A DNA stretch of 64,000 bases from NCBI RefSeq assembly GCF_014395785.1, contig NZ_CP060713.1, positions 1,826,501-1,890,500 of the forward strand. Direction: 5' to 3'. Below the pieces are notes generated by a model. The model searched no databases, was not told the origin of the DNA, and was given only the letters and a program-made list of their open reading frames with translations. The translations under genes were made by a program, and so were the position numbers. The DNA comes from Nocardioides mesophilus (GTDB lineage: Bacteria; Actinomycetota; Actinomycetes; Propionibacteriales; Nocardioidaceae). Positions 1 through 64,000 of the stretch are shown one piece after another (the stretch's first letter is position 1; each line of letters begins with the position of its first letter).

Positions 1-59
1 AGTCCGACGCCAAGATCGCCGAGGCGTCCGCGGCCATCGCCCGCCTCGTCAAGTCCTGA
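1..59 (+). CDS. csoR: C-terminal end of a probable CsoR-family copper-sensing repressor (partial)
   Basis: Only the last 18 codons are present, in the frame starting at base 3 and ending at the TGA at 57-59. The tail ends in AIARLVKS, the kind of ending seen in actinobacterial metal-sensitive (DUF156/CsoR) repressors. The next genes are CopZ and CopA, the usual partners of CsoR, which binds Cu(I) and releases the promoter of the copper export operon. The Cys and His ligands lie outside the window, so the assignment rests mainly on context. Confidence 0.5.
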   Translation, partial: SDAKIAEASAAIARLVKS

Positions 60-156
60 CCCGCCGCGCTCAGCGGCACGGCACGCGCACAACCAGACAG
101 CCAGACCACCGAAGAACCCCCACGTCCTCACCGGACCGGAACGAAGGAGCACCACC

Positions 157-363
157 ATGACCAGCACCCAGACCTACACCGTCACCGGCATGACCTGCGG
201 CCACTGCGTCAGCTCGGTCACCGAGGAGATCCAGGAGATCGACGGCGTCGAGGACGTGCAGGTCGTCCTCGAGACCGGTGCGGTCACCGTGACCAGTGCC
301 CAGCCCCTCGACGACGACGCCGTCCGCGCCGCCGTCGAGGAGGCCGGGTACGCCGTCGCGTGA
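157..363 (+). CDS. copZ: Copper chaperone CopZ (heavy-metal-associated domain)
   Basis: A 68-residue single HMA domain with the GMTCGHC metal-binding motif at about residues 11-17. The two Cys bind Cu(I) and pass it to CopA in the cytoplasm. An AAGGAG ribosome site lies just before the ATG. The stop overlaps the GTG of the next gene, so the two are translationally coupled. Length is normal for CopZ. It belongs to the copper operon with the repressor fragment upstream and CopA downstream. Confidence 0.93.
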
Positions 364-1247
364 ACACCCCGGCACGGGTCGGCGCCTTCACGCTGGCCCT
401 GTTCGCGGTGCTCGGCGCCTCGGTCGTGGCCGGCCGCGCCTGGGGGCCGACCCTCGACGCCGAGCCCACCGCCGCCCACGACATGGCCGACGCAGGCCAG
501 GCAGGACAGGAAGGACAGATGGGGCACGCGGACGACACGACCGAGCACCTCCCCGGCGGCCTGATGCGCAGCCAGGACGGCCTCACCCTCGACCTCGACC
601 CCGCGGTCGTGGCGCCGGGCGCCGCCGTACCGCTCTCCTTCACCGTCCGCGATGCCGCCGGCGACCCGGTCACCGACTTCGACGTGGTCCACGGGAAGCG
701 GCTGCACCTGATCGTGGTCCGTCGCGACCTCAGCGGCTTCCAGCACGTGCACCCGAGCCTCGACCCGGCCACCGGACGGTGGAGCACCGACCTGGCGCTC
801 ACCCCGGGCACCTGGCGCGTGGACGCCGATTTCACGGCGACCGGCCACGAGCCGCTGACGCTGGGCACCGACCTCGCGGTCCCGGGCCGGTTCACGCCGG
901 TCGCCCTGCCCGCCCCGTCGCGGGTCGCCGAGGTGGACGGCTACCAGGTGCGGCTGTCCGGGCAGCTGTCGGCCGGTACGGCGTCCGAGGTGCGGCTCAG
1001 CATCAGCCACCACGGGACGCCAGTCACCGACCTGCAGCCCTACCTCGGTTCCTACGGCCACCTGGTGGCGCTCCGCGACGGCGACCTGGCCTACCTGCAC
1101 GTGCACCCGCACGAGGGGGCGTCCGCCGGACCCGGGATCGACTTCACCGCCGAGGTGCCGAGCACCGGGCGCTACCGGCTGTTCCTGGACTTCCGCCACG
1201 ACGGGGTCGTCCGGACAGCCGCCTTCACCGTGGAGGTGGACCGATGA
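360..1247 (+). CDS. His-rich exported or membrane-anchored protein of the copper operon
   Basis: A 295-residue protein starting at a GTG that overlaps the copZ stop. Residues 7-27 form one hydrophobic segment, a signal anchor or signal peptide without a lipobox. A Met/His/Gly-rich stretch follows, then two similar beta-rich units carrying HVHP motifs (FQHVHP near residue 125, YLHVHPHEG near 245). It sits between copZ and copA and overlaps copA by four bases. The His/Met content suggests extracytoplasmic copper binding, which is inference. I do not recognise a characterised family. Confidence 0.8.
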
Positions 1248-3526
1248 CGAAGACCGACCAGACCCAGCCCGCTGCCGGCCCGACCCAGCAGGTCGAGCTC
1301 GCCATCACCGGGATGACCTGCGCCAGCTGCGCGAACCGCATCGAGCGCAAGCTCAACAAGCTCGACGGCGTCGTCGCGACGGTCAACTACGCGACCGAGA
1401 AGGCCCGGGTCAGCTTCCCGGCCGACCTCCCGCCCGAGCAGCTGCTGAGCACGGTCGAGCAGGCCGGCTACGCCGCCACCCTCCCCCGTCCCGAGCGCCC
1501 CGCCGGGGACGAGACCGCAGTCCCCGAGGACCCCACCGCGGCGCTGCGCCGACGGCTGGTCATCTCCGCGGTGCTGAGCCTCCCGGTGGTCGTGCTGGCG
1601 ATGGTGCCGGCCTGGCAGTTCACCTACTGGCAGTGGCTCTCCCTGACCCTGGCGGCGCCGGTGGTCGTGTGGGGAGGCTGGCCGTTCCACCGCGCGGCCT
1701 GGACGAACCTGCGGCACGGCACCTCGACGATGGACACGCTGGTCTCGCTGGGCACGCTGGCCGCGTTCGGCTGGTCGCTCTACGCGCTGTTCCTCGGCAC
1801 CGCCGGGGAGCCCGGCATGACGCACCCGTTCGAGCTCACCGTCGGACGCAGCGACGGCGCGGGCAACATCTACCTCGAGGCCGCGGCCGGCGTGACGACG
1901 TTCCTGCTCGCCGGTCGCTACGTCGAGGCCCGGTCCAAGCGGCGGGCCGGGGCCGCGCTGCGCGCCCTGCTCGAGCTCGGTGCCAAGGACGTTGCAGTGC
2001 TGCGCGACGGCCCGTCCGGCCGCTCCGAGCACCGGATCCCGGTCGAGCAGCTCAGCGTCGGCGACCTGTTCGTCGTACGCCCCGGCGAGAAGCTCGCCAC
2101 CGACGGTGTCGTCGAGGAGGGCACCTCCGCGGTCGACGAGTCGATGCTGACCGGCGAGTCGGTGCCGGTGGAGGTCGGGCCCGGTACGGCGGTGACCGGG
2201 GCGACCGTGAACGCGGGCGGTCGTCTCGTCGTCCGGGCCACCCGGGTCGGCGCGGACACCCAGCTGGCGCAGATGGCCCGCCTGGTCGAGGACGCCCAGA
2301 ACGGCAAGGCCCAGGCGCAACGGCTCGCCGACCGGATCTCGGGGATCTTCGTGCCCGTGGTGATCACGCTCGCCGTGGCCACGCTCGGCTTCTGGATCGG
2401 CTCCGGCAACGGGCTGACCGTCGCCTTCACCGCGGCCGTCGCGGTGCTGATCATCGCCTGCCCGTGCGCGCTCGGGCTGGCGACCCCGACGGCGCTGATG
2501 GTCGGGACCGGTCGCGGCGCCCAGCTCGGCATCCTGATCAAGGGCCCGGAGGTGCTCGAGAGCACCCGGCAGGTGGACACGATCCTGCTCGACAAGACCG
2601 GCACGGTCACCACCGGGCAGATGACCCTGCTCGACGTCGTCGCCGACGACGACGAGCAGGCCGACGAGGTGCTCCGGCTCGCCGGCGCCCTGGAGTCCGG
2701 CTCGGAGCACCCGATCGCCCGGGCCGTCGCCCGCGGCGCGGCCGACCGGTCGGGCGGTCTGCCGGAGGTGGAGGGCTTCGCGAACGTGGAGGGACTCGGC
2801 GTCCAGGGGGTCGTCGAGGGGCACGCGGTGCTCGTCGGGCGACCGCGGCTGCTGGCCGAGTGGTCGCAGCACCTGTCCCCGCGGCTGGCCGAGGCGATGT
2901 CGGCGGCCGAGGCCGAGGGCCGCACGGTGGTCGCGGTCGGCTGGGACGGGCGTGCGCGCGGTCTGCTGGTGGTGGCCGACGCGGTGAAGGCGACCTCCGC
3001 CGAGGCGATCACCCTGCTGCGCCGGCTGGGGCTGACGCCGGTGCTGCTCACCGGCGACCACGAGACGGTGGCGCGCTCGGTCGCCCGGCAGGTCGGGATC
3101 GCGGAGTCCGACGTGATCGCGGGGGTGCTGCCGGCGGAGAAGGTCGGGGTGGTGCGCCGGCTGCAGGCCGAGGGCCGCACGGTCGCCATGGTCGGCGACG
3201 GGGTGAACGACGCGGCCGCTCTCGCGCAGGCCGACCTGGGCCTGGCGATGGGCACCGGCACCGACGTGGCCATCGAGGCCAGCGACCTCACCCTGGTCCG
3301 CGGCGACCTGCGGGTCGTGGCCGACGGGATCCGGCTGGCCCGGCGGACGCTGGGCATCATCAAGGGCAACCTGTTCTGGGCCTTCGCCTACAACGTGGCC
3401 GCGCTGCCGCTGGCCGCTGCCGGGCTGCTGAACCCGATGCTGGCCGGCGCCGCGATGGCGTTCAGCTCGGTGTTCGTGGTGACCAACAGCCTGCGGCTGC
3501 GCGGGTTCCGCCCCGTCGCGACCTGA
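1244..3526 (+). CDS. copA: Copper-exporting P1B-type ATPase CopA
   Basis: A 760-residue ATPase that pumps Cu(I) out through the membrane. The N-terminal HMA domain has GMTCASC at about residue 24. Later motifs are TGES near 302 (actuator domain), the membrane ion-binding CPC in ACPCALG near 405, the phosphorylated Asp in DKTGT near 449, the SEHP dipeptide motif near 487 and GDGVND near 650. ATG 1244 overlaps the previous stop (ATGA), so this start is preferred over far-upstream codons in the same frame. It is the last gene before a strong terminator. Confidence 0.97.
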
Positions 3527-3547
3527 GCACCCGGCCCGACACGACCG

Positions 3548-3589
3548 AGCCGCGGTCCGGGCAGCACCCCCGCTGCCCGGACCGCGGCT
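3548..3589 (+). terminator. Intrinsic terminator of the copper operon
   Basis: A perfect 18-bp inverted repeat (3548-3565 with 3572-3589) with a 6-base loop, followed by a T-rich tail (3589-3600). It lies 20 bases after the copA stop. Confidence 0.9.
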
Positions 3590-3620
3590 TGTCTGTTCCT
3601 CTACGTGCCCTCCGGGGGTC

Positions 3621-3650
3621 TTGACCAGAAACCTACACAGCATGTAGAAG
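3621..3650 (+). promoter_or_regulatory. Candidate promoter with overlapping dyad operator
   Basis: TTGACC at 3621-3626 could be a -35 and TAGAAG at 3645-3650 a -10 (18-base spacing). The -10 overlaps an inverted repeat CTACA-N5-TGTAG at 3633-3647, a shape that resembles BlaI/CopY-type operators. It lies 44 bases upstream of the small exported protein at 3691. No matching regulator gene is visible nearby. Confidence 0.45.
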
Positions 3651-3690
3651 TTGTTGTGTACTTTTCCGTTCGAGCTCCCGGAGGAACCAC

Positions 3691-4008
3691 ATGCGCCTCA
3701 CCGCGACCGCAGCCGCCGCCACCCTGCTCGCCGCCACGGCCGTCGTACTCCCGGCGACCGCGGCCCACGCCGCCGACAGCTTGCCCGACACCGCCTGCAT
3801 GCAGGCCGGCATCGCGGCCCTGAAGGAGGCCGGGCTGTTCAGCACCGTCGCCCGCGACGGTCTGCCGATCGCCACCGCCGTCGGCGTCGGGGTGACGCCG
3901 CGGGCGGGCACCAACGTGGCCGCGTTGCCGGACCCGCTGCCGCTCTCGGTGGTGCTCGCCGACCACCGGGCCGGAGCGGGCAGCCTGTTCGACTACCCCT
4001 GGTGCTGA
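3691..4008 (+). CDS. Small exported protein of unknown function
   Basis: A 105-residue protein with a GGAGGA ribosome site 6 bases before the ATG. It has a clear Sec signal peptide: Arg at residue 2, an Ala/Leu/Val core to about residue 24 and a likely cut after AHA. The mature part of about 78 residues has two Cys (in TACMQAG and at the very C-terminal PWC), possibly a disulfide. I do not recognise a family. It has its own promoter candidate and is separated from copA by a terminator. Confidence 0.75.
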   Translation: MRLTATAAAATLLAATAVVLPATAAHAADSLPDTACMQAGIAALKEAGLFSTVARDGLPIATAVGVGVTPRAGTNVAALPDPLPLSVVLADHRAGAGSLFDYPWC

Positions 4009-4012
4009 GCGG

Positions 4013-4070
4013 ACGCTGAGCCCGGTGCGGTCCTGTCGAGGCCGCACCCTTGCCGCGCCGGGCTCAGCGT
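4013..4070 (+). terminator. Long inverted repeat, probable terminator
   Basis: 13 bases (4013-4025) match the reverse complement of 4058-4070 perfectly. A second hairpin (GTGCGG...CCGCAC) is nested inside. It begins 5 bases after the stop of the small exported protein. There is no T-run, as is common for GC-rich actinobacterial terminators. Confidence 0.65.
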
Positions 4071-4083
4071 CTCCCCCTGGCCG

Positions 4084-4126
4084 AGGACCTGCCGACCACG
4101 CCCTTCCCTTCCGGTCGGCAGGTCCT
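4084..4126 (+). terminator. Second tandem inverted repeat, probable terminator
   Basis: A perfect 14-bp stem (4084-4097 with 4113-4126) with a 15-base pyrimidine-rich loop, directly after the first inverted repeat. Together the two would isolate the small exported protein from the membrane protein that starts at 4189. Confidence 0.6.
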
Positions 4127-4188
4127 TGCGCGTCCGGGCCCGGGAACCCGGTTGCCTCGCGACCTGCACCGGCGCGAGGCTGACCCTC

Positions 4189-4797
4189 ATGACCCTGCGC
4201 CCGACCAGCCGCACGCCCGTCGCAGCGGTGGTCCAGCTGGTGCTGGGCTGCCTCGTGCTCGGCCTCGGGGTGACGCTCCTGCTCGAGGCCGCGCTGGGCT
4301 CCGACGGCTACTCGACGCTCGTCAACGGCCTGACGCTGAGCAGCGGGCAGCCGTTCTGGGTGCTGAACGCCGTCGTCGGCGTGCTGCTGATCGCGATGGC
4401 GTGGGTGCGCGGGACCGTGCCGGGGCTGGGCACGCTCGTGCAGCCGCTCCTCGTCGGCTTCTCGGTGACCGCGGCGATGGCGGCGATCCCGGACACGTCC
4501 TCCCTGGGCGCGCGGGTGGTCGAGCTCCTCCTCGCGTTCGCGCTGCTGCCGCTCGGCGTGGCGGCGTACCTCTCGAGCGACACCGGCGCCGGGCCGGCCG
4601 AGGCGGCGGCGCTGGCGTGGGACCCGCCGATGCCGTTCCGGTGGAGCTACAGCCTGGTGCAGGGCGGCGGCGCGCTGGTCGGTTGGCTGCTCGGCGCCGC
4701 GGTCGGCCCGGGCACGCTGCTGGTGATCTTCCTGCTCGGGCCCGCCGTGGACCTGCTCGGTCGCCGGGTGCCGCTGCTGCGGCTGGCCCCGCGCTGA
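4189..4797 (+). CDS. YczE/YitT-like integral membrane protein
   Basis: A 202-residue protein with about five hydrophobic segments (near residues 12-34, 58-78, 82-103, 110-130 and 160-190 from the ATG). The GLGVTLLLEAALGSDGYSTL stretch resembles YczE/YitT membrane proteins, whose function is not settled. I chose ATG 4189 because a GAGG lies 9 bases before it; a TTG at 4126 in the same frame falls inside the preceding hairpin. No functional partner is obvious. Confidence 0.75.
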   Translation: MTLRPTSRTPVAAVVQLVLGCLVLGLGVTLLLEAALGSDGYSTLVNGLTLSSGQPFWVLNAVVGVLLIAMAWVRGTVPGLGTLVQPLLVGFSVTAAMAAIPDTSSLGARVVELLLAFALLPLGVAAYLSSDTGAGPAEAAALAWDPPMPFRWSYSLVQGGGALVGWLLGAAVGPGTLLVIFLLGPAVDLLGRRVPLLRLAPR

Positions 4798-4861
4798 GCG
4801 CCGGTCAGGCGTCGAAGGTCGCGAGCCCGATCAGCCAGAGCTACCACCCGAGCCGCGCCCA

Positions 4862-4895
4862 CTCACCGGCTCACCGCGCTCACCGGCTCACCGCG
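4862..4895. repeat. Two perfect 17-bp tandem repeats over the end of the DabB-DabA gene
   Basis: The 17-base unit CTCACCGGCTCACCGCG occurs at 4862-4878 and again at 4879-4895. The second copy contains the stop codon of the reverse-strand gene (4888-4890), so copy-number change would alter its last residues or 3' flank. Confidence 0.7.
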
Positions 4896-7800
4896 GGCCG
4901 ACGGCATCGGCGAACGGGTCCGCCGACGGGTCGGTCCAGGGCGACGCGAGCGGCGGGCTCCACGGCGTCGTCCGCAGGTCCGTCGTGACCAGGTGCACCC
5001 GCCGATCGGCCCCGTCGTCCGGCGACAGGCAGGCCAGGTGCAGCCACTCGCCGCAGACCAGCCGCTGGAGCACGGTCGAGCGACGGACGACCGCGAGCAC
5101 GGCCTCCGGCGCGGCGGCCACCACCACGAGCTGCCGCACCGGCTCGTGCGCCCCTGGCGGCGGGACCTCCGCAGGGTCGGCGGCGAACAGCGCCTGCCAC
5201 GGCAGGCCGAGGCGCAGGTCGCCGTGCGCCCCGGTGAGCACGCCGACGTCGCCGACGACGTTGTGGGTGGTCTTGTCCCCCGCCCCGAGCACGTCGGGCG
5301 CCACCGTCGAGAAGTAGTACTGCGCGTTGATCCACTGCCCGACCACGGCCGGGGCGTTCAGCAGCGACTCGAGCACCGCGCGGTCGGGGTCCTGCCGCTC
5401 GTCGTAGGAGTGCAGGAACACCCGGCCGTCGAGGTCGAGGTCCGCGGAGAGCCGCCGCGGGCCGATCAGCATGGCCGCGTTGCCGGCCAGGCCCCACTCG
5501 GGCGTGGGCTCGGACCAGTCGCTCGCCCGTCGTGCCGCCACGGTGCGCGCGTCGCCCCGTCGGCCCGGGCCGCGCCGACGCCCCCGCACCTGGTCCGGGA
5601 GCGTCCGCAGCCGCTCCTCGCAGGTCGCCGCAGCGGCGAGCCGCGCGTCCCGCTCCAGCGCCTCGAGCTGCGCGGCGTGGGTGAGCCGGGCCTGCGCGAG
5701 CGGGTCGACCGTCAGGGCGTCCGTCGTGGTCTCGTGGACCGCGGCGACGGCCACGGTGTCGGCAGGCAGCGTGATGCCCCGCGCGGCGAGACGACGCCGT
5801 ACCTCGGGGTCGTTGAGCGCGTCGACCACGACCACGGCGTTCACCTCGCCGCCGTTGCCGCCGCAGGCGCCGCAGTCGTAGGCCGAGGCGTAGGCGTTGT
5901 TCTCCATCGCCGCGACGTGGCCGCAGACCACCAGCAGCGGCGCGAAGCCGTCGACGAGACCGATCGCGCGCAGCAGGCCCTCGGCGAGGTCGGCCCGCTC
6001 CTCCTGCGTCATGGCGACGTGCAGCCGGGGGGACGGCGCCGGCTGCCGGCCGAGGGCCCGCCGGGTCCAGGACCGGTCGACCGACCGCCAGCGGGAGGGC
6101 AGCACCGTGGCGGCCAGCGCAGCGGCCGCCGCCGGCAGCCCGCCTGCCTCCGCCAGCACCAGCGGCACCGCCGGCGCGCTCCCGAGCGACGTGCTCGCCC
6201 GGTGCACCCGGGACCGGAGCCGCACGGGACCGTCCTGCGCCGCGGCGGCCTCGTGCGTCGGCACCACCAGCGCCGGGCACTGGTCGAACGACCCGCCGTC
6301 GGCGTCGTGGTAGCGGACCGCGGCGCCGAAGAAGCCCGCCGCGCCGAAGGTCTCGTAGTCACCCTGCCGCTCCAGCGCCCGACGCAGCCGCTCGGAGCGT
6401 ACGTCGATGCAGAGCACCAGCTGGGCGCTCGGCCGGGCCGCCGGGGCCTCCGCCTCCGGCCGGTGGCCGTCCGCCTGCCGCTGCAGCCGGGCGAGGAGGT
6501 CGTCGTGGACGCCGCGCTCGTAGGCGAGCTGCCACACGCTCGCGAGCCGCCGGCCGGCGAAGAGCGTCCGCTCGGGCTGCGGACGCTGCTGCGCCTCCAG
6601 GTCGACCGGGCGTGCCGCCACGGCTCCGGTGAACAGCACGTCGAGCGCCACCCGCAGCGCCACCAGCTCCAGCAGCGGGGTGAGCTCGCCGGTCCGTCGC
6701 ACCCGCCACTGGGCGTGCGCCGCCCAGCCGGGGGCGGCGGCCAGGGTCCGGCAGACGTAGCCGACCAGGCCCTGCCGCGACACCCCGGCCCGGTCCAGCA
6801 GCACCGCCAGCGCCGCGGCGGGGTCCTCGGGCAGGTCCCGGACGAGCCGGCTGAGGCCGCGCACCCGGACCTGCCGCTCGTAGCCGGTCTGCACCGCAGC
6901 CGCCCGCCAGAGCCGCCACGGCCCGACGGCGTCATCGTGGGCGCGGGACCAGGCCCGCTGGGTCCACAACGCCGCGTGGTCGTCGACCAGTCCCGCGAGC
7001 CGGGCGGTCCCCCGGTCGTCGCCGGCGGCCTCGCAGAAGCGGAGCGTCGCCGCCCGCTTCCCGGCCGTGCCGGCAGCCGGGGAGGCACCTGGGGCGGCGG
7101 ACCCGGCAGCGGCCTCCGCGGCCGACGCCTCGAGGAACTGCTCCACCGACAGGTCCACGTCGAGGGCGGTGCGGCCCGCGGTGCCGCCGGTCAGGTCGGC
7201 GACCACCACCGCGAGGTCGCCGCGGCTGATCCGGCCAGTGGCGTGCAGCCAGTGGTAGGTCCCCAGCGGCAGGTTCCCCGCAGCGCCGTGCACGCGCTCG
7301 ACCACCTGCACCGCGTCGTCGAAGGGCATCGTCTCCAGGTTCGCGAGCGGGTTGGCCGCCACCATCTCCCGCAGCGGCCACTGCGGCGAGACGAGGGTCC
7401 CGGCGGTGCGCACCAGCGCGGCCACCGGCTCCGGCCCGAGCGCGCCGCCACCGGATCGCCGGTCCCCGGCAGCGCGAGCGGTCGGCCAGCCGGCACGCCC
7501 GCCGACCCGCGCGTGCCACGGTGGCAGCGCGGAGCCGCCCAGCCGGACCGCGAGGGCCGACGTCGAGGTCGGCCCCACCCGCCGTACCCCGAGCAGCAGC
7601 AGCGCGCCCGCGGTGACGATCCCGGCGACCAGCGCGACGGCGAGGACGCCGTCCCAGACCGGCACCGGTGGGAACGGGTCGGACAGCAGACTCTCCCAGC
7701 CCAGCAGGAGCCAGCCGTACGCCGCGGCGCCCAGTCCCGCCAGGACGGCGACACCGGTCCGCGGACCGGCCGGCCCCCGGTCGCGTCCGGCCGCCCGACC

Positions 7801-8949
7801 GGCGACCGCCGCCGCGGACACGGCCAGCAGGAACGGCAGCACGGCGGGCGCCCCGAGCAGCTCCACCTGGTGCACCGCGGCCGGGGCGGCGCCCAGCACC
7901 GCGACGAGGGCCGCGAGCGTGGCCCAGGGCAGGCCGTCGCCGCGGACCCGGGGAACCGCAGCGCCCTGTGGGGCCGGCCGCCTCCGGCTGCGGGTGACCT
8001 CGCCGCCGGCGCGGAGGAACAGCCAGGCCTTGTAGCAGCCATGACCCACGAGGTGCAGCAGCGCTGCGGCCGGCAGGCCGAGGCCGAGCTGCACCGCCAT
8101 CCAGCCCATCTGGGCCGTCGTCGAGCAGGCCAACCTGCCCTTCACGTCGGTGCGCACCTGCGCGGCCAGGGTCCCCAGCGCCACCGAGGCCACCCCCGCC
8201 ACGACCAGGAGCAGCAGCGCCGCCGGAGCGGCTGCCAGGACCGGCCAGGCGAGCAGCGGGAGGATGCCGGCCCCGTTGACCACGCCGGCGTGCAGCAGGG
8301 CGGAGACCGGCGAGGGCGCCTCCGCGGTCTCCGGGAGCCATCGGTGGAACGGCACCAGGGCGGAGCGCACCAGCCCGGCCGCCACCAGGCACAGCGCCAC
8401 CGCGGTCGCGGCCCCCGCGCCCGACGCCGCCGAGAGGCCGTCCGCGCCCAGGGCCGCCAGCTCCGCGCGGTCCACGGTCGGCAGCGCCAGGAGCGCGACC
8501 AGGACGCCCAGCCAGAGAAGGGCGTCGCCGACGAGCAGCTGCCGGCGGGTGTGAGCAGCTGCGCGGCGGGCACCCGGCGTACCGGCGTGGCCCACCAGCG
8601 CGGCGATCGCCAGTCCGCTCGCGGTCCAGCCGAGCGCCACCACCGGCAGACTGGCACCGGTCACCATCAGGCCCAGCGCCGCGAGGGCGCCCCCGGCGAG
8701 CAGCCCGAACCGCCCCAGCCGGCGCTGGCCACGCAGGTTGGTCACGGCGTAGGTGGTGACCAGCCAGCCGAGGAGGCCGACCAGGGTCAGCAGCACCGCG
8801 CTCACCCGGTCCACGTGCAGACCCCAGGCGACGCCGCCCGCCGACACCGTCCAGGTCAGCGACCCGTCCGTCGTGAGGGCCGCGGCCACGCCCGCTGACC
8901 CGATGACCGCCGAGAGCCGGCGTGCCCACTGAAGCGTTGACATGGGCAT
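4888..8949 (-). CDS. Fused DabB-DabA predicted inorganic carbon transporter (NuoL-like plus DUF2309)
   Basis: A 1353-residue single chain. Residues 1 to about 460 are a multi-span NuoL/MrpA-like antiporter module (PVSALLHAG near 225, HGCYKAWLFL near 305). From about residue 500 onward is DUF2309/DabA. It keeps the four expected zinc-site residues of DabA: Cys and Asp in CIDVRSE near 848, His in CGHV near 1009 and Cys in DCGACGG near 1025. In characterised systems DabA and DabB (MpsB/MpsA) are separate proteins that form a complex for cation-coupled CO2/bicarbonate accumulation. Start chosen at ATG 8949; an in-frame ATG at 8943 and an upstream start at 9021 are alternatives. The upstream one would run into the divergent control region. 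The winged-helix gene at 9038 is divergent. Confidence 0.9.
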   Translation of the reverse strand: MPMSTLQWARRLSAVIGSAGVAAALTTDGSLTWTVSAGGVAWGLHVDRVSAVLLTLVGLLGWLVTTYAVTNLRGQRRLGRFGLLAGGALAALGLMVTGASLPVVALGWTASGLAIAALVGHAGTPGARRAAAHTRRQLLVGDALLWLGVLVALLALPTVDRAELAALGADGLSAASGAGAATAVALCLVAAGLVRSALVPFHRWLPETAEAPSPVSALLHAGVVNGAGILPLLAWPVLAAAPAALLLLVVAGVASVALGTLAAQVRTDVKGRLACSTTAQMGWMAVQLGLGLPAAALLHLVGHGCYKAWLFLRAGGEVTRSRRRPAPQGAAVPRVRGDGLPWATLAALVAVLGAAPAAVHQVELLGAPAVLPFLLAVSAAAVAGRAAGRDRGPAGPRTGVAVLAGLGAAAYGWLLLGWESLLSDPFPPVPVWDGVLAVALVAGIVTAGALLLLGVRRVGPTSTSALAVRLGGSALPPWHARVGGRAGWPTARAAGDRRSGGGALGPEPVAALVRTAGTLVSPQWPLREMVAANPLANLETMPFDDAVQVVERVHGAAGNLPLGTYHWLHATGRISRGDLAVVVADLTGGTAGRTALDVDLSVEQFLEASAAEAAAGSAAPGASPAAGTAGKRAATLRFCEAAGDDRGTARLAGLVDDHAALWTQRAWSRAHDDAVGPWRLWRAAAVQTGYERQVRVRGLSRLVRDLPEDPAAALAVLLDRAGVSRQGLVGYVCRTLAAAPGWAAHAQWRVRRTGELTPLLELVALRVALDVLFTGAVAARPVDLEAQQRPQPERTLFAGRRLASVWQLAYERGVHDDLLARLQRQADGHRPEAEAPAARPSAQLVLCIDVRSERLRRALERQGDYETFGAAGFFGAAVRYHDADGGSFDQCPALVVPTHEAAAAQDGPVRLRSRVHRASTSLGSAPAVPLVLAEAGGLPAAAAALAATVLPSRWRSVDRSWTRRALGRQPAPSPRLHVAMTQEERADLAEGLLRAIGLVDGFAPLLVVCGHVAAMENNAYASAYDCGACGGNGGEVNAVVVVDALNDPEVRRRLAARGITLPADTVAVAAVHETTTDALTVDPLAQARLTHAAQLEALERDARLAAAATCEERLRTLPDQVRGRRRGPGRRGDARTVAARRASDWSEPTPEWGLAGNAAMLIGPRRLSADLDLDGRVFLHSYDERQDPDRAVLESLLNAPAVVGQWINAQYYFSTVAPDVLGAGDKTTHNVVGDVGVLTGAHGDLRLGLPWQALFAADPAEVPPPGAHEPVRQLVVVAAAPEAVLAVVRRSTVLQRLVCGEWLHLACLSPDDGADRRVHLVTTDLRTTPWSPPLASPWTDPSADPFADAVGPR

Positions 8950-8984
8950 GACAATACCTGAGATTTTTTGCCGGTAATTAGATA

Positions 8985-9009
8985 CGTCTCTCGTGATGAG
9001 ACGCTCATC
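8985..9009. promoter_or_regulatory. Overlapping dyads between the DabB-DabA fusion gene and the winged-helix regulator
   Basis: CGTCTC-N7-GAGACG (8985-9003) and GATGAG-ACG-CTCATC (8995-9009) are perfect inverted repeats sharing bases. They sit in the 88-bp divergent intergenic region, which also has a rare T6 run and AT-rich stretch (8962-8984) likely to hold the promoter of the reverse-strand gene. They are likely operators for the adjacent regulator, by position only. Confidence 0.5.
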
Positions 9010-9025
9010 CGGCTGACCCACCGGC

Positions 9026-9031
9026 TACGGT
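9026..9031 (+). promoter_or_regulatory. Leaderless-type -10 element
   Basis: TACGGT ends 6 bases before GTG 9038, with no Shine-Dalgarno sequence between. The same spacing is seen at 46721, 51293 and 52125. Confidence 0.5.
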
Positions 9032-9037
9032 GGCGCC

Positions 9038-9364
9038 GTGACGACGTCCGACCCGGCGAAGAAGTGGACCTTCCTGAGCAACCACGGCCACGTCCTGGTC
9101 GCGCTCAGCCGGGACCCGCATGCACGGATCCGCGACCTGGCCGCCGAGGTCGGGATCACCGAGCGGGCAGCGCAGGGCATCGTGAACGACCTGGAGGTCG
9201 ACGGCTACGTCACCAAGGTGCGGGTGGGGCGCCGCAACGAGTACCACCTGCACCCGCAGATGCCCTTCCGGCACCCGGCGGAGGCCACCGAGAGGGTGGG
9301 CGCCCTGCTGGAGATCTTCTCCCGGACGCCGACACCTCAGCGCTCCCGCAGCTCGGCCACCTGA
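9038..9364 (+). CDS. MarR/ArsR-like winged-helix transcriptional regulator
   Basis: A 108-residue protein made almost entirely of a winged-helix domain: IRDLAAEVGITERAAQGIV (about residues 28-46) is the helix-turn-helix and the following GRRNEYHLHP the wing. Start GTG 9038 looks leaderless. It is transcribed away from the DabB-DabA fusion gene and is the natural candidate to control it, perhaps in response to carbon supply; the ligand is unknown. No Cys/His metal cluster is visible. Confidence 0.8.
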   Translation: MTTSDPAKKWTFLSNHGHVLVALSRDPHARIRDLAAEVGITERAAQGIVNDLEVDGYVTKVRVGRRNEYHLHPQMPFRHPAEATERVGALLEIFSRTPTPQRSRSSAT

Positions 9365-9435
9365 GCCACGACGTCACCGTCCTCGAGACGGAAATGGTGT
9401 TGTCGTACCGCGCCCGGTGGCGTGAGGGTGGGCCT

Positions 9436-9843
9436 ATGAGCCTGCACCTGCACAACATCACCTTCGACTGCGCCGACGCCCGGGCCCTCGCGGACTTCTG
9501 GTCCCGGCTCGTCGGCTGGAACGTCTACTACGACGACGACCCCGAGGTGCTGGTGGCGCCGCACTTCCCCCACGAGGGACCGGGGCTGCTGTTCATCCCC
9601 GTCCCGGAGGGCAAGACCGCCAAGAACCGGGTCCACCTCGACCTCTCGCCCGAGCACGGCACCCGCGACGAGACCGTGAAGGCGGCCGTGCAGGCCGGGG
9701 CGAGCGTCCTCGGCGACCACCGCAAGCCGGACGGGTCCGGCTGGGTGACCCTGGCCGACCCCGAGGGCAACGAGTTCTGCATCGAGCGCGGCGTCGCCGA
9801 GCGGGGCCTCGCCGCGCCGCGGGCCTTCCGGATCGGCTCCTGA
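9436..9843 (+). CDS. VOC (glyoxalase/bleomycin-resistance fold) family protein
   Basis: A 135-residue protein with the beta-alpha-beta-beta-beta repeat of the vicinal oxygen chelate fold. His5 in LHLHNITFD, His in RVHLDLSP and Glu in GNEFCIE are possible metal ligands. The family includes dioxygenases, lyases and drug-binding proteins, so the activity cannot be named. A GAGGGTGGG ribosome site precedes the ATG. It converges with the MFS gene that ends at 9866. Confidence 0.82.
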   Translation: MSLHLHNITFDCADARALADFWSRLVGWNVYYDDDPEVLVAPHFPHEGPGLLFIPVPEGKTAKNRVHLDLSPEHGTRDETVKAAVQAGASVLGDHRKPDGSGWVTLADPEGNEFCIERGVAERGLAAPRAFRIGS

Positions 9844-9865
9844 CCGCCGCGGCGCCGCAGTCGCC

Positions 9866-11236
9866 TCACGACCGGTCAGCAGCGACCTCGGTCGACCCGA
9901 CCGGCTCGACGTCCAGCGAGCGGCCCCGGCGCTCCGGCAGCCCCCACACCGCGGTGGCGCCGACGGCGAAGAAGGCCGCGAACACGGTGAAGGTCAGCGC
10001 CGCCCCGCCGCTGCCGCGCAGCCACGGCACCGACAGCGGCGCGAGGATCGAGGCGATCCGGCCGAACCCGGCGGCCCAGCCGGCGCCGGTCGCCCGCAGC
10101 CGGGTGGGGTACACCTCCGGGGTCAGCGCGTAGAGCGCGCCCCAGGCGCCGAGGTTGAAGAACGACAGCGCCATCCCGCTGAGCAGGGCCGAGCTCTCGG
10201 TGTCCGCGACCCCGAAGAGCACCGCGGACACCGCCGAGCCGGCCAGGAAGGTCGACAGGGTGGGTCGCCGGCCCCACCGCTCGACGAGCACGGCGGCCGC
10301 GGCGTACCCCGGGAGCTGCGCGAGCGTGATCACCAGCGTGAAGCCGAAGGACCGGACCAGGTCCATGCCCGAGGCGACCAGCAGGGTGGGCAGCCAGATG
10401 AACGCCCCGTAGTAGGAGAAGTTGACCGCGAACCAGACCACCCACAGCGACACCGTCCAGCGCCGGTTGCCGGGCGCGAACAGCTCGCCCGGTCCGGCCC
10501 TCCCCGCTGCGGCGGGCGCGGGGGGCGGCCCGGTCGGGGTGGGTACGCCGGCGGCGCGCTCGAACCGGCGTACGACGGCCTCCGCCTCGTCGACCCGGCC
10601 GCGGCCCTCCAGGAAGCGCGCGGACTCGGGCAGCCCGAGCCGCACCACGACCGAGTAGACCGCTGGGGCTGCTCCGAGCGCCAGCGCCCACCGCCAGCCC
10701 GCGTCGTCGGCCGGCACCAGCAGGTAGCCGATCAGCGCGGCGAGCACCCAGCCGACCGCCCAGAACGCCTCCAGCGCCACCACCACCCGACCGCGGATCC
10801 GGGCCGGGGCGAACTCGCTGACCAGGGTGGAGGCCACCGGGAGCTCGGCCCCGAGACCGAGGCCGGTGAGGAACCGGAAGACCAGCAGCGACCCGACCGA
10901 CCACGACAGCGCGGCACCGCCAGTGGCGAGGCCGTAGACCAGCAGCGTCAGCGCGAAGACCGAACGACGTCCGATCCGGTCCGCGAGCAGACCGCCGACG
11001 CCGGCGCCGATCGCCATGCCGACGAAGCCGATCGAGGCGATCCAGGACAAGGTCGTGTCGTCGAGCTTCCACTGCACCGCCAGCGCGGCCATCACGAAGC
11101 TGATCAGCCCGACGTCCATGGCGTCGAGAGCCCAGCCGACGCCGGAGCCGGCGACCAGCCGCCCGTGCTCGCGGGTGAACGGCAGCCGGTCCAGCCGGTC
11201 GGTGCGGGACAGCGGCCCGCCGGTGTGCTCACTCAT
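9866..11236 (-). CDS. MFS transporter, sugar-porter/NiaP-like
   Basis: A 456-residue protein with 12 predicted membrane segments. It has the family loop motif between TM2 and TM3 (DRIGRRSVF near 88) and an acidic-residue-rich TM4-5 region (LGLGAELPVASTLVSEFAP, then RIRGRVVV) typical of niacin/aromatic acid and SV2-like porters. A second RXGRR motif (VERWGRRPT near 290) is present. ATG 11236 (MSEHTG) is preferred to the longer frame reaching 11452, which would run into the divergent gene. The substrate is unknown. Confidence 0.85.
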   Translation of the reverse strand: MSEHTGGPLSRTDRLDRLPFTREHGRLVAGSGVGWALDAMDVGLISFVMAALAVQWKLDDTTLSWIASIGFVGMAIGAGVGGLLADRIGRRSVFALTLLVYGLATGGAALSWSVGSLLVFRFLTGLGLGAELPVASTLVSEFAPARIRGRVVVALEAFWAVGWVLAALIGYLLVPADDAGWRWALALGAAPAVYSVVVRLGLPESARFLEGRGRVDEAEAVVRRFERAAGVPTPTGPPPAPAAAGRAGPGELFAPGNRRWTVSLWVVWFAVNFSYYGAFIWLPTLLVASGMDLVRSFGFTLVITLAQLPGYAAAAVLVERWGRRPTLSTFLAGSAVSAVLFGVADTESSALLSGMALSFFNLGAWGALYALTPEVYPTRLRATGAGWAAGFGRIASILAPLSVPWLRGSGGAALTFTVFAAFFAVGATAVWGLPERRGRSLDVEPVGSTEVAADRS

Positions 11237-11376
11237 CTCGCTGCGCACCGTACCCAACCCGACCCCCGACCCGATCTGCCGCTGCGGCACCCCGCGGAGG
11301 CCGGCCTGGGTTTGCCGACGACCGGGTCGGGCAACCGGAGAAGCCCAAGACGTGTCACTGTGGTGCAGGGGGCTCC

Positions 11377-12321
11377 ATGTCGGCGGAACCGCAGTACATC
11401 CACGAGGCGCTGTTCTTCTCGTCCTCCGCCGGGCTGGTCGAGGCTGCGACACCGTTCCTGCGCGAGGGTCTGGCCGCCGGCGAGGACGCGGTGCTGGTCT
11501 GCACCGACGCCCACAACCAGGCGCTGACCGAGGCGCTCGGGGACGACCCCCGGGTGACGGTGCTGCCGCGGCCGGAGGTCTACGGCCGGGCGGTGAGCGC
11601 GGTCGCGTTCTACCGGGACTTCATGCGCAGCCGGTTGCGCGGCGGCACCGAGAGGGTCCGCCTGGTCAACGAGGTCGACTTCGGCAGCAGCTCCGCCGCC
11701 TGGGACGAGTGGCGGCGTTTCGAGGCGCTGTGCAACCACGCGCTCGCGCCGTTCCCGCTGTGGAGCCTCTGCGCCTACGACTCCGCGGCGCTCTCCGACC
11801 CGGTCCTCGTCACCGGCGAGCTGACCCATCCCTATGTCCGCACCCGCGGCGCGCAGACCGCCAACCCGGTGTACGTCGACCCGGCGGAGCTGATGCGGCT
11901 GCCGGCCACCGACCTGGAGCCCGCGCCCGACGTCGTACCGGCCCTGTCGGCCTCGGTGTCGGACCCGCACGACCTGCAGCCCCTGCACCAGCGACTCCGG
12001 GACCTGCTGCACGACGAGCGGGTGGCCGGTGAGGTCGTCGAGGACCTGGTGCTCTCGGTCCACGAGGTGGCAACCAACGGCGTCCGGCACGGCGAGACCC
12101 CGGTGGAGGTGAACGTCTGGCTCTCCACCGGCCGGGTGGTGTGCACGATCACCGACCGCGGGCGCGGCTTCGACGACCCGTTCGCCGGCTACCGGCCCGG
12201 CAGCGGGGAGATCGTCCCGGAGGGCCGCTTCGGGCTCTGGCTGGCGCGGCGGCTCTGCGACGACCTGGTGACCGCGCAGACACCGGACGGCTTCACGGTC
12301 CGGCTGGTCCGACGCCACTGA
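11377..12321 (+). CDS. MEDS domain plus HATPase anti-sigma-type regulator
   Basis: A 314-residue soluble protein. Residues 5-165 match the MEDS (DcmR-sensory) pattern and the C-terminal 110 residues are a GHKL ATPase of the RsbW type: N-box VHEVATNGVRHG near 226, ITDRGRGFDDPF near 254 and GRFGLWLARRL near 285. There is no His-kinase dimerisation domain, so it probably acts as an anti-sigma kinase of a stress or light/redox partner-switch system rather than a classical sensor kinase. No anti-anti-sigma gene is adjacent. Confidence 0.85.
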   Translation: MSAEPQYIHEALFFSSSAGLVEAATPFLREGLAAGEDAVLVCTDAHNQALTEALGDDPRVTVLPRPEVYGRAVSAVAFYRDFMRSRLRGGTERVRLVNEVDFGSSSAAWDEWRRFEALCNHALAPFPLWSLCAYDSAALSDPVLVTGELTHPYVRTRGAQTANPVYVDPAELMRLPATDLEPAPDVVPALSASVSDPHDLQPLHQRLRDLLHDERVAGEVVEDLVLSVHEVATNGVRHGETPVEVNVWLSTGRVVCTITDRGRGFDDPFAGYRPGSGEIVPEGRFGLWLARRLCDDLVTAQTPDGFTVRLVRRH

Positions 12322-12481
12322 GCCGGAGGATCGGCCCGCGCATCGGGACACACGGCCCCGAGTCCTTGGCCGCGCAGCACGACGAGCGTTGGGCTTTCCG
12401 CCATGGTCGCAGCACCGGGGCACCGGTTATGTTCCGGCTCTGTGCCGCTCGGCGCAGCACATCCCTCTCGGGAAGGTCGCC

Positions 12482-13975
12482 ATGCCTGTCACGCCCGCCA
12501 CCTCGCACGTCCGGTCCCGCCGGCTCCACGGCTCGCTCGTGGCCGGTCTCGCCACCGCGGTCACGCTCTCACTGGGGCTCGTCGGCGGTGCGGCCGACGC
12601 CCGTCAGGGCACGGATGACCGGGCCGATCCCCGGGGGTCGGGCACGGCGGAAGGCACGCAACCGCTGCCGGGGTACACCGTCGACAACCCTCCGCTCGCG
12701 CCGCTGACCGTGGACGGCGCGCAGACCCGGGTGCTCCAGGGCATCCGGGACCACGCGGCGTATGACATCGAGATCCCCCCGGACTGGAACGGCGAGCTGG
12801 TGATGTGGGCACACGGCTTCCGCGGTGACGGCACGGTGCTCACCGTCGACTCCCCCGGCTACGGCTTGCGGAGGACCTTCGCCGAGCAGGGCTACGCCTG
12901 GGCCGCCTCCAGCTACGCACGCAACGCCTACGACGTGGCCACCGGGGTCACCACCACCCACGATCTGGCCCGCTACGCCGCGACAGTTCTGCCGCGGAAC
13001 CCGACGCGGCTCTACGTGGCCGGCGTCTCCATGGGTGGCCACATCATCGGCAGGTCGCTGGAGCAGTACCCGCACTTCTACGACGGGGCGCTGCCGATGT
13101 GCGGGGTGCTTGGCGACCAGGAGCTCTTCGACTACTTCCTCGGCTTCAACCTCGTGGCGCAGCAGCTCGCCGGGCTGGACGCCTACCCGGTCCCCGACGA
13201 CTACCAGACCGCGGTCGTGCCGGACATCAAGAAGAAGCTCGGCCTCAGCGGCGGCATCGGTACGCCGATCACCAACCCGCTCGGTGCCCAGCTGCGCGAC
13301 GTGACCACGAACCTGACCGGTGGGCCGCGCCCCGGCGACGACGCCGCGTTCACGGTCTGGAAGGACTTCCTGTTCACCCTTGCCTCGCCCGACGACGGCT
13401 CGCTGCTCGCGCTGAACCCCGGACGCGTCGCTCAGAACCAGGACGTGGCCTACTCGCCGAACGTGCCCGTGGAGGTCGATGCCACGGTCGAGCGGGTGGC
13501 GCCGGCCGACCCGGAGGCGCGCAACACCCGCCGGCTGACGACGATCCCGCGCATCGAGGGTCGTCCGAAGGTGCCGACCCTGACCCTCCACGGCCTCGGG
13601 GACCTGTTCGTGCCGTTCTCGATGGAGCAGGTCTACGCCCGAGAAGTGGCCGACCGGGGCCGGTCCCACCTGCTGGTGCAGCGGGCGATCCGGGCCGCGG
13701 GCCACTGCGAGTTCACGCCCACCGAGGTGCGGACGGCATGGGACGACCTCACAGACTGGGTGGAGTCGCGGGACCGTGGCCGGCACGGAGCCGAGTCCGG
13801 CTCCCGGCGAGCTCACGGTCCGCGTCTGGTCGAGCGTCCCGCCGGGGACGACGTGCTCTCCCCCAACCTCGTGGCGTCGCCGACCTACGGCTGCGAGTTC
13901 ACGGACCCGGCGGGCTACGACGCGCCGCGACAGTTCCCGACCCGCTCGCTCTACCCGCGCTGCCCGGTCGGCTGA
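12482..13975 (+). CDS. Exported alpha/beta hydrolase
   Basis: A 497-residue protein with a GGGAAGG ribosome site before ATG 12482. The N-terminal 40 residues form a signal peptide (Arg pair, hydrophobic core, ADA cut). The nucleophile elbow is GVSMGG near residue 183; the VMWAHGFRGDG stretch is the oxyanion-loop strand and GHCEF supplies the likely catalytic His near 406. It resembles actinobacterial secreted esterases or tannase/feruloyl-like hydrolases. The substrate is unknown and the gene appears to be alone. Confidence 0.82.
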   Translation: MPVTPATSHVRSRRLHGSLVAGLATAVTLSLGLVGGAADARQGTDDRADPRGSGTAEGTQPLPGYTVDNPPLAPLTVDGAQTRVLQGIRDHAAYDIEIPPDWNGELVMWAHGFRGDGTVLTVDSPGYGLRRTFAEQGYAWAASSYARNAYDVATGVTTTHDLARYAATVLPRNPTRLYVAGVSMGGHIIGRSLEQYPHFYDGALPMCGVLGDQELFDYFLGFNLVAQQLAGLDAYPVPDDYQTAVVPDIKKKLGLSGGIGTPITNPLGAQLRDVTTNLTGGPRPGDDAAFTVWKDFLFTLASPDDGSLLALNPGRVAQNQDVAYSPNVPVEVDATVERVAPADPEARNTRRLTTIPRIEGRPKVPTLTLHGLGDLFVPFSMEQVYAREVADRGRSHLLVQRAIRAAGHCEFTPTEVRTAWDDLTDWVESRDRGRHGAESGSRRAHGPRLVERPAGDDVLSPNLVASPTYGCEFTDPAGYDAPRQFPTRSLYPRCPVG

Positions 13976-13991
13976 GCAGGTCCACGCGCCC

Positions 13992-14734
13992 TCACAGGAT
14001 CAGGTTGACGGCGCCGAGCGCGGTGAAGCCGAGCACCATCCACTCGAAGGAGGGAAGCGACAGTCGCGGCGCCACCCCGCGACCGAACCACCCCCGATGA
14101 GCACGAGGGGAGCCAGAGCGACGAGCACGTACAACGACTGCGCGTCGATCAGGCCCAGCGAGAGGGAGAGCGGCAGCTTGACGAGGTTGAGCATGAAGAA
14201 GAACCACGCACCCGTTCCGATGAATCCCAGGACGCCCACGTCTGCTTTCAGCAGGTAGATGCTCATGAACGATCCGCCCGCGTTCGCCACCATGCTCGTG
14301 AAGCCCGCCAGCGCGCCCAGAACCGGAGCATGCAGACGGGGCGTCGCAGGCTCCGCCCAGAGGGACCTCAACCGCGAGAGCAGCTGCACCGTGAGCAGGG
14401 CGGCCAGGACCCAGCCGATCGTGTGACCCAGGACGGCGTCGCTCATGCGGCCGAGGAAGTAGGTCCCGCTTACGATTCCGACCGCGACCGGAACGATCAA
14501 CCGCCTCAGCACCCGCCAGTCGGCGTGCCGGCGGTAGGCACGCACCGCATAGACATCGCCGACCAGGATCAGCAGCAGCAGCGTCCCGGTGGAGCTGCGC
14601 ACCGGAAGCACGGAGGCGAACAGCGCGACGCTGATCAGGGAGACCCCGTTGACGGCGGTCTTGGAGAAGCCGATGAGCCCGGCGCCGAGACCCAACAGGC
14701 ACCAGGCAGCGACGCCCAGCCCCGCGACGGTCAC
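13992..14734 (-). pseudogene. TauE/SafE family permease, frameshifted near its C-terminus
   Basis: An integral membrane protein of about 247 residues if repaired, with the TauE/SafE opening GLGAGLIGFSKTAVNG and a second half repeat VANAGGSFMSIYLLK. The family exports sulfite, sulfoacetate or other small anions. The reading frame breaks at the run of five C (14091-14095 on the + strand). Adding one G to the coding strand joins LVLIGG to a normal tail WFGRGVAPRL...ALGAVNLIL ending at 13992. It is the last gene of the reverse-strand transport operon. The break is probably a sequence error. Confidence 0.78.
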
Positions 14735-14749
14735 CGTGGTAGCGGGGGC

Positions 14750-15736
14750 TCAGGCGCCGACGGGCACGGTCACGCCGAGCTTGCTGCTCCTTGCACAGGC
14801 CTCCGCCACCCTGGACACCAGAACCGCCTCGTGCGCGGTGCAGCCGAGGAACGTTCCCCCGTCGGCCACCGAGCGCAGGAAGGACCGTGTCTCCTCGGCG
14901 AAGGCGCCCGCGAAGCGTTCCGCGAAGGTCAGCGGCGGGTGGTGGGCGGCGAGCGACGGTTCCTCGACGGCGAGGATCGGCGTACGACGACTCAGACCAG
15001 CAGCGGCCACCATCTCCGAGCCGTAGATCTCCCACCGGACGTCCTGGCCCAGCGGATCGTGCCGGACGCCGTGCATCGTCACCGTCAGCCCGTCCTCGAG
15101 GTGGGCGATGATCGTCGCGACGTCCGAGTCGCCGTGGTCCGCGTAGGCCTGGGAGACCCGGCTGCCCCCGACCGCGTAGACGGATCGCACCTCCTGGCCG
15201 GTCAGCCACATCGCCGTCTCGATGTCATGGACGAAGAGGTCGTGGTAGATGCCCGCGCTCGCCGCGATGAACTCCTCGCGCCCGGGCGTGTGATCCATCG
15301 ACGCCGAGCGCATGAGGTACAGCCGTCCGGCCGCACCGGAGTCGATGGCGGTCTTCAGGGCGGCGAAGCCGTCGTCGAAGCGGCGCTGGAACCCGACGAT
15401 CACCGGCACGCCGGCCGTATCCGCCGACGCCGCGAGAGCCTCGCTCTCCTCGACCGAGGCTCCCAATGGCTTCTCGATGAGGACCGGAACGCCGGCCCGG
15501 AGAGCGAGCTCGAGGTCCGACCGGTGCCGAGCGGTGGCGCTGGTGACGAAGACGGCGTCCGGCGACTCGGAGGCGACGTCGTCCAAGGCCACGCCGAGCC
15601 CTCCGAACTCCTTGCCGAGTGCCTCTGCCCGCGACCGGTCCCGGGTGGCGAACACCAGTTCCACCCCGCTCATGTCACGCAGGGCGGCGGCCCGGATGGC
15701 CGCCATCCGGCCGCTGCCGAGGATGAGCGCCTTCAC
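14750..15736 (-). CDS. Gfo/Idh/MocA family NAD(P)-dependent oxidoreductase
   Basis: A 328-residue protein with an N-terminal Rossmann fold (ILGSGRMAAIRAAAL) and the family motif EKPLG near residue 90. HDLFVHDIET near 170 supplies the likely catalytic His/Asp. Members oxidise cyclitols, sugars or sugar acids. It overlaps the SDR stop by four bases, so it is coupled to SDR and transporter translation. One of four such enzymes in the island; the substrate cannot be told from sequence. Confidence 0.88.
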   Translation of the reverse strand: MKALILGSGRMAAIRAAALRDMSGVELVFATRDRSRAEALGKEFGGLGVALDDVASESPDAVFVTSATARHRSDLELALRAGVPVLIEKPLGASVEESEALAASADTAGVPVIVGFQRRFDDGFAALKTAIDSGAAGRLYLMRSASMDHTPGREEFIAASAGIYHDLFVHDIETAMWLTGQEVRSVYAVGGSRVSQAYADHGDSDVATIIAHLEDGLTVTMHGVRHDPLGQDVRWEIYGSEMVAAAGLSRRTPILAVEEPSLAAHHPPLTFAERFAGAFAEETRSFLRSVADGGTFLGCTAHEAVLVSRVAEACARSSKLGVTVPVGA

Positions 15737-16533
15737 ACCGGTTCCGATCCTGCGTCCATCGGGATGTTCCTGAACTCGTAGCCGGAGGTGAGCCCACCGT
15801 CCACGATCACGTCCACGCCGCTGACACCCTTCGCCTGGTCACTCAGCAGAAACGCCACCACGTTGGCGACGTCCTCGGGGCTGGTGATGGCCCCCAGCGG
15901 CTGCCGGGCGACCCGGGTGGCGAGCAGTGCTTCCGGGTCAGGACTGCTGTTCAGGTGCTTGTAGAACATCTCCGTCGTCATCGGCCCGGGGCTGACCATG
16001 GTGCACCGGATGCCGGACCGGCCGAAGTCGAGAGCAGAGGCGCGCACGACCTGGCGCAGGGCGCCCTTCGAGGCGCAGTAGGCGACCAGGCCCTCTTCGC
16101 CGTACGTCGCGTCCACGCTCCCCACGAAGACCATCGGACCCCCGCCGCGACGTGTCATCTCCGGCTGCAGGTGCTTGATCGCCAGGCCCGGTCCGATCAC
16201 GTTCACGTCGAACGCGCGCCTCCACTCCGCGGCGGAGATCTCCGCCGCGCTTCCCTGCACGAGCGTCGCGGCGACCGAGGCCAGCCCGATGGATCGTCCG
16301 GGAAGCTCGTCCAGCGTCGCCTTGACGGCATCCCAGGTGGTGGCCGAGTCCACGCTTCCCGACACCGATCGGAAGGTGTCCCGACCATCCAGCTCCTCAG
16401 GCGTGGGCACCACGTCGACCCCGACGACGACGCACCCGTCGTCCAGCAAGACGTTCGCGAGGTGCTTGCCCAGACCCGACGACGCCCCGGTCAGGACGAC
16501 GACCTCCGGCAGATGGATCCTCATGCCCGTCAC
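15733..16533 (-). CDS. Short-chain dehydrogenase/reductase (SDR)
   Basis: A 266-residue classical SDR: cofactor motif TGASSGLG near 15-22, an Asp after the second strand (GVDVVP) favouring NAD(H), and the catalytic YCASK near 158 with Ser upstream in FVGSVDA. GTG 16533 overlaps the permease stop (GTGA); ATG 16524 is an alternative. With the FAH hydrolase of the same operon it could form the oxidation and C-C cleavage steps of a non-phosphorylating sugar-acid route, which is inference. Confidence 0.88.
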   Translation of the reverse strand: MTGMRIHLPEVVVLTGASSGLGKHLANVLLDDGCVVVGVDVVPTPEELDGRDTFRSVSGSVDSATTWDAVKATLDELPGRSIGLASVAATLVQGSAAEISAAEWRRAFDVNVIGPGLAIKHLQPEMTRRGGGPMVFVGSVDATYGEEGLVAYCASKGALRQVVRASALDFGRSGIRCTMVSPGPMTTEMFYKHLNSSPDPEALLATRVARQPLGAITSPEDVANVVAFLLSDQAKGVSGVDVIVDGGLTSGYEFRNIPMDAGSEPV

Positions 16534-17783
16534 TCCCTGACCTGTGAGCGGCTGCTGCGTGCCGCGATCGCATCGACGACCACCGCCAGGAGCAGCACCA
16601 TGCTGGTGATGATGAACTTTGCCGCAGACGGCAGGGCGAGGAGATCCATGCCGTTCGAGATGGAACCGATGATCAACACCCCGACAAGCGCCGAGTAGAC
16701 CGACCCGCGTCCTCCGAACAGACTGGTGCCTCCGATGACTGCGGCGGCGATCGCGTTGATGAGGGTGTCCCCGGCCCCTGACTGGGTCGTGGCGGCGATC
16801 AGGCGCGATGCCGCCAGGACCCCACCGAAGGCGGCCAGGCCGGAACCGATGGCGAACGCCGCGATCCGGATCCGCTGCACCGGGATACCAGCGCGTCGGG
16901 CGGCCTCGGCGTTCCCGCCGATGGCCAGCAAGCGGCTCCCGTAGCGGGTCTGGCGGATGACGTAGTCCATCGCCACCACGATCGCCAGGAAGATGAACAC
17001 CGCCAGGGGGAGTCCCCGGTCACGGTTGAACACCACGATCGCGCCACAGAGCACCAGGGCGATCCCGACGATCTTCAGGATCTGCGTGCGCAGCTCGCTG
17101 TGCTCGAGACCAGCGGCCTTGAGCCGGGCACGCTCCTTCAGGTTGAAGTAGGCGACGGCCAAGATGATGGCCGCTGCGATGCCCCACCCGGCTACCGGCG
17201 ACAAGAAGGTGGAAGTGAGCTTGGCGACGTCACCGGCGTAGTCGAAGTTGATGGCCGTACGGTCACCGAAGAGCGCCAGCGTCCACCCTTGGAGACCGAT
17301 CAAGCCGGCCAGGGTGATAACGAACGCAGGCACCCGGAAGTAGGTGACCACCGATCCTTGGAAGATGCCGATGGCGATGCCGACCAACACTGCCACCGCG
17401 ACCGAGAGCCAGGCGTTCCAGCCGAGCTGGACGTTCAGCACGCCGAGCACGGCTCCGCAGAAGCCACTGATCGCAGCGACCGACAGGTCGATCTCGCCGA
17501 GCAGCAGGATCACCACCACGCCGACGGCGATCACGCCGACCGAGGCGACCTGCAGCGAGAGGTTGGTGATGTTCCACGGTGTCAAGAAGTTGCTGTTGGC
17601 GGTCTGGAACCCGACGCAGACCACGACGAGGCCGAGGATGACGGGGGCGAGGTTGATCCCGCTCGGCCGGCGCATGAAGAGTGCCCGGACCCAGGATCCA
17701 CGAACCGCTCGGGGTTGTGCTCCGTCGGCGGCTGGCGTCTCGCTGCCGCCAGGCTGACTGGTGACGGCTGGCTGCACGGTCAT
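16530..17783 (-). CDS. Sugar/cyclitol ABC transporter permease (RbsC/XylH type)
   Basis: A 417-residue protein with a soluble N-terminal tail of about 45 residues and about 10 membrane segments. GEIDLSVAAISGF is the typical BPD_transp_2 signature of ribose/xylose/inositol permeases and the GNAEAARRAGIPV loop contacts the ATPase. It forms the membrane channel for the binding protein at 18704 and the ATPase at 17827. Its stop overlaps the SDR start. Confidence 0.92.
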   Translation of the reverse strand: MTVQPAVTSQPGGSETPAADGAQPRAVRGSWVRALFMRRPSGINLAPVILGLVVVCVGFQTANSNFLTPWNITNLSLQVASVGVIAVGVVVILLLGEIDLSVAAISGFCGAVLGVLNVQLGWNAWLSVAVAVLVGIAIGIFQGSVVTYFRVPAFVITLAGLIGLQGWTLALFGDRTAINFDYAGDVAKLTSTFLSPVAGWGIAAAIILAVAYFNLKERARLKAAGLEHSELRTQILKIVGIALVLCGAIVVFNRDRGLPLAVFIFLAIVVAMDYVIRQTRYGSRLLAIGGNAEAARRAGIPVQRIRIAAFAIGSGLAAFGGVLAASRLIAATTQSGAGDTLINAIAAAVIGGTSLFGGRGSVYSALVGVLIIGSISNGMDLLALPSAAKFIITSMVLLLAVVVDAIAARSSRSQVRE

Positions 17784-17826
17784 CGGGACGACTCCTGCCT
17801 GGTTGTAGGTGGCTTGGTGCAGAGGC

Positions 17827-18606
17827 TCATCGGACAGCTCCCCACTCGGCTCCGGTGATGGCGGCGACGACCTCCTGCTGGGACGAGCTACGCACGTCGA
17901 AGCGGCCGGCCACCTGTCCCAGCCTCAGGACGGTGACGACGTCGGAGACGGCGAAGACGTCCGCCAGGTTGTGACTCACGATGACCACCGCCAGCCCCTG
18001 CTCCCGAAGTCGCCGCACGAGGTTCAGCACCTCGTGGGTCTGGGCGACCGAGAGGGCGGCTGTGGGTTCGTCCAGCAGCATGACCTCGGGCTTGCCGAGG
18101 AGGGCCCGGGCGATGGCCACAGACTGACGCTGGCCTCCCGAGAGACCCTCCACCGGTGTCCGGACCTTCTGCAGGTTCACCGAGAGTGAGCGCAGGAGGG
18201 CCAGCGTCTCCTGCTCCATCGCGGTCCGGTCGACCCGGCGGAAGAGAGAGCCCAGGAGGCCCGCGTGCATCGACTCAGCACCCAGGAAGACGTTGTCGGA
18301 CACGCTCAGGTTGCCGCAGACGGCCAGGTCCTGGTAGACGACCGAGATCCCGCGGCGTGCTGCGTCTCGGGGGCCGGAGAAGTTGACCGGCTCCCCCTTC
18401 CACAGGATCTGTCCGCCGTCGTGGGCCTGTACTCCGGTGATCGTCTTGATCAGCGTCGACTTGCCCGCGCCGTTGTCACCGACGAGAGCGTGCACCTCCC
18501 CGGGCCGGAGCTGCAGCGACACACCACGTAGAGCGTTGACCGGACCGTAGGACTTGCGGATGTCGACCAGCTCCAGCACCGCCTGGTCCGACTGCAGGGC
18601 ATTCAT
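17827..18606 (-). CDS. Sugar/cyclitol ABC transporter ATP-binding protein
   Basis: A 259-residue single-domain ATPase: Walker A GDNGAGKST near 41, signature LSGGQRQSVAIARALL near 148, Walker B VMLLDEPTAAL near 168 and switch His in IVSHN. Many sugar ABC ATPases of the RbsA/XylG type carry two such domains; this one has one, as in CUT2 variants with half-size ATPases. ATG 18606 is chosen; the upstream part of the frame lies in the hairpin region after the binding-protein gene. Confidence 0.9.
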   Translation of the reverse strand: MNALQSDQAVLELVDIRKSYGPVNALRGVSLQLRPGEVHALVGDNGAGKSTLIKTITGVQAHDGGQILWKGEPVNFSGPRDAARRGISVVYQDLAVCGNLSVSDNVFLGAESMHAGLLGSLFRRVDRTAMEQETLALLRSLSVNLQKVRTPVEGLSGGQRQSVAIARALLGKPEVMLLDEPTAALSVAQTHEVLNLVRRLREQGLAVVIVSHNLADVFAVSDVVTVLRLGQVAGRFDVRSSSQQEVVAAITGAEWGAVR

Positions 18607-18636
18607 GACAGTTGTTTCTTCCTTGGATGAGGCGGT

Positions 18637-18668
18637 GGTGCGGGCACCGACGTCGCGGTGCCCGCACC
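18637..18668 (-). terminator. Hairpin between binding-protein and ATPase genes
   Basis: A perfect 13-bp stem (18637-18649 with 18656-18668) with a 6-base loop, 36 bases after the end of the binding-protein gene on the reverse strand and 31 bases before the ATPase start. In ABC operons such hairpins protect or partly terminate the message so that the binding protein is made in excess. A weak tail (TTGTTTCTT region, complement) follows. Confidence 0.65.
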
Positions 18669-18703
18669 TCCGAGCTGCTGAGGGAAGGGCCGGACGGTGG
18701 CGA

Positions 18704-19828
18704 CTACTCGATCCCTGCCTCGGCGCAGGCCTTCGCGTAGGGGCCGGCGCACAGGTCGGCGACCTTGATGAAGCCACTCTTGATGACCGTGTCCGCGATG
18801 TTCTCCTTGGTCACGGTCTGGGGCGGCAGGAGCGTGGCAGGGATGTCCGTGCCGGAGCCGTTGTCGACCGACTGCTCTCCTGCCGGCTTCTCGTCGCGGG
18901 CCAGCTGCAGGGCGACCTTGGCGGCCGTGCTGGCCAGGGCGAACGTGTCCTTCCAGACGGTCATGTACTGCTCGCCCACCAGGATCCTCTGGATCGCCGA
19001 GGTGTCACCGTCCTGGCCGGTGACGGGCACCTGCGACAGGTCGACGCCGGCGCCCTTGAGGGAGGCCACGACACCTGCGGCCATGGAGTCGTTCATGCTG
19101 TAGACGCCGCCGATGTTCCCCTTGCCGATCTTGGTGATCGCCTGGTCCATCTCGCGCTGCGCGTTCGAGTCCGACCAGTCCGGCGTGTTCGTCTCGAAGC
19201 AGATGTCCAGCCCCGCCTCCTTGATCACCGGCTCAGAACCCGACCAGAACACGGACGCGTTGTTGTCCTTGGCGTCGCCCTTGATGACCACCAGGCACTT
19301 GTCCGTCGTGCCGAGCGTCTTCATCTGGTCCACCAGCGACGTTGCGATCTGCTCGCCCACGAGCTTGTTGTCGAACGAGACGTAGTAGTCCAGCGGGACG
19401 TCCTGGATCAGCGCGTCATAGGAGATGACGGGGATCCCCTTCTGACGGGCGCTGTTGACCACGCCGGCGAGTGCCTGACCGTCCACCGGGTCGACGACCA
19501 TCGCGTCCACTCCCTGACCGATGGCAGCATCCATCTGGCGCTGCTCGTTCCCTGCGTCGCCCTCGGCGTTCTGGAGGATCACGCCGCAGTCCGGGCACTC
19601 CCCCATGACTGCCTTCTCGAACTCGGGCGCGTCGATGGTTTTGAACCGCACGGCCTTGGTGTGCGGCAGGAACTGTGCGACCGTCGTCTTGTCATCGCCA
19701 CCCGAGCCCGAGCCCGAGCCGCCGTCGGCGGCGGTGGTGCTGGATGAACAGGCGCTGAGCGCCATGATGAGGACACCGATCCCCACTGCGGGGACTCGCA
19801 TCAGATGACGCTCTGACAAACGATTCAC
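18704..19828 (-). CDS. Sugar/cyclitol ABC transporter substrate-binding lipoprotein
   Basis: A 374-residue periplasmic-binding-protein-like (type 1, XylF/RbsB class) lipoprotein. It has a signal peptide with lipobox LSAC at about residues 24-27, then a Ser/Gly-rich linker. Ligand-fold landmarks are VVDPVDGQAL, SYDALI and TGQDGDTSAIQRILVGEQYMTV. The closest patterns are xylose-binding proteins, but the iol neighbours make a cyclitol such as inositol likely, as for the Caulobacter inositol ABC system. It is the first gene of the transporter block, downstream of the FAH gene. Confidence 0.9.
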   Translation of the reverse strand: MNRLSERHLMRVPAVGIGVLIMALSACSSSTTAADGGSGSGSGGDDKTTVAQFLPHTKAVRFKTIDAPEFEKAVMGECPDCGVILQNAEGDAGNEQRQMDAAIGQGVDAMVVDPVDGQALAGVVNSARQKGIPVISYDALIQDVPLDYYVSFDNKLVGEQIATSLVDQMKTLGTTDKCLVVIKGDAKDNNASVFWSGSEPVIKEAGLDICFETNTPDWSDSNAQREMDQAITKIGKGNIGGVYSMNDSMAAGVVASLKGAGVDLSQVPVTGQDGDTSAIQRILVGEQYMTVWKDTFALASTAAKVALQLARDEKPAGEQSVDNGSGTDIPATLLPPQTVTKENIADTVIKSGFIKVADLCAGPYAKACAEAGIE

Positions 19829-19928
19829 GGTAGTGCTCCTTCGTGCGTGGGCGCGAGCGCGCCCGCCGATACATCATGAAAAAGCAGGTCCCGGTGGCGG
19901 TGCGTCCACCGAGCGTTCTATCCCGAGT

Positions 19929-20777
19929 TCATTGCCGCTGTTGCGGGTTTCTCTGTGCAGATCCAGCGATGGGGTTGCGCATCGCTCCGATGGACTCGAT
20001 CCGGCTCTCGAGCACGTCCCCCTCGACGAGGAGGCGAACCGGGGAGCGGACGAACCCGACACCCTCGGGCGTGCCCGTGGCGATGACGTCGCCCGGCTCC
20101 AGCGTCGTGGTCTTGCTGACGTAGGCGAGGATGGCGGCGGGCGAGAAGATCATCGACGACGTGCGCGACGACTGCATGACCTCACCGTTGACCAATGTCT
20201 CCAACGCGAGGTCAGGAGTCCCCTCCCACTCGTCGGCAGTCACCAGCACCGGTCCCAGCGGGGCCGAGAAGTCAGCGTTCTTCCCGAGCGTCCACTGGGC
20301 GGTCTCGAACTGGCGCTTCCTGGCCGAGACGTCGTTGAAGCCGCTGTACCCCAAGATGGCTGCTGCCGCCTCTGACTCGCTTGCGTCGGTGAGGCGACGT
20401 CCGACGACGACCGCCAGCTCCACCTCCCAGTCGAGACCGTCCTCGTGGTCGGGCACCGGGATGGTTGCCCCGTCCACGACCAGCGTGGACGCCCAGCGTC
20501 CGAACACCGTCGGGTAGTCCGGCAGCGCCATCGAGGCCTCGCTCGCATGGCTCAGGTAGTTGAGGCCCACACACAGCACCTTGGCCGTGGCGGGAACGAA
20601 CGGGACCTGCTGGAGGTCGGACAGCGCGAGGAAGCCGGCGGTGCCGGCCTTCGCCTTGTCGAGCCAGCCGTCGACATCCGCGTAGAACTCGTCGACCGTG
20701 GCCAGGGGCCGGACCGCTCCGTCCTCGACCACGCCGATCGAGTGGTCACCGTCGGACTGGATTCCGATGAGCTTCAT
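19929..20777 (-). CDS. Fumarylacetoacetate hydrolase (FAH) family protein
   Basis: A 282-residue protein with the FAH-fold core starting near residue 68 (VLCVGLNYLSHA). Metal ligands are the Glu pair in DWEVELAVV near 122 and an Asp in GFNDVSARKRQ. GDVIATGTPEGVGF is the typical C-terminal signature. FAH proteins cleave C-C bonds or isomerise diketo acids, for example 2,4-diketo-3-deoxy sugar acids. ATG 20777 has a GGAGG ribosome site. The gene is divergent from the GntR regulator, with an operator candidate 60 bases upstream. Confidence 0.9.
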   Translation of the reverse strand: MKLIGIQSDGDHSIGVVEDGAVRPLATVDEFYADVDGWLDKAKAGTAGFLALSDLQQVPFVPATAKVLCVGLNYLSHASEASMALPDYPTVFGRWASTLVVDGATIPVPDHEDGLDWEVELAVVVGRRLTDASESEAAAAILGYSGFNDVSARKRQFETAQWTLGKNADFSAPLGPVLVTADEWEGTPDLALETLVNGEVMQSSRTSSMIFSPAAILAYVSKTTTLEPGDVIATGTPEGVGFVRSPVRLLVEGDVLESRIESIGAMRNPIAGSAQRNPQQRQ

Positions 20778-20836
20778 GGCCGCCTCCTGCATCCCCAGCC
20801 ACGGTGCTGACCATGGCCACTCGTGGTGGTGTCCCG

Positions 20837-20850
20837 CATATTCGTCATAA
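20837..20850 (-). promoter_or_regulatory. Candidate GntR operator upstream of the FAH-transporter operon
   Basis: On the reverse strand it reads TTATGACGAATATG. It matches the sites at 35221 (TTATAACGAATACA) and 21008 (TCATAAGGAATATG) at most positions. It lies 60-73 bases before the FAH start. Confidence 0.5.
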
Positions 20851-21002
20851 TCATTAGGCGAGACTAAACCAGCCCGTCGCACCCCCGTCAAGAGGTCGTT
20901 ACCGTGCTGGAACATGTCGGGGCGAACAGCGGCCGTGCGCCGCCTCACGGCTTGGTGCGGCAGGTCACTGCAGGAGGGAGTTGCTGCCCGCGTTCAGCAA
21001 CA

Positions 21003-21021
21003 GTCGCTCATAAGGAATATG
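21003..21021 (+). promoter_or_regulatory. Candidate GntR autoregulatory site
   Basis: TCATAAGGAATATG (21008-21021) lies directly before the GTG start of the GntR gene. Its right half ATAAGGAAT is identical to the right half of the palindrome at 35223-35238. Confidence 0.45.
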
Positions 21022-21029
21022 CTGGATTC

Positions 21030-21713
21030 GTGATCACTGCCGTCAAGTCCTCGTCAAACAGTCGTTCGCGAGATGCCGCTGACCACCTCGAGGAGCAGCT
21101 TCGCGATGTGGCACCCAACGAGCGGATCGGCACGAAGACCGAGCTGCAGAAGAAGCTTGGGGTCGCTGCAGGCACCTTGAACGAAGCTCTGCGCCTCCTG
21201 CAGGAGCGCGGCCTGATCGAGGTGAAGCCGGGTCCGCGCGGAGGGGTCTTCACCACCACGCCTGACCCGGTGGTGCGGCTCGGACAAACCTTCCTCTCGG
21301 TCCGCGGGCGGCCCGAGTCGGTCGACCACGCCGTCGCGGTCCGCAACGCGCTCGAGCCCCTCACGGTCATGGAGGCTCTTCATCACCGCAAGGCCGCGTC
21401 CGTGCGCGCGTTGCGGTCGCGAATCGAGAAGATCGCGGAGTCGATCGCCGACGACGAGCAGTTCCTCCGACAGATCTGGTACCTCCACGAGGAGATCGCG
21501 GAGATGGGCTCCAACCAGATCCTCACCAGCATGTATCTGGGGATCTTGAAGCTGGTCGAGGACGCGACCCTCGGCGTGGTGCCCCAGTCCAAGAGCATCG
21601 CCTACAAGCGCGAGCGCCTGCGGGTGCACGAGATGCTGGTGGACGCGATCGACCGCAAGGACGTCGAAGCCGCTGAGCGCGCGCTCGAGGCGCACACCCT
21701 CGCGACTTCCTGA
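21030..21713 (+). CDS. GntR family (FadR/FCD-type) transcriptional regulator
   Basis: A 227-residue regulator. The N-terminal winged helix (about residues 12-75) contains GTKTELQKKLGVAAGTLNEALRLLQ written in two parts around the recognition helix, then GLIEVKPGPRGG as the wing. The C-terminal all-helical FCD-like effector domain has HHRK and HEEIAEMG stretches. GTG 21030 is chosen because the longer frame reaching 20904 would cover the divergent promoter region. It is a likely repressor of the FAH/transport operon and of the gene at 34666, based on shared sites. Confidence 0.88.
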   Translation: MITAVKSSSNSRSRDAADHLEEQLRDVAPNERIGTKTELQKKLGVAAGTLNEALRLLQERGLIEVKPGPRGGVFTTTPDPVVRLGQTFLSVRGRPESVDHAVAVRNALEPLTVMEALHHRKAASVRALRSRIEKIAESIADDEQFLRQIWYLHEEIAEMGSNQILTSMYLGILKLVEDATLGVVPQSKSIAYKRERLRVHEMLVDAIDRKDVEAAERALEAHTLATS

Positions 21714-21752
21714 GTGCCGGGCGGGGACCGGCAGGTCCCACCGGCTCCGTCG

Positions 21753-22949
21753 TCACGGGGCCGGCTCGGCCCCCAGGCGACGCACATCCTCCCTGTCCCC
21801 GTCCAGTACCGGTGGCGCCCGGTGCGACGTTCTCGTGCGCTCCTGGCCGGTCAGGTCGAAGAACCTCAACGGCGGCCCCGGCAGCTGCAGGGAGCCCAGC
21901 GTCTCGTGGACCACGTCGACGACCAGCCCCTGGCTCCGGGTCTGCTCCCACTCGTAGACGTCGTCGAGACTGCGCAGCCTGCCCGCCGGAACACCCAGCT
22001 CACGCAATCGGCTGAGCAGCTCCTCCGCGGTCCAGTCGGTGAACGCCTTCTCGACCAGCGTGACCACCTCCGCGCGGGCGCCGACCCGCTCGGCATTGGT
22101 CGCCATGCCCGGTTGCGATGGGTCGAGGCCGAAGCCGGCGCAGAACGTCTGCCAGAGACTCTCGCTGCCGACGGCGATCTGGACCGCTCCGTCAGCGCAA
22201 CGGAACAGTCCGTACGGCGAGATCGACGAGTGGTGGTTCCCGGTCGCCTGTCCCACCTCACCACCGACCGTCCAGCGCGTTCCCTGGAACGCGTGCACGC
22301 CCACGGCCGCGGCCAGCAGAGAGGTGCGAACCACCTGTCCGCGGCCGGTCGACTGGCACTCCCGGAGCGCTGCGAGGACTCCGAAGGCTCCGTACATGCC
22401 GGCGAGCAGGTCGCAGATCGGCGTCCCGAACCGCTGCGGGTCGCCGGGTGCGGACCCGGTCAACGACATCAGTCCGGCCTCGCCCTGTGCGATCTGGTCA
22501 TACCCCGGCCGCCCGGCTTCGGGCCCGTCGTGCCCGAACCCGGAGATGGACAGCTGCACGAGCCGCGGGTTCACCCCCGCGAGCACCTCGGCGCCCAGAC
22601 CCAGCCGCTCCATGACCCCGGTCCGGAAGTTCTCCACCAGCACGTCGGCTCGTCGTACCAGGCCCAGCAGCACCTCTCGGTCTGCGTCGTCCTTGAGGTC
22701 GAGGCAGACGGACTCCTTGTTCCGGTTGGCCGAGAGGAAGTACGTCGATTCACGCTCCCCGTCGCTGCCGACGAAGGGCGGCCCCCACCCGCGCGAGTCG
22801 TCCCCGGTGCGCGGCGCCTCGACCTTGATCACCCGGGCGCCGAGATCACCCAGCATCATGGTGGCGTGCGGTCCGGACAGGGCACGCGACAGATCGATGA
22901 CAAGCACGCCATCCAGAGGCCCTGCCTCGGCGCACGGGTCCGCCGTCAC
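21753..22949 (-). CDS. Class III (CaiB/BaiF) CoA-transferase
   Basis: A 398-residue protein. LDGVLVIDLSRALSGPHATM opens the family fold, the RNKESVCLDLK stretch follows near 85, and the Asp of RPGYDQIAQGEAG near 162 is the expected catalytic residue that forms the acyl anhydride and aspartyl-CoA intermediate. It would move CoA to an organic acid, so the pathway here must include a carboxylate activation step, which is unusual in iol clusters. GTG 22949 overlaps the upstream stop (GTGA). Confidence 0.9.
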   Translation of the reverse strand: MTADPCAEAGPLDGVLVIDLSRALSGPHATMMLGDLGARVIKVEAPRTGDDSRGWGPPFVGSDGERESTYFLSANRNKESVCLDLKDDADREVLLGLVRRADVLVENFRTGVMERLGLGAEVLAGVNPRLVQLSISGFGHDGPEAGRPGYDQIAQGEAGLMSLTGSAPGDPQRFGTPICDLLAGMYGAFGVLAALRECQSTGRGQVVRTSLLAAAVGVHAFQGTRWTVGGEVGQATGNHHSSISPYGLFRCADGAVQIAVGSESLWQTFCAGFGLDPSQPGMATNAERVGARAEVVTLVEKAFTDWTAEELLSRLRELGVPAGRLRSLDDVYEWEQTRSQGLVVDVVHETLGSLQLPGPPLRFFDLTGQERTRTSHRAPPVLDGDREDVRRLGAEPAP

Positions 22950-23827
22950 GCGGGCGGCGGTTCGTCGGCGAGGGCGAACTGGACCTGCGCGGCGGCGACG
23001 GCGTCGTGCACCGCCTGCTCCATCGGCTTGGCCCGGTGGGCCCGGGAGATGATCTCCAGGCCCCACGGTCCGTCGTAGCCCGTCGCCCTGACCGCGCGGA
23101 TGAAGCCCACGACATCGAGCACGCCCTCCCCGGGCAGCATCCTCTCGTTGATGGTGTCCTCGAGCAGCGTGCCCACGACGGTCTCGGCCGCGTCGTCGAG
23201 CTCGGTCGAGACGATGGCTTCCACCGGGATGTCGACCACCGTGTCCATGGGGAGTCCCAGTCTCCCCAGGTGCCAGACGTCCAGGACCATGCCACCCGAG
23301 GGATGCCCCGAGGTCTCGAGCAGCCGCAGCGCGTCCGCTGGTGTGCGGATGTTGGCGAAGGCGATCGGTTCGATTCCGACGCGGACCCCGACGTCCGCGG
23401 CCTGCTCGGACAGTCGTCGGAACTCCGCGGCCATGGTCTCGAACGGCCAGGGGCTGCCGGAGAAGTCGCCGCCCGCCTTGAGGTGACGGACGGGCAGCTG
23501 CCGGGCCGCCTCGAGGAGATCGCGCCGCAACCGGTCCGACGACTCTCGTGCTGCACCGTCGGAGAACCAGTCGACCAGCATCTCGAGCTCCAGGTACTCG
23601 ATCGGCGAGTCCGCGATCAGCTGTCCGAACTCCGCGTAGCCCATCGAGTCGCGGACGGTCACCAGGTCCGCGTGCAACAGCCCGAACCCGGTGAAGCCGG
23701 CCTCGCCGGCCACGCGCACCCGCTCCTCGATCCTCTCCGCGCTGCGTTCGTCAGCACTCAGCGGGGCCACGGCCCCCGCCGTGAGCCAGCAGGTCGCGAT
23801 CAGCTCTGGTCCGCTCTTCTTGGTCAT
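22946..23827 (-). CDS. TIM-barrel sugar phosphate isomerase/epimerase family protein
   Basis: A 293-residue AP_endonuc_2-type barrel. Likely metal ligands are Glu in YLELEM, Glu in VGIEPIAF near 153, Asp/His in LDVWHLGR near 188 and Glu in GLEIISR near 268. Relatives are IolE/IolH, IolI and xylose isomerase-like enzymes acting on keto-cyclitols. It lies between the iolD and CoA-transferase genes and overlaps the latter. Inosose isomerase or IolH-like activity is plausible, not shown. Confidence 0.82.
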   Translation of the reverse strand: MTKKSGPELIATCWLTAGAVAPLSADERSAERIEERVRVAGEAGFTGFGLLHADLVTVRDSMGYAEFGQLIADSPIEYLELEMLVDWFSDGAARESSDRLRRDLLEAARQLPVRHLKAGGDFSGSPWPFETMAAEFRRLSEQAADVGVRVGIEPIAFANIRTPADALRLLETSGHPSGGMVLDVWHLGRLGLPMDTVVDIPVEAIVSTELDDAAETVVGTLLEDTINERMLPGEGVLDVVGFIRAVRATGYDGPWGLEIISRAHRAKPMEQAVHDAVAAAQVQFALADEPPPA

Positions 23828-23903
23828 GGTGTCCTTGTCCTGTCGGTCGTCTGCAGGGGTGCCGCTCCACCGCAACCCGCGCGGCCTGGTGGGGAGGTCG
23901 CCC

Positions 23904-25747
23904 TCATGTGCCGCGTCGTTGCTCGGCGAGCGCGGCATCCGATTCGGTCCTGGCGAGAACCACCGCAGGGACCTCACTCACCTCGGGGATGCCGACCTGC
24001 CAGTAGGAACCTCCCGGCGTCCAGTCCGCCTCTGCGACGTCGACGACGATGACGCTCGTGCGATCGTGCTCCCGGGCAACAGCCAGTGCCTCCCGAAGGC
24101 CGGCGAGGTCTCGGACGCGGGTCGAACGAGCGCCCAGCGACGCCGCGTGCGCAGCGAAGTCGACTCGCTCGCCGGCGCCGCTTCCCCGCGAGTCGCGCAG
24201 CATGTTGTTGTAGGAACGTCCGCCCTTGCCGCGCTGGAGGCGCTCGATCACTGCGAAACCCGCGTTGTCGCAGACGACGAGCACGAACTTCTTGCCGGAG
24301 AGCACGGAAGCGTAGATGTCGCTGTTCAGCATCAGGTATGAACCGTCTCCCACCAAGGCGAAGACCTCGCCTTGGTCTCGTGCGAAGGCCGCCCCCAGGC
24401 GCCGGAGATCTCATACCCCATGCAGGAGAAGCCGTACTCGCAGTCGAACGTCGCGATGCCCTTGCTGAGCCAGTTGATGTTCAGCTCACCGGGCAGGCCA
24501 CCGGCGGCAGTCAGCACGTAGTCCTCGTCGGTCGCCTCCGCGTGCACGGCCCCCACCACCTGCGCATAGCTCAGCACCGGTGAGTCCGTGTCGCGCGTCC
24601 GCTCCGCCACCAGCCGGCCGAGGTCACCCCGGGCCGAGGAGGCCTGCTCGTTCCAGCCCGGCGGGCAGGCCCAGCCGGAGAGGAGCTCGGTCAGCTCGCC
24701 GAGGCACTCACGGGCATCCCCGACCACGGGAGCAGAGTAGTGCTTGCCCGCGTCGAAACGGGCGGCGTTCACCGCGACGATGCGCGCCTGCGGCGCGAAC
24801 AGCGTCCACGAGCCGGTGGTGAAGTCCTGGAGACGCGTGCCGACCGCTATGACGAGGTCCGCGTCCTTCACCAGCGCGTTGGTCGGATCTGCACCGGTCA
24901 CCCCCAGCGGCCCCACGTAGTGCGGGTGGGAGCCCAGCACCGACGACTTCCCGGCCACCGTCTCGACCACAGGGATCCGGTGCGTCCGCACGAAGGCGTC
25001 CAGCTCCTTCTCCGCGAGCGAGTAGTGGACTCCTCCGCCGGCGATCAGGACCGGGCGCTGAGCGGCACGGATCAAGGTCGCCGCGGTGGTCAGCTCCTCA
25101 CCGTCCGGCCTGGGGCGGGGCCAGTGGTGCATCCGTGGCTCGAAGAACGCCTCGGGAAAGTCGTAGGCCTCGGCGGCCACGTCCTGGGGCAGCCCGACGA
25201 AGGCGGGGCCACAGTCACCCGGGTCCATCATGGTCCGGATCGCGCCGGGGATCGAGGCGAGGATCTGCGCGGGGTGGGTGATGCGGTCCCAGAAGCGGAC
25301 GACGGGTCGGAAGGCGTCGTTGACGGTGACCGAGGGCACACCGAAGTGCTCGACCTGCTGAAGCACCGGGTCGGGCAGCCTCGAGTTGAAGGTGTCACCC
25401 GCAAGGAAGAGGACCGGCAGTCGGTTCGCCATCGCCACGCCGGCTGCGGTCACCATGTTCGTCGCACCTGGACCGATCGACGAGGTGCACACCATGATCT
25501 GGCGTCGCCTCGTCGCCTTCGCGAAGGCGGCCGCGGCCAATCCCATGCCCTCCTCGCTCTGTCCGCGCCAGACAGGCATGTGGTCGCGGTGCGACTCCAG
25601 GGACTGTCCCAGACTCGTGACGTTTCCGTGCCCGAAGATCGCGAAGGTTCCGGGGAACAAGGGGACCTCAGCACCGTCGACGACGGTGCGCTGGGCGACC
25701 AGGAAGCGCACGAGCGCATCGGCTGTCGTCGTCCGGACGGTGCTCAC
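23904..25747 (-). pseudogene. iolD: 3D-(3,5/4)-trihydroxycyclohexane-1,2-dione hydrolase IolD, frameshifted
   Basis: A thiamine-diphosphate enzyme of about 614 residues if repaired. It opens the ring of the trihydroxy-dione in inositol breakdown. N-terminal Pyr domain: FAIFGHGNVTSLG and GQSEEGMGLAA; C-terminal PP domain with the ThDP/Mg motif GDGSYLMLNSDIYA. The frame breaks at a run of five C (24392-24396, + strand), just before the ThDP motif. One more G restores ISGAWGAAFARDQGEVFAL. As written, the main frame (25747-24332) would lack the cofactor site. GTG 25747 overlaps the previous stop. The break is probably a homopolymer error. Confidence 0.88.
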
Positions 25748-26919
25748 TGTCGGCCCCTCAGGTCGGAAACCTCTTCCCAGGACCGGGAGTGCCAGGAGTC
25801 GATCAGTGCCTGCTGGACGCTCACCACCGAGACGGCCTGGTCGAATCCCGGCGAGAAGTCCGAGCCGGTGGCGAGGGATTCCAGGAAGCAGAAGTCCTGG
25901 ATCGCCACCAGGTCCTCGAACCCGATGCTGTTCGCCTTTCCGGGCACGAACGCACCGTGGAACGGGAATCGCTCGCCGCCGAAGATCGTGGTGTATCCCG
26001 AGTTGGTCTGGTCGGTTCCCGAGTAGAAGAGCAGCTCGTTGATCCGTTCGTGGTTCCAGCTGAGCGAACCACGCGTGCCGTACACCTCGAAGGCGTTGCG
26101 GCTCTCGGGGCCGACGATGGTGCGACTGGCCTCGAAGGTGCCCGTCGCCCCGTTCTCGAAGGTGCACAGCATGGAGGCGAAGTCCTCGTTCTCCACCTCG
26201 CCGACCGGATCCTCTGGTGAGCCGGTTCCGTAGTGGCTCGAGGCGCCACTCTGCAGGGGCCGGTGGGTGATGTTGGTGTTGGCCATCCCCACGACCTCCG
26301 CGATGTCGCCGACCAGGAACTGTGCCATCGCCACGGAGTGGCTCAGGATGTCGCTGGAGACTCCAAAGCCGGCCTGATCCAGGAGGAACCGCCAGGTGAG
26401 CAGACCGAGCGGATCGCTGCCGTACATCGACAGGAAGCTTCCCCGGTAGTGGACGATCTCTCCGAGCTCCCCGCTGAGAATCAGGTTCCGGGCGTGCAGC
26501 ACCAGCGGAGACCACAGGTAGCAGTAGCCGACCCCGGTCCGGACCCCGGCCTCGGTGGCCAGCCGCCACGCGCTCAAGGCGTGATCCGGCGTTCCGCCGA
26601 TCGGCTTCTCGCTGAACACTGCCTTGCCGGCCGCACAGGCGGCCTCGATCATCGGCAGGTGCAGCATGTTGGGAGCGGTCACGAAGACCACGTCCACGTC
26701 GTCGGCAGTGACGGCCGACCGCCAGTCGTCGGTCACCCGGCGGAACCCGTAGTCCTCCGAGGCTGCGGCCCGCCTGCCCGGGTCGGGGTCGGCGCACACG
26801 ACCAGCTGCGGATCGAACGACCGCTCGGGAAAGTGCGTCGGGATCCGGCGGGCCGACCTGCTGTGCGCCTGTCCCATCCATCCCAGGCCCAGGACGGCGA
26901 TGCCCAGTGGCGGCTTCAC
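25744..26919 (-). CDS. Gfo/Idh/MocA family oxidoreductase in the iol operon
   Basis: A 391-residue protein. Rossmann motif GLGWMGQAHSRSA near residue 10, SEKPIGG near 100 and GVSSDILSHSVAMA near 205 with the catalytic Asp/His region. It is longer than the IolG-like copy at 30874. Position between iolB and iolD, with four-base overlaps on both sides, argues for a dehydrogenase acting on inositol or an inositol isomer (for example scyllo- or D-chiro-inositol). Confidence 0.88.
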   Translation of the reverse strand: MKPPLGIAVLGLGWMGQAHSRSARRIPTHFPERSFDPQLVVCADPDPGRRAAASEDYGFRRVTDDWRSAVTADDVDVVFVTAPNMLHLPMIEAACAAGKAVFSEKPIGGTPDHALSAWRLATEAGVRTGVGYCYLWSPLVLHARNLILSGELGEIVHYRGSFLSMYGSDPLGLLTWRFLLDQAGFGVSSDILSHSVAMAQFLVGDIAEVVGMANTNITHRPLQSGASSHYGTGSPEDPVGEVENEDFASMLCTFENGATGTFEASRTIVGPESRNAFEVYGTRGSLSWNHERINELLFYSGTDQTNSGYTTIFGGERFPFHGAFVPGKANSIGFEDLVAIQDFCFLESLATGSDFSPGFDQAVSVVSVQQALIDSWHSRSWEEVSDLRGRQ

Positions 26920-27806
26920 CGGCTCACCCGTCCGCTCGCCGAGGTCACCGGACAACGCGGATCCTGCTCCGCGGAGTCCCAGGAAGCGCGGATCCAGGCG
27001 TGTGTCGGGTCGTCGCAGAATCCCATGGTGCGCTCGTTCCCGGGTCCGGCCAGCACGTTGAGGAAGTACAGCGGGTACTGCGGCGGGGCGGTGGAAGGTC
27101 CGTGGTAGCCCTCGGGAACCAGGTAGACGTCCTGGTCGAGGACCGTCACGGTCTCGTCGACCACACCGTCGACGGTGTAGACACGGAACTGGGCCTGCCC
27201 CCGCGCATCGCCGTGCGGTGAGTCCAGGCACCCGGTCCGGAAGTAGTAGATCTCCTCGTTCCGCACGGGGCACCCCGCGATGCCGTCGTGGCGGTGCGGT
27301 GGCCAGGAGGAGAAGTTGCCGGCCGGAGTGATCACCTCGCAGACGTTGATGCGGTCCGCACCGGCGAACGAGGTCGGGGTGGCGATGTTGGTGACCTGAC
27401 GGGTCGCGGCACCGGCGCCGCGGACCTCGACCGGCACGCTGGCCGCCGCGGTCACGGCCAGGTCGTGCCTCACCGTCGCCTTCGCCGTGCACAGCGCGAT
27501 CTCGCCGCGTCCGGCCGAGAACTCCACGTTGCTTCCGAGCGGAAGGTAGATCCAGTCCGACACTGCGGCGAACACGCCGTCGCGACCATCGAGCGAGTAG
27601 CGCTCGCCGTCGACCCGCACCTCGACGTCTCGTGCGGACAGCGGAAGCAGCACTCCTTCCGTCGACGCCATCGTCCGGGTGAACGTCCTCGACTCACCGA
27701 AGTCGAGCACTTCGAGACCCGAGTACTCCCACCCGGCGGCCTCAGGCGTCACGGAGGCGACGATGCCGTCCTGGCCGACGTCCCCAGCTCTTCGCAACCA
27801 CGACAT
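26916..27806 (-). CDS. iolB: 5-deoxy-glucuronate isomerase IolB
   Basis: A 296-residue bicupin protein converting 5-deoxy-D-glucuronate to 2-deoxy-5-keto-D-gluconate. The metal-binding HRHD in SSWPPHRHDGIAG near 168, the Glu of NEEIYYFR and the later GYHGPS near 240 are the expected ligands. Length is normal for IolB. It is followed by the dehydrogenase with a GTGA overlap and preceded by the aldolase gene with 3 bases between. Confidence 0.93.
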   Translation of the reverse strand: MSWLRRAGDVGQDGIVASVTPEAAGWEYSGLEVLDFGESRTFTRTMASTEGVLLPLSARDVEVRVDGERYSLDGRDGVFAAVSDWIYLPLGSNVEFSAGRGEIALCTAKATVRHDLAVTAAASVPVEVRGAGAATRQVTNIATPTSFAGADRINVCEVITPAGNFSSWPPHRHDGIAGCPVRNEEIYYFRTGCLDSPHGDARGQAQFRVYTVDGVVDETVTVLDQDVYLVPEGYHGPSTAPPQYPLYFLNVLAGPGNERTMGFCDDPTHAWIRASWDSAEQDPRCPVTSASGRVSR

Positions 27807-27809
27807 GCG

Positions 27810-28726
27810 TCACCGCTTCCCTTCGATGGATCCATGGACGAGCTGCGCCGCACGTTCGATCGCGGCTTGCGGAGTCATGGTGGACGGGTACAACAACGCC
27901 CGACCCGGCACCAGGCCGCGGACGTTCGGGACGGTCAGCGCGTCGGCCCAGCGGCTGAACACCGCCTCCCAGGAGCTGCCGGGGTCTCCCCGAGCAGCAG
28001 GATCGGGCAGGTCGTCGCGGCGGCGACGAGGCCGGGGTTCGGAGTGGCCGGGATCTTCAACCACGTGTACGCGGAGGAGGAACCGAGCCCCGAGGCAATC
28101 CCGACAGCGCGGGCCAGTGCTGCTTCGGACGGGTCGAGGACAGCCCGACCGTCGGGATCCTTGAGATAGGGCAGGGGCTCCACCATCGCCATCAGCGACC
28201 GATCCGCCAGCTGCGTGACGAGGCGACCGGCCGTCTCGATGGTCCTCGCGACGCCGGGGTCCGTCGGCTCCAGGCGCAGCAGCAGCTTGCCGCCGTCGAG
28301 ACCGCTCGCCGCCACGTGGTCGGCGTCGTAGGCGGTGACCCGGTCGTCCAGCTCCCACGAGGCGCCGATCATCCCGCCACGGTTCATGGTGCCGATCGCA
28401 AGACGATGGTCGAGGGCACCCAGCAGGGCGAGCTCCTCCAGGATGTCGGCGCTCGCCATCACTCCGTCGACGCGCGAATCGTCGAGACCCGTGAGCAAGC
28501 GCGACAGCAGCTGACGGCGGTCTGCGACCGCCAGCGGTTCGGACCCGACTGCCACCATTCCCCGCGCAGTGTGGTCCGCCGCCAGGATCATCAGCCGCTG
28601 ATCCTCCCCGAGAAGGGGTCGACGAGGGCGCTCGGCCAGCGAGCGCTGCAGCGCGCGTGGCTCCGTGAGCCGCGCTCGGAGGATGCGGTCGTAGTCGGTC
28701 TCGCTCAAGAGGCCCTGGCTGGTCAT
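27810..28726 (-). pseudogene. Cgl0159-type (beta/alpha)8 aldolase, frameshifted
   Basis: A class I aldolase-like barrel of about 305 residues if repaired. Landmarks: MILAADHTARGM near 45, DGVMASADIL, GGKLLLRLEP and the Lys in TYTWLKIPA style stretch (AYTWLKIP) near 223. In Corynebacterium iol clusters the same family accompanies iolC and probably does the IolJ job, cleaving 2-deoxy-5-keto-gluconate-6-phosphate. The frame breaks at a run of four C (27988-27991, + strand). One more G gives LLLGGDPGSSWEAVFSRW and a normal tail ending at 27810. ATG 28726 overlaps the iolE stop. Confidence 0.82.
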
Positions 28727-29624
28727 CCGACCTCCAGCCTGGGCGCGACGACGTCGCGCAGATAGTCCATCGAGGAGGCAACCGACTGGACCGGGCCGGC
28801 CCCCTCTGCCGGGACCTCCCCGGTGATCGCGGTGTCCTGCTCGATGACGTACCACCCGGTGTAGCCGCCGTCCTCCAGAGCCGTGATGACGTCGGCGATC
28901 GGCACGTCGCCCTGCCCGAGCGGGGTGAACAAGCCGGCCTGCACCGACTCCATGATCGACGTCTGCCGGCTCATCAGGGCGGGAGCATGGCTCAGGTCGA
29001 CGTCCTTGAGGTGGACATGGCCGACCCGGTCGACGGCCTCACGGGCGAAGGCGACCGGGTCCTTCCCGCCGATCGCGAGGTGGCCGGTGTCCAGGCACCA
29101 GCTGACGTCGCAGGCCTCGAGCAGGCGGTCGACGTCCTCGACCGTCTCCACCATCGTCTGCACGTGCGGGTGCAGCACCTGGGCCAGGCCGAACTCCGCA
29201 CACACGTCGTCGACCCGGGACAGCATCTCCACCATGTGACGAAGCTCGGACCGCTCCAGGGGTTGCGGCGGGCTCCAGCCGGCATCCGCGACCGCCGCCG
29301 TGATGAATGTGGTCGCGCCGGCCCGGGCGAGGGCGCCCGCACTCTCCCGTGCCGACCGCAGAGCGGACTCGCTCTCGGATCGCTGGTGCAGGACCAGGGG
29401 CGTGAACCCCCGATCAGGGACAGGCCGAAGCGCGCCAGGTCGTCCTTGAGGACCGTCGGGTCCTCGGGCAGGAAGCCCGGCGCTCCGAGCTCCGTCGCGG
29501 GTAGGCCGAGCCCGGCCATCTCACCGAGAACACGCTCGGTCGGGAGCATCGCGCCCCAGCCCGGCACCTCACAGATGCCCCATGAGATGGGCGCGGATGC
29601 GATCCGAGACAAGAAATCAGCCAT
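28723..29624 (-). pseudogene. iolE: Myo-inosose-2 dehydratase-like IolE, frameshifted
   Basis: A TIM-barrel protein of about 300 residues if repaired, removing water from 2-keto-myo-inositol. Start MADFLSRIASAPISWG has a GGAG 8 bases upstream and matches IolE openings. The C-terminal half has HPHVQTMVE, WCLDTGHLAIGG and HVHLKDVD, the expected metal-binding residues. The frame breaks at a run of five C (29406-29410, + strand). One more G gives LSLIGGFTPLVLHQRSE. The stop overlaps the aldolase start. The gene is first on its reverse-strand operon, opposite the dioxygenase operon. Confidence 0.85.
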
Positions 29625-29639
29625 CTTTTTCTCCGTGAG

Positions 29640-29657
29640 TGTTGGACCGGTCCAACA
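29640..29657. promoter_or_regulatory. Perfect 18-bp palindromic operator candidate
   Basis: TGTTGGACCGGTCCAACA is its own reverse complement, with the central C-C-G-G expected of a LacI-family site. It lies 16 bases upstream of the iolE start and 66 bases before the dioxygenase start, so it could control both operons. The LacI-type regulator at 31880 is encoded in the forward operon. Confidence 0.65.
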
Positions 29658-29722
29658 GATCGTGCCACTCTACAGAGCGTTGGTGCAAGCACCTGATCAT
29701 GACGCTCGGCAAGGAGTGGGTG

Positions 29723-30877
29723 ATGGAGTACTGGATGAGCGGCAGGGATGCCGACCCTCAGGAGCTCGCAGCGGTGGTCCGGCAGCCGACGGTGGTCTCC
29801 GACTATCCCCACTGCTCCGACGTGCAGCGCGGCATCCTGGTCTACGACGCGGCCGACGTCCCACCGGCGTCCGAGCCGAGGAAGCGCCGGGCGCTCATGG
29901 CCGAAGTGGGTCATGCGCTGCTGGCAGGGCCAGGGGTGGTCGCGTTCACCCGTGCCTACCGCGACCACTCCCTCGTCGACGCGGTGAGCGCGGTCTACGC
30001 CGCGATCATCCACGAGGAGCAGGACCTGGGCGGGACGAGCGGCGACCACTTCGGCGCGCCAGGGGTGAACGATCGACTCTGGAACTCGCTGGAGAAGCTC
30101 GCACTGCGAGATGCGGGTCTCTTCGTGCGGTACTTCGGCAACGACGTCATTGCCTTCACCTCCGAGGCCTGGCTGGGCCCGGGGTACCAGGTCACCTCAC
30201 AGGTCAACCTGGTCCGACCCGGGGGGCGGGCGCAGGTCCCCCATCGTGACTACCACTTGGGCTTCGTCGCCGATGTGGAGCTGGAGAGGTACCCCGCACA
30301 CGTGCATCAGTTCTCTCCCATGCTGACGCTGCAAGGGGCTGTCGCCCACTGCGACATGCCCCTGGAGAGCGGTCCGACGGTGTTCGTCCCCCACAGCCAG
30401 AAGTATCGGGCCGGTTACTTCGCCGGCGACGACAGCGCCGTCTCCGAGGTGATCGCCGAGCATGCGGTGCAGATCCCTCTCCGCAAGGGCGACATCCTGT
30501 TCTTCAACCCCGCGGTCATCCACGGGTCCGGCGACAACGACTCGACAGACGTCGAACGGATGGCGAATTTGCTCCAGGTGTCCTCGCCGTTCGGTCGCTC
30601 CACCGAGGTCGTGGATCGGACCCGGGTGGTGGAGGCGGTGTATGCAGCCCTCCTCTCCTCACCGGTCTCCGGGGTTCCCGACGCACTCGTGGACAACGCC
30701 GTCGCCGCTGCCGCGGAGGGCTATCCGTTTCCGACGAACCTCGACCGGGACCCACCCATCGACGGGTTGGCACCGCCCTCGCAGGCCGAGCTCGTCCGGG
30801 CGGCGCTGTCGGCCGGGGACCCCATCGACGTAATCCACATCAAGCTGGCCGCGCATGCGGCAAGGAGGAAGACATGA
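29723..30877 (+). CDS. Phytanoyl-CoA dioxygenase (PhyH) family Fe(II)/2-oxoglutarate oxygenase
   Basis: A 384-residue protein. AAGGAG lies 7 bases before ATG 29723; ATG 29699 is an alternative. The metal triad is the His and Asp of HRDYHLG near residue 174 and the His of NPAVIHGSGD near 267, with an Arg-containing stretch beyond for 2-oxoglutarate. Substrates of the family include small polar molecules. Its stop overlaps iolG (ATGA). Coupling to an inositol dehydrogenase suggests action on a modified cyclitol, perhaps oxidative O-demethylation, which is inference. Confidence 0.88.
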   Translation: MEYWMSGRDADPQELAAVVRQPTVVSDYPHCSDVQRGILVYDAADVPPASEPRKRRALMAEVGHALLAGPGVVAFTRAYRDHSLVDAVSAVYAAIIHEEQDLGGTSGDHFGAPGVNDRLWNSLEKLALRDAGLFVRYFGNDVIAFTSEAWLGPGYQVTSQVNLVRPGGRAQVPHRDYHLGFVADVELERYPAHVHQFSPMLTLQGAVAHCDMPLESGPTVFVPHSQKYRAGYFAGDDSAVSEVIAEHAVQIPLRKGDILFFNPAVIHGSGDNDSTDVERMANLLQVSSPFGRSTEVVDRTRVVEAVYAALLSSPVSGVPDALVDNAVAAAAEGYPFPTNLDRDPPIDGLAPPSQAELVRAALSAGDPIDVIHIKLAAHAARRKT

Positions 30878-31893
30878 GCAAGGGCACCAGGCTCCGGATC
30901 GGTCTCGTAGGGGTGGGACGCATCGGGCGCATGCACGCCGAGATCGTCGCGCGACAGGTTCCGGGCGCAGAGCTGACCATGGTCTACGACGCCGCACGCG
31001 ATCCGGCGCGGGAGGTCGCGGCACGCCTGCACGTCGACGCGGCGGAGAGCGCCGCCGAGCTGGTCGCCTCGGACCGGGTCGACGCCGTCGGCATCTGCTC
31101 ATCCACCAACACGCACCTCGAGATCATCGAGCTCGCGGCCGCTGCCGGCAAGGCGGTGATGTGCGAGAAGCCGCTGAGCAACTCCTTGGCCGAGGTCCAC
31201 CGCGCCGTGGAGCTGGTCAACGCTTCCGGGATCCCCTTCATGACCGGCTTCAACCGCCGGTTCGACCCCGGCCACCAGGCGGTCCACGAGGCCGTCGAGG
31301 ACGGCAGTATCGGAAACATCCACCTCACCCGGATCTCCAGCCGTGACCCCGAGCTGCCGCCCCTGGACTACCTGAAGGTCAGCGGTGGCCTCTTCATGGA
31401 CATGGCGATCCACGACTTCGACATGGCTCGGTACCTCGCCGGACCCGTGGTGCGGGTTTACGCCCAGGGTGGCGTCCTGATCGATCCGGCTATCGGTGAG
31501 GCCGGGGACATCGACACGGCCGTGACCGTCCTCACCCATGCGAACGGATCGGTGACGGTGATCGACAACAGCCGTCTCGCGACCTACGGCTACGATCAGC
31601 GCGTGGAGGCGTTCGGTTCCCGCGGTATGGCGTCGTCGGACAACCGACGCCTGCACTACACCGAGGTGACCGACTCCTCGGGCACACGCCAGCAGCCTCT
31701 GATGCGGTTCTTCATCGACCGCTACGCAGACGCCTACCGGCGTGAGTGGGACGCCTTCACGGAGTTCGTCGCCCACGGCGGTCCCTCTCCTGTGTCGGTC
31801 CATGACGGTCGGGCTCCCGTGGTCATCGCCGAGGCAGCCGCCGAGTCCATGCGTCGGGGGACGCCTGTCGAGGTCGACGGTGCCCTCGGGTGA
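30874..31893 (+). CDS. iolG: Inositol 2-dehydrogenase-like IolG (Gfo/Idh/MocA)
   Basis: A 339-residue protein with GLVGVGRIGRMHAE near residue 9, CEKPLS near 97, FNRRFDPGH near 126 and DMAIHDFDMARYLAG near 172 (catalytic Asp/His). This is the best IolG match of the four related dehydrogenases in the island and would start inositol breakdown by oxidising C2 with NAD. It overlaps the dioxygenase upstream by four bases and the LacI gene downstream by 14. Confidence 0.9.
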   Translation: MSKGTRLRIGLVGVGRIGRMHAEIVARQVPGAELTMVYDAARDPAREVAARLHVDAAESAAELVASDRVDAVGICSSTNTHLEIIELAAAAGKAVMCEKPLSNSLAEVHRAVELVNASGIPFMTGFNRRFDPGHQAVHEAVEDGSIGNIHLTRISSRDPELPPLDYLKVSGGLFMDMAIHDFDMARYLAGPVVRVYAQGGVLIDPAIGEAGDIDTAVTVLTHANGSVTVIDNSRLATYGYDQRVEAFGSRGMASSDNRRLHYTEVTDSSGTRQQPLMRFFIDRYADAYRREWDAFTEFVAHGGPSPVSVHDGRAPVVIAEAAAESMRRGTPVEVDGALG

Positions 31894-32953
31894 ACCCACG
31901 ATCCGCGACGTCGCCGCACGCGCCGGTGTGTCGAAGTCGCTGGTCTCCCTCGCGCTCCAGAACTCGTCTCGGGTCGCACCCGGGACGCGCCAGACGATCC
32001 GTCGCGCCGCCGAGGAGCTCGGCTACCGCCCGAACGCGATCGCCCGGACGTTGGGAGCTCACCGCTCCCGCACCATCGGCGTCTTCGTGCTCGACCTCCA
32101 CAACCCGATCTACGTGGACATCCTCGACGGCGTCCAGGCGGAGGCACACCGCCTGGACTACCGGACCATCGTGGTCGTGGGCAGCTCGGACCGGCGCGCC
32201 GAGCGGGCCGAGCTCGACAAGCTGATGGAGTTCCGTGTCGAGGGGCTCGTCACCGTGGGGCACCGGCTGCCGGCCGGTGCCGGCACGGCGATCTCCGAGT
32301 CCTGTCCAGCGGTGCTGGTGGGCGCGGAACCACGGCTGCCGCCCCACCTGGTCTCGGTCAGCACCGACGACATCCGCGGCTCGGCACTCGCGATCGACCA
32401 CCTGGTGGCGCTCGGCCACTCCGCGATCACCCATGTCACCGGCGGCAACAACAGCGTGGCCCGCAAGAGAGAACGCGGGTATGTCCAGGCCATGGAGCGG
32501 CACGGTCTCCAGGCCCGGATCCGGTGCATCCCAGGCGGGTTCACCGACGAGCGCGGCTACCAGGGGACGATCGCGGCCCTGGGCGGGGACGAGCCCCCCA
32601 CCGCCCTCTTCGTGGCGAACGACTTTGCGGCGATCGGCGCGCTGGCGGCGGCCGCCGACCGCGGCCTCGAGGTGCCCCGCGACCTCTCTGTCATCGGCTA
32701 CGACGGTACTCGCCTCAGCGGGCTGCGGTCGATCGGACTGACCACCGTCGCCCAGCCCCTCAAGGAGATGGGGGTCGCGGCGGCGACGCAGCTGTGCTCG
32801 AGGCTCGACACAGGGCAGGAGGGGACCAGACGCATCCGCATGTCCCCCGGCCTGTTGGTGAGAACCAGCACCGGCCCCCCGCCACGGCACGCGGGGGTCA
32901 GCGAGGCCCGGGACCGACCACGCGCCGCAGTGTCGACGACCCACCCTGCGTGA
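31880..32953 (+). CDS. LacI family transcriptional regulator
   Basis: A 357-residue repressor. The N-terminal HTH TIRDVAARAGVSKSLVSLAL (residues 7-26) and hinge helix RPNAIARTL are followed by a type 1 periplasmic-binding-like effector domain (GVFVLDLHNPIYVDIL, DDIRGSALAIDHL, SVIGYDGT). GTG 31880 is inside the end of iolG, so it is coupled to it. It probably represses the two operons flanking the palindrome at 29640 and its own. The inducer would be a pathway intermediate. Confidence 0.9.
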   Translation: MPSGEPTIRDVAARAGVSKSLVSLALQNSSRVAPGTRQTIRRAAEELGYRPNAIARTLGAHRSRTIGVFVLDLHNPIYVDILDGVQAEAHRLDYRTIVVVGSSDRRAERAELDKLMEFRVEGLVTVGHRLPAGAGTAISESCPAVLVGAEPRLPPHLVSVSTDDIRGSALAIDHLVALGHSAITHVTGGNNSVARKRERGYVQAMERHGLQARIRCIPGGFTDERGYQGTIAALGGDEPPTALFVANDFAAIGALAAAADRGLEVPRDLSVIGYDGTRLSGLRSIGLTTVAQPLKEMGVAAATQLCSRLDTGQEGTRRIRMSPGLLVRTSTGPPPRHAGVSEARDRPRAAVSTTHPA

Positions 32954-32963
32954 ACCGGATCCC

Positions 32964-34478
32964 TCAGCCCGGTGCGGGCACCTGGGCGGCGATGTCCACG
33001 GTCACGCTCTTCACGTACGTGTAGGAGTCGACCGCGCCCTCGATCGAGAACTCCCGGCCCAGGCCGCTCTGCTTCGTACCGCCGTACGACAGGCCGGGAT
33101 ACTGACCCCCTCCGCGGTTCACCTGGACCCATCCCGCCTTCAGCTCGCCCGCCACCCGGAGCGCCCGCCCGACGTCATGGGTCCACACGTACGCCGCCAG
33201 GCCGTAGTCGCTGGTGTTCGAGGCCCGGACCACCTCGTCCTCCGACCGCCAGGGAATGGCCACCAGCACAGGACCGAAGATCTCCTCGCACATCGCCGGG
33301 GAGTCGGTCCGCAGACCGGTCAGGACGGTCGGTCTCAAGAAGTAGCCCGGCCGGCCGGCCGATGCCGGATCGGGCAGGCCACCGGTGAGCGCCACTGCCC
33401 CTTCCTCCAGGGCGGTGGCGACGAAGCCCACCACCCGATCGTGCTGCTTGGCGTTGATCACGGATCCCATGTCGGTCGTCTCGTCCAGAGGATCTCCGAC
33501 GACCAGCCGCTCGACGCGAGCGACCACCCGCTCGAGGAACGAGTCGAAGACGGACTCGTGGACGAACAGCCGGGAGCCGGCCGTGCACGACTGGCCCTGG
33601 CGGGTGAACCGCATGCCTGCCACCACTCCGTCAGCGGTGCGGTCGTCGTCGGAGTCGGGGAAGACGATCGACGGGCTCTTGCCGCCGAGCTCCAACGAGA
33701 CCGGCAGGATCCGGTGCGCCGCCGCGGCCAGCACGGATCGGCCCACCGCTGTGGAACCCGTGAAGGAAAGTTTGTCGACGTCGGGGTCGTTGACCAGGGC
33801 AGCCCCACATTCGGGGCCCAGACCGGTGACCACGTTCAGCACGCCAGGAGGAAGGTGCGCGTCGAGCAGCGCGGCAACCTCCAGGACGATGAGGGTGGCG
33901 TCCTCAGCCGGCTTGAGCACCAGGGTGTTCCCGGTCGTCAGCGCCATCGCGATCTTCACCACCGACAGCTGGGCCGGCGCGTTCCACGGCACCACCGCCG
34001 CCACCACGCCGTACGGCTCCCGGAGGGTGTACGTCAGCAGGCTCGGGTCGACGGGCGTCGTGACGCCCTGGCCCTGCTGCGCCCCTCCGCCGAAGTAGCG
34101 AAGCAGGTCGATGACGCTCGTGATCTCGGGTCGGGCCTGGGTGCGGAGCGCGTTCCCTGTCTCGTGGGCCAGGAGCCGGGCCAGGCGTTCGCGCTGTGCC
34201 TCTATGTCGTTCGCGGCCGCGAGCAGCATCTGGCCCCGCGCCGCCGGGTTGGTCGCCGCCCAGGCCGTGGTCGCGGTGCGGGCCGCCGCCACCGCGCTCC
34301 TGACGTCGGCCGCCGTGCCCCGGGGGAAGGTGCCGATCAGCTCATCGGTCGCCGGGCTGCGGCTCTCCAGCGATCGGCCCGACTCACCGCTGACGAACCG
34401 TCCGTTCACGAGCATGCAGGCGGCGGGGACACTGAGGAGCTCCTCGGCGTGGCTGGTCGGGCTCAGCGGCGTCGCCAT
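32964..34478 (-). CDS. NAD(P)-dependent aldehyde dehydrogenase
   Basis: A 504-residue ALDH-superfamily enzyme: VVPWNAPAQLSVVKIAMAL near 150, FTGSTAVGRSV near 232, LELGGKSPSIVF near 256 (general base Glu) and the nucleophile Cys in RQGQSCTAGSRLF near 291. The motif pattern is that of hydrolytic ALDHs rather than the CoA-acylating methylmalonate-semialdehyde enzyme IolA, so IolA appears absent from the window. ATG 34478 is chosen. It converges with lacI, leaving 10 bases between. Confidence 0.9.
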   Translation of the reverse strand: MATPLSPTSHAEELLSVPAACMLVNGRFVSGESGRSLESRSPATDELIGTFPRGTAADVRSAVAAARTATTAWAATNPAARGQMLLAAANDIEAQRERLARLLAHETGNALRTQARPEITSVIDLLRYFGGGAQQGQGVTTPVDPSLLTYTLREPYGVVAAVVPWNAPAQLSVVKIAMALTTGNTLVLKPAEDATLIVLEVAALLDAHLPPGVLNVVTGLGPECGAALVNDPDVDKLSFTGSTAVGRSVLAAAAHRILPVSLELGGKSPSIVFPDSDDDRTADGVVAGMRFTRQGQSCTAGSRLFVHESVFDSFLERVVARVERLVVGDPLDETTDMGSVINAKQHDRVVGFVATALEEGAVALTGGLPDPASAGRPGYFLRPTVLTGLRTDSPAMCEEIFGPVLVAIPWRSEDEVVRASNTSDYGLAAYVWTHDVGRALRVAGELKAGWVQVNRGGGQYPGLSYGGTKQSGLGREFSIEGAVDSYTYVKSVTVDIAAQVPAPG

Positions 34479-34665
34479 CAGCGTGCCCCCGGGACCAGGC
34501 GCGGGGTGCGTCCCGACCGCCCCACGCTGGGCGGAACGTCGATGAACCACGTGAGCATGAAGGTGTGCCTCTCGAGAGTGGTGCCGCGCGATGCTGGAGC
34601 TGTGCGAGGCGCCGCGGAGCCAGCTCGTCGGGAGTGGGACCGCAGCGCCGGTGGCGAGCGTCGGC

Positions 34666-35145
34666 CTATTCGAAGACGGTGACCTCTGACCCAGCCGGGA
34701 TGTTGTCGTTGTCGGTGGGACCGCCCGCCTCGCGGATGATCTCGTAGGCGATCTCCTTGGCGATCTTTCCGTCGCGCATCTCGAAGACGTGAGCCAGACG
34801 CATGCTCACCTTCGTCCCGGCGGGGAAGGGGAAGTTCGCCATGTGGTCCTCGACGTAGGTCGCCTCGTAGATGCAGTCGTCGAAGACGAACTCCTCCGTC
34901 GCGAAGCGGCGCAGGTGCGTGTGCTTGTGGATGACCAGCGATTTGAAGATGTCGTGGTAGCCCGCCAGCGCGTCGCCGGCGTTGTCGAACACGAGACCGC
35001 GGGAGGGTCCCTCCCAGTAGATGTCATCGGTGTAGAGCGCGATGGCCTGCTGGATCGTCTCGGGCGTCTCGTTGTGGAAGTGCGCCTCCACCGCCTCCAG
35101 GTTGCGCTGGATGACTTCCTCACGGGTCAAGGTCTGGTCAGTCAC
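34666..35145 (-). CDS. SnoaL-like / NTF2-fold protein
   Basis: A 159-residue protein with the alpha+beta NTF2-like fold: QAIALYTDDIYWEGPSRG near 40 and AHVFEMRDGKIAKEIAYEI near 118. The family includes polyketide cyclases, dehydratases and isomerases. GTG 35145 has AGGAGG 8 bases upstream and is preferred to the longer frame starting at 35244, which would span the operator candidate. Its function in the island is unknown. Confidence 0.82.
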   Translation of the reverse strand: MTDQTLTREEVIQRNLEAVEAHFHNETPETIQQAIALYTDDIYWEGPSRGLVFDNAGDALAGYHDIFKSLVIHKHTHLRRFATEEFVFDDCIYEATYVEDHMANFPFPAGTKVSMRLAHVFEMRDGKIAKEIAYEIIREAGGPTDNDNIPAGSEVTVFE

Positions 35146-35220
35146 GCGGTTCCTCCTGATGTATGAGCCGACTAGCCACCACCTCATGCCACCGGACGGA
35201 GGGGCTGTTCGCATTATCAT

Positions 35221-35242
35221 TGTATTCGTTATAAGGAATGTC
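35221..35242. promoter_or_regulatory. Candidate GntR operator upstream of the SnoaL-like gene
   Basis: ATTCGTTATAAGGAAT (35223-35238) is a palindrome apart from one mispaired position. Read on the reverse strand the region contains TTATAACGAATACA, close to TTATGACGAATATG at 20837. It lies about 75-95 bases before the gene start at 35145. Confidence 0.5.
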
Positions 35243-35273
35243 AACCATCAGTTCGGGCGCTCGTGCATAGGTC

Positions 35274-36359
35274 TCAGCCGGCAGCCGGCTGGAGCGGCAC
35301 GGACTGACCGTCGTGTCGCGACGACTCGTATGCCGCGGCCACCACCAACGCCACGTCCAGCGCGGTTCGCGCCGTGACTCCGCGTGCGGCCGATCCGCCG
35401 ATGGCGTCGACGAACTCGGCCAGCTCGCGATCGAAGAACGTGCGGTTGCCGACCTGGGGGAGCTCGCTGAACGCGGACGGGTCACCGGTCCACGGGACCG
35501 CGAAGCTGCTCTCCCGCCAGTCGTGCCGGCCGGGAGGCAGGCCGTCCGTGCCCTTGAGGGTCAGGAGCTGGCCGCGTGCCGGCAGTACGCCGAAGCAGAG
35601 CTGCCCCTCGTCGCCGTACAGGGTCATCTCCGAGGACTCGAACCACTCGCCGTTGTCGTGAACGGTGAAGTCGAAGGTGGCGAGCCGGTCCTCGTACAGG
35701 AACGTCAGTGCGGCGACGTCCTCGCGGGACGTGCCGTCGGACCAACCGGGCAGCTTCGTGACGGTCGCACGCACTGCCTCCGGACGTCCCAGCAGGTCCA
35801 CCATGAGGTGGATGACGTGACAGCCGATGACCCACAAGGAGCCGCCCATGTCGGCGTCCTGGTTGAGGTGGGCCGAGAGATGCTCGCCGCGGGAGCTGGC
35901 TCCGTGCCCCCTGACCAGACTCACCCGCCCGATGGGGTTCTGCGCGAGCACCGACCGCGCCCACTCCATGGCCGGGGCGTAGTGGAAGTTGTAGCCGACC
36001 CGGACCACGGCACCAGGCCGCTGCGCGAGCCGATCGAGGTGCCGCAGGTCCTCGAGGTCACCCCCGCCCGGCTTCTCCACGAGAACCGCCTTGTCGGCGA
36101 GGAGCGCCCGCTCGGCAAGGGAGACCATGTCCTTGGACTTGGAGTGCACCAGTACTCCCTGGGCAGGACCTCCGAGCAGCTCCTCCAGGGCGCAATTCTC
36201 GGTGTCCACCTCTTCGCAGAAGGCCTGGAGCGCTACCGGATCGGGGTCCCAGGCGCCGACCACGTCGACGCCCAGTGTCCTGGCGCTCCGGAACCGGGCC
36301 GAGGAGTGGGGGTGACTGATCCCCACCATCGCCAGGGAAGTTGCCCGTGCTGGTGGCAT
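35274..36359 (-). CDS. Gfo/Idh/MocA family oxidoreductase
   Basis: A 361-residue protein, more diverged than the other three: the nucleotide loop reads MVGISHPHSSARFRSA instead of a GxGxxG, and VEKPGGGDLEDL near 95 replaces the EKP motif. WVIGCHVIHLMVDLLG near 186 is the catalytic region. Loss of the standard glycine loop makes cofactor binding uncertain. ATG 36359 follows a GAGG. It is transcribed from the region holding the palindrome at 36402. Confidence 0.8.
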   Translation of the reverse strand: MPPARATSLAMVGISHPHSSARFRSARTLGVDVVGAWDPDPVALQAFCEEVDTENCALEELLGGPAQGVLVHSKSKDMVSLAERALLADKAVLVEKPGGGDLEDLRHLDRLAQRPGAVVRVGYNFHYAPAMEWARSVLAQNPIGRVSLVRGHGASSRGEHLSAHLNQDADMGGSLWVIGCHVIHLMVDLLGRPEAVRATVTKLPGWSDGTSREDVAALTFLYEDRLATFDFTVHDNGEWFESSEMTLYGDEGQLCFGVLPARGQLLTLKGTDGLPPGRHDWRESSFAVPWTGDPSAFSELPQVGNRTFFDRELAEFVDAIGGSAARGVTARTALDVALVVAAAYESSRHDGQSVPLQPAAG

Positions 36360-36401
36360 GGCGTGGCCTCGTTCCCCCGGGAGCGGCCCCGGAGTTAATA
36401 A

Positions 36402-36418
36402 CACACAATGATTATGTG
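36402..36418. promoter_or_regulatory. 17-bp near-perfect palindrome upstream of a MocA-type dehydrogenase
   Basis: CACACAATGATTATGTG has seven of eight paired positions matching around a central G. It lies 43 bases before the start at 36359, in an AT-rich stretch (TTAATAACAC) that stands out from the surrounding GC-rich DNA. The core AATGATTATG also occurs beside the site at 20837. Confidence 0.45.
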
Positions 36419-36483
36419 GGTAAGACCGTAGCCTTCGCGCGTCGGTGGGTCAACGAAGCGACCTGTCGGCGCAGCCGTCCGGC

Positions 36484-37479
36484 TCAGGAACCGACGTCGC
36501 TCGCCCAGAAGTTCTCGTCTAGGCCGAGGTCCGTCAGATCCGGGAATCCCTCGGAGCAGCCCGGCTGCATCACGGTGTGCGCCGCGGCACGCATGGCGAG
36601 GGACAGCGCGTCCGACCAGTCCTGGCCGGCCAGGCGGGCGGCCACCAGCGCTCCGGTGGTCGAGTCTCCGCCGCCGACAGTGCACACCGGCTCCAGGGCC
36701 ACCGCGGGAACGTCCACAACCTCGACGCCGTCGTCGAACAGCGACGCTCCGCGCGGGCCGCGCTTGAGGATGGTCAACGGTGAAGGAAAGGTGCGGACTT
36801 GCTCGAGCAGCTCGTCGGACGTCGCTCCAGGCCCCGAGCCGAGCAGCGCAGCGAACTCCTCCTCGGTGCCGATGACCAGGTCCGCGCCACGCAGCGCAGG
36901 CAAGGTGACCCGGCCGTAGTCGGCCGGGTCAGGCCAGCTGTTGGGGCGGAGGTCGAGATCCCACCACACCGGGACTCCACGCTCCCTTGCGAGGCTGGCC
37001 ACCCGGGCGACCGCCTGGGGTGTGGTTCCAACGGCGAGCGAGTCCGCGGACAGCACCACCACCTCGAGCCCGTCCCAAGGAAGCGAGTCCACGAGCTCCA
37101 GGGCGATCAGCGTGTCCGCCGCGTCGCGTCGGTAGAACACCCGCTCGCCCTGGTCGGCGGACAGCGTGGCGAGGAAGGCCATGGAGGTGAGCGCGCCCTC
37201 GATCCGCTGCACCCAGGCCACGTCCACGCCGGTCGAGGCCAGCTGCTCGAGCACCAGGTCTCCGACGGGGTCGGGCGCGACGGCCGTCAACACGGCCGCG
37301 GGCACCCCGAGCCGGCGAGCCGCGATCGCCGTGTTGGTGGGGCTGCCGCCCACCGACGGGTGGAAGGACCTCGCGCTGCTCAGCCCGGCGCCGTACGGGT
37401 CCGCGTACAGGTCGAGGTTGATGCGGCCGACCGTCAGCAACCGCGGCGCGTCAGAGGTGCGGATCGGTTCTGCGGTCAC
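36484..37479 (-). CDS. iolC: PfkB-family kinase, probable 5-dehydro-2-deoxygluconokinase IolC
   Basis: A 331-residue ribokinase-fold protein. The N-terminal GRINLDLYAD and GGSPTNTAIAARRLG near 47 match IolC proteins; the C-terminal anion-hole motif reads VGGGDSTTGALVAA near 280 with the catalytic Asp kept, although GAGDS is usual. It would phosphorylate 2-deoxy-5-keto-gluconate. GTG 37479 is chosen. It stands at the right edge of the island, apart from iolB, D and E. Confidence 0.85.
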   Translation of the reverse strand: MTAEPIRTSDAPRLLTVGRINLDLYADPYGAGLSSARSFHPSVGGSPTNTAIAARRLGVPAAVLTAVAPDPVGDLVLEQLASTGVDVAWVQRIEGALTSMAFLATLSADQGERVFYRRDAADTLIALELVDSLPWDGLEVVVLSADSLAVGTTPQAVARVASLARERGVPVWWDLDLRPNSWPDPADYGRVTLPALRGADLVIGTEEEFAALLGSGPGATSDELLEQVRTFPSPLTILKRGPRGASLFDDGVEVVDVPAVALEPVCTVGGGDSTTGALVAARLAGQDWSDALSLAMRAAAHTVMQPGCSEGFPDLTDLGLDENFWASDVGS

Positions 37480-37643
37480 GTCGTTCTCTTCTCTCGACGA
37501 CTGGCCCATGCTCGCCGGTCTGGTCCTCGTGCGACGTGCAGCAACGCGTCGCTGCCCCCGAGCCCTTGCCGGCCTCCCCGGCGAGAAGGCAAACACCACG
37601 AGCGCACGGTGTCAAGGGCGTGCTGACCGTCCGTCAGGGAAGC

Positions 37644-37753
37644 TCACCGCCCATTGTTGCGGTCCGGCGCGTCGACCACCGATCGCGTCCGGTCGGCGGG
37701 CAGGTCCGACCAGAGCCCGGCGACCTCCGGCGCTTGCGTCTCCTTGAACTCGC

Positions 37754-37757
<4 letters not shown>
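37644..37757 (-). CDS. Possible 37-residue small protein coupled to the UvrA-like gene
   Basis: GTG 37757 overlaps the stop of the UvrA-like gene (GTGA) and the frame stays open for 37 codons. The product is hydrophilic, begins SEFKETQAPEVAG and ends DRNNGR, with no membrane segment or Cys. The four-base overlap is the same junction used by real genes nearby, but a frame this short can arise by chance. No function is recognised. Confidence 0.3.
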
Positions 37758-40081
<2,324 letters not shown>

Positions 40082-40119
40082 GCGGATCAGGTCGTGGCTG
40101 TCCGCAGCCGGCGGGCCGT

Positions 40120-40530
40120 TCAGCGCAGCTCCCGGATCCGGACCAGGTTGCCGGCGGGGTCGCGGACGGCACAGTCGCGGACGCCGTACGGCTGCTCCAT
40201 CGGCTCCGAGACGACCTCGACGTCACCGGACTGGAGCTCCTCGAAGGTGCCGTCGAGATCCTTGGTGGCCAGCAGGATCCAGCCGTAGGTGCCCTTGGCC
40301 ATCATCTCGGTGATGGTACGGCGTTCGTCGTCGGTGATTCCCGGGTCCACGGCCGGCGGCGCCAGGAGGATCGAGGTTTCGGGCTGCCCGACGGGGCCCA
40401 CCACGATCCAGCGCATCTTGCCCTGGCCCACGTCGCTGCGCACCTCGAACCCGAGCCGGTCGCGGTAGAAGGCCACGGAGGCGTCCGGGTCGTCGTGCGG
40501 GAGCGAGGTGGTGTGAATGGTGATGTCCAT
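40120..40530 (-). CDS. VOC family protein of the UvrA-like operon
   Basis: A 136-residue protein with two VOC modules: TIHTTSLPHDDPDASVAFYR at the start and EQPYGVRDCAVRDPAGNLVR at the end, the latter with the typical D-P-x-G-N turn. Glyoxalase- and bleomycin-resistance-like proteins of this size often bind drugs or act as metal-dependent lyases. It sits between an AraC regulator and a UvrA-like ATPase, overlapping the presumed start of the latter. A role in toxin or drug tolerance is inferred from context. Confidence 0.85.
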   Translation of the reverse strand: MDITIHTTSLPHDDPDASVAFYRDRLGFEVRSDVGQGKMRWIVVGPVGQPETSILLAPPAVDPGITDDERRTITEMMAKGTYGWILLATKDLDGTFEELQSGDVEVVSEPMEQPYGVRDCAVRDPAGNLVRIRELR

Positions 40531-40535
40531 GACGC

Positions 40536-40985
40536 TCACGCTAGATGCGGCGCGGGGGTCCGCGCTTCTCGATTCCTGACCGGTCGGGTGACCAGCTTGG
40601 CCAGGCACGGTGGCAGCTCCGCGGTGCCCTGCGCCGCCTGGTCCCGGTAGGTGCTGGGCGGCACGCCGACCAGCTCGGTGAAGCGGGAGCTGAACGTGCC
40701 CAGCGACGAGCAGCCGACCGCGAAGCAGGCCTCGGTGACGCTGACGTCGCCGCGGCGAAGCAGCGCCATCGCCCGCTCGATGCGCCGGGTCATCAGGTAG
40801 GAGTACGGCGGCTCGCCGTACGCGCGCCGGAACTCGCGACTGAGGTGGCCGGCCGACATGTGCTCGCCACGGGCGAGAGCCTCGACGTCCAACGGCCGGG
40901 CGTACTCCCGGTCGATCCGGTCGCGGACCCGCCGCAGCCGCGCGAGGTCGCGCAGGCGGTCCTCCTCGGCGGGTCTGCTGGTCAC
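40536..40985 (-). CDS. AraC family transcriptional regulator (DNA-binding domain only)
   Basis: A 149-residue protein that is essentially the double helix-turn-helix of AraC proteins: LDVEALARGEHMSAGHLSREF near 32 and SVTEACFAVGCSSLGTFSSRF near 80, followed by GVPPSTYR. There is no sensor domain. GTG 40985 is chosen because the frame upstream runs into the divergent gene region. It is the first gene of the AraC-VOC-UvrA-like unit and its probable activator. Confidence 0.88.
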   Translation of the reverse strand: MTSRPAEEDRLRDLARLRRVRDRIDREYARPLDVEALARGEHMSAGHLSREFRRAYGEPPYSYLMTRRIERAMALLRRGDVSVTEACFAVGCSSLGTFSSRFTELVGVPPSTYRDQAAQGTAELPPCLAKLVTRPVRNREARTPAPHLA

Positions 40986-41189
40986 GTCCGTGATGCTGCC
41001 ACGTCCCAGCGGGGTTTCCCAGGGTTGCCGGACGTCTTCGCCCCGCTCACGACCAACCGGGGCGGCCCCTGCTCGGGGGCGCTCACACCGGCTGAGGAAA
41101 TCCATGACCGGAACCGGTCTGATCCCTAGAGTGCGGATCGCCCCGACTCGGGGTCGCCGCCGGTTCACGTTTGGCGAGGGAGAGGGTCG

Positions 41190-41846
41190 ATGAGGACGCG
41201 TGAGTGGGACCAGCACGTCGCGCCGCGCCTCTTGGAGGCGCTTCCCGACGGGTGGTCGGCACGCAACGGCCACCTGTCTTCGGTCGCTGCGGAGGGGCAC
41301 CTGGCCTGGCACATCAGCAGGCAGGTCAGCAAGAGCGGTGGCTTCGAGTTCCACGCTGTCATCCAGCCGCTGTACGTCTGCTCCACGGTGCTGGTGGGTA
41401 ACTTCGACGAGATCCTGGGGCACGGCGTCAGAGGGGTTCGCAGCTTCTTCACCGCGGCGACGCCGGACGCCGTACCGGTGCACGAGATCGTGCCTCTGAT
41501 CCAGCGCTACGCGCTCCCCTACTTCGACCGCTACGGCAGGGATTTGCCTTCTTTCCTGTCCCTGACCACGGGATTCGCCCGTTCCAGGCCGGAAGGACGA
41601 GGAACGTGGACCACCGAGGCGTGGACCGCCGGGGCCCACAGCCTCCTCGGAGACTGGCCGGAGGCTCGTCGATCCTGGGGGAACTGCCTCACCGAGCTGG
41701 CGTACTTCGACTCTGACGTGGCTCCGGAGACCCGTCGCCTCGCAGCGCACGGCGTGGACGCCCACGACGGGCCACGCAGGTCGGCCCTCGTGGCATGGTT
41801 GCTCGAGAACGAGCGGGACATGCGCGTCCGGTGGCACCTGTCCTGA
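41190..41846 (+). CDS. Conserved-looking hypothetical protein, 218 residues
   Basis: Soluble, no signal peptide or membrane segment, Trp- and Arg-rich, with one Cys pair separated widely. A GGGAGAGGG ribosome site precedes the ATG. Coding character is good (consistent GC3, no better frame). I do not recognise the family. It is divergent from the AraC gene and precedes the ECF sigma unit by 63 bases. Confidence 0.65.
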   Translation: MRTREWDQHVAPRLLEALPDGWSARNGHLSSVAAEGHLAWHISRQVSKSGGFEFHAVIQPLYVCSTVLVGNFDEILGHGVRGVRSFFTAATPDAVPVHEIVPLIQRYALPYFDRYGRDLPSFLSLTTGFARSRPEGRGTWTTEAWTAGAHSLLGDWPEARRSWGNCLTELAYFDSDVAPETRRLAAHGVDAHDGPRRSALVAWLLENERDMRVRWHLS

Positions 41847-41909
41847 CATGCGGGCCCTTCCTGCGTCCCACCGCTGAAACACTTGCCGCCGACCGGACAG
41901 GTTCCTGAC

Positions 41910-42488
41910 ATGACGACCTCGAGCTCGGCCGTGCAGCCGTCGCGGGAAGCGCGCTTCCGGGCGGTGTACGAGGCGACGTACGACGACCTGTTGCGGTTCG
42001 CGCAGCGCCGCGTCGACCTCAGCCACGCCGAGGACGTCGCCGCCGACGTGTTCCTCGTCGCCTGGCGGCGGCTGGACGACATGCCGGACGAGGTCGCTGA
42101 CGCGCGGCCGTGGTTGTTCGGAGTCGCCCGCGCCACCATCCTCAACCATCGACGGGGCAGCAGGCGGCGCGACGCCCTCGCCGTCCGTCTCGCTGACGCG
42201 GCACTCACCGGCGACCTGCACCCGGGTGACGACCTCGCCGCGAGCCGCCTCGACCTCGCGGCCGCCTGGGCTCAGCTGTCGGACGCCGACCAGGAAGCGA
42301 TCAGCCTCGTCGTCTGGGAGGGGCTCAGCTCTGCCCAGGCAGGCGTCGTGCTCGGCTGCTCCGCGACGGCCTACCGGATCCGGCTTTCGCGTGCCCGTCG
42401 CTCTCTCCGGCAGCACCTCGAGGCGGCGACCCGTTCCGACTCCTCCGTTCCCCCTAGCGCGATGACACCCGAGGGACCCCAGCGATGA
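41910..42488 (+). CDS. ECF-type RNA polymerase sigma factor
   Basis: A 192-residue sigma-70 family protein. Region 2: FRAVYEATYDDLLRFAQRRV (about 16-35) with AEDVAADVFLVAWRRLDDMP. Region 4: LSDADQEAISLVVWEGLSSA, then SATAYRIRLSRARRSLRQHL as the -35-binding helix pair. Its stop overlaps the next gene (ATGA), the usual layout of an ECF sigma and its partner. The target promoters and signal are unknown. Confidence 0.9.
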   Translation: MTTSSSAVQPSREARFRAVYEATYDDLLRFAQRRVDLSHAEDVAADVFLVAWRRLDDMPDEVADARPWLFGVARATILNHRRGSRRRDALAVRLADAALTGDLHPGDDLAASRLDLAAAWAQLSDADQEAISLVVWEGLSSAQAGVVLGCSATAYRIRLSRARRSLRQHLEAATRSDSSVPPSAMTPEGPQR

Positions 42489-43342
42489 CTGCACCCGACA
42501 ACTCCTCGACCACCCGCCTCCTGCACGACCTCGACGCCGCCGACCGCGAGCTGAGCCAGCCGCAGCGCAGCCGCGCCGCCGCGACGCTCGAGCGGATCCT
42601 GGCGACTGAGGCGGAGACCGCGGCGCCGACCGTGGTCCCTGACCGGACCAGGCGCCGCCGACCCCGCGCGCTGCTCCTCGCAGGCGGCGTCGTCGCCGCC
42701 GCCGTCACCGCTGCGGTGGGGGTCCCGCTCCTCACCGGGGGAACCGAGGCGTTCGCCTCCTGGTCAGCGACTCCCGTCTCGCTCGACGGTGCCGAGCGCA
42801 CCACCGCGCTCGAGGCCTGCCTGGTGCTCCACAGCGGCGACGAGGGAGAGCTCGCCATCGACCCGCGAGCGCGAGGATCAGTGCTGCTCGCCGAGGCCCG
42901 GGGCGGGTGGAACTACATCGTCTTCACCGTGGCCGGCTCATCGGGACGCGAGCTGCAGGGCTCCTGCTTGGTGCCCGACGACCTCGTGAGCGACCCGCGG
43001 CCCGGGGAGGGTGGCTTCTTCGGCAGCCTCGGCGGCGCCGAGGAGACCGCGGGCTCCCAGCCGGCGCCCGACGTCGTGCGCGAGGACACCAACGGCGCTG
43101 GGTCGGTGGGCGACGAATGGTTCGTGTACGCCGAGGGCCGGGCCGGCACCGACGTGACCGGCATCGAGGTCACCACCCCGGGCGGCGTCCAGGTCGAGGC
43201 ATCTGTCGAGAACGGACACTGGGCCGTCTGGTGGCCCGCCGGCGACGACTCTCCGAACAACCCCGACCTGAGGGACGCACCCACCTACGAGGTGACCCTG
43301 CGCGACGGCACCGTCACGCACGAGATCGGCGCCCTGAAGTAG
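42485..43342 (+). CDS. Single-span membrane protein, possible anti-sigma partner
   Basis: A 285-residue protein: cytoplasmic N-terminal helix region of about 60 residues, an Arg-rich stop, one membrane segment (LLLAGGVVAAAVTAAVGVPL near 63-82) and a beta-rich outside domain of 190 residues. Topology and coupling to the sigma gene suggest regulation of it. It lacks the HxxxCxxC zinc anti-sigma motif, so this is inference. It may instead be a CU044_5270-like sigma-linked protein. Confidence 0.75.
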   Translation: MTAPDNSSTTRLLHDLDAADRELSQPQRSRAAATLERILATEAETAAPTVVPDRTRRRRPRALLLAGGVVAAAVTAAVGVPLLTGGTEAFASWSATPVSLDGAERTTALEACLVLHSGDEGELAIDPRARGSVLLAEARGGWNYIVFTVAGSSGRELQGSCLVPDDLVSDPRPGEGGFFGSLGGAEETAGSQPAPDVVREDTNGAGSVGDEWFVYAEGRAGTDVTGIEVTTPGGVQVEASVENGHWAVWWPAGDDSPNNPDLRDAPTYEVTLRDGTVTHEIGALK

Positions 43343-43546
43343 GCGCTCGAAGTTCCTCACGCCGTCAGCAGGACGCCGAGAAGGACGGCCGACGGCGCGC
43401 CGCTCATGCGCTTCCCGCACACAGAAGGGATGAACCCGCGCGAGCACGAGGGCTGGCGTCCGCCGTCCCATTCGTAACCGGCCTCCCGCTCGGATCGCAA
43501 CACGAGCGTGGTTCGACCTGTCCGGGCTGCACGCTAGTTTGCTGCC

Positions 43547-44275
43547 ATGAGCTCGGTCCTGGACACAGCGGTGCTTCTGACTGCGGAGTCACTCTCCTGG
43601 TTCACCGATCGGTGGTGAAGGCAGTCGATCCTGCCCGTTGACCCGCCCCTGGCCCTGAGCGAAGCGATCCCGCCGCACTTCACACTGCTGAGCCCCTGGC
43701 ACCTCGACCCCACCAGCGACGCGGCCTCGGGTCGGCTGCGAGAGGCAGCTCGGGGAGTCGAACCGTTCCGGCTCCACTTCACCTCGGTGGGAACCTTCCC
43801 CAGCGGACACGTCTACCTGCAACCCGACCCTGCAGCGGGACTGGACGCGTTGTTCGCCGCGCTCACCGAAGCGTTCCCCGAGTTCCCCCCGTATGGCGGT
43901 GCGTTCTCAGACTGGCTGCCTCACCTGACGGTTTCCCGAAGGGGTGGCGAGGCCACCGCGTCCGAAGTGCGTCGTGAAGTCGAGGCCGCAGGCCCCCTGG
44001 CCTTGGACGTCGGCATGACCGCGCTTTCACTATCCGCGGCAAGAGCGGGCCACTCAGGACTCCGAGCCGTTGGCGAGCGCCTCGAAATTCTCCCACAGCC
44101 GGGGTTCGCCGAACTGCTCGCGCTGACGAAGAGCGGCGGGGCCCACCCCTGCCCACACGAGCCCGGACGCCCAGAGGTCGTTGACGAGTCCCTTGTCGAG
44201 CAGGCCCTGCTTCGTGAAAGTACCGAGCGTCTCGCCCAACAGCAGGAGCGTCAAGACGTCCCTGTCCGTCGCTGA
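43547..44275 (+). pseudogene. 2'-5' RNA ligase-like protein with a disrupted N-terminus
   Basis: Two H-x-T/S motifs of the 2H phosphoesterase family are visible (PPHFTLLSPW at about 43675 and LPHLTVSR at about 43922), in one frame. That frame has no start codon before the first motif: the ATG at 43547 in the same frame meets a TGA at 43616. A one-base gain near 43596 and a one-base loss near 43638 would join SSVLDTAVLLTAESLS to LVHRSVVKAVDPAR and on to PPLALSEAIPPH. So it is either broken by two compensating indels or misread. Its tail overlaps the gene ending at 44054 and its true end is uncertain. Confidence 0.5.
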
Positions 44276-44392
44276 CGCCCCCTCCGCGTCAAAACCGGGG
44301 GACATGAGATTCACCAATGCGTCGATGCCACCGGACATCGAGCTCCACTGCAGAACCTGCATCATCAACTGAGCATCCTGTTGGTCTGCCAT
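44054..44392 (-). CDS. Small hypothetical protein, 112 residues
   Basis: A soluble, mostly helical protein with a Met- and Gln-rich start (MADQQDAQLMMQVLQW) and the stretch LTLLLLGETLGTFTKQGLLD near 62. There is no signal peptide. The family is not recognised; it resembles short DUF proteins of actinobacteria. Base composition is less GC-rich than the neighbours. It converges with and overlaps the tail of the damaged 2'-5' RNA ligase gene. Confidence 0.6.
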   Translation of the reverse strand: MADQQDAQLMMQVLQWSSMSGGIDALVNLMSPGFDAEGASATDRDVLTLLLLGETLGTFTKQGLLDKGLVNDLWASGLVWAGVGPAALRQREQFGEPRLWENFEALANGSES

Positions 44393-44747
44393 TCCCAACC
44401 CCTGATTGTCGTAGCTGTGGTTCCGCCTACTCTTCTCTGCTCTGCGGACCGAAGGAATGGTCACTCGGGCTGATGTTTCCCAACCCCGAGCGCGCAGCGG
44501 AGGACGGAGCCCCATCCGACGCGCTCGGCAACGGATCCACACCGCCCCGTCCGCTCATTCGGCACGTCAGGACTTTCACCATCAGCGGCATTTCCGTGCT
44601 GTGCAGATGAACAGGCACATTGGGCTCCGGTGATCGCATTTCACGCTCAGCAGCACAGCGCAAGATGCCAACCTGCCTGTTCACATGCAGCATTCGGATC
44701 GCCCTGTCATCGGCGCGACAGAATCTTCACTCTCGGCGGCACGCGTC
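44393..44747. other. Intergenic stretch without a supported gene
   Basis: These 355 bases between the small hypothetical gene and the end of dnaB are less GC-rich than the surroundings. Open frames on both strands are short and without recognisable motifs. No tRNA-like fold or clear terminator was seen. Confidence 0.5.
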
Positions 44748-46202
44748 TCAGCCGTGGGCCATGTCGACGAACCGGGAGTAGTGGCCCTGGAAGGCGACGG
44801 TGACGTCCCGGGTCGGGCCGTTGCGGTGCTTGGCCACGATCAGGTCCGCCTCGCCGGGCCGGGTCGACTCCTTCTCGTAGGCGTCCTCGCGGTGCAGCAG
44901 GATCACCATGTCGGCGTCCTGCTCGATCGAGCCACTCTCACGCAGGTCCGACATCATCGGCCGCTTGTCGGCGCGCTGCTCCGGACCACGGTTCAGCTGG
45001 GAGAGCGCGATGATCGGGACGTCGAGCTCCTTGGCCAGCAGCTTGATCTGCCGGGAGAACTCCGAGACCTCGAGCTGCCGGGACTCCACCTTCTTGCCCG
45101 AGCTCATCAGCTGCAGGTAGTCGATCACGATCAAGCGCAGGTCGTGGCGCTGCTTGAGCCGCCGCGCCTTGGCCCGGATCTCCATCATCGTCATGTTCGG
45201 CGAGTCGTCGATGAACATCGGCGCCGAGGAGACCTCGCCCATCTTGCGGGCCAGCTTGGCCCAGTCCTCGTCGTTCATGTGCCCGTTGCGCATGTGGTTG
45301 AGCGGGATCCGCGCCTCCGCGGAGAGCATGCGCATGGTGATCTCGTTGCGGGTCATCTCCAGGGAGAAGATCACGCTGGACATGTTGTGGTGGATCGAGG
45401 CCGACCGGCAGATGTCCAGGCCCAGGGTCGACTTCCCCATCGCGGGCCGCGCCGCGATGATCACCATCTGGCCGCCGTGCAGACCGTTGGTCAGCTCGTC
45501 GAGGTCGGCGAATCCGGTCGGCACGCCCACGAACTCGCCGTCGCGGTTGGAGATCGCCTCGATCTCGTCGAGGGTCGCCTCCATGATCTCGCTCAGCGGC
45601 GCGTAGTCCTCCGAGGCCCGCTTCTCGGTGACGCCGTAGACCTCGGCCTGGGCCCGGTCGACGACGTCGTCGACCTGCCCCTCCCCCGCGTAGCCCATCT
45701 GCGCGATCCGGGTGCCGGCGTCGACGAGCCGGCGCAGGATCGCCTTCTCCCGGACGATCTCGGCGTAGTAGCCGGCGTTCGCGGCGATCGGGACGCTCGC
45801 GGACAGCGTGTGGAGGTACGGCGCGCCGCCGATCCGGCCGAGCTCGCCGCGGCGCTGCAGCTCGGCGGAGGTCGTGACCGGGTCGACCGGCTCGCCGCGG
45901 CCGTAGAGGTCGACCATCGCGTCATAGATGGTCTCGTGGACGGGCCGGTAGAAGTCGGTGCCGCGGACCGACTCGATCACGTCGGCGATCGCGTCCTTCG
46001 AGAGCAGCATCGAGCCGAGCACGCTCTGCTCGGCGGCGTTGTCCTGCGGAGGCGTGCGGTCGCCGTACCCCCGGGACCCGCCAGAGCCCCCCGAGTGACC
46101 CGAGTGACCGGGATCGCTTGAGCCGCCGTCGTAGGCGTCCCACGGGACCTCCGCCGCGGCCATCCCCAGCGCGTCCTGCGAGAAGTCCGTCCCCGAGCTC
46201 AC
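44748..46202 (-). CDS. dnaB: Replicative DNA helicase DnaB
   Basis: A 484-residue hexameric helicase that unwinds DNA at the replication fork. The N-terminal DnaB domain begins near 47 (RTPPQDNAAEQSVLGSMLL) after a Gly/Ser-rich tail. The C-terminal RecA-like motor has Walker A ARPAMGKST near 235, IVIDYLQLM near 342 and the Arg-finger region SDLRESGSIEQDAD. There is no intein, unlike some mycobacterial DnaB. GTG 46202 is chosen; the upstream gap holds a cluster of DnaA boxes. Confidence 0.95.
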   Translation of the reverse strand: MSSGTDFSQDALGMAAAEVPWDAYDGGSSDPGHSGHSGGSGGSRGYGDRTPPQDNAAEQSVLGSMLLSKDAIADVIESVRGTDFYRPVHETIYDAMVDLYGRGEPVDPVTTSAELQRRGELGRIGGAPYLHTLSASVPIAANAGYYAEIVREKAILRRLVDAGTRIAQMGYAGEGQVDDVVDRAQAEVYGVTEKRASEDYAPLSEIMEATLDEIEAISNRDGEFVGVPTGFADLDELTNGLHGGQMVIIAARPAMGKSTLGLDICRSASIHHNMSSVIFSLEMTRNEITMRMLSAEARIPLNHMRNGHMNDEDWAKLARKMGEVSSAPMFIDDSPNMTMMEIRAKARRLKQRHDLRLIVIDYLQLMSSGKKVESRQLEVSEFSRQIKLLAKELDVPIIALSQLNRGPEQRADKRPMMSDLRESGSIEQDADMVILLHREDAYEKESTRPGEADLIVAKHRNGPTRDVTVAFQGHYSRFVDMAHG

Positions 46203-46390
46203 CTGCGACCCAACCCCTCTCTGATCCGATGCCGAGTGCCGACCTGTGCCGCGCGCCGACTGTAGGAGCGACCACCCCCAGGAACCGGTTCGCCGGACCA
46301 ACCGCCGCCCGCGCCGTGACGCGCGAAGTGGTCGGAGGGATGCCCGACGCAGGTGACCGTACGTGCCGGTCAGGGCATTCCGGAAGTCCG

Positions 46391-46659
46391 TTGTCCACAG
46401 GTCCTGTGGATAACTGGGGACAACATGTGGAACACGCCTACGGCTCTGTGCACAGGTTGTTTACACAGCTGTGGACACAGCCTCGATTCGAAACCGAAAA
46501 CCGCCTCTGACCTGCGGCGATGCAGTGGAGTCGATGTGGACCGAAGAAAGTCTCCGACATTCTCGTTCACCAAGACGACACGCCGGGTTGGCCGGATGAC
46601 TTGTCGACAAAGCACCTGAGTCGGACAGGCTATGCACAGAAGTTGCGTAGTTACACACA
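46391..46659. promoter_or_regulatory. Cluster of DnaA boxes upstream of dnaB
   Basis: Perfect boxes: TTGTCCACA at 46391-46399 (+) and TTATCCACA on the reverse strand at 46405-46413. One-mismatch boxes: 46415-46423 (-), 46470-46478 (-) and 46601-46609, where TTGTCGACAA is palindromic and so counts on both strands. Two-mismatch boxes: 46426-46434, 46457-46465, 46535-46543, 46630-46638 and 46651-46659. They fill most of the 530-base gap between the starts of dnaB and the MATE gene. No long AT-rich unwinding element is seen. Confidence 0.7.
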
Positions 46660-46720
46660 GTTCGCAAGGACTAGTCCCGGTCATGGTCACGAGCCGTCTT
46701 AGACTCTTACGTGGATCACC

Positions 46721-46726
46721 TAGGCT
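46721..46726 (+). promoter_or_regulatory. Leaderless-type -10 element of the MATE gene
   Basis: TAGGCT ends 6 bases before GTG 46733. This supports 46733 over the upstream GTG at 46727 as the start. Confidence 0.45.
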
Positions 46727-46732
46727 GTGGGG

Positions 46733-48112
46733 GTGCCCGTCCGATCCGTCCGCCGTCTGACCCGGCGATCCTCGCAGGACCGCGAGATCCTCCGGCTCGC
46801 GGTCCCGGCGTTCCTGGCGCTGGTGGCCGAGCCGATGTTCCTGCTCGCCGACGCCGCCATCGTCGGCCACCTGGGCACCCCGGAGCTCGCCGGCCTCGGC
46901 ATCGCCGGCGCGATCGTGCAGACCGCGGTCGGGCTGTGCGTGTTCCTGGCCTACGGCACCACCGCCTCGGTGGCCCGGCAGATCGGCGCCGGCGACACCC
47001 GCGGCGCGCTGTCGCAGGGCATCGACGGGCTCTGGCTGGCCGTGCTGATCGGGATCGCGACGACCGCCGTGGCGCTGCCGGCCGCCGGCTGGCTGGTGGG
47101 TCTTTTCGGGGCCGACGCCGCGGTCACGGAAGCCGCGACGACGTACCTGCGGATCGCCCTGCTCGGGGTCACCCCGCTGCTGCTGATGCTCGCCGCCACC
47201 GGCGTCCTGCGTGGCCTGCAGGACACCCGGACGCCGCTGGTCGTCGCGGTGGTGGGCAACCTCGCGAACGTGGTGCTCAACGTGGTCCTGGTCTACGGCC
47301 TCGACCTCGGCATCGCCGGGTCCGCGCTCGGCACCGACCTCGCCCAGCTCGGCTCGGCCGCTGCGCTGGTCGCCGTGGTGGTCGCCGCGTGCCGCCGCGC
47401 GGGCGCTCCGCTGCGTCCGCACCTGCCCGGCGTACGCCGTGCCGCCCACGCCGGGGTCGCACTGGTCATCCGGACCCTCACGCTGCGGGCCTCCCTGCTG
47501 GTGATGACCTACGCGGCTGCGACGCTGGGGGCCACCGCGACCGCGACCCACCAGCTGGCGATGACGATCTGGACGTTCCTGGCGTTCGCCCTCGACGCCA
47601 TCGCGATCGCCGCCCAGGCCATCACCGGCCGGTTCCTGGGCGTCGGCGACCTGCGCCTGACCCGCGAGGTCACCGACCGGATGGTCCGGTGGGGGCTGTG
47701 GTCCGGGGTGCTCTCGGGGCTGCTGCTGGCCGCCCTCTCGCCGCTGCTCGGCGGGCTGTTCACCCCCGACGCCGCCGTCCGGGACCTGCTGGTGCCGGTG
47801 CTGCTGGTGGCGGCGCTCTTCCAACCGGTCGCCGGCGTCGTCTTCGTCCTCGACGGGGTGCTGATCGGCGCCGGCGACGGCCGCTACCTGGCCTGGGGAG
47901 GCGTGCTCGTCCTCGGTGCCTTCGCCCCCGTGGCCTGGGCGGCGACCGCCCTGGCTCCCCCCGGCCCGGCCCTCGCCTGGCTGTGGGGCTCCTTCGGGGT
48001 GGCGTTCATGGGCAGCCGCGCCGTGGTGCTGCTGCACCGGTCCCGGGGTGACTCCTGGATGGTCCCGGGCGGCCGCGGCGCCGGGGTGCCGGCCGCGTCG
48101 ACCCCGACATGA
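46733..48112 (+). CDS. MATE family efflux transporter (DinF-like)
   Basis: A 459-residue protein with 12 membrane segments in two halves. The first begins LRLAVPAFLALVAEPMFLLADAAIVGHLG, a typical MATE/DinF opening written here in its first 20 residues as LRLAVPAFLALVAEPMFLLA; the second half begins near 250 with RTLTLRASLLVMTYAAATLG. These are Na+ or H+ driven drug and metabolite exporters. The gene lies between rplI and dnaB and ends at a bidirectional terminator. Confidence 0.92.
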   Translation: MPVRSVRRLTRRSSQDREILRLAVPAFLALVAEPMFLLADAAIVGHLGTPELAGLGIAGAIVQTAVGLCVFLAYGTTASVARQIGAGDTRGALSQGIDGLWLAVLIGIATTAVALPAAGWLVGLFGADAAVTEAATTYLRIALLGVTPLLLMLAATGVLRGLQDTRTPLVVAVVGNLANVVLNVVLVYGLDLGIAGSALGTDLAQLGSAAALVAVVVAACRRAGAPLRPHLPGVRRAAHAGVALVIRTLTLRASLLVMTYAAATLGATATATHQLAMTIWTFLAFALDAIAIAAQAITGRFLGVGDLRLTREVTDRMVRWGLWSGVLSGLLLAALSPLLGGLFTPDAAVRDLLVPVLLVAALFQPVAGVVFVLDGVLIGAGDGRYLAWGGVLVLGAFAPVAWAATALAPPGPALAWLWGSFGVAFMGSRAVVLLHRSRGDSWMVPGGRGAGVPAASTPT

Positions 48113-48114
48113 CG

Positions 48115-48146
48115 CGAAGGGCCGCCCCCTCGGGGACGGCCCTTCG
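48115..48146. terminator. Bidirectional terminator between the MATE gene and rplI
   Basis: A perfect 10-bp stem CGAAGGGCCG (48115-48124) with CGGCCCTTCG (48137-48146) around a C-rich/G-rich inner part that also pairs partly. It serves the convergent ends at 48112 and 48172. Confidence 0.8.
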
Positions 48147-48171
48147 TGTGGTGATCCGAGGATCGGTCGGG

Positions 48172-48615
48172 TCAGCTGGCGACGACGTTCAGGTTGACGG
48201 TCGCGTCGACCTCGTCGGCCACCTTCACGGTCACCTGGTGCGTGCCCAGGGACTTGATCGGGTTGCCGACGATGATCTTGCGCTTGTCGACCGGAGCGCC
48301 GGCAGCGGTGAGCACCTCGGCGATGTCGCCGACCGTGACCGCGCCGAAGAGACGGCCGCCCTCGCCGGCGCGAACCGGCAGGTTGAACGTCGTGCTCTCG
48401 AGCGTGGACTTGATCTGCTTGGCGTGGTCGGCGTCGCGGACCTCGCGCGAGGAGCGCGCGGCCTTGATCGAGTCGACGGTGCGGCCACCACCCTTGGTCC
48501 AGCGGATGCCGAACCCACGGGGGATCAGGAAGTTGCGGCCGTAGCCGTCCTTGACCTCGACGATGTCACCGGGGGCACCGAGACCGGTGACCTCCTGGGT
48601 GAGGATGAGCTTCAT
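48172..48615 (-). CDS. rplI: 50S ribosomal protein L9
   Basis: A 147-residue protein with the L9 N-terminal motif [20 protein letters not shown], then [11 protein letters not shown], and the C-terminal RNA-binding domain ([14 protein letters not shown]). It is the last gene of the rpsF-ssb-rpsR-rplI unit, 27 bases after rpsR. Confidence 0.97.
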
Positions 48616-48642
48616 GGTTTTCTCGTCCCTCTCGCTCTGCCG

Positions 48643-48879
48643 TTACCTGGCCGTGGACGTGTAGGGCAGCAGAGCCACCTCGCGAGCGTTCTTCACCGCG
48701 ATGGCGACGTCCCGCTGGTGCTGGACGCAGTTGCCGGTGACCCGACGGGCGCGGATCTTGCCGCGGTCGGAGATGAACTTGCGGAGGAGGGTGGTGTCCT
48801 TGTAGTCCACGTAGGACACCTTCTCCTTGCAGAACTGGCAAACCTTCTTCTTCGGCTTGCGGAGTACTGGCTTGGCCAT
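48643..48879 (-). CDS. rpsR: 30S ribosomal protein S18
   Basis: A 78-residue S18 with the core [20 protein letters not shown]. It keeps a CQFC pair near residue 14 and a further Cys in GNCVQHQR, which is the zinc-binding (C+) form. Actinobacteria often carry a second, zinc-free S18 elsewhere under zinc control. It forms a complex with S6, encoded two genes upstream. Confidence 0.96.
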
Positions 48880-48999
48880 TGTGGTGCTCCCTTTCTGGTG
48901 AGCCCGGCTTGCGCCGGAATGGTCGCATCAGTCAGATGGACGGGTGGAACAGGTGTTCAGGCGACGGTCACGGGGACCGCCGGGGTCGTGCAGGGTCGA

Positions 49000-49611
49000 T
49001 CAGAACGGAGGCTCCTCCGAGGAGCCACCGGCACCCGGGGTCGCCCAGGGGTCGTTCGACGGCTGGCCGCCGCCGTAGGAACCACCCTGGCCGCCGCCCT
49101 GCTGGCCGCCCCAGCCGCCGGCCTGCTGGCCGCCGCCGGAACCGCCCTGGGCAGCACCGGCACCGGCGCCGGCAGCACCGCCGGAGGCCCACGGGTCGTC
49201 GCCGCCGCCGCCGTAGCTGCCGCCGCCACCCTGACCGCCGCCGCTGCGGGAGGTCTTGGTGACCTTCGCGGTGGCGTACTTGACGCTGGGACCGACCTCG
49301 TCGACGTCGATCTCGAAGACGGTGCGCTTCTCACCCTCGCGGGTCTCGTAGGAGCGCGCCTTCAACCGACCCGAGACGATGACCCGCATGCCCCGCTGCA
49401 GCGACTCGGCGGCGTTCTCGGCCGCCTGGCGCCACACCGAGCAGTTGAGGAACAGCGCTTCGCCGTCCTTCCACTCGTTGCTCTGCTTGTCGAACGTGCG
49501 CGGCGTCGAGGCAACGGTGAAGTTGGCGACCGCTGCGCCCGAGGGCGTGAAGCGGAGCTCGGGGTCGGCGGTGAGGTTGCCGACCACGGTGATCGGGGTT
49601 TCGCCTGCCAT
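49000..49611 (-). CDS. ssb: Single-stranded DNA-binding protein
   Basis: A 203-residue SSB. The OB fold spans about residues 1-110 ([20 protein letters not shown], then [18 protein letters not shown]). A long Gly/Gln/Trp-rich linker follows and the acidic tip ends EEPPF, the usual partner-binding tail with a variation on DDDIPF. It coats single-stranded DNA at forks. Located between rpsF and rpsR, as is usual. Confidence 0.96.
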
Positions 49612-49722
49612 GTCAGGCCTCCAGTCTGGTTGAGCTGTTCAGCAGATGCTGACTTGGGCGACCGGGGGAATCGGTCGAGGTACCGATGATCTGATCCTGG
49701 GTGCTGCTAGGTGCTGCTGGGA

Positions 49723-49740
49723 GGGAGCCCCGAGGCTCCC
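49723..49740 (-). terminator. Short hairpin after rpsF
   Basis: GGGAGCC (49723-49729) pairs with GGCTCCC (49734-49740), 4-base loop, just 3 bases past the rpsF stop on the reverse strand. It may attenuate reading into ssb or mark an mRNA processing point. Confidence 0.45.
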
Positions 49741-49743
49741 GTC

Positions 49744-50034
49744 TCAGCGGAGGTCGGGCCGGATGACCTTGGTGCGGAGCACCGACTCGTTCAGCCCGAG
49801 CTGCCGGTCGAGCTCCTTGACGGTGGCAGGCTCGGCCTGCAGCTCGACGACGGCGTAGATGCCCTCGGCCTTCTTGTCGATCTCGTAGGCGAGCCGGCGA
49901 CGTCCCCAGACGTCGACCTTCTCCACCGAGCCACCGTCCTGACGGACGACGTTGAGGTACGTGTCGAGCGAAGGCGCAACGGTGCGCTCTTCAAGATCGG
50001 GGTCGAGGATGACCATCACTTCGTAGGCACGCAA
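49744..50034 (-). CDS. rpsF: 30S ribosomal protein S6
   Basis: A 96-residue S6 with the normal opening [15 protein letters not shown] and [18 protein letters not shown] in the middle. The start that gives the usual N-terminus is TTG 50034, with AGGAGG 11 bases upstream (50046-50051). The longer frame from 50103 would add 23 residues unlike S6. A strong hairpin near the ribosome site suggests feedback control. First gene of the rpsF-ssb-rpsR-rplI unit. Confidence 0.95.
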
Positions 50035-50045
50035 AACAGTCTCCA

Positions 50046-50090
50046 CCTCCTTCGGACTCAAAGCGGCCACGGCGTTTCCGTGGCAGGAGG
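50046..50090 (-). promoter_or_regulatory. Structured rpsF leader that can hide the ribosome site
   Basis: On the reverse strand CCTCCT (50085-50090) can pair with the AGGAGG ribosome site (50046-50051). It encloses a perfect 7-bp hairpin GCCACGG/CCGTGGC (50066-50072 with 50078-50084). The unpaired 3' side contains CCG. This layout resembles the S6:S18-binding autoregulatory leader known from other phyla; identity is inferred. Confidence 0.5.
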
Positions 50091-50321
50091 GCTGTGCGTT
50101 CACGTCGTACGGCGTCCCGGGCAGTCACCCGGGGCCGACCGACGTGTCGGCGGCCCGACACCCGCACCTGGCGCGGAGTCGAGCCGGAACCGACGACCCA
50201 GGGTAACAGCGGCGCGGCGGGCCGAGGAAATCGTCGTCCACAGGCCCCATACGTCGGTGCCGTCCGGGTACTGCGCCCGGCGACGCACCCGAGATGAACC
50301 CCGAGACCAGGAGGTCCCACG

Positions 50322-50810
50322 ATGAGCCAGGACACCCCGCGAGACGAGCGCCAGAAGCTGGTCGAGCTGATCAAGGACAGCCGGATCGCGATGCTCACCA
50401 CCCGCAACGAGCAGGGCCGCCTGACCAGCCGGCCGATGGCCACCCAGGACGTGGAGACCGACGGCGACCTCTGGTTCATCACCGAGCGTTCCTCCGACAA
50501 GGCCGCCGAGATCCGGCGCGACCCCGAGGTCAACGTGGCCTACTCCTCACGCGACTCCTGGGTGTCGCTGGCCGGCCGCGCCGAGGTCGTCGACGACACC
50601 GAGAAGCTCACGGAGCTGTGGGGCACGTTCACCGACGCGTGGATGCAGGGCGGCCCGGACAACCCGGAGAACGTCTTGGTCAAGGTCACCGCCGAGTCGG
50701 CGGAGTTCTGGGACTCACCGGGCACGAAGGTCACCCAGGTGGTCAACCTGGTGAAGGCCAAGGTCACCGGGGAGCGCTTCGAGGGCGTCAACGAGACCGT
50801 CGAGCTCTGA
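50322..50810 (+). CDS. Pyridoxamine 5'-phosphate oxidase-like (general stress protein 26 type) flavoprotein
   Basis: A 162-residue split-barrel protein: KDSRIAMLTTRNEQGRLTSR near 17 and LWFITERSSDKAAEI near 50 match the GSP26/PNPOx-like family that binds FMN or F420. An AGGAGG lies before the ATG. It is probably a stress-linked reductase with unknown substrate. It stands alone, divergent from the rpsF unit. Confidence 0.88.
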   Translation: MSQDTPRDERQKLVELIKDSRIAMLTTRNEQGRLTSRPMATQDVETDGDLWFITERSSDKAAEIRRDPEVNVAYSSRDSWVSLAGRAEVVDDTEKLTELWGTFTDAWMQGGPDNPENVLVKVTAESAEFWDSPGTKVTQVVNLVKAKVTGERFEGVNETVEL

Positions 50811-50829
50811 GCGCCCGGAGCTCGACCGG

Positions 50830-51261
50830 CTACAGCCGCTCGAGCGCCTCACGCATGCCGCGCTCCGCCTCGTCGCCGAGCCTGGTGAAGAACGGGCGCA
50901 GCAGGAGGCCGAGCACCGGGGTGAGCACGCCGAAGTCGAAGTCGGCGGAGTAGCGCACCTCGGTGCCGCCGGTCGTGGTGGGGGTGAAGGTCATCGTGTC
51001 GAGGGCCTTGACCGTCTTGTTCTGCCCGCGCAGCGCGATCTTCTGGTTCTGCTCGCGCTCCACGACCGTGTAGGTCAGCTCGGTCTCGCGGCCGGCGAAC
51101 TTCGAGGTGTTGCGGTAGCGCGTGCCCGGGCCGCCGTCGCCGGAGACCCGGACGGTCTCCACGGTCCCGGGGTCCCACTCGGTGGTGGTGGTGAAGTCGG
51201 CGAGGTAGGCGAAGACCCGCTCGACCGGCTTGTCGGTGGTCACGGTTCGTTCCAGGCGCAT
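50830..51261 (-). CDS. SRPBCC family (polyketide cyclase/START-like) protein
   Basis: A 143-residue helix-grip protein: TTDKPVERVFAYLADFTTTT at the start, a central WDPGTVETV stretch and a C-terminal helix ending GMREALERL. It binds hydrophobic ligands; no specific role can be given. ATG 51261 is chosen over the longer frame to 51282. It converges with the flavoprotein gene and is divergent from nfo. Confidence 0.85.
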   Translation of the reverse strand: MRLERTVTTDKPVERVFAYLADFTTTTEWDPGTVETVRVSGDGGPGTRYRNTSKFAGRETELTYTVVEREQNQKIALRGQNKTVKALDTMTFTPTTTGGTEVRYSADFDFGVLTPVLGLLLRPFFTRLGDEAERGMREALERL

Positions 51262-51292
51262 GCCGCCAGCGTAGGGAGGCACCGCAACTGCC

Positions 51293-51298
51293 TAGGCT
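51293..51298 (+). promoter_or_regulatory. Leaderless-type -10 element of nfo
   Basis: TAGGCT followed by 6 bases and then ATG 51305; there is no ribosome site between. The hexamer and spacing equal those at 46721. Confidence 0.5.
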
Positions 51299-51304
51299 GG
51301 ACCC

Positions 51305-52114
51305 ATGGTCAAGCTCAGGATCGGTGCCCACGTCGCCCAGGCCGACCCCGTCGCGGAGGCGCAGGCCCGTGGCGCGGACCTCGTGCAGTTCTTCCTCGGG
51401 AACCCGCAGGGCTACAAGGGCCCCGAGGTGGAGTACGCCGGCGGCGCGGACGCGCTGCGCGAGGCGGCCCTCGAGGCCGGCGTCGACCTCTACGTGCACG
51501 CGCCGTACATCATCAACGTCGCCACCACGAACAACCGGATCCGGATCCCGAGCCGCAAGCTGCTCCAGCAGCACATGGACGCCGCCGCGGCGATCGGTGC
51601 CAAGGGCCTGATCGTGCACGGCGGTCACGTGGACAAGGCCGGTGACGACCCCGAGCTGCTGGAGAAGGGCTTCGACAACTGGCGCAAGGCGGTCGAGGCC
51701 ACCGACCTGAAGATCCCGCTCCTGATCGAGAACACCGCGGGCGGCGACAACGCGATGGCCCGCCACCTGGAGCGGATCGGCCGGGTCTGGGACGCGATCT
51801 CGACCGCCGAGGGCTTCGAGCAGGTCGGCTTCTGCCTCGACACCTGCCACGCACACGCCGGCGGCAACGACCTCGCCACGGTCGTGGAGGACGTACGCCG
51901 GATCACCGGCCGGATCGACCTCGTGCACGCCAACGACAGCCGCGACGCCTTCGACTCCGGCGCCGACCGGCACACCAGCCTGGGGGCCGGCCACATCGAC
52001 CCCGAGCAGCTCGCCGCCGTCGTCCGGGAGGCCGGCGCACCGGTCGTCTGCGAGACCCCCGGCGGCGTCGCGGAGCACCGCGCGGACTTCGACTGGCTCC
52101 GCGAGCGGGTCTGA
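51305..52114 (+). CDS. nfo: Deoxyribonuclease IV (AP endonuclease, Nfo)
   Basis: A 269-residue TIM barrel that cuts DNA 5' of abasic sites. The trinuclear zinc ligands are visible: HAPYIIN near 66, HGGHVD near 104, LLIENTAGG near 142, CLDTCHAHAGG near 178, LVHANDS near 206, the HTSLGAGHI set near 223 and CETPGG near 250. Length is close to E. coli Nfo (285). The start is leaderless. It precedes the FemAB-like gene by 22 bases. Confidence 0.94.
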   Translation: MVKLRIGAHVAQADPVAEAQARGADLVQFFLGNPQGYKGPEVEYAGGADALREAALEAGVDLYVHAPYIINVATTNNRIRIPSRKLLQQHMDAAAAIGAKGLIVHGGHVDKAGDDPELLEKGFDNWRKAVEATDLKIPLLIENTAGGDNAMARHLERIGRVWDAISTAEGFEQVGFCLDTCHAHAGGNDLATVVEDVRRITGRIDLVHANDSRDAFDSGADRHTSLGAGHIDPEQLAAVVREAGAPVVCETPGGVAEHRADFDWLRERV

Positions 52115-52124
52115 GCCGCTCCGG

Positions 52125-52130
52125 TAGCCT
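52125..52130 (+). promoter_or_regulatory. Leaderless-type -10 element of the FemAB-like gene
   Basis: TAGCCT ends 6 bases before GTG 52137, inside the short gap after nfo. Confidence 0.4.
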
Positions 52131-52136
52131 CGCCAG

Positions 52137-53291
52137 GTGACCTCCCCCGCCCTGACCGTCCGCACGATCACGCCCGACGAGCACCTGGCGCTCCTCCGCA
52201 CGCAGCGTTCGGCGAGCTTCCTGCAGACCCCCGCCTGGGGGCAGGTCAAGAGCGAGTGGCGCCGGGAGTCGCTGGGCTGGTTCGACGGCGGCCGGCTGGT
52301 CGGCGCCGGGCTGGTGCTCTACCGGCAGCTGCCCAAGGTGAAGCGCTACCTCGCCTACCTCCCCGAGGGGCCGGTGATCGACTGGTCCAGCGAGCAGCTC
52401 GGCGACTGGCTCACCCCGATGACCGCGCACCTGAAGCGGAAGGGCGCCTTCGGGGTCCGGATCGGACCCCCGGTGGTCACCCGGCGCTGGTCCGCGGACG
52501 CCGTGAAGCAGGGGGTGGCCGACGAAGGCGTCACCCGGCTCGGCGAGGTACCCCCTACCGAGCGCTCACCGCAGGGGGCCCGGGTGGTCTCCCAGCTGCA
52601 GGAGCTCGGCTGGCGGCCGCAGGCGGTCGAGGGCGGCTTCGCCGCGGGCCAGCCGCAGTTCAACTTCCAGATCCCGCTGCGCCACCGCGACGGTGAGCAG
52701 GCCGGCGAGCCCCGCACCGAGGACGAGCTCCTCAAGGGCATGAACCAGCAGTGGCGACGCAACATCAAGAAGGCGGCCAAGGCCGGCGTCGAGGTCTCCC
52801 AGGGCGCCGAGCAGGACCTGAAGGCGTTCCACGACCTCTACGTGCACACCGCCGAGCGCGACCACTTCACGCCGCGGCCGCTGAGCTACTTCGAGACGAT
52901 GTTCCGTGCGCTCAACGCCGAGGAGCCGGACCGGATCAAGCTCTTCCTGGGCCGCCACGAGGGCGACCTGGTCGCCGCCACGATCCTGGTCCGGGTCGGC
53001 GGCCACACCTGGTACTCCTACGGAGCCTCCTCCACCGAGAAGCGCGACGTCCGCGGCTCCAACGCGGTCCAGTGGGCGATGATCCAGGACGCCCTGGCCG
53101 CCGGGGCCGACGTCTACGACCTGCGCGGCATCACCGACACCCTCGATCCCGACGACTCCCACGTCGGGCTGATCCAGTTCAAGGTCGGCACCGGCGGCGA
53201 GGCGGTCGAGTACGCCGGCGAGTGGGACCTGCCGCTGCGACCGCTGCTCTACAAGGCGTTCTCGCTCTACATGGCCCGTCGGGGGAGGTGA
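52137..53291 (+). CDS. FemAB/FmhB-like peptidoglycan bridge aminoacyltransferase
   Basis: A 384-residue protein with two GNAT-like halves. The first opens FLQTPAWGQVKSEWRRESLG near 28; a helical arm (GMNQQWRRNIKKAAKAG near 202) is followed by a second acyltransferase half ending DLRGITDTLDPDDSHVGLIQFK and the typical tail. Fem proteins use aminoacyl-tRNA to add amino acids to lipid II or other cell-envelope acceptors. Its stop lies next to the alanine-racemase-like gene, and class A PBP follows on the other strand, a cell-wall neighbourhood. Confidence 0.9.
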   Translation: MTSPALTVRTITPDEHLALLRTQRSASFLQTPAWGQVKSEWRRESLGWFDGGRLVGAGLVLYRQLPKVKRYLAYLPEGPVIDWSSEQLGDWLTPMTAHLKRKGAFGVRIGPPVVTRRWSADAVKQGVADEGVTRLGEVPPTERSPQGARVVSQLQELGWRPQAVEGGFAAGQPQFNFQIPLRHRDGEQAGEPRTEDELLKGMNQQWRRNIKKAAKAGVEVSQGAEQDLKAFHDLYVHTAERDHFTPRPLSYFETMFRALNAEEPDRIKLFLGRHEGDLVAATILVRVGGHTWYSYGASSTEKRDVRGSNAVQWAMIQDALAAGADVYDLRGITDTLDPDDSHVGLIQFKVGTGGEAVEYAGEWDLPLRPLLYKAFSLYMARRGR

Positions 53292-53296
53292 ACCGG

Positions 53297-54358
53297 ATGT
53301 CGCTCTCCCTCTACGTCGACGGCGACCGCTGGCGCGCCCACCTCGACCACGTCCGCGACACCCGGCCCGCCATCGTCCCGGTCGTCAAGGGCAACGGCTA
53401 CGGCTTCGGGATCCCTCGGCTGGCCGGCGAGGCCGCCCGGCTGGGCCTGGACACGGTGGCCGTCGGGATGTACGAGGAGGTCGGCCCCGCCCGGGGGTCG
53501 TTCCCCGGCGACGTCATGGTGCTCACCCCGTGGCGTCCCTTCGACCGGGCGGCGCTCTTCGCACCGCACGTCATCCACACCGTGGGCCGGCTCGAGGACC
53601 TCGAGGCGCTGGCGGCCCGCACCGACGGGCCGCGCGTGGTGCTCGAGCGGATGACCTCGATGCGCCGGCACGGGTTCTCCGCGAGCGGGCTGCGCGAGGC
53701 CGGAGAGCTGCTGGCCGGTACGCCGGGCAGCCCCCGGCCCGAGCGGGTCGGCGTCGAGGGCGTCGCCCTGCACCTGCCGATCTCCAGCGGCTCGCACCTC
53801 ACCGAGGTGGAGCGGCTGATGACCGACGTGGTCGCCGCCGACCTGCCCACCCGGCGGATCTTCGTCTCGCACCTCACCGACGCGGAGACCGCCCTGCTGC
53901 GGCAGCGCTACCCCGACTACGAGTTCCGGCCCCGGATCGGCACCGACCTCTGGCTGGGTGAGCGGGGCGCGCTGCGGGTCCGCGCGACCGTCCTCGACGT
54001 GCACCCGGTCGAGCGCGGCGACGTGTTCGGCTACCGCAGCCGGACCGCCCCGAAGGCCGGCCACATCCTGATCGTCTCCGGCGGCACCGCGCACGGCATC
54101 GGTCTGGAGGCGCCGACCGGTGGGGCGACGTTGAAGGACCGCGCCGCCCGGGTCGCGAAGGGTGGCCTCGACGCGGCCGGCTTCGTGCGGTCGCCGTACA
54201 CCATCGGCGGCAAGCTGCGGCTCTTCGCGGAGCCGCCGCACATGCAGGCCTCGATGCTGTTCCTGCCGCACGGCGCGCCGGTGCCGGAGGTCGGCGACGA
54301 GGTGGAGGTCCGGGTCCGGTTCACCGCGACCTCCTTCGACGCCACCGTGATCAGCTAG
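53297..54358 (+). CDS. Alanine racemase-like PLP protein
   Basis: A 353-residue protein with a PLP barrel: the Lys in PVVKGNGYGFG near residue 30 is the expected Schiff-base residue (VVKANAYGHG in true racemases). The C-terminal beta domain is shortened and unusual, so amino-acid racemase activity is not certain. ATG 53297 follows GGGAGG; GTG 53288 overlapping the previous stop is an alternative. Probably works with the FemAB-like enzyme on cell-wall amino acids. Confidence 0.85.
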   Translation: MSLSLYVDGDRWRAHLDHVRDTRPAIVPVVKGNGYGFGIPRLAGEAARLGLDTVAVGMYEEVGPARGSFPGDVMVLTPWRPFDRAALFAPHVIHTVGRLEDLEALAARTDGPRVVLERMTSMRRHGFSASGLREAGELLAGTPGSPRPERVGVEGVALHLPISSGSHLTEVERLMTDVVAADLPTRRIFVSHLTDAETALLRQRYPDYEFRPRIGTDLWLGERGALRVRATVLDVHPVERGDVFGYRSRTAPKAGHILIVSGGTAHGIGLEAPTGGATLKDRAARVAKGGLDAAGFVRSPYTIGGKLRLFAEPPHMQASMLFLPHGAPVPEVGDEVEVRVRFTATSFDATVIS

Positions 54359-55838
54359 GCACGTCGGCCTGCTGGCCGCCGGCGTGCCGGTTCACGCGCC
54401 GCCCCGGCACCGGCCGGGTGCGGGCCGCCCGGGGCGGCTCCATGGGGTCGTCGGTGAGCCCGTCGGCGCGCACCGGGTCGTGCCACGGGGCCAGGATGTC
54501 GCGGACCACGACGCCGGCCAGCCACAGCTCGGCGGCCACCCGGACCAGGATGGCGATCCAGTAGGCGTGGTCGGGCTGGCCGCTGGCCGCGGAGGCGGTG
54601 AACTGGCCGAGGTAGAACCAGACCGCGAAGAAGTAGAGGACCTCGGCGCCCTGCCAGATCAGCAGGTCGCGCCACCGCGGTCGCGCCAGCACGGCCAGCG
54701 GCAGCAGCCACAGGACGTACTGCGGTGAGTAGACCTTGTTGACCACCAGGAAGCCGACCACGATCAGCAGCGCCAGCTGCGGGATCCGCGGGGTGCGCGG
54801 CGCCAGCAGCCCGAGGGCCAGGACCGCGACGCACACGGCACCGAACCAGATCCACGAGGCCAGGTTGATCCCGGAGGAGGTCACCGTGTGGCCGGCCTGC
54901 TGCCAGATCAGCCACAGCGAGCCGAGGTCGGCGCCCCGCTCCCCGTTGAAGGACCAGAACACCTTCCACTGCTCGAAGCCGTAGAGCATCGGCGGCAGGT
55001 TCACCAGCAGCCAGGCCCCGACGGCGCCGAGCACGGCCCAGCCGAACGCCGGCAGCCGGCGTCGGCGCAAGCAGACGACCAGCAGCGCGCCGAGCAGGAA
55101 CAGCGGGTAGAGCTTCGCCGCGGTGCCCAGCCCGATCAGCACCCCGCTCAGCAGCGGACGGCCCCGCGACCAGGCCCACAGCGCGCCCGCGACCGCGGCC
55201 ACCGCGAGCAGGTCCCAGTTGACCAGCCAGGCCAGCAGCAGCGCCGGGCTGGCGGCGAAGAGCATCGCGTCCCAGGGCCGCCGGCGGTGGGTGCCGGCCA
55301 GGAACCACGCGGCCAGCAGCCCGAAGCCGGCCAGCAGCACCGCGGTCACCTGGAAGTAGAGCCAGGACTCCGCGGCCACCCCTGGCACCGAGAACACCTG
55401 GTCGCCGGGGACGGCGGACCGGGCCGTCAGGTCCGGCCAGCCGCTGAGCGCGTGCGTCACCAGCGCGGCGCCGTACGCGAAGTAGCCGATGACGACGGGG
55501 TACTCCATCACCTGGTAGCGGCCGCCGGTGTCGCTGTAGGGGACCGACCTCTCCGCGAAGCCGCGCCCGGTGTAGAGGTAGGGCACGTCGGAGTAGCAGG
55601 CGGCCGCGTAGCGCTCGTTGCCGCCGGTCCAGTGCGCCTGCACGCAGGGCGTCTTCTGCAGCATGCCCAGCATCAGCACGACACAGGTGACGGCCAGGAT
55701 CACGCGCACGGGCGTCCAGAACGGGTGCGGGGCGGCGTGCTCGCCGACCGGCCCCCCGATCCCCTCGCTGGCCGCGGTGGCCACCGGGTCCTCGTGGGTG
55801 GGGCGGACCAGCGGCAGCTTCTCGGAGTCGGTGCTCAC
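54351..55838 (-). CDS. Polyprenol-dependent mannosyltransferase-like membrane protein (GT87/DUF2029)
   Basis: A 495-residue protein with about 11-12 membrane segments and an early outside Asp/Glu-containing loop (YPVVIGYFAYG region, YTGRGFAERSVPYSDTGGRY near 90). This is the GT-C glycosyltransferase layout used for lipomannan/arabinomannan assembly in actinobacteria. The hydrophilic C-terminal tail overlaps the end of the racemase-like gene. It starts 12 bases after the PBP gene, so the two are likely cotranscribed. Confidence 0.85.
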   Translation of the reverse strand: MSTDSEKLPLVRPTHEDPVATAASEGIGGPVGEHAAPHPFWTPVRVILAVTCVVLMLGMLQKTPCVQAHWTGGNERYAAACYSDVPYLYTGRGFAERSVPYSDTGGRYQVMEYPVVIGYFAYGAALVTHALSGWPDLTARSAVPGDQVFSVPGVAAESWLYFQVTAVLLAGFGLLAAWFLAGTHRRRPWDAMLFAASPALLLAWLVNWDLLAVAAVAGALWAWSRGRPLLSGVLIGLGTAAKLYPLFLLGALLVVCLRRRRLPAFGWAVLGAVGAWLLVNLPPMLYGFEQWKVFWSFNGERGADLGSLWLIWQQAGHTVTSSGINLASWIWFGAVCVAVLALGLLAPRTPRIPQLALLIVVGFLVVNKVYSPQYVLWLLPLAVLARPRWRDLLIWQGAEVLYFFAVWFYLGQFTASAASGQPDHAYWIAILVRVAAELWLAGVVVRDILAPWHDPVRADGLTDDPMEPPRAARTRPVPGRRVNRHAGGQQADVPS

Positions 55839-55850
55839 CGGGTCACCGCG

Positions 55851-58187
55851 CTAGGTCCCGGAGGAGGGCTCGGTGCCGGTCCCGGTGGCCGTGCCGCCAC
55901 CGGTGCCGCCCGGGCCACCCGTGCCACCGGGGCCGCCGCCCTGCGGGCCGGGGCCGCCGCTGGGTCCGCCACCGCCACCCGGCGACCCGGTGGGAGCGGG
56001 GAGGCTGGGGGTCGGCGGTGGGGGCGGCGCGGAGGTGGTCGGCGGCGGGGGCGGCGGCGCGGAGGTGGTCGGCGGCGGGGGCGGCGGCGCCGAGGTGGTC
56101 GGCGGCGGCGCCTGGGTCCGGGTCGGCTGCTGCGTGGGCTCGGGAGCCGGGGGCGGCGTGTAGATGGGGGTCGGCGTCGGGCTGTGGTCCTGGTTCTTGG
56201 CGTCCACGAAGGCCGGCTCGGGGAACTGCTCGACCGGCACGCCGTCCATCAGCTGCTGCATCACCGCGACCCAGGTCTGGGTCGGGTAGCCGGCACCGAA
56301 GTAGCCGTAGGGCGGCGGCAGGTAGTCGTTGAGCGCGTCGTTGCCGTCGCCGCGGACGTACATGACCGCGGTCACCATCTGCGGGGTGTAGCCGACGAAC
56401 CACGAGGAGGAGACGTCGCCGTCGGCGTTCGTGGCGGTGCCGGTCTTGCCGCCCGCCGGCCGGCCCAGCGCCTGGGCGTTGGCGCCGGTGCCCTCCTCGA
56501 CCACCTTCTGCAGCGCGTAGGAGACGTCGGAGTCGATGTCCTCGGAGAGGACCCGCTTGCCCTTGGCCTCGTGCGTGTAGAGGTCCTTGCCGGTCGAGGA
56601 GCGCACCTTGGACAGCACGAACCAGTCGCGGGCGACGCCGTTGTCGGCGATCGTGCCGTAGGCGTTGGCCATCTCGATCGGGCTGATCGTCGCCGAGCCC
56701 AGCGAGATCCCGGAGGTGGGCTTCAGACCCGGCGCGTCCTTGGGGATGCCCATGTCCACGGCGGTGCCGAGGATCTTCTCCGGCCCGTCCTTCATGCTCA
56801 CGGTCAGGTCGATGTAGGCGGTGTTCACCGACTCCTCGGTCGCGGTGACCAGGTCGATCGCCGCGCCGTAGTCGTTGCCGTCGCCGGGGCCCTCGTTGAC
56901 GACCTGGTCACCGTTGGGGAACACGTAGGGCGAGTTCCCCTGGAAGGTGCTCTTCAGCGAGTAGCCGTCCTGCAGCCCGGCCGCGAGCGCGAACGGCTTG
57001 AACGCCGACCCCGGCGACCCGCCGGCGAGCGCCCAGTTGATCTGGCTGTCGAGGTAGTCCTGACCGCCGTAGATCGCGCGCAGCGCCCCGGTGGTGGGGT
57101 CGACCGAGGCGACCCCCACGTGCAGCTGCTTGAGCCCCTTGGGACGCTTCTCGAGCACCGCGGACTGCGCGGCCCGCATCGCCTTGCGGGTGAACGTGGT
57201 GGTGACCCGCAGGCCGCCGCCCTCGATGTCGGCGTCGCTGAAGCCCTCCGCGGCGAGCGCCTTGCGGACCATCATGAGGACGTGGCCGCGCTGGCCGCCG
57301 TACTGGTCCTGGACCTGCTGCTCGGGGAACTTCGGCAGCCGGCGGGCCAGCTTCGCGGCCTTGTCGGCGTCGAGGTTGCCCATGTCGGCCATGCCCTCGA
57401 GGACGTACTGGTAGCGGCCGAGCAGCCGCTGCTTGGGGCCCTTGCCGTCCGCGGGGTCGAAGTTCTCCGGCGAGTTCAGGATCGCGGCGAGCGCCGCGCC
57501 CTCCGCGACGGTGAGGTCCGCGGCGTCCTTGTCGAAGTACGCCTGCGCCGCGGCCTGGATGCCGTAGGCACCGCGACCGAAGTAGATGGTGTTCAGGTAG
57601 CCCTGGAGGATCTCCTCCTTCGACACGCTGTTCTGCAGCTTCAGCGAGAGGAACGCCTCCTTGACCTTGCGGGTCAGGGTGCGGTCGGAGGAGAGGTAGT
57701 AGATCTTCACGTACTGCTGGGTGATCGTCGAGGCGCCCTGGGTGGCGTTGCCCTGCGCGTTGTTGAACGCGGCGCGCAGGATGCCCTTCGGGTCGATGCC
57801 CTTGTTCGTGTAGAACGTGCGGTCCTCCGCGGCGATCACCGCGTCCTGCACGTGCTGCGGGACGTCGGAGAGCGCCACGCTGGTCCGGTTCTGGTCGGCG
57901 AAGCGCCCCAGCTCGGTCTTGCCGTCGGCGTAGTAGACGAAGGTCGTCTGGGTCTCGAAGTCCTGGTTCGGGTCCGGGATGTCGGTGGCCATGTAGCCGT
58001 AGGCGAACGCGGCGCAGCCGAGCAGGAAGAAGCCCAGCATCGCCCACAGCCCCCAGCGCAGGATCCGCCGTGGCCAGGACCGTTTCGCCGTCGTGGTCCC
58101 GTCGCCCTTCTTCCGCGAGCTCGCGGACGCGGGCGTGCTCGCCCGACGGCCCGGGCCGGATCCGTTGGCTTTGCGTGGGGCACTCAC
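55851..58187 (-). CDS. Class A penicillin-binding protein (transglycosylase/transpeptidase)
   Basis: A 778-residue bifunctional cell-wall polymerase. Cytoplasmic basic N-terminus, one membrane span near 38-60, GT51 domain with EDRTFYTNKGIDPKGILRAA near 122, then a transpeptidase domain with SAFK near 393, a EESVNTAY motif and GGKTGTATN near 580. The C-terminal tail of about 110 residues is a Pro/Thr/Gly-rich low-complexity extension. GTG 58187 is chosen. It is divergent from the PadR gene, over a region with TATC/GATA repeats. Confidence 0.93.
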   Translation of the reverse strand: MSAPRKANGSGPGRRASTPASASSRKKGDGTTTAKRSWPRRILRWGLWAMLGFFLLGCAAFAYGYMATDIPDPNQDFETQTTFVYYADGKTELGRFADQNRTSVALSDVPQHVQDAVIAAEDRTFYTNKGIDPKGILRAAFNNAQGNATQGASTITQQYVKIYYLSSDRTLTRKVKEAFLSLKLQNSVSKEEILQGYLNTIYFGRGAYGIQAAAQAYFDKDAADLTVAEGAALAAILNSPENFDPADGKGPKQRLLGRYQYVLEGMADMGNLDADKAAKLARRLPKFPEQQVQDQYGGQRGHVLMMVRKALAAEGFSDADIEGGGLRVTTTFTRKAMRAAQSAVLEKRPKGLKQLHVGVASVDPTTGALRAIYGGQDYLDSQINWALAGGSPGSAFKPFALAAGLQDGYSLKSTFQGNSPYVFPNGDQVVNEGPGDGNDYGAAIDLVTATEESVNTAYIDLTVSMKDGPEKILGTAVDMGIPKDAPGLKPTSGISLGSATISPIEMANAYGTIADNGVARDWFVLSKVRSSTGKDLYTHEAKGKRVLSEDIDSDVSYALQKVVEEGTGANAQALGRPAGGKTGTATNADGDVSSSWFVGYTPQMVTAVMYVRGDGNDALNDYLPPPYGYFGAGYPTQTWVAVMQQLMDGVPVEQFPEPAFVDAKNQDHSPTPTPIYTPPPAPEPTQQPTRTQAPPPTTSAPPPPPPTTSAPPPPPPTTSAPPPPPTPSLPAPTGSPGGGGGPSGGPGPQGGGPGGTGGPGGTGGGTATGTGTEPSSGT
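56011..56100. repeat. 30-bp tandem repeat encoding TTSAPPPPPP units
   Basis: Three copies of a 30-base unit (the GGAGGTGGTC block starts at 56031, 56061 and, with one change, 56091) inside the PBP tail. Each unit encodes a ten-residue Thr-Thr-Ser-Ala-Pro6 block. Such repeats can vary in number between strains. Confidence 0.75.
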
Positions 58188-58336
58188 CGTGCGAACTCCG
58201 TGGGGACGGGGACATGACGCAGGGCGTCGGTCCGTCAGGACCGGCGCCTTCCGGCCCCAGGGTACGGGCGGAGCCCCGGCGGCCGGCAATCGCCGCCCCG
58301 GTCCAGGCCGGGCGGCTCCCGGTGGTGGCCGCGCCG

Positions 58337-58370
58337 CGATATATCGATACGATAGGTACGACCGATACGA
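58337..58370. promoter_or_regulatory. Palindrome and direct repeats between the PBP and PadR genes
   Basis: CGATATATCG (58337-58346) is a perfect 10-bp palindrome; CGATACGA occurs at 58345-58352 and again at 58363-58370. This AT-rich patch stands out in the 238-bp divergent intergenic region and is the best candidate for a PadR operator and promoter. Confidence 0.45.
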
Positions 58371-58425
58371 CACGGGGGCTGGTGCGACGCGCGCAGGCCC
58401 TCCGAGCAGCAGGGACGGTGACCGC

Positions 58426-59067
58426 GTGGCACGACGCGGCGAGACGCTGGAGCTGGCCGTCCTCGGCCTGCTCCACGAGTCGCCCATGCACGGCTACGAG
58501 CTGCGCAAGCAGCTCAACGGCGTCCTCGGCTGGAGCCGGGTGCTCTCCTACGGCTCGCTCTACCCCGCCCTCAAGAAGCTGGTCCGGGCCGGCTGGATCG
58601 CGGAGGACCTCAGCACGGCGCCCGTCACGGCCAGCCGCCGGCAGCGCATCGTCTACGCGCTGACCTCCGCGGGCGAGGACCGGTTCACGATGCTGATGTC
58701 GGAGGCCGGTCCCTCCTCGTGGGAGGACGACAGCTTCGACGTCCGCTTCGCGTTCTTCGGCCGGACCGACATGGAGATCCGGCTGCGCATCCTGGAGGGC
58801 CGGCGAGCCCGGCTCGAGGAGCGCCTCGAGCGCGTCCAGGGGCAGCTCGACAAGACCCAGCAGCAGATGGACCGCTATGCCACCGAGCTCCAGCGCCACG
58901 GCGTCGAGTCGGTGCAGCGGGAGGTGCGCTGGCTCTCCGAGCTGATCAACGCCGAGCGCGGCACCGACGGCGCAGTCCGGGAAGTCCGGGAAGTCCGCGC
59001 CGATGGGGCCGATGGGGCCGAGACCGACAGCATCACCCGACCAGCAGCACCCCAGACCAGCGACTGA
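58426..59067 (+). CDS. PadR family transcriptional regulator
   Basis: A 213-residue protein: winged helix with LELAVLGLLHESPMHGYELR near 9 and the SYGSLYPALKKLVRAGWI recognition part near 45, then a long C-terminal coiled coil (about 110-175, RLEERLERVQGQLDKTQQQM). The last 35 residues carry short repeats (REVREVRADGADGA). GTG 58426 is chosen; the frame upstream runs back through the PBP promoter. It probably controls the divergent PBP gene and/or ino1 downstream. Confidence 0.9.
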   Translation: MARRGETLELAVLGLLHESPMHGYELRKQLNGVLGWSRVLSYGSLYPALKKLVRAGWIAEDLSTAPVTASRRQRIVYALTSAGEDRFTMLMSEAGPSSWEDDSFDVRFAFFGRTDMEIRLRILEGRRARLEERLERVQGQLDKTQQQMDRYATELQRHGVESVQREVRWLSELINAERGTDGAVREVREVRADGADGAETDSITRPAAPQTSD

Positions 59068-59097
59068 GCAGCAGCGACAGAGAAGGGAAGGACCCCG

Positions 59098-60177
59098 ATG
59101 GGTTCGGTACGAGTAGCAATCGTGGGAGTGGGCAACTGCGCCACCTCCCTCATCCAGGGCGTGGAGTACTACAAGGACGCCGACCCCGAGGCCGCCGTCC
59201 CGGGCCTCATGCACGTCAAGTTCGGCGAGTACCACGTCTCCGACGTCGAGTTCGTGGCCGCGTTCGACGTGGACGCCAAGAAGGTCGGCTTCGACCTGTC
59301 CGAGGCGATCACCAGCTCGGAGAACAACACGATCAAGATCGCCGACGTCCCCCCGACCGGGATCACCGTCCTGCGCGGACCCACCCTCGACGGCCTGGGC
59401 AAGTACTACCGCCTGACCATCGAGGAGTCCGACGCGGAGCCGGTCGACGTCGTGCAGACCCTCAAGGACACCCGCGCCGACGTGCTGGTCTCCTACCTGC
59501 CGGTGGGCTCGGAGGAGGCCGACAAGTTCTACGCCCAGTGCGCCATCGACGCGGGCGTGGCCTTCGTCAACGCGCTGCCGGTGTTCATCGCCTCCGACCC
59601 CGTCTGGGCCAAGAAGTTCGAGGACGCCGGGGTCCCCATCGTCGGGGACGACATCAAGTCCCAGGTGGGCGCCACCATCACCCACCGGGTGATGGCCAAG
59701 CTGTTCGAGGACCGAGGCGTGGTGCTGGACCGCACCTACCAGCTCAACGTCGGCGGCAACATGGACTTCAAGAACATGCTCGAGCGGGAGCGGCTGGAGT
59801 CGAAGAAGATCTCCAAGACGCAGGCGGTCACCTCGAACATCGAGCACGACCTCGGCGCCCGCAACGTGCACATCGGCCCCTCGGACTACGTCCAGTGGCT
59901 CGACGACCGCAAGTGGGCCTACGTCCGGCTCGAGGGTCGCGCCTTCGGCGACGTCCCGCTGAACCTGGAGTACAAGCTCGAGGTGTGGGACTCCCCGAAC
60001 AGCGCCGGCATCATCATCGACGCCATCCGTGCGGCGAAGATCGCCCTGGACCGCGGCATCGGCGGCCCGATCCACTCGGCGTCGACGTACCTGATGAAGT
60101 CCCCGCCGGTGCAGCTGCCCGACGACCAGGGCCGCGCCCAGGTCGAGGCGTTCATCCGCGGAGACGTCGAGCGCTGA
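59098..60177 (+). CDS. ino1: Inositol-3-phosphate synthase (Ino1)
   Basis: A 359-residue NAD-dependent enzyme that turns glucose-6-phosphate into inositol-3-phosphate, the first step of phosphatidylinositol and mycothiol synthesis. The NAD-binding loop [13 protein letters not shown] near 10 and the catalytic stretch [20 protein letters not shown] near 221 with its Lys-rich continuation are typical of the actinobacterial form. Ribosome site GAAGGGAAGG. It follows padR by 30 bases and ends at a strong hairpin. Confidence 0.96.
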
Positions 60178-60184
60178 CCACGCC

Positions 60185-60212
60185 GCCGCGGGCCCGGCTC
60201 CGGGCCCGCGGC
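60185..60212. terminator. Terminator between ino1 and the convergent kinase gene
   Basis: A perfect 12-bp GC stem (60185-60196 with 60201-60212) and a 4-base loop, 8 bases past the ino1 stop. It can serve the convergent gene ending at 60239 as well. No T-run is present. Confidence 0.8.
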
Positions 60213-60238
60213 CGTGGCGCCCGGTCGGCAGCGGCCGG

Positions 60239-61134
60239 TCAGACCGAGGCAAGCACCTCGGGCCTGAGCCCGTCGATGAACTCCTGACGCTGCTCGCGCC
60301 CGCGCGGCAGCGCCGGCCGGTTCTCGAGCACGGCGAGCGCCCAGGTCCAGCGCACCAGCCGGTCGCGGTCGGTGTCGGGGCGCAGCTCGCAGACCTGGTC
60401 GAGGTACGTCGCCGTGGGGTGGTCGTGCACGCTCTTGGCGATCCAGAACGCCAGGTCGAACACCGGCGGGCCCAGCACCGGCAGCGGGTCCACCGCGGTC
60501 AGTCGGTCGCCGCAGACGATGAGGTTCTTGGCCTGCAGGTCGCCGTGCAGCAGCACCGGAGCCTCCCGCGCACCATCGTCCAGCAGGCCCTCCAGCAGCC
60601 GGAGCGCGCCGTCGAGGTCGCGGCGGTGCCGCTCGCAGCCGTCCTCGCCGAACCGGGTCCGGGCCCAGTGGATCCGCCGGTCGAGGTTGTCCTGCACGTT
60701 CCCGAACGGGAAGCCGTCCGCGGCGGCGGTGTGCAGCCGCTCGCTGAGGTCCACGATGTCGACCAGCTCGTAGCTGCCCTCCCCGACCCAGCCGAGGAAG
60801 CCCATCAGCATCGCGGAGGTCGCCGGGTCCTCCCTGAGCAGGCGGGGGCCCCGTCACCGGCCCAGGCCCGCAGGGCGGCGGTCTCGGCGGCGCCGCCCGC
60901 GACGTCGGTGGGCACCTTGAGCACGAGCTCGCGGCCCTCGGGGTCGGCGCACTTGACGCACAGCGACATGGCACCGCCGGCGAGCACCTGGTGCGGGACC
61001 AGCTGCCACTGCGCGATCAGCCGGCCGGCGACCTCCCGGGCGGCGACCAGCCAGCGACGCGCTTCCACCTCGCCGAGGTTGTAGGCGAGGTCCTCGATCA
61101 ACGTCTCCGGGACCGGTGGCACGTCGTACCCCAT
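60239..61134 (-). pseudogene. HUR/APH-type antibiotic phosphotransferase family protein, frameshifted
   Basis: A kinase-fold protein of about 298 residues if repaired. N-lobe: GGAMSLCVKCADPEGRELVL with the nucleotide Lys near 76. C-lobe: LLHGDLQAKNLIV near 207 and the metal Asp in TAVDPLPVLG near 228, as in hydroxyurea/streptomycin 6-phosphotransferases. The frame breaks at a run of five G (60844-60848, + strand). One more C in the coding strand joins AWAGDGAP to RLLREDPATSAMLMGF. The substrate is unknown; many such proteins are metabolic kinases. The break is probably a homopolymer error. Confidence 0.8.
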
Positions 61135-61216
61135 CCGTGGATCCCCCTCGCGTGTCGAGCCGGTGCCGCAGGTCCCTCCCCAGGTCCCTGCCCGCGGGCG
61201 TCGTCGAGATGACAGC

Positions 61217-62539
61217 ATGCCCGCTATGAGCGCCGCCCGCCACCTTTCCCACTTGTTGCGTGGGTCGTGGTTCCGGCGCCTGTTCGCGGTGCGCGTCGCG
61301 AGCCAGCTGACCGACGGCGTGTTCCAGACCGCGCTGGCCTCCTACGTCATCTTCTCCCCCGAGCAGCAGCCCTCTCCGTCGGCGATCGCCGAGACGCTCG
61401 CGGTGGTGCTGCTGCCCTTCAGCGTGCTCGGCCCGTTCGTCGGCGTGTTCCTGGACCGGTGGTCGCGCCGTCAGGTGCTGGCCCTCGCCAACTTCGCCCG
61501 GGTCGGGCTGGTGGGGGTGCTCGCGATCGGGGTGGCCGCCGACCTGCGGGGCACCGGGCTGTTCGCGCTGATCCTGGTCTCGCTCTCGGTGAACCGGTTC
61601 CTGCTCGCCGGGCTGTCGGCCTCGCTGCCGCACGTGGTCTCCGCCGAGGACCTGGTCACCGCCAACGCGGTCACCCCGACCGCCGGCACGATGGCCTTCC
61701 TCGCCGGGCTGGCCCTGGGCACCGGCTCGCGCTTCGCCTGGCCGGCGCTCGGCATCGACGCCGACGTGGGGGTGCTCGCGCTGGCCTCGCTGCTGTACGG
61801 CGTCGCCGGCCTGCTCGCGCTGCGGATCCCCCGCGAGCTGCTGGGCCCGGACTTCGCCCCGGACCGGCCCGCCGTCCGCGAGGCCGTGCGGCACGTCGCC
61901 CGTGGGCTCATGGACGGGCTGCGGCACCTCGCGGAGCGGCGGCCCGCGGCGTACGGGCTGGCGGCGATCGGGGCGCACCGGTTCTTCTACGGCGTCTCGA
62001 CCGTGGCGCTGATCCTGCTCTACCGCAACTACTTCCACGACCCGAGCGAGAGCGACGCCGCCTTCGCCGACCTGTCGGTGGCGATCCTGGTCAGCGGCCT
62101 CGGCTTCTTCGCCGCCGCCTTCCTCACCCCGGTGGTCACCGACCGGATCCCGCAGCGGTCATGGATCGTGATCCTGCTGGTCTGCGCCGCGGTCACGCAG
62201 CTGTTCCCCGCCGCCCTCTACACCAGGCCGGCGTTGCTGGTGGCCGCGTTCTTCCTCGGCCTCGCCTCCCAAGGCATCAAGATCTGCGTCGACACACTGG
62301 TCCAGGTGCACGTCGACGACGCGTTCCGGGGGCGGATCTTCTCGCTCTACGACGTGATCTTCAACGTCGCCTTCGTCGCCGCGGCCGCGGTCGCTGCGGC
62401 GGTGCTGCCCCCCGACGGCCGCTCCTACGCGGTCCTGGGCGTGCTGGCGGTCGGCTACCTGCTGACCGCGCTCGGCTACGCCCGGATCACCCGGGGGGAC
62501 CGGATCGTCCGCGACGGGACGCCGCCAGCGACCGGCTGA
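61217..62539 (+). CDS. MFS transporter
   Basis: A 440-residue protein with about 12 membrane segments. FLDRWSRRQVLALAN near 80 is the TM2-3 loop motif, and VTDRIPQRSW near 310 is the matching loop in the second half. The opening RLFAVRVASQLTDGVFQTAL is typical of exporters related to the enterobactin/macrolide group. ATG 61226 is an alternative start. The substrate is not identifiable. It is divergent from the kinase gene. Confidence 0.88.
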   Translation: MPAMSAARHLSHLLRGSWFRRLFAVRVASQLTDGVFQTALASYVIFSPEQQPSPSAIAETLAVVLLPFSVLGPFVGVFLDRWSRRQVLALANFARVGLVGVLAIGVAADLRGTGLFALILVSLSVNRFLLAGLSASLPHVVSAEDLVTANAVTPTAGTMAFLAGLALGTGSRFAWPALGIDADVGVLALASLLYGVAGLLALRIPRELLGPDFAPDRPAVREAVRHVARGLMDGLRHLAERRPAAYGLAAIGAHRFFYGVSTVALILLYRNYFHDPSESDAAFADLSVAILVSGLGFFAAAFLTPVVTDRIPQRSWIVILLVCAAVTQLFPAALYTRPALLVAAFFLGLASQGIKICVDTLVQVHVDDAFRGRIFSLYDVIFNVAFVAAAAVAAAVLPPDGRSYAVLGVLAVGYLLTALGYARITRGDRIVRDGTPPATG

Positions 62540-62891
62540 GGGCCGGGCCGCACGTCCCCGAAAACTTCTTCGTCGGAGCAGGTATCAGGGCGCCCCGGCC
62601 GCGCTCCTTCCTGGTGTGGCCGGGGGCCACGGACCGGTCAGTGGCCAGGGGGGCAGCACCGGTCAGGCGGGGCCGCCACCTTCTCCCAGGGAGCGGCGGC
62701 CCTCCGCGGCCCGTCGGAGCCCCCACGGGGGTGGGCTCCGGCGGGCCCGGGGCCGCCGCGCGTCGGCCGGGGCGGGCACGTCGTCCGAAACCGGGCGGCA
62801 CCCGCGCAGGCGCCGGGATCAATATGCTCCGCAGCAGCACCGGACGTCACCGCGTCGGGGGCCGCCGAGCCGAGGAGGACGGGCACACCGC
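62540..62891. other. Intergenic region before the S8 peptidase gene
   Basis: 352 bases without a supported gene. It holds a hairpin at 62715-62740 (CGGAGCCC with GGGCTCCG) that may end the MFS transcript. A GAGGAGG ribosome site at 62873-62879 belongs to the peptidase. A weak TATGCT at 62823 could be a -10. Confidence 0.4.
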
Positions 62892-64000
62892 ATGGAGCGC
62901 AGCAGCCGAGGACCACGCCGGGGCGGCCGGCCGGCCGTGCCGGACCTCTCCCCGACCCCGCCGCACCTGCGGGAGGCCGGGCGCGACCTGCTCAACGTCC
63001 GGGTCCTCGACCCGCTGACCGCCTACCAGGTCCAGGACCAGCCGGCCGTCCGGCCGACCGCCTTCGTCGCCGACACCCTGCTGGTCCGCGGCTTCCACCC
63101 CGACACCCTCCGGGCCCTCCGCGACGTCGCCGGAGAGGCCGGCTTCGCGCTCGCGTGGGACCCCCGCAGCGAGCAGGAGGAGGCTGCGCTCGCCGGCGCG
63201 GCGCTCACCGCGGAGCAGCGCGAGCAGCTCGACGCGGTTTGGGTGCGCCGGGTCCGGCTGGTGCCGGAGCCGCAGCAGCCGGTCTTCAAGCCGATCGACA
63301 CCTGGCGGCTGCTGCAGGCCTACCGGGTGCGGGTGGGTCGCGACTCGGCCCGCCACGGCGACCTCGGGCTCGACCACCCGGTGGTCGCCGACCCCGGCGG
63401 CTCCGGGCTGACGATCGCGGGGCAGCCGGTCACCGCCGGCCATCCCGTGACCGCGGGCCATCCCGTGACCGCGGGGCACGGCGTCACCCAGTACGCCCAG
63501 CCCGGCTGGGGCGGCCGGCAGCCGGTCAGCTGGACCGGCGCGTCCCCCACGCCGTCGTACGACCTCGACTCCGACGTGCCCCGCCCGGTGGTGGCGGTCC
63601 TCGACACCGGCGTCGGGGAGCACCCGTGGCTCGGCGAGCGTTTCGTGGAGCGCGACGTGCAGGTGGGGGGCCTGCGCATCGGCATCGACCCGGTCTCCGC
63701 CCGCGCCCAGCTGCTCGGGGTCAGCGAGGAGATGGTCGGCGAGCTCGCCACCGACTCCGGGCACGGCACCTTCATCGCCGGGCTGGTCCGGCAGGCCTGC
63801 CCGGAGGCCCTGGTCCTGGACATCCGCACCTACGGCAACGACGGCCAGGTCGCCGAGTCGGACCTGCTGCGCAACCTGCAGCTGCTCGCGCTGCGCCAGG
63901 TGCTCGCCCGCAACGGGAGCTCCGGGGACCGGCCGGTCGACGTGGTCTCGCTCTCGCTCGGCTACTACCACGAGCAGCCGGTCGACGCCGCCTTCGACGC
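62892..64000 (+). CDS. S8 (subtilisin-like) family serine peptidase, truncated by the window end
   Basis: 369 codons are present and the frame is open to the edge. There is no signal peptide at the start. A non-catalytic N-terminal region of about 230 residues precedes the S8 domain, which shows the Asp motif VVAVLDTGVGEHP near 235 and the His motif DSGHGTFIAGLV near 290; the catalytic Ser lies beyond 64000. A threefold VTAGHP repeat lies near 180-195. Cytosolic subtilases with such N-terminal parts occur in actinobacterial conflict or signalling systems; the function here is unknown. Confidence 0.85.
   Translation, partial: MERSSRGPRRGGRPAVPDLSPTPPHLREAGRDLLNVRVLDPLTAYQVQDQPAVRPTAFVADTLLVRGFHPDTLRALRDVAGEAGFALAWDPRSEQEEAALAGAALTAEQREQLDAVWVRRVRLVPEPQQPVFKPIDTWRLLQAYRVRVGRDSARHGDLGLDHPVVADPGGSGLTIAGQPVTAGHPVTAGHPVTAGHGVTQYAQPGWGGRQPVSWTGASPTPSYDLDSDVPRPVVAVLDTGVGEHPWLGERFVERDVQVGGLRIGIDPVSARAQLLGVSEEMVGELATDSGHGTFIAGLVRQACPEALVLDIRTYGNDGQVAESDLLRNLQLLALRQVLARNGSSGDRPVDVVSLSLGYYHEQPVDAAFD
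63426..63482 (+). repeat. 18-bp tandem repeat in the S8 peptidase gene
   Basis: Three near-identical 18-base units encode VTAGHP-VTAGHP-VTAGHG, between the N-terminal region and the peptidase domain. Differences between units are mostly silent. The length of this linker could vary between strains. Confidence 0.75.

Follow-up and report, generated by a model that had tools for sequence, protein, structure and literature searches.

The 64,000-nucleotide stretch of Nocardioides mesophilus DNA analysed here (the window) carries on its minus strand one uninterrupted frame of 1353 codons (positions 4888 to 8949), with a single terminal stop in the translation of the window. The frame stays open past 8949 as far as a GTG codon at 9021. 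Translation probably begins at the second ATG, at 8943 (1351 aa), rather than at the ATG of 8949, because a −10-like TATTGT sits exactly 7 nt upstream of it. A plus-strand open frame as long as that of the fusion (4993 to 8898) is explained by the third-position GC of the latter, which is 0.946. The initial annotation had read this gene as DabB and DabA in one chain in the order B-A, and the frame and the Pfam modules of both proteins bear this out, with no stop or frame error between the modules in the window sequence.

Table 1. Positions of the fusion gene, its modules and the neighboring features in the window
Feature	Position	Strand	Basis or remark
dabBA fusion gene	4888..8943	-	Open frame, Pfam, −10 box 7 nt upstream of ATG 8943
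DabB (NuoL-like) module	7450..8943	-	Residues ~3-500; PF00361/PF00662, alignment to DabB2
DabA module	5041..7410	-	Residues 514-1303; PF10070, residue mapping to DabA2
−10-like TATTGT	8951..8956	-	7 nt upstream of ATG 8943
Candidate operator CCGGCA-N6-CTCAGG	8957..8974	-	Degenerate in window, 3/6 pairs; up to 6/6 in relatives
Divergent winged-helix (MarR_2-like) regulator, ~108 aa	9038..9364	+	Pfam PF12802, E 1.5e-6; recurs beside relatives' fusions

The Pfam search matched PF10070 (DabA) at residues 514 to 1303, which covers model positions 2 to 747 of 747 (E 1.3e-191). The NuoL/DabB-like span, residues 39 to 318, comprises PF00361 at residues 104 to 318 (E 1.9e-30) and PF00662 at residues 39 to 81 (E 4.5e-5, slightly below the family cut-off). 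A full-length PF10070 with a PF00361 membrane partner in the same chain is what is expected of a DAB/DAC (MpsAB)-type protein, and among solved structures its two halves are best matched by the DabA2 and DabB2 chains of Halothiobacillus DAB2 (9rd0). The NCBIfam cut-offs for the complex I subunit NuoL were missed (NF006029, 197.5 bits versus 380; NF005141, 142.5 versus 556), and the beta-carbonic anhydrase family PF00484 was absent among the Pfam families of the fusion at E values up to 1.

Mapping to DabA2 places the zinc ligands Cys351, His524 and Cys539 at C847, H1011 and C1026 of the fusion, and the Asp353-Arg355 dyad at D849 and R851, so that the zinc-site residues described in the initial annotation are indeed kept. 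The finger Glu444 corresponds to E934, and Leu658, which replaces the Gln/His of beta-carbonic anhydrases, to L1154. The DabB2 proton-path residues are likewise kept (S216, H220, K270, S276, H299, H303 and K307). Mutation of the zinc ligands, the Asp-Arg dyad, the finger Glu and the seven DabB proton-path residues impaired DAB2 (PMC13144422). The 17 further fusions that were mapped, 16 from actinomycetes and one from Acidimicrobium, also keep these zinc-site, dyad, finger and proton-path residues, except that Phycicoccus has Asp at the finger Glu position. After H1011, the fusion reads VAAM where DAB2 has GSST. Among the DabB2 ion-pair residues, Asp185 is kept as D142, Lys235 is R195, and Arg182 is L139. 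Growth was lowered in the K235 and R182 mutants of DabB2 (PMC13144422), and all six separate DabB proteins mapped also deviate at positions 182 and 235. A predicted model of residues 141 to 1335 reached a pLDDT of 76.1 and a pTM of 0.79, with low confidence in the finger helices (block pLDDT of about 62 to 69). Foldseek gave 264 matches, of which the 50 listed are complex I/NDH chains and do not include 9rd0.

Seventeen further fusions (16 actinomycete and 1 Acidimicrobium), and then three more, show the modules in B-A order within a single frame, and the fusion is therefore not an assembly quirk. Within the Actinomycetes, 20 full-length fusions are distributed over Nocardioides, Tessaracoccus, Humibacillus, Nostocoides, Phycicoccus, Actinotalea and MAGs. 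How widespread the fusion is had been left open, and this is now partly answered: among 396 genomes sampled across the phylum, 23 bear DabA and 2 of these have the fusion, and in the family of the host (341 genomes) the fusion is present in 9 of 17 genomes with DabA. None of six other genomes of the host genus gave a DabA match. In 13 of the 23 genomes of the phylum sample, a different, larger DabA has NuoL-like genes as separate neighbors (two of these, G178 and G200, were seen in pieces only, and G178 was assigned from a fragment). Several two-gene DabA of this sample lie in upstream frames that are open by chance; a long frame alone is a poor sign of fusion, and only BLAST of both modules separated fusions from two-gene cases. 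In trees, the 17 actinomycete fusions included form one group, which also holds G539, a relative with the DabB and DabA modules in two frames. The Acidimicrobium fusion falls outside this group in both trees, on a long branch in one of them; a single group with Acidimicrobium is not the best tree and is not rejected (p 0.17 and 0.32).

A winged-helix regulator lies near 16 of 17 fusions, and in four genomes of the host family that lack a B-A dab it stands beside SbtA. A class-wide sample of 29 regulator loci gave SbtA at four, beta-carbonic anhydrase at two and dab at three. Inorganic-carbon genes are not the only neighbors of the regulator, as TerC was found at six of these loci and none of the families sought at 14. 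Its neighbors suggest that it may act as a repressor of inorganic-carbon supply. We know of no paper on this winged-helix protein, for which the literature search was thin.

The promoter at TATTGT is likely leaderless, judging from its distance to the start codon. In the DNA upstream of the fusions, an inverted repeat, CNNGAA-N6-TTCNNG, often lies just ahead of a −10 box placed 7 nt before the start codon. When 17 upstream regions were searched freely for inverted repeats, no clear signal emerged (mean of 6.24 of 8 pairs versus 5.73 shuffled). With a fixed geometry (arms of 6, spacer of 6, right arm touching the −10 box), picked after the sequences were inspected, 25 sequences averaged 4.04 of 6 pairs versus 3.17 when partners were shuffled (0/1000 as high), and other spacers from 0 to 15 gave 1.00 to 2.12 pairs. 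The 20 dab regions alone averaged 4.1 pairs versus 3.22 shuffled (0/5000); they comprise 18 fusions, one two-gene locus (G038) and L128, a gene not confirmed as dab, for which BLAST gave no support. Without G408, a near-twin of G618, the values were 4.0 versus 3.23 (p 0.0006). With start codons chosen by eye, TANNNT lies exactly 7 nt ahead of the start in 15 of the 20 dab regions (14 of 19 without L128), and it did so in 11 of 17 of an earlier set (with G561, and without L109, L112, L130 and L128). Poor copies of the operator occur at L068 (RI32; 1 of 6 pairs), L069 (2) and the window (3), and the SbtA locus L135, where the arms are shifted, has no pairs at the fixed geometry. Because the five SbtA rows had been aligned to the box by eye, they carry no weight for its position. 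The operator counts leave out two near-copies of Nzea (G561 and G733), the loci G539, G409 and L071 (start not settled), L089 and L090 (SbtA loci, near-copies of L088), the SbtA locus L127, and the beta-carbonic anhydrase loci L110 and L120. By eye, the repeat pattern was not seen upstream of L127, L110 and L120, which makes one operator shared by all targets less likely. We tentatively propose, at chances a little short of even, that the regulator responds to CO2/bicarbonate and represses an actinomycete-wide regulon (dabBA, sbtA and perhaps beta-carbonic anhydrase), and that it would bind this 18-bp repeat just before the −10 box of a leaderless promoter, with the single-chain pump as a main target.

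The host had been taken for a likely heterotroph, and its genome contains no RuBisCO large subunit; it has one beta-carbonic anhydrase match. For these two reasons, the proposed carbon concentrator is more aptly described as a bicarbonate supplier, and its likely job would be to provide ordinary carboxylases with bicarbonate. We consider it probable, from sequence comparison, that the fusion is a single-chain DAC (a DAB/MpsAB-type dissolved-inorganic-carbon system) that supplies bicarbonate and has an adjacent repressor. Protons would pass down the membrane potential through the NuoL-like half, into whose membrane part the hairpin finger of the beta-carbonic anhydrase-like half, bearing E934, would dip. 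In the latter half, CO2 would be hydrated at the zinc in one direction and the bicarbonate left in the cytoplasm, where in a presumed heterotroph it could serve carboxylases under CO2 shortage. The fusion gene is probably under repression by the winged-helix protein, which would act at the operator just ahead of the −10 box. Counted against the DAC reading are the beta-carbonic anhydrase match of the host, the VAAM segment, the R195 and L139 differences and the low-confidence finger.

One rival reading is Na+/bicarbonate symport, which has been proposed for MpsAB of staphylococci. MpsAB belongs to the same protein family, and sodium coupling has been argued for it (as stated in PMC13144422); the regulator is also found with SbtA, which falls in a superfamily of Na+-dependent bicarbonate transporters. 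This reading is nevertheless unlikely against that of a proton-driven CO2 hydratase, as the residues of the beta-carbonic anhydrase-like zinc site are kept and the proton-path residues match those of DAB2, which needed no sodium (PMC13144422). Still less probable is a decayed or redundant gene that drifts while the beta-carbonic anhydrase does the job. The second enzyme, the lack of a DabA match in the six other genomes of the genus, the unusual residues after H1011 and the poor operator copy would fit such decay, whereas the uninterrupted frame, the kept catalytic positions and the regulator and −10 box in place speak against it. That two adjacent genes, such as the two frames of G539, were joined by sequencing or assembly can be practically dismissed given the one-frame fusions of the other genomes.

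Actinomycetes hold a lasting lineage of probable single-chain inorganic-carbon pumps, and the fusion is no one-off of an iron oxidiser. What is new is this breadth, the fusion itself being already in print. Natural single chains are useful where a two-subunit complex falls apart, and the authors of the DAB2 structure had to fuse theirs (PMC13144422); such a pump could also be transferred to another host as one gene. The pattern of regulator and operator offers a cheap, direct way to test how actinomycetes might sense low CO2.

The statement that characterised systems always consist of two proteins does not hold. Acidimicrobium ferrooxidans has a natural single-subunit system, mirrored by an engineered DabB2-DabA2 chain (PMC13144422), and its fused gene is likewise reported in a second account (PMC6689103). 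As in the window, DabB and DabA are in one frame and in the same order (L059, 1409 codons), but identity to the window fusion is ~30%, no counterpart of the winged-helix regulator was found in the 18 kb around the fusion, and the organism is an iron oxidiser for which autotrophic growth is possible, unlike the presumed heterotroph studied here. DAB2 of Halothiobacillus neapolitanus shares both modules, the zinc-site residues, the finger Glu and the proton-path residues with the window fusion, whereas it is encoded by two genes in nature and belongs to a chemolithoautotroph. Its cryo-EM structure used the engineered chain, and joining the two subunits did not significantly alter growth yield (PMC13144422). 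Since DAB2 has ~40 extra residues ahead of the common region, it probably has one more N-terminal membrane helix. MpsAB of Staphylococcus aureus belongs to the same family and to a non-autotroph, according to its description (PMC6689103), and, as described, it is set apart by its two genes and the sodium coupling proposed for it.

The dabBA gene of the window encodes a predicted DAC, an inorganic-carbon system, that is ordinary in kind and, as a single chain, unusual in form, with a known precedent. Translation gives 1353 residues with no inner stop, and both modules were matched in the order DabB-DabA (B-A), bearing out the one-chain reading of the initial annotation. The best matches among solved chains are DabB2 and DabA2 of the Halothiobacillus DAB2 complex (9rd0). 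NCBIfam NuoL models score far below their own cutoffs, which is why the fusion is not classed as a subunit of complex I. The two modules are joined by a short linker (approximately 25 residues, by eye), which coincides with a low-confidence stretch of the predicted structure (model 354-360, residues 494-500). The open frame antisense to the fusion is explained by the very high third-position GC of the gene. A Pfam search with the hydrophobic frame convergent to the fusion returned zero matches.

Coordinates of features at the fusion locus (window nucleotides unless stated otherwise)
Feature	Position	Strand	Remarks
dabBA fusion	8949-4888	-	probable start ATG 8943
NuoL-type proton-channel families	fusion residues 39-318	-	Pfam
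DabB2 match	query 36-497
DabA PF10070	fusion residues 514-1303	-	Pfam, nearly whole model covered
DabA2 match	query 512-1335
Antisense open frame	4993-8898	+	1301 codons
Hydrophobic frame	4126-4797	+	223 codons
P0002, regulator	9038-9364	+	MarR_2, E 1.5e-6 (Pfam)
DabB and DabA of genome G539	about 10160-10230 of locus L057	-	two frames

Fused and separate genes were distinguished by BLAST of both modules. In a phylum-wide sample, DabA occurs in 23 of 396 genomes, as follows: two B-A fusions (the window host and Acidimicrobium ferrooxidans), seven two-gene systems, 13 genomes with a larger DabA (in G178 assigned from a fragment), and one too broken to call (G166). The host family, Nocardioidaceae, has a DabA match in 17 of 341 genomes, comprising nine fusions, one system in two frames (G539), one two-gene system (G409), three larger DabA (G446 partial), one ambiguous case (G441), and two matches below the family cutoff (G542 and G592). 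Full fusions are also present in 12 of 18 further fetched loci, from three MAGs, from Nocardioides psychrotolerans, N. zeae, N. pinisoli, and N. sp. TRM66260-LWL, and from Actinotalea lenta, Tessaracoccus antarcticus, Humibacillus sp., Nostocoides sp., and Phycicoccus jejuensis; the others are a cut fusion (L078), two genes (L071), and DabB-like frames only (L074-L077). These 12, the window, and genomes G408, G618, G561, and G733 form an actinomycete set of 17 fusions, and the regulator search added three (L138-L140). The total is 20 actinomycete fusions, a count of what was seen in these samples and not a census. The larger DabA (L003-L008, L010, L012, L016-L018, L031, and L036) has about 1300 codons, its N-terminal part being longer by ~300 residues. 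In L006, this DabA lies between antiporter-like genes (PF00361 in the one before, PF00662 and PF00361 in the one after), a three-gene layout that could not be matched to any described layout.

In a DabA-core tree (36 rows), the 17 actinomycete fusions and G539 occupy one side of a branch (98/97), and a tree of DabB plus DabA (28 rows) gives the same grouping (100/100). A group of the 17 fusions without G539 was rejected in the DabA-core tree (p 1e-7). G539 is thus nested among the fusions, and its split into two frames arose later or reflects a sequence error. The Acidimicrobium fusion groups with other rows, outside the actinomycete fusions, in both trees, and a single group uniting every fusion, this one included, could not be rejected (p values 0.17 and 0.32). 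The window fusion pairs with that of Tessaracoccus, from another family, which, together with the lack of a DabA match in all six other genomes of the host genus, hints at transfer between families.

P0002 is a small winged-helix protein encoded opposite to the fusion; 94 bases separate its GTG from ATG 8943 of the fusion. Such a regulator lies within 3 kb of 16 of the 17 actinomycete fusions, being divergent and adjacent in 13, upstream on the same strand in two (Tessaracoccus and N. psychrotolerans), and about 2.6 kb away in one (L068); N. pinisoli has a copy about 520 kb from its fusion. It also lies near the dab genes of G539 and at three two-gene loci, G038, L071, and G409 (truncated where the contig ends), and was not found in the 18 kb around the A. 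ferrooxidans fusion. Within the family, the regulator (E up to 1e-10) is present in all 11 genomes with B-A type dab (nine fused, G539, and G409) and in 22 of the remaining 330, larger and ambiguous DabA included (Fisher 1.3e-12, the genomes not being independent).

Of 20 dab upstream regions, 15, including that of the window, have a TANNNT box exactly 7 nt 5' of the start codon. In a set of 25 sequences, which includes five SbtA rows anchored by eye, 19 have the box at 7 nt and at most five at any other offset from 2 to 39. Judged by actinobacterial promoters, this distance suggests a leaderless message. Directly 5' of the box, two 6-base arms separated by 6 bases form an inverted repeat, and their pairing is better than when arms are exchanged between genes. 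The repeat is perfect in Actinotalea and L112 (CAGGAA/TTCCTG), G677 (CATGAA/TTCATG), G618 (CCGGTA/TACCGG), and G408 (CCGGCA/TGCCGG); the candidate operator of the window has 3 of 6 pairs only. At SbtA loci, 5 of 6 positions pair in L088, L093, and L118, 4 in L131, and 0 in L135, with the arms shifted; by eye, the pattern was not seen upstream in SbtA locus L127 or beta-carbonic anhydrase (beta-CA) loci L110 and L120. The position of the repeat directly before the -10 suggests repression.

The regulator is also transcribed divergently from a gene for SbtA (PF05982, E 4.7e-102 or better) in four family genomes of one genus without B-A dab (G214, G517, G479, and G542). It adjoins TerC (Pfam) at six further family loci without dab, five from Nocardioides and one from another genus; 21 such loci were looked at, 10 of them with Pfam. 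In a class-wide sample it occurs in 78 of 374 genomes (E up to 1e-15). The 29 loci fetched from these (L109-L137; up to 1.5 kb each side, some cut by contig ends) contain dab in three, SbtA in four (with another gene between in L131), beta-CA in two, and TerC in six; 14 contain none of these, five of them with STAS-like genes by eye. The beta-CA genes (PF00484), divergent to the regulator in L110 and L120, are from two genomes of one genus. TerC (PF03741 or tblastn), rather than inorganic-carbon genes, stands beside regulator kin in L087, L096, L104-L107, L113, L115, L121, L122, L129, and L137. With dab, SbtA, or beta-CA as neighbors in some loci and TerC or other genes elsewhere, the regulator is linked strongly, though not exclusively, to inorganic carbon.

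The host genome has a single DabA. Searches of it for carbon genes covered the RuBisCO large subunit and alpha-CA, neither of which was found, and beta-CA, with one match (a 183-codon frame, model positions 2-74 of 156). The genes around the fusion include ones for sugar and small-molecule catabolism (names by eye). This gene content suggests that the fusion likely supplies bicarbonate for ordinary carboxylases.

Residues of the fusion were mapped on DabA2 and DabB2 by alignment, at positions discussed for DAB2 in PMC13144422. The zinc ligands are C847, H1011, and C1026 and the Asp-Arg pair is D849-R851, so that the zinc-site residues are kept, as first proposed. The second shell comprises S852, H1072, and D1077, L1154 corresponds to Leu658 of DabA2, and the proton path in DabB contains S216, H220, K270, S276, H299, H303, and K307. 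Zinc ligands, Asp-Arg pair, and proton path do not vary among the mapped sequences, namely the 17 other fusions and, of separate genes, eight DabA and six DabB (G539 in both sets). At the remaining positions given here, exceptions occur only at D1077, which is Glu in the BP5 MAG and Acidimicrobium fusions, and at the finger Glu, E934, which is Asp in the Phycicoccus fusion. In the predicted model the finger region forms two helices (model 771-783 and 788-809) of low confidence, with E934 in the second. Differences from DAB2 include K235 to R195, R182 to L139, and I151 to T109 in DabB and R653 to T1149, F375 to A870, and I700 to L1196 in DabA, and the zinc His is followed by VAAM in the window fusion and by GSST in DAB2.

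The initial annotation had described characterized systems as two proteins; a fused gene is already reported from A. ferrooxidans by Fan et al. 2019 (PMC6689103), PMC13144422 likens its engineered DabB2-DabA2 chain to the single-subunit system that this species has by nature, and the genome of that organism (G080; 2,158,157 bases, one contig) carries it as a single 1409-codon frame. The single-chain architecture is therefore known and the window gene is a new member, and what is added to this precedent is the breadth of fusions in Actinomycetes and a candidate regulon.
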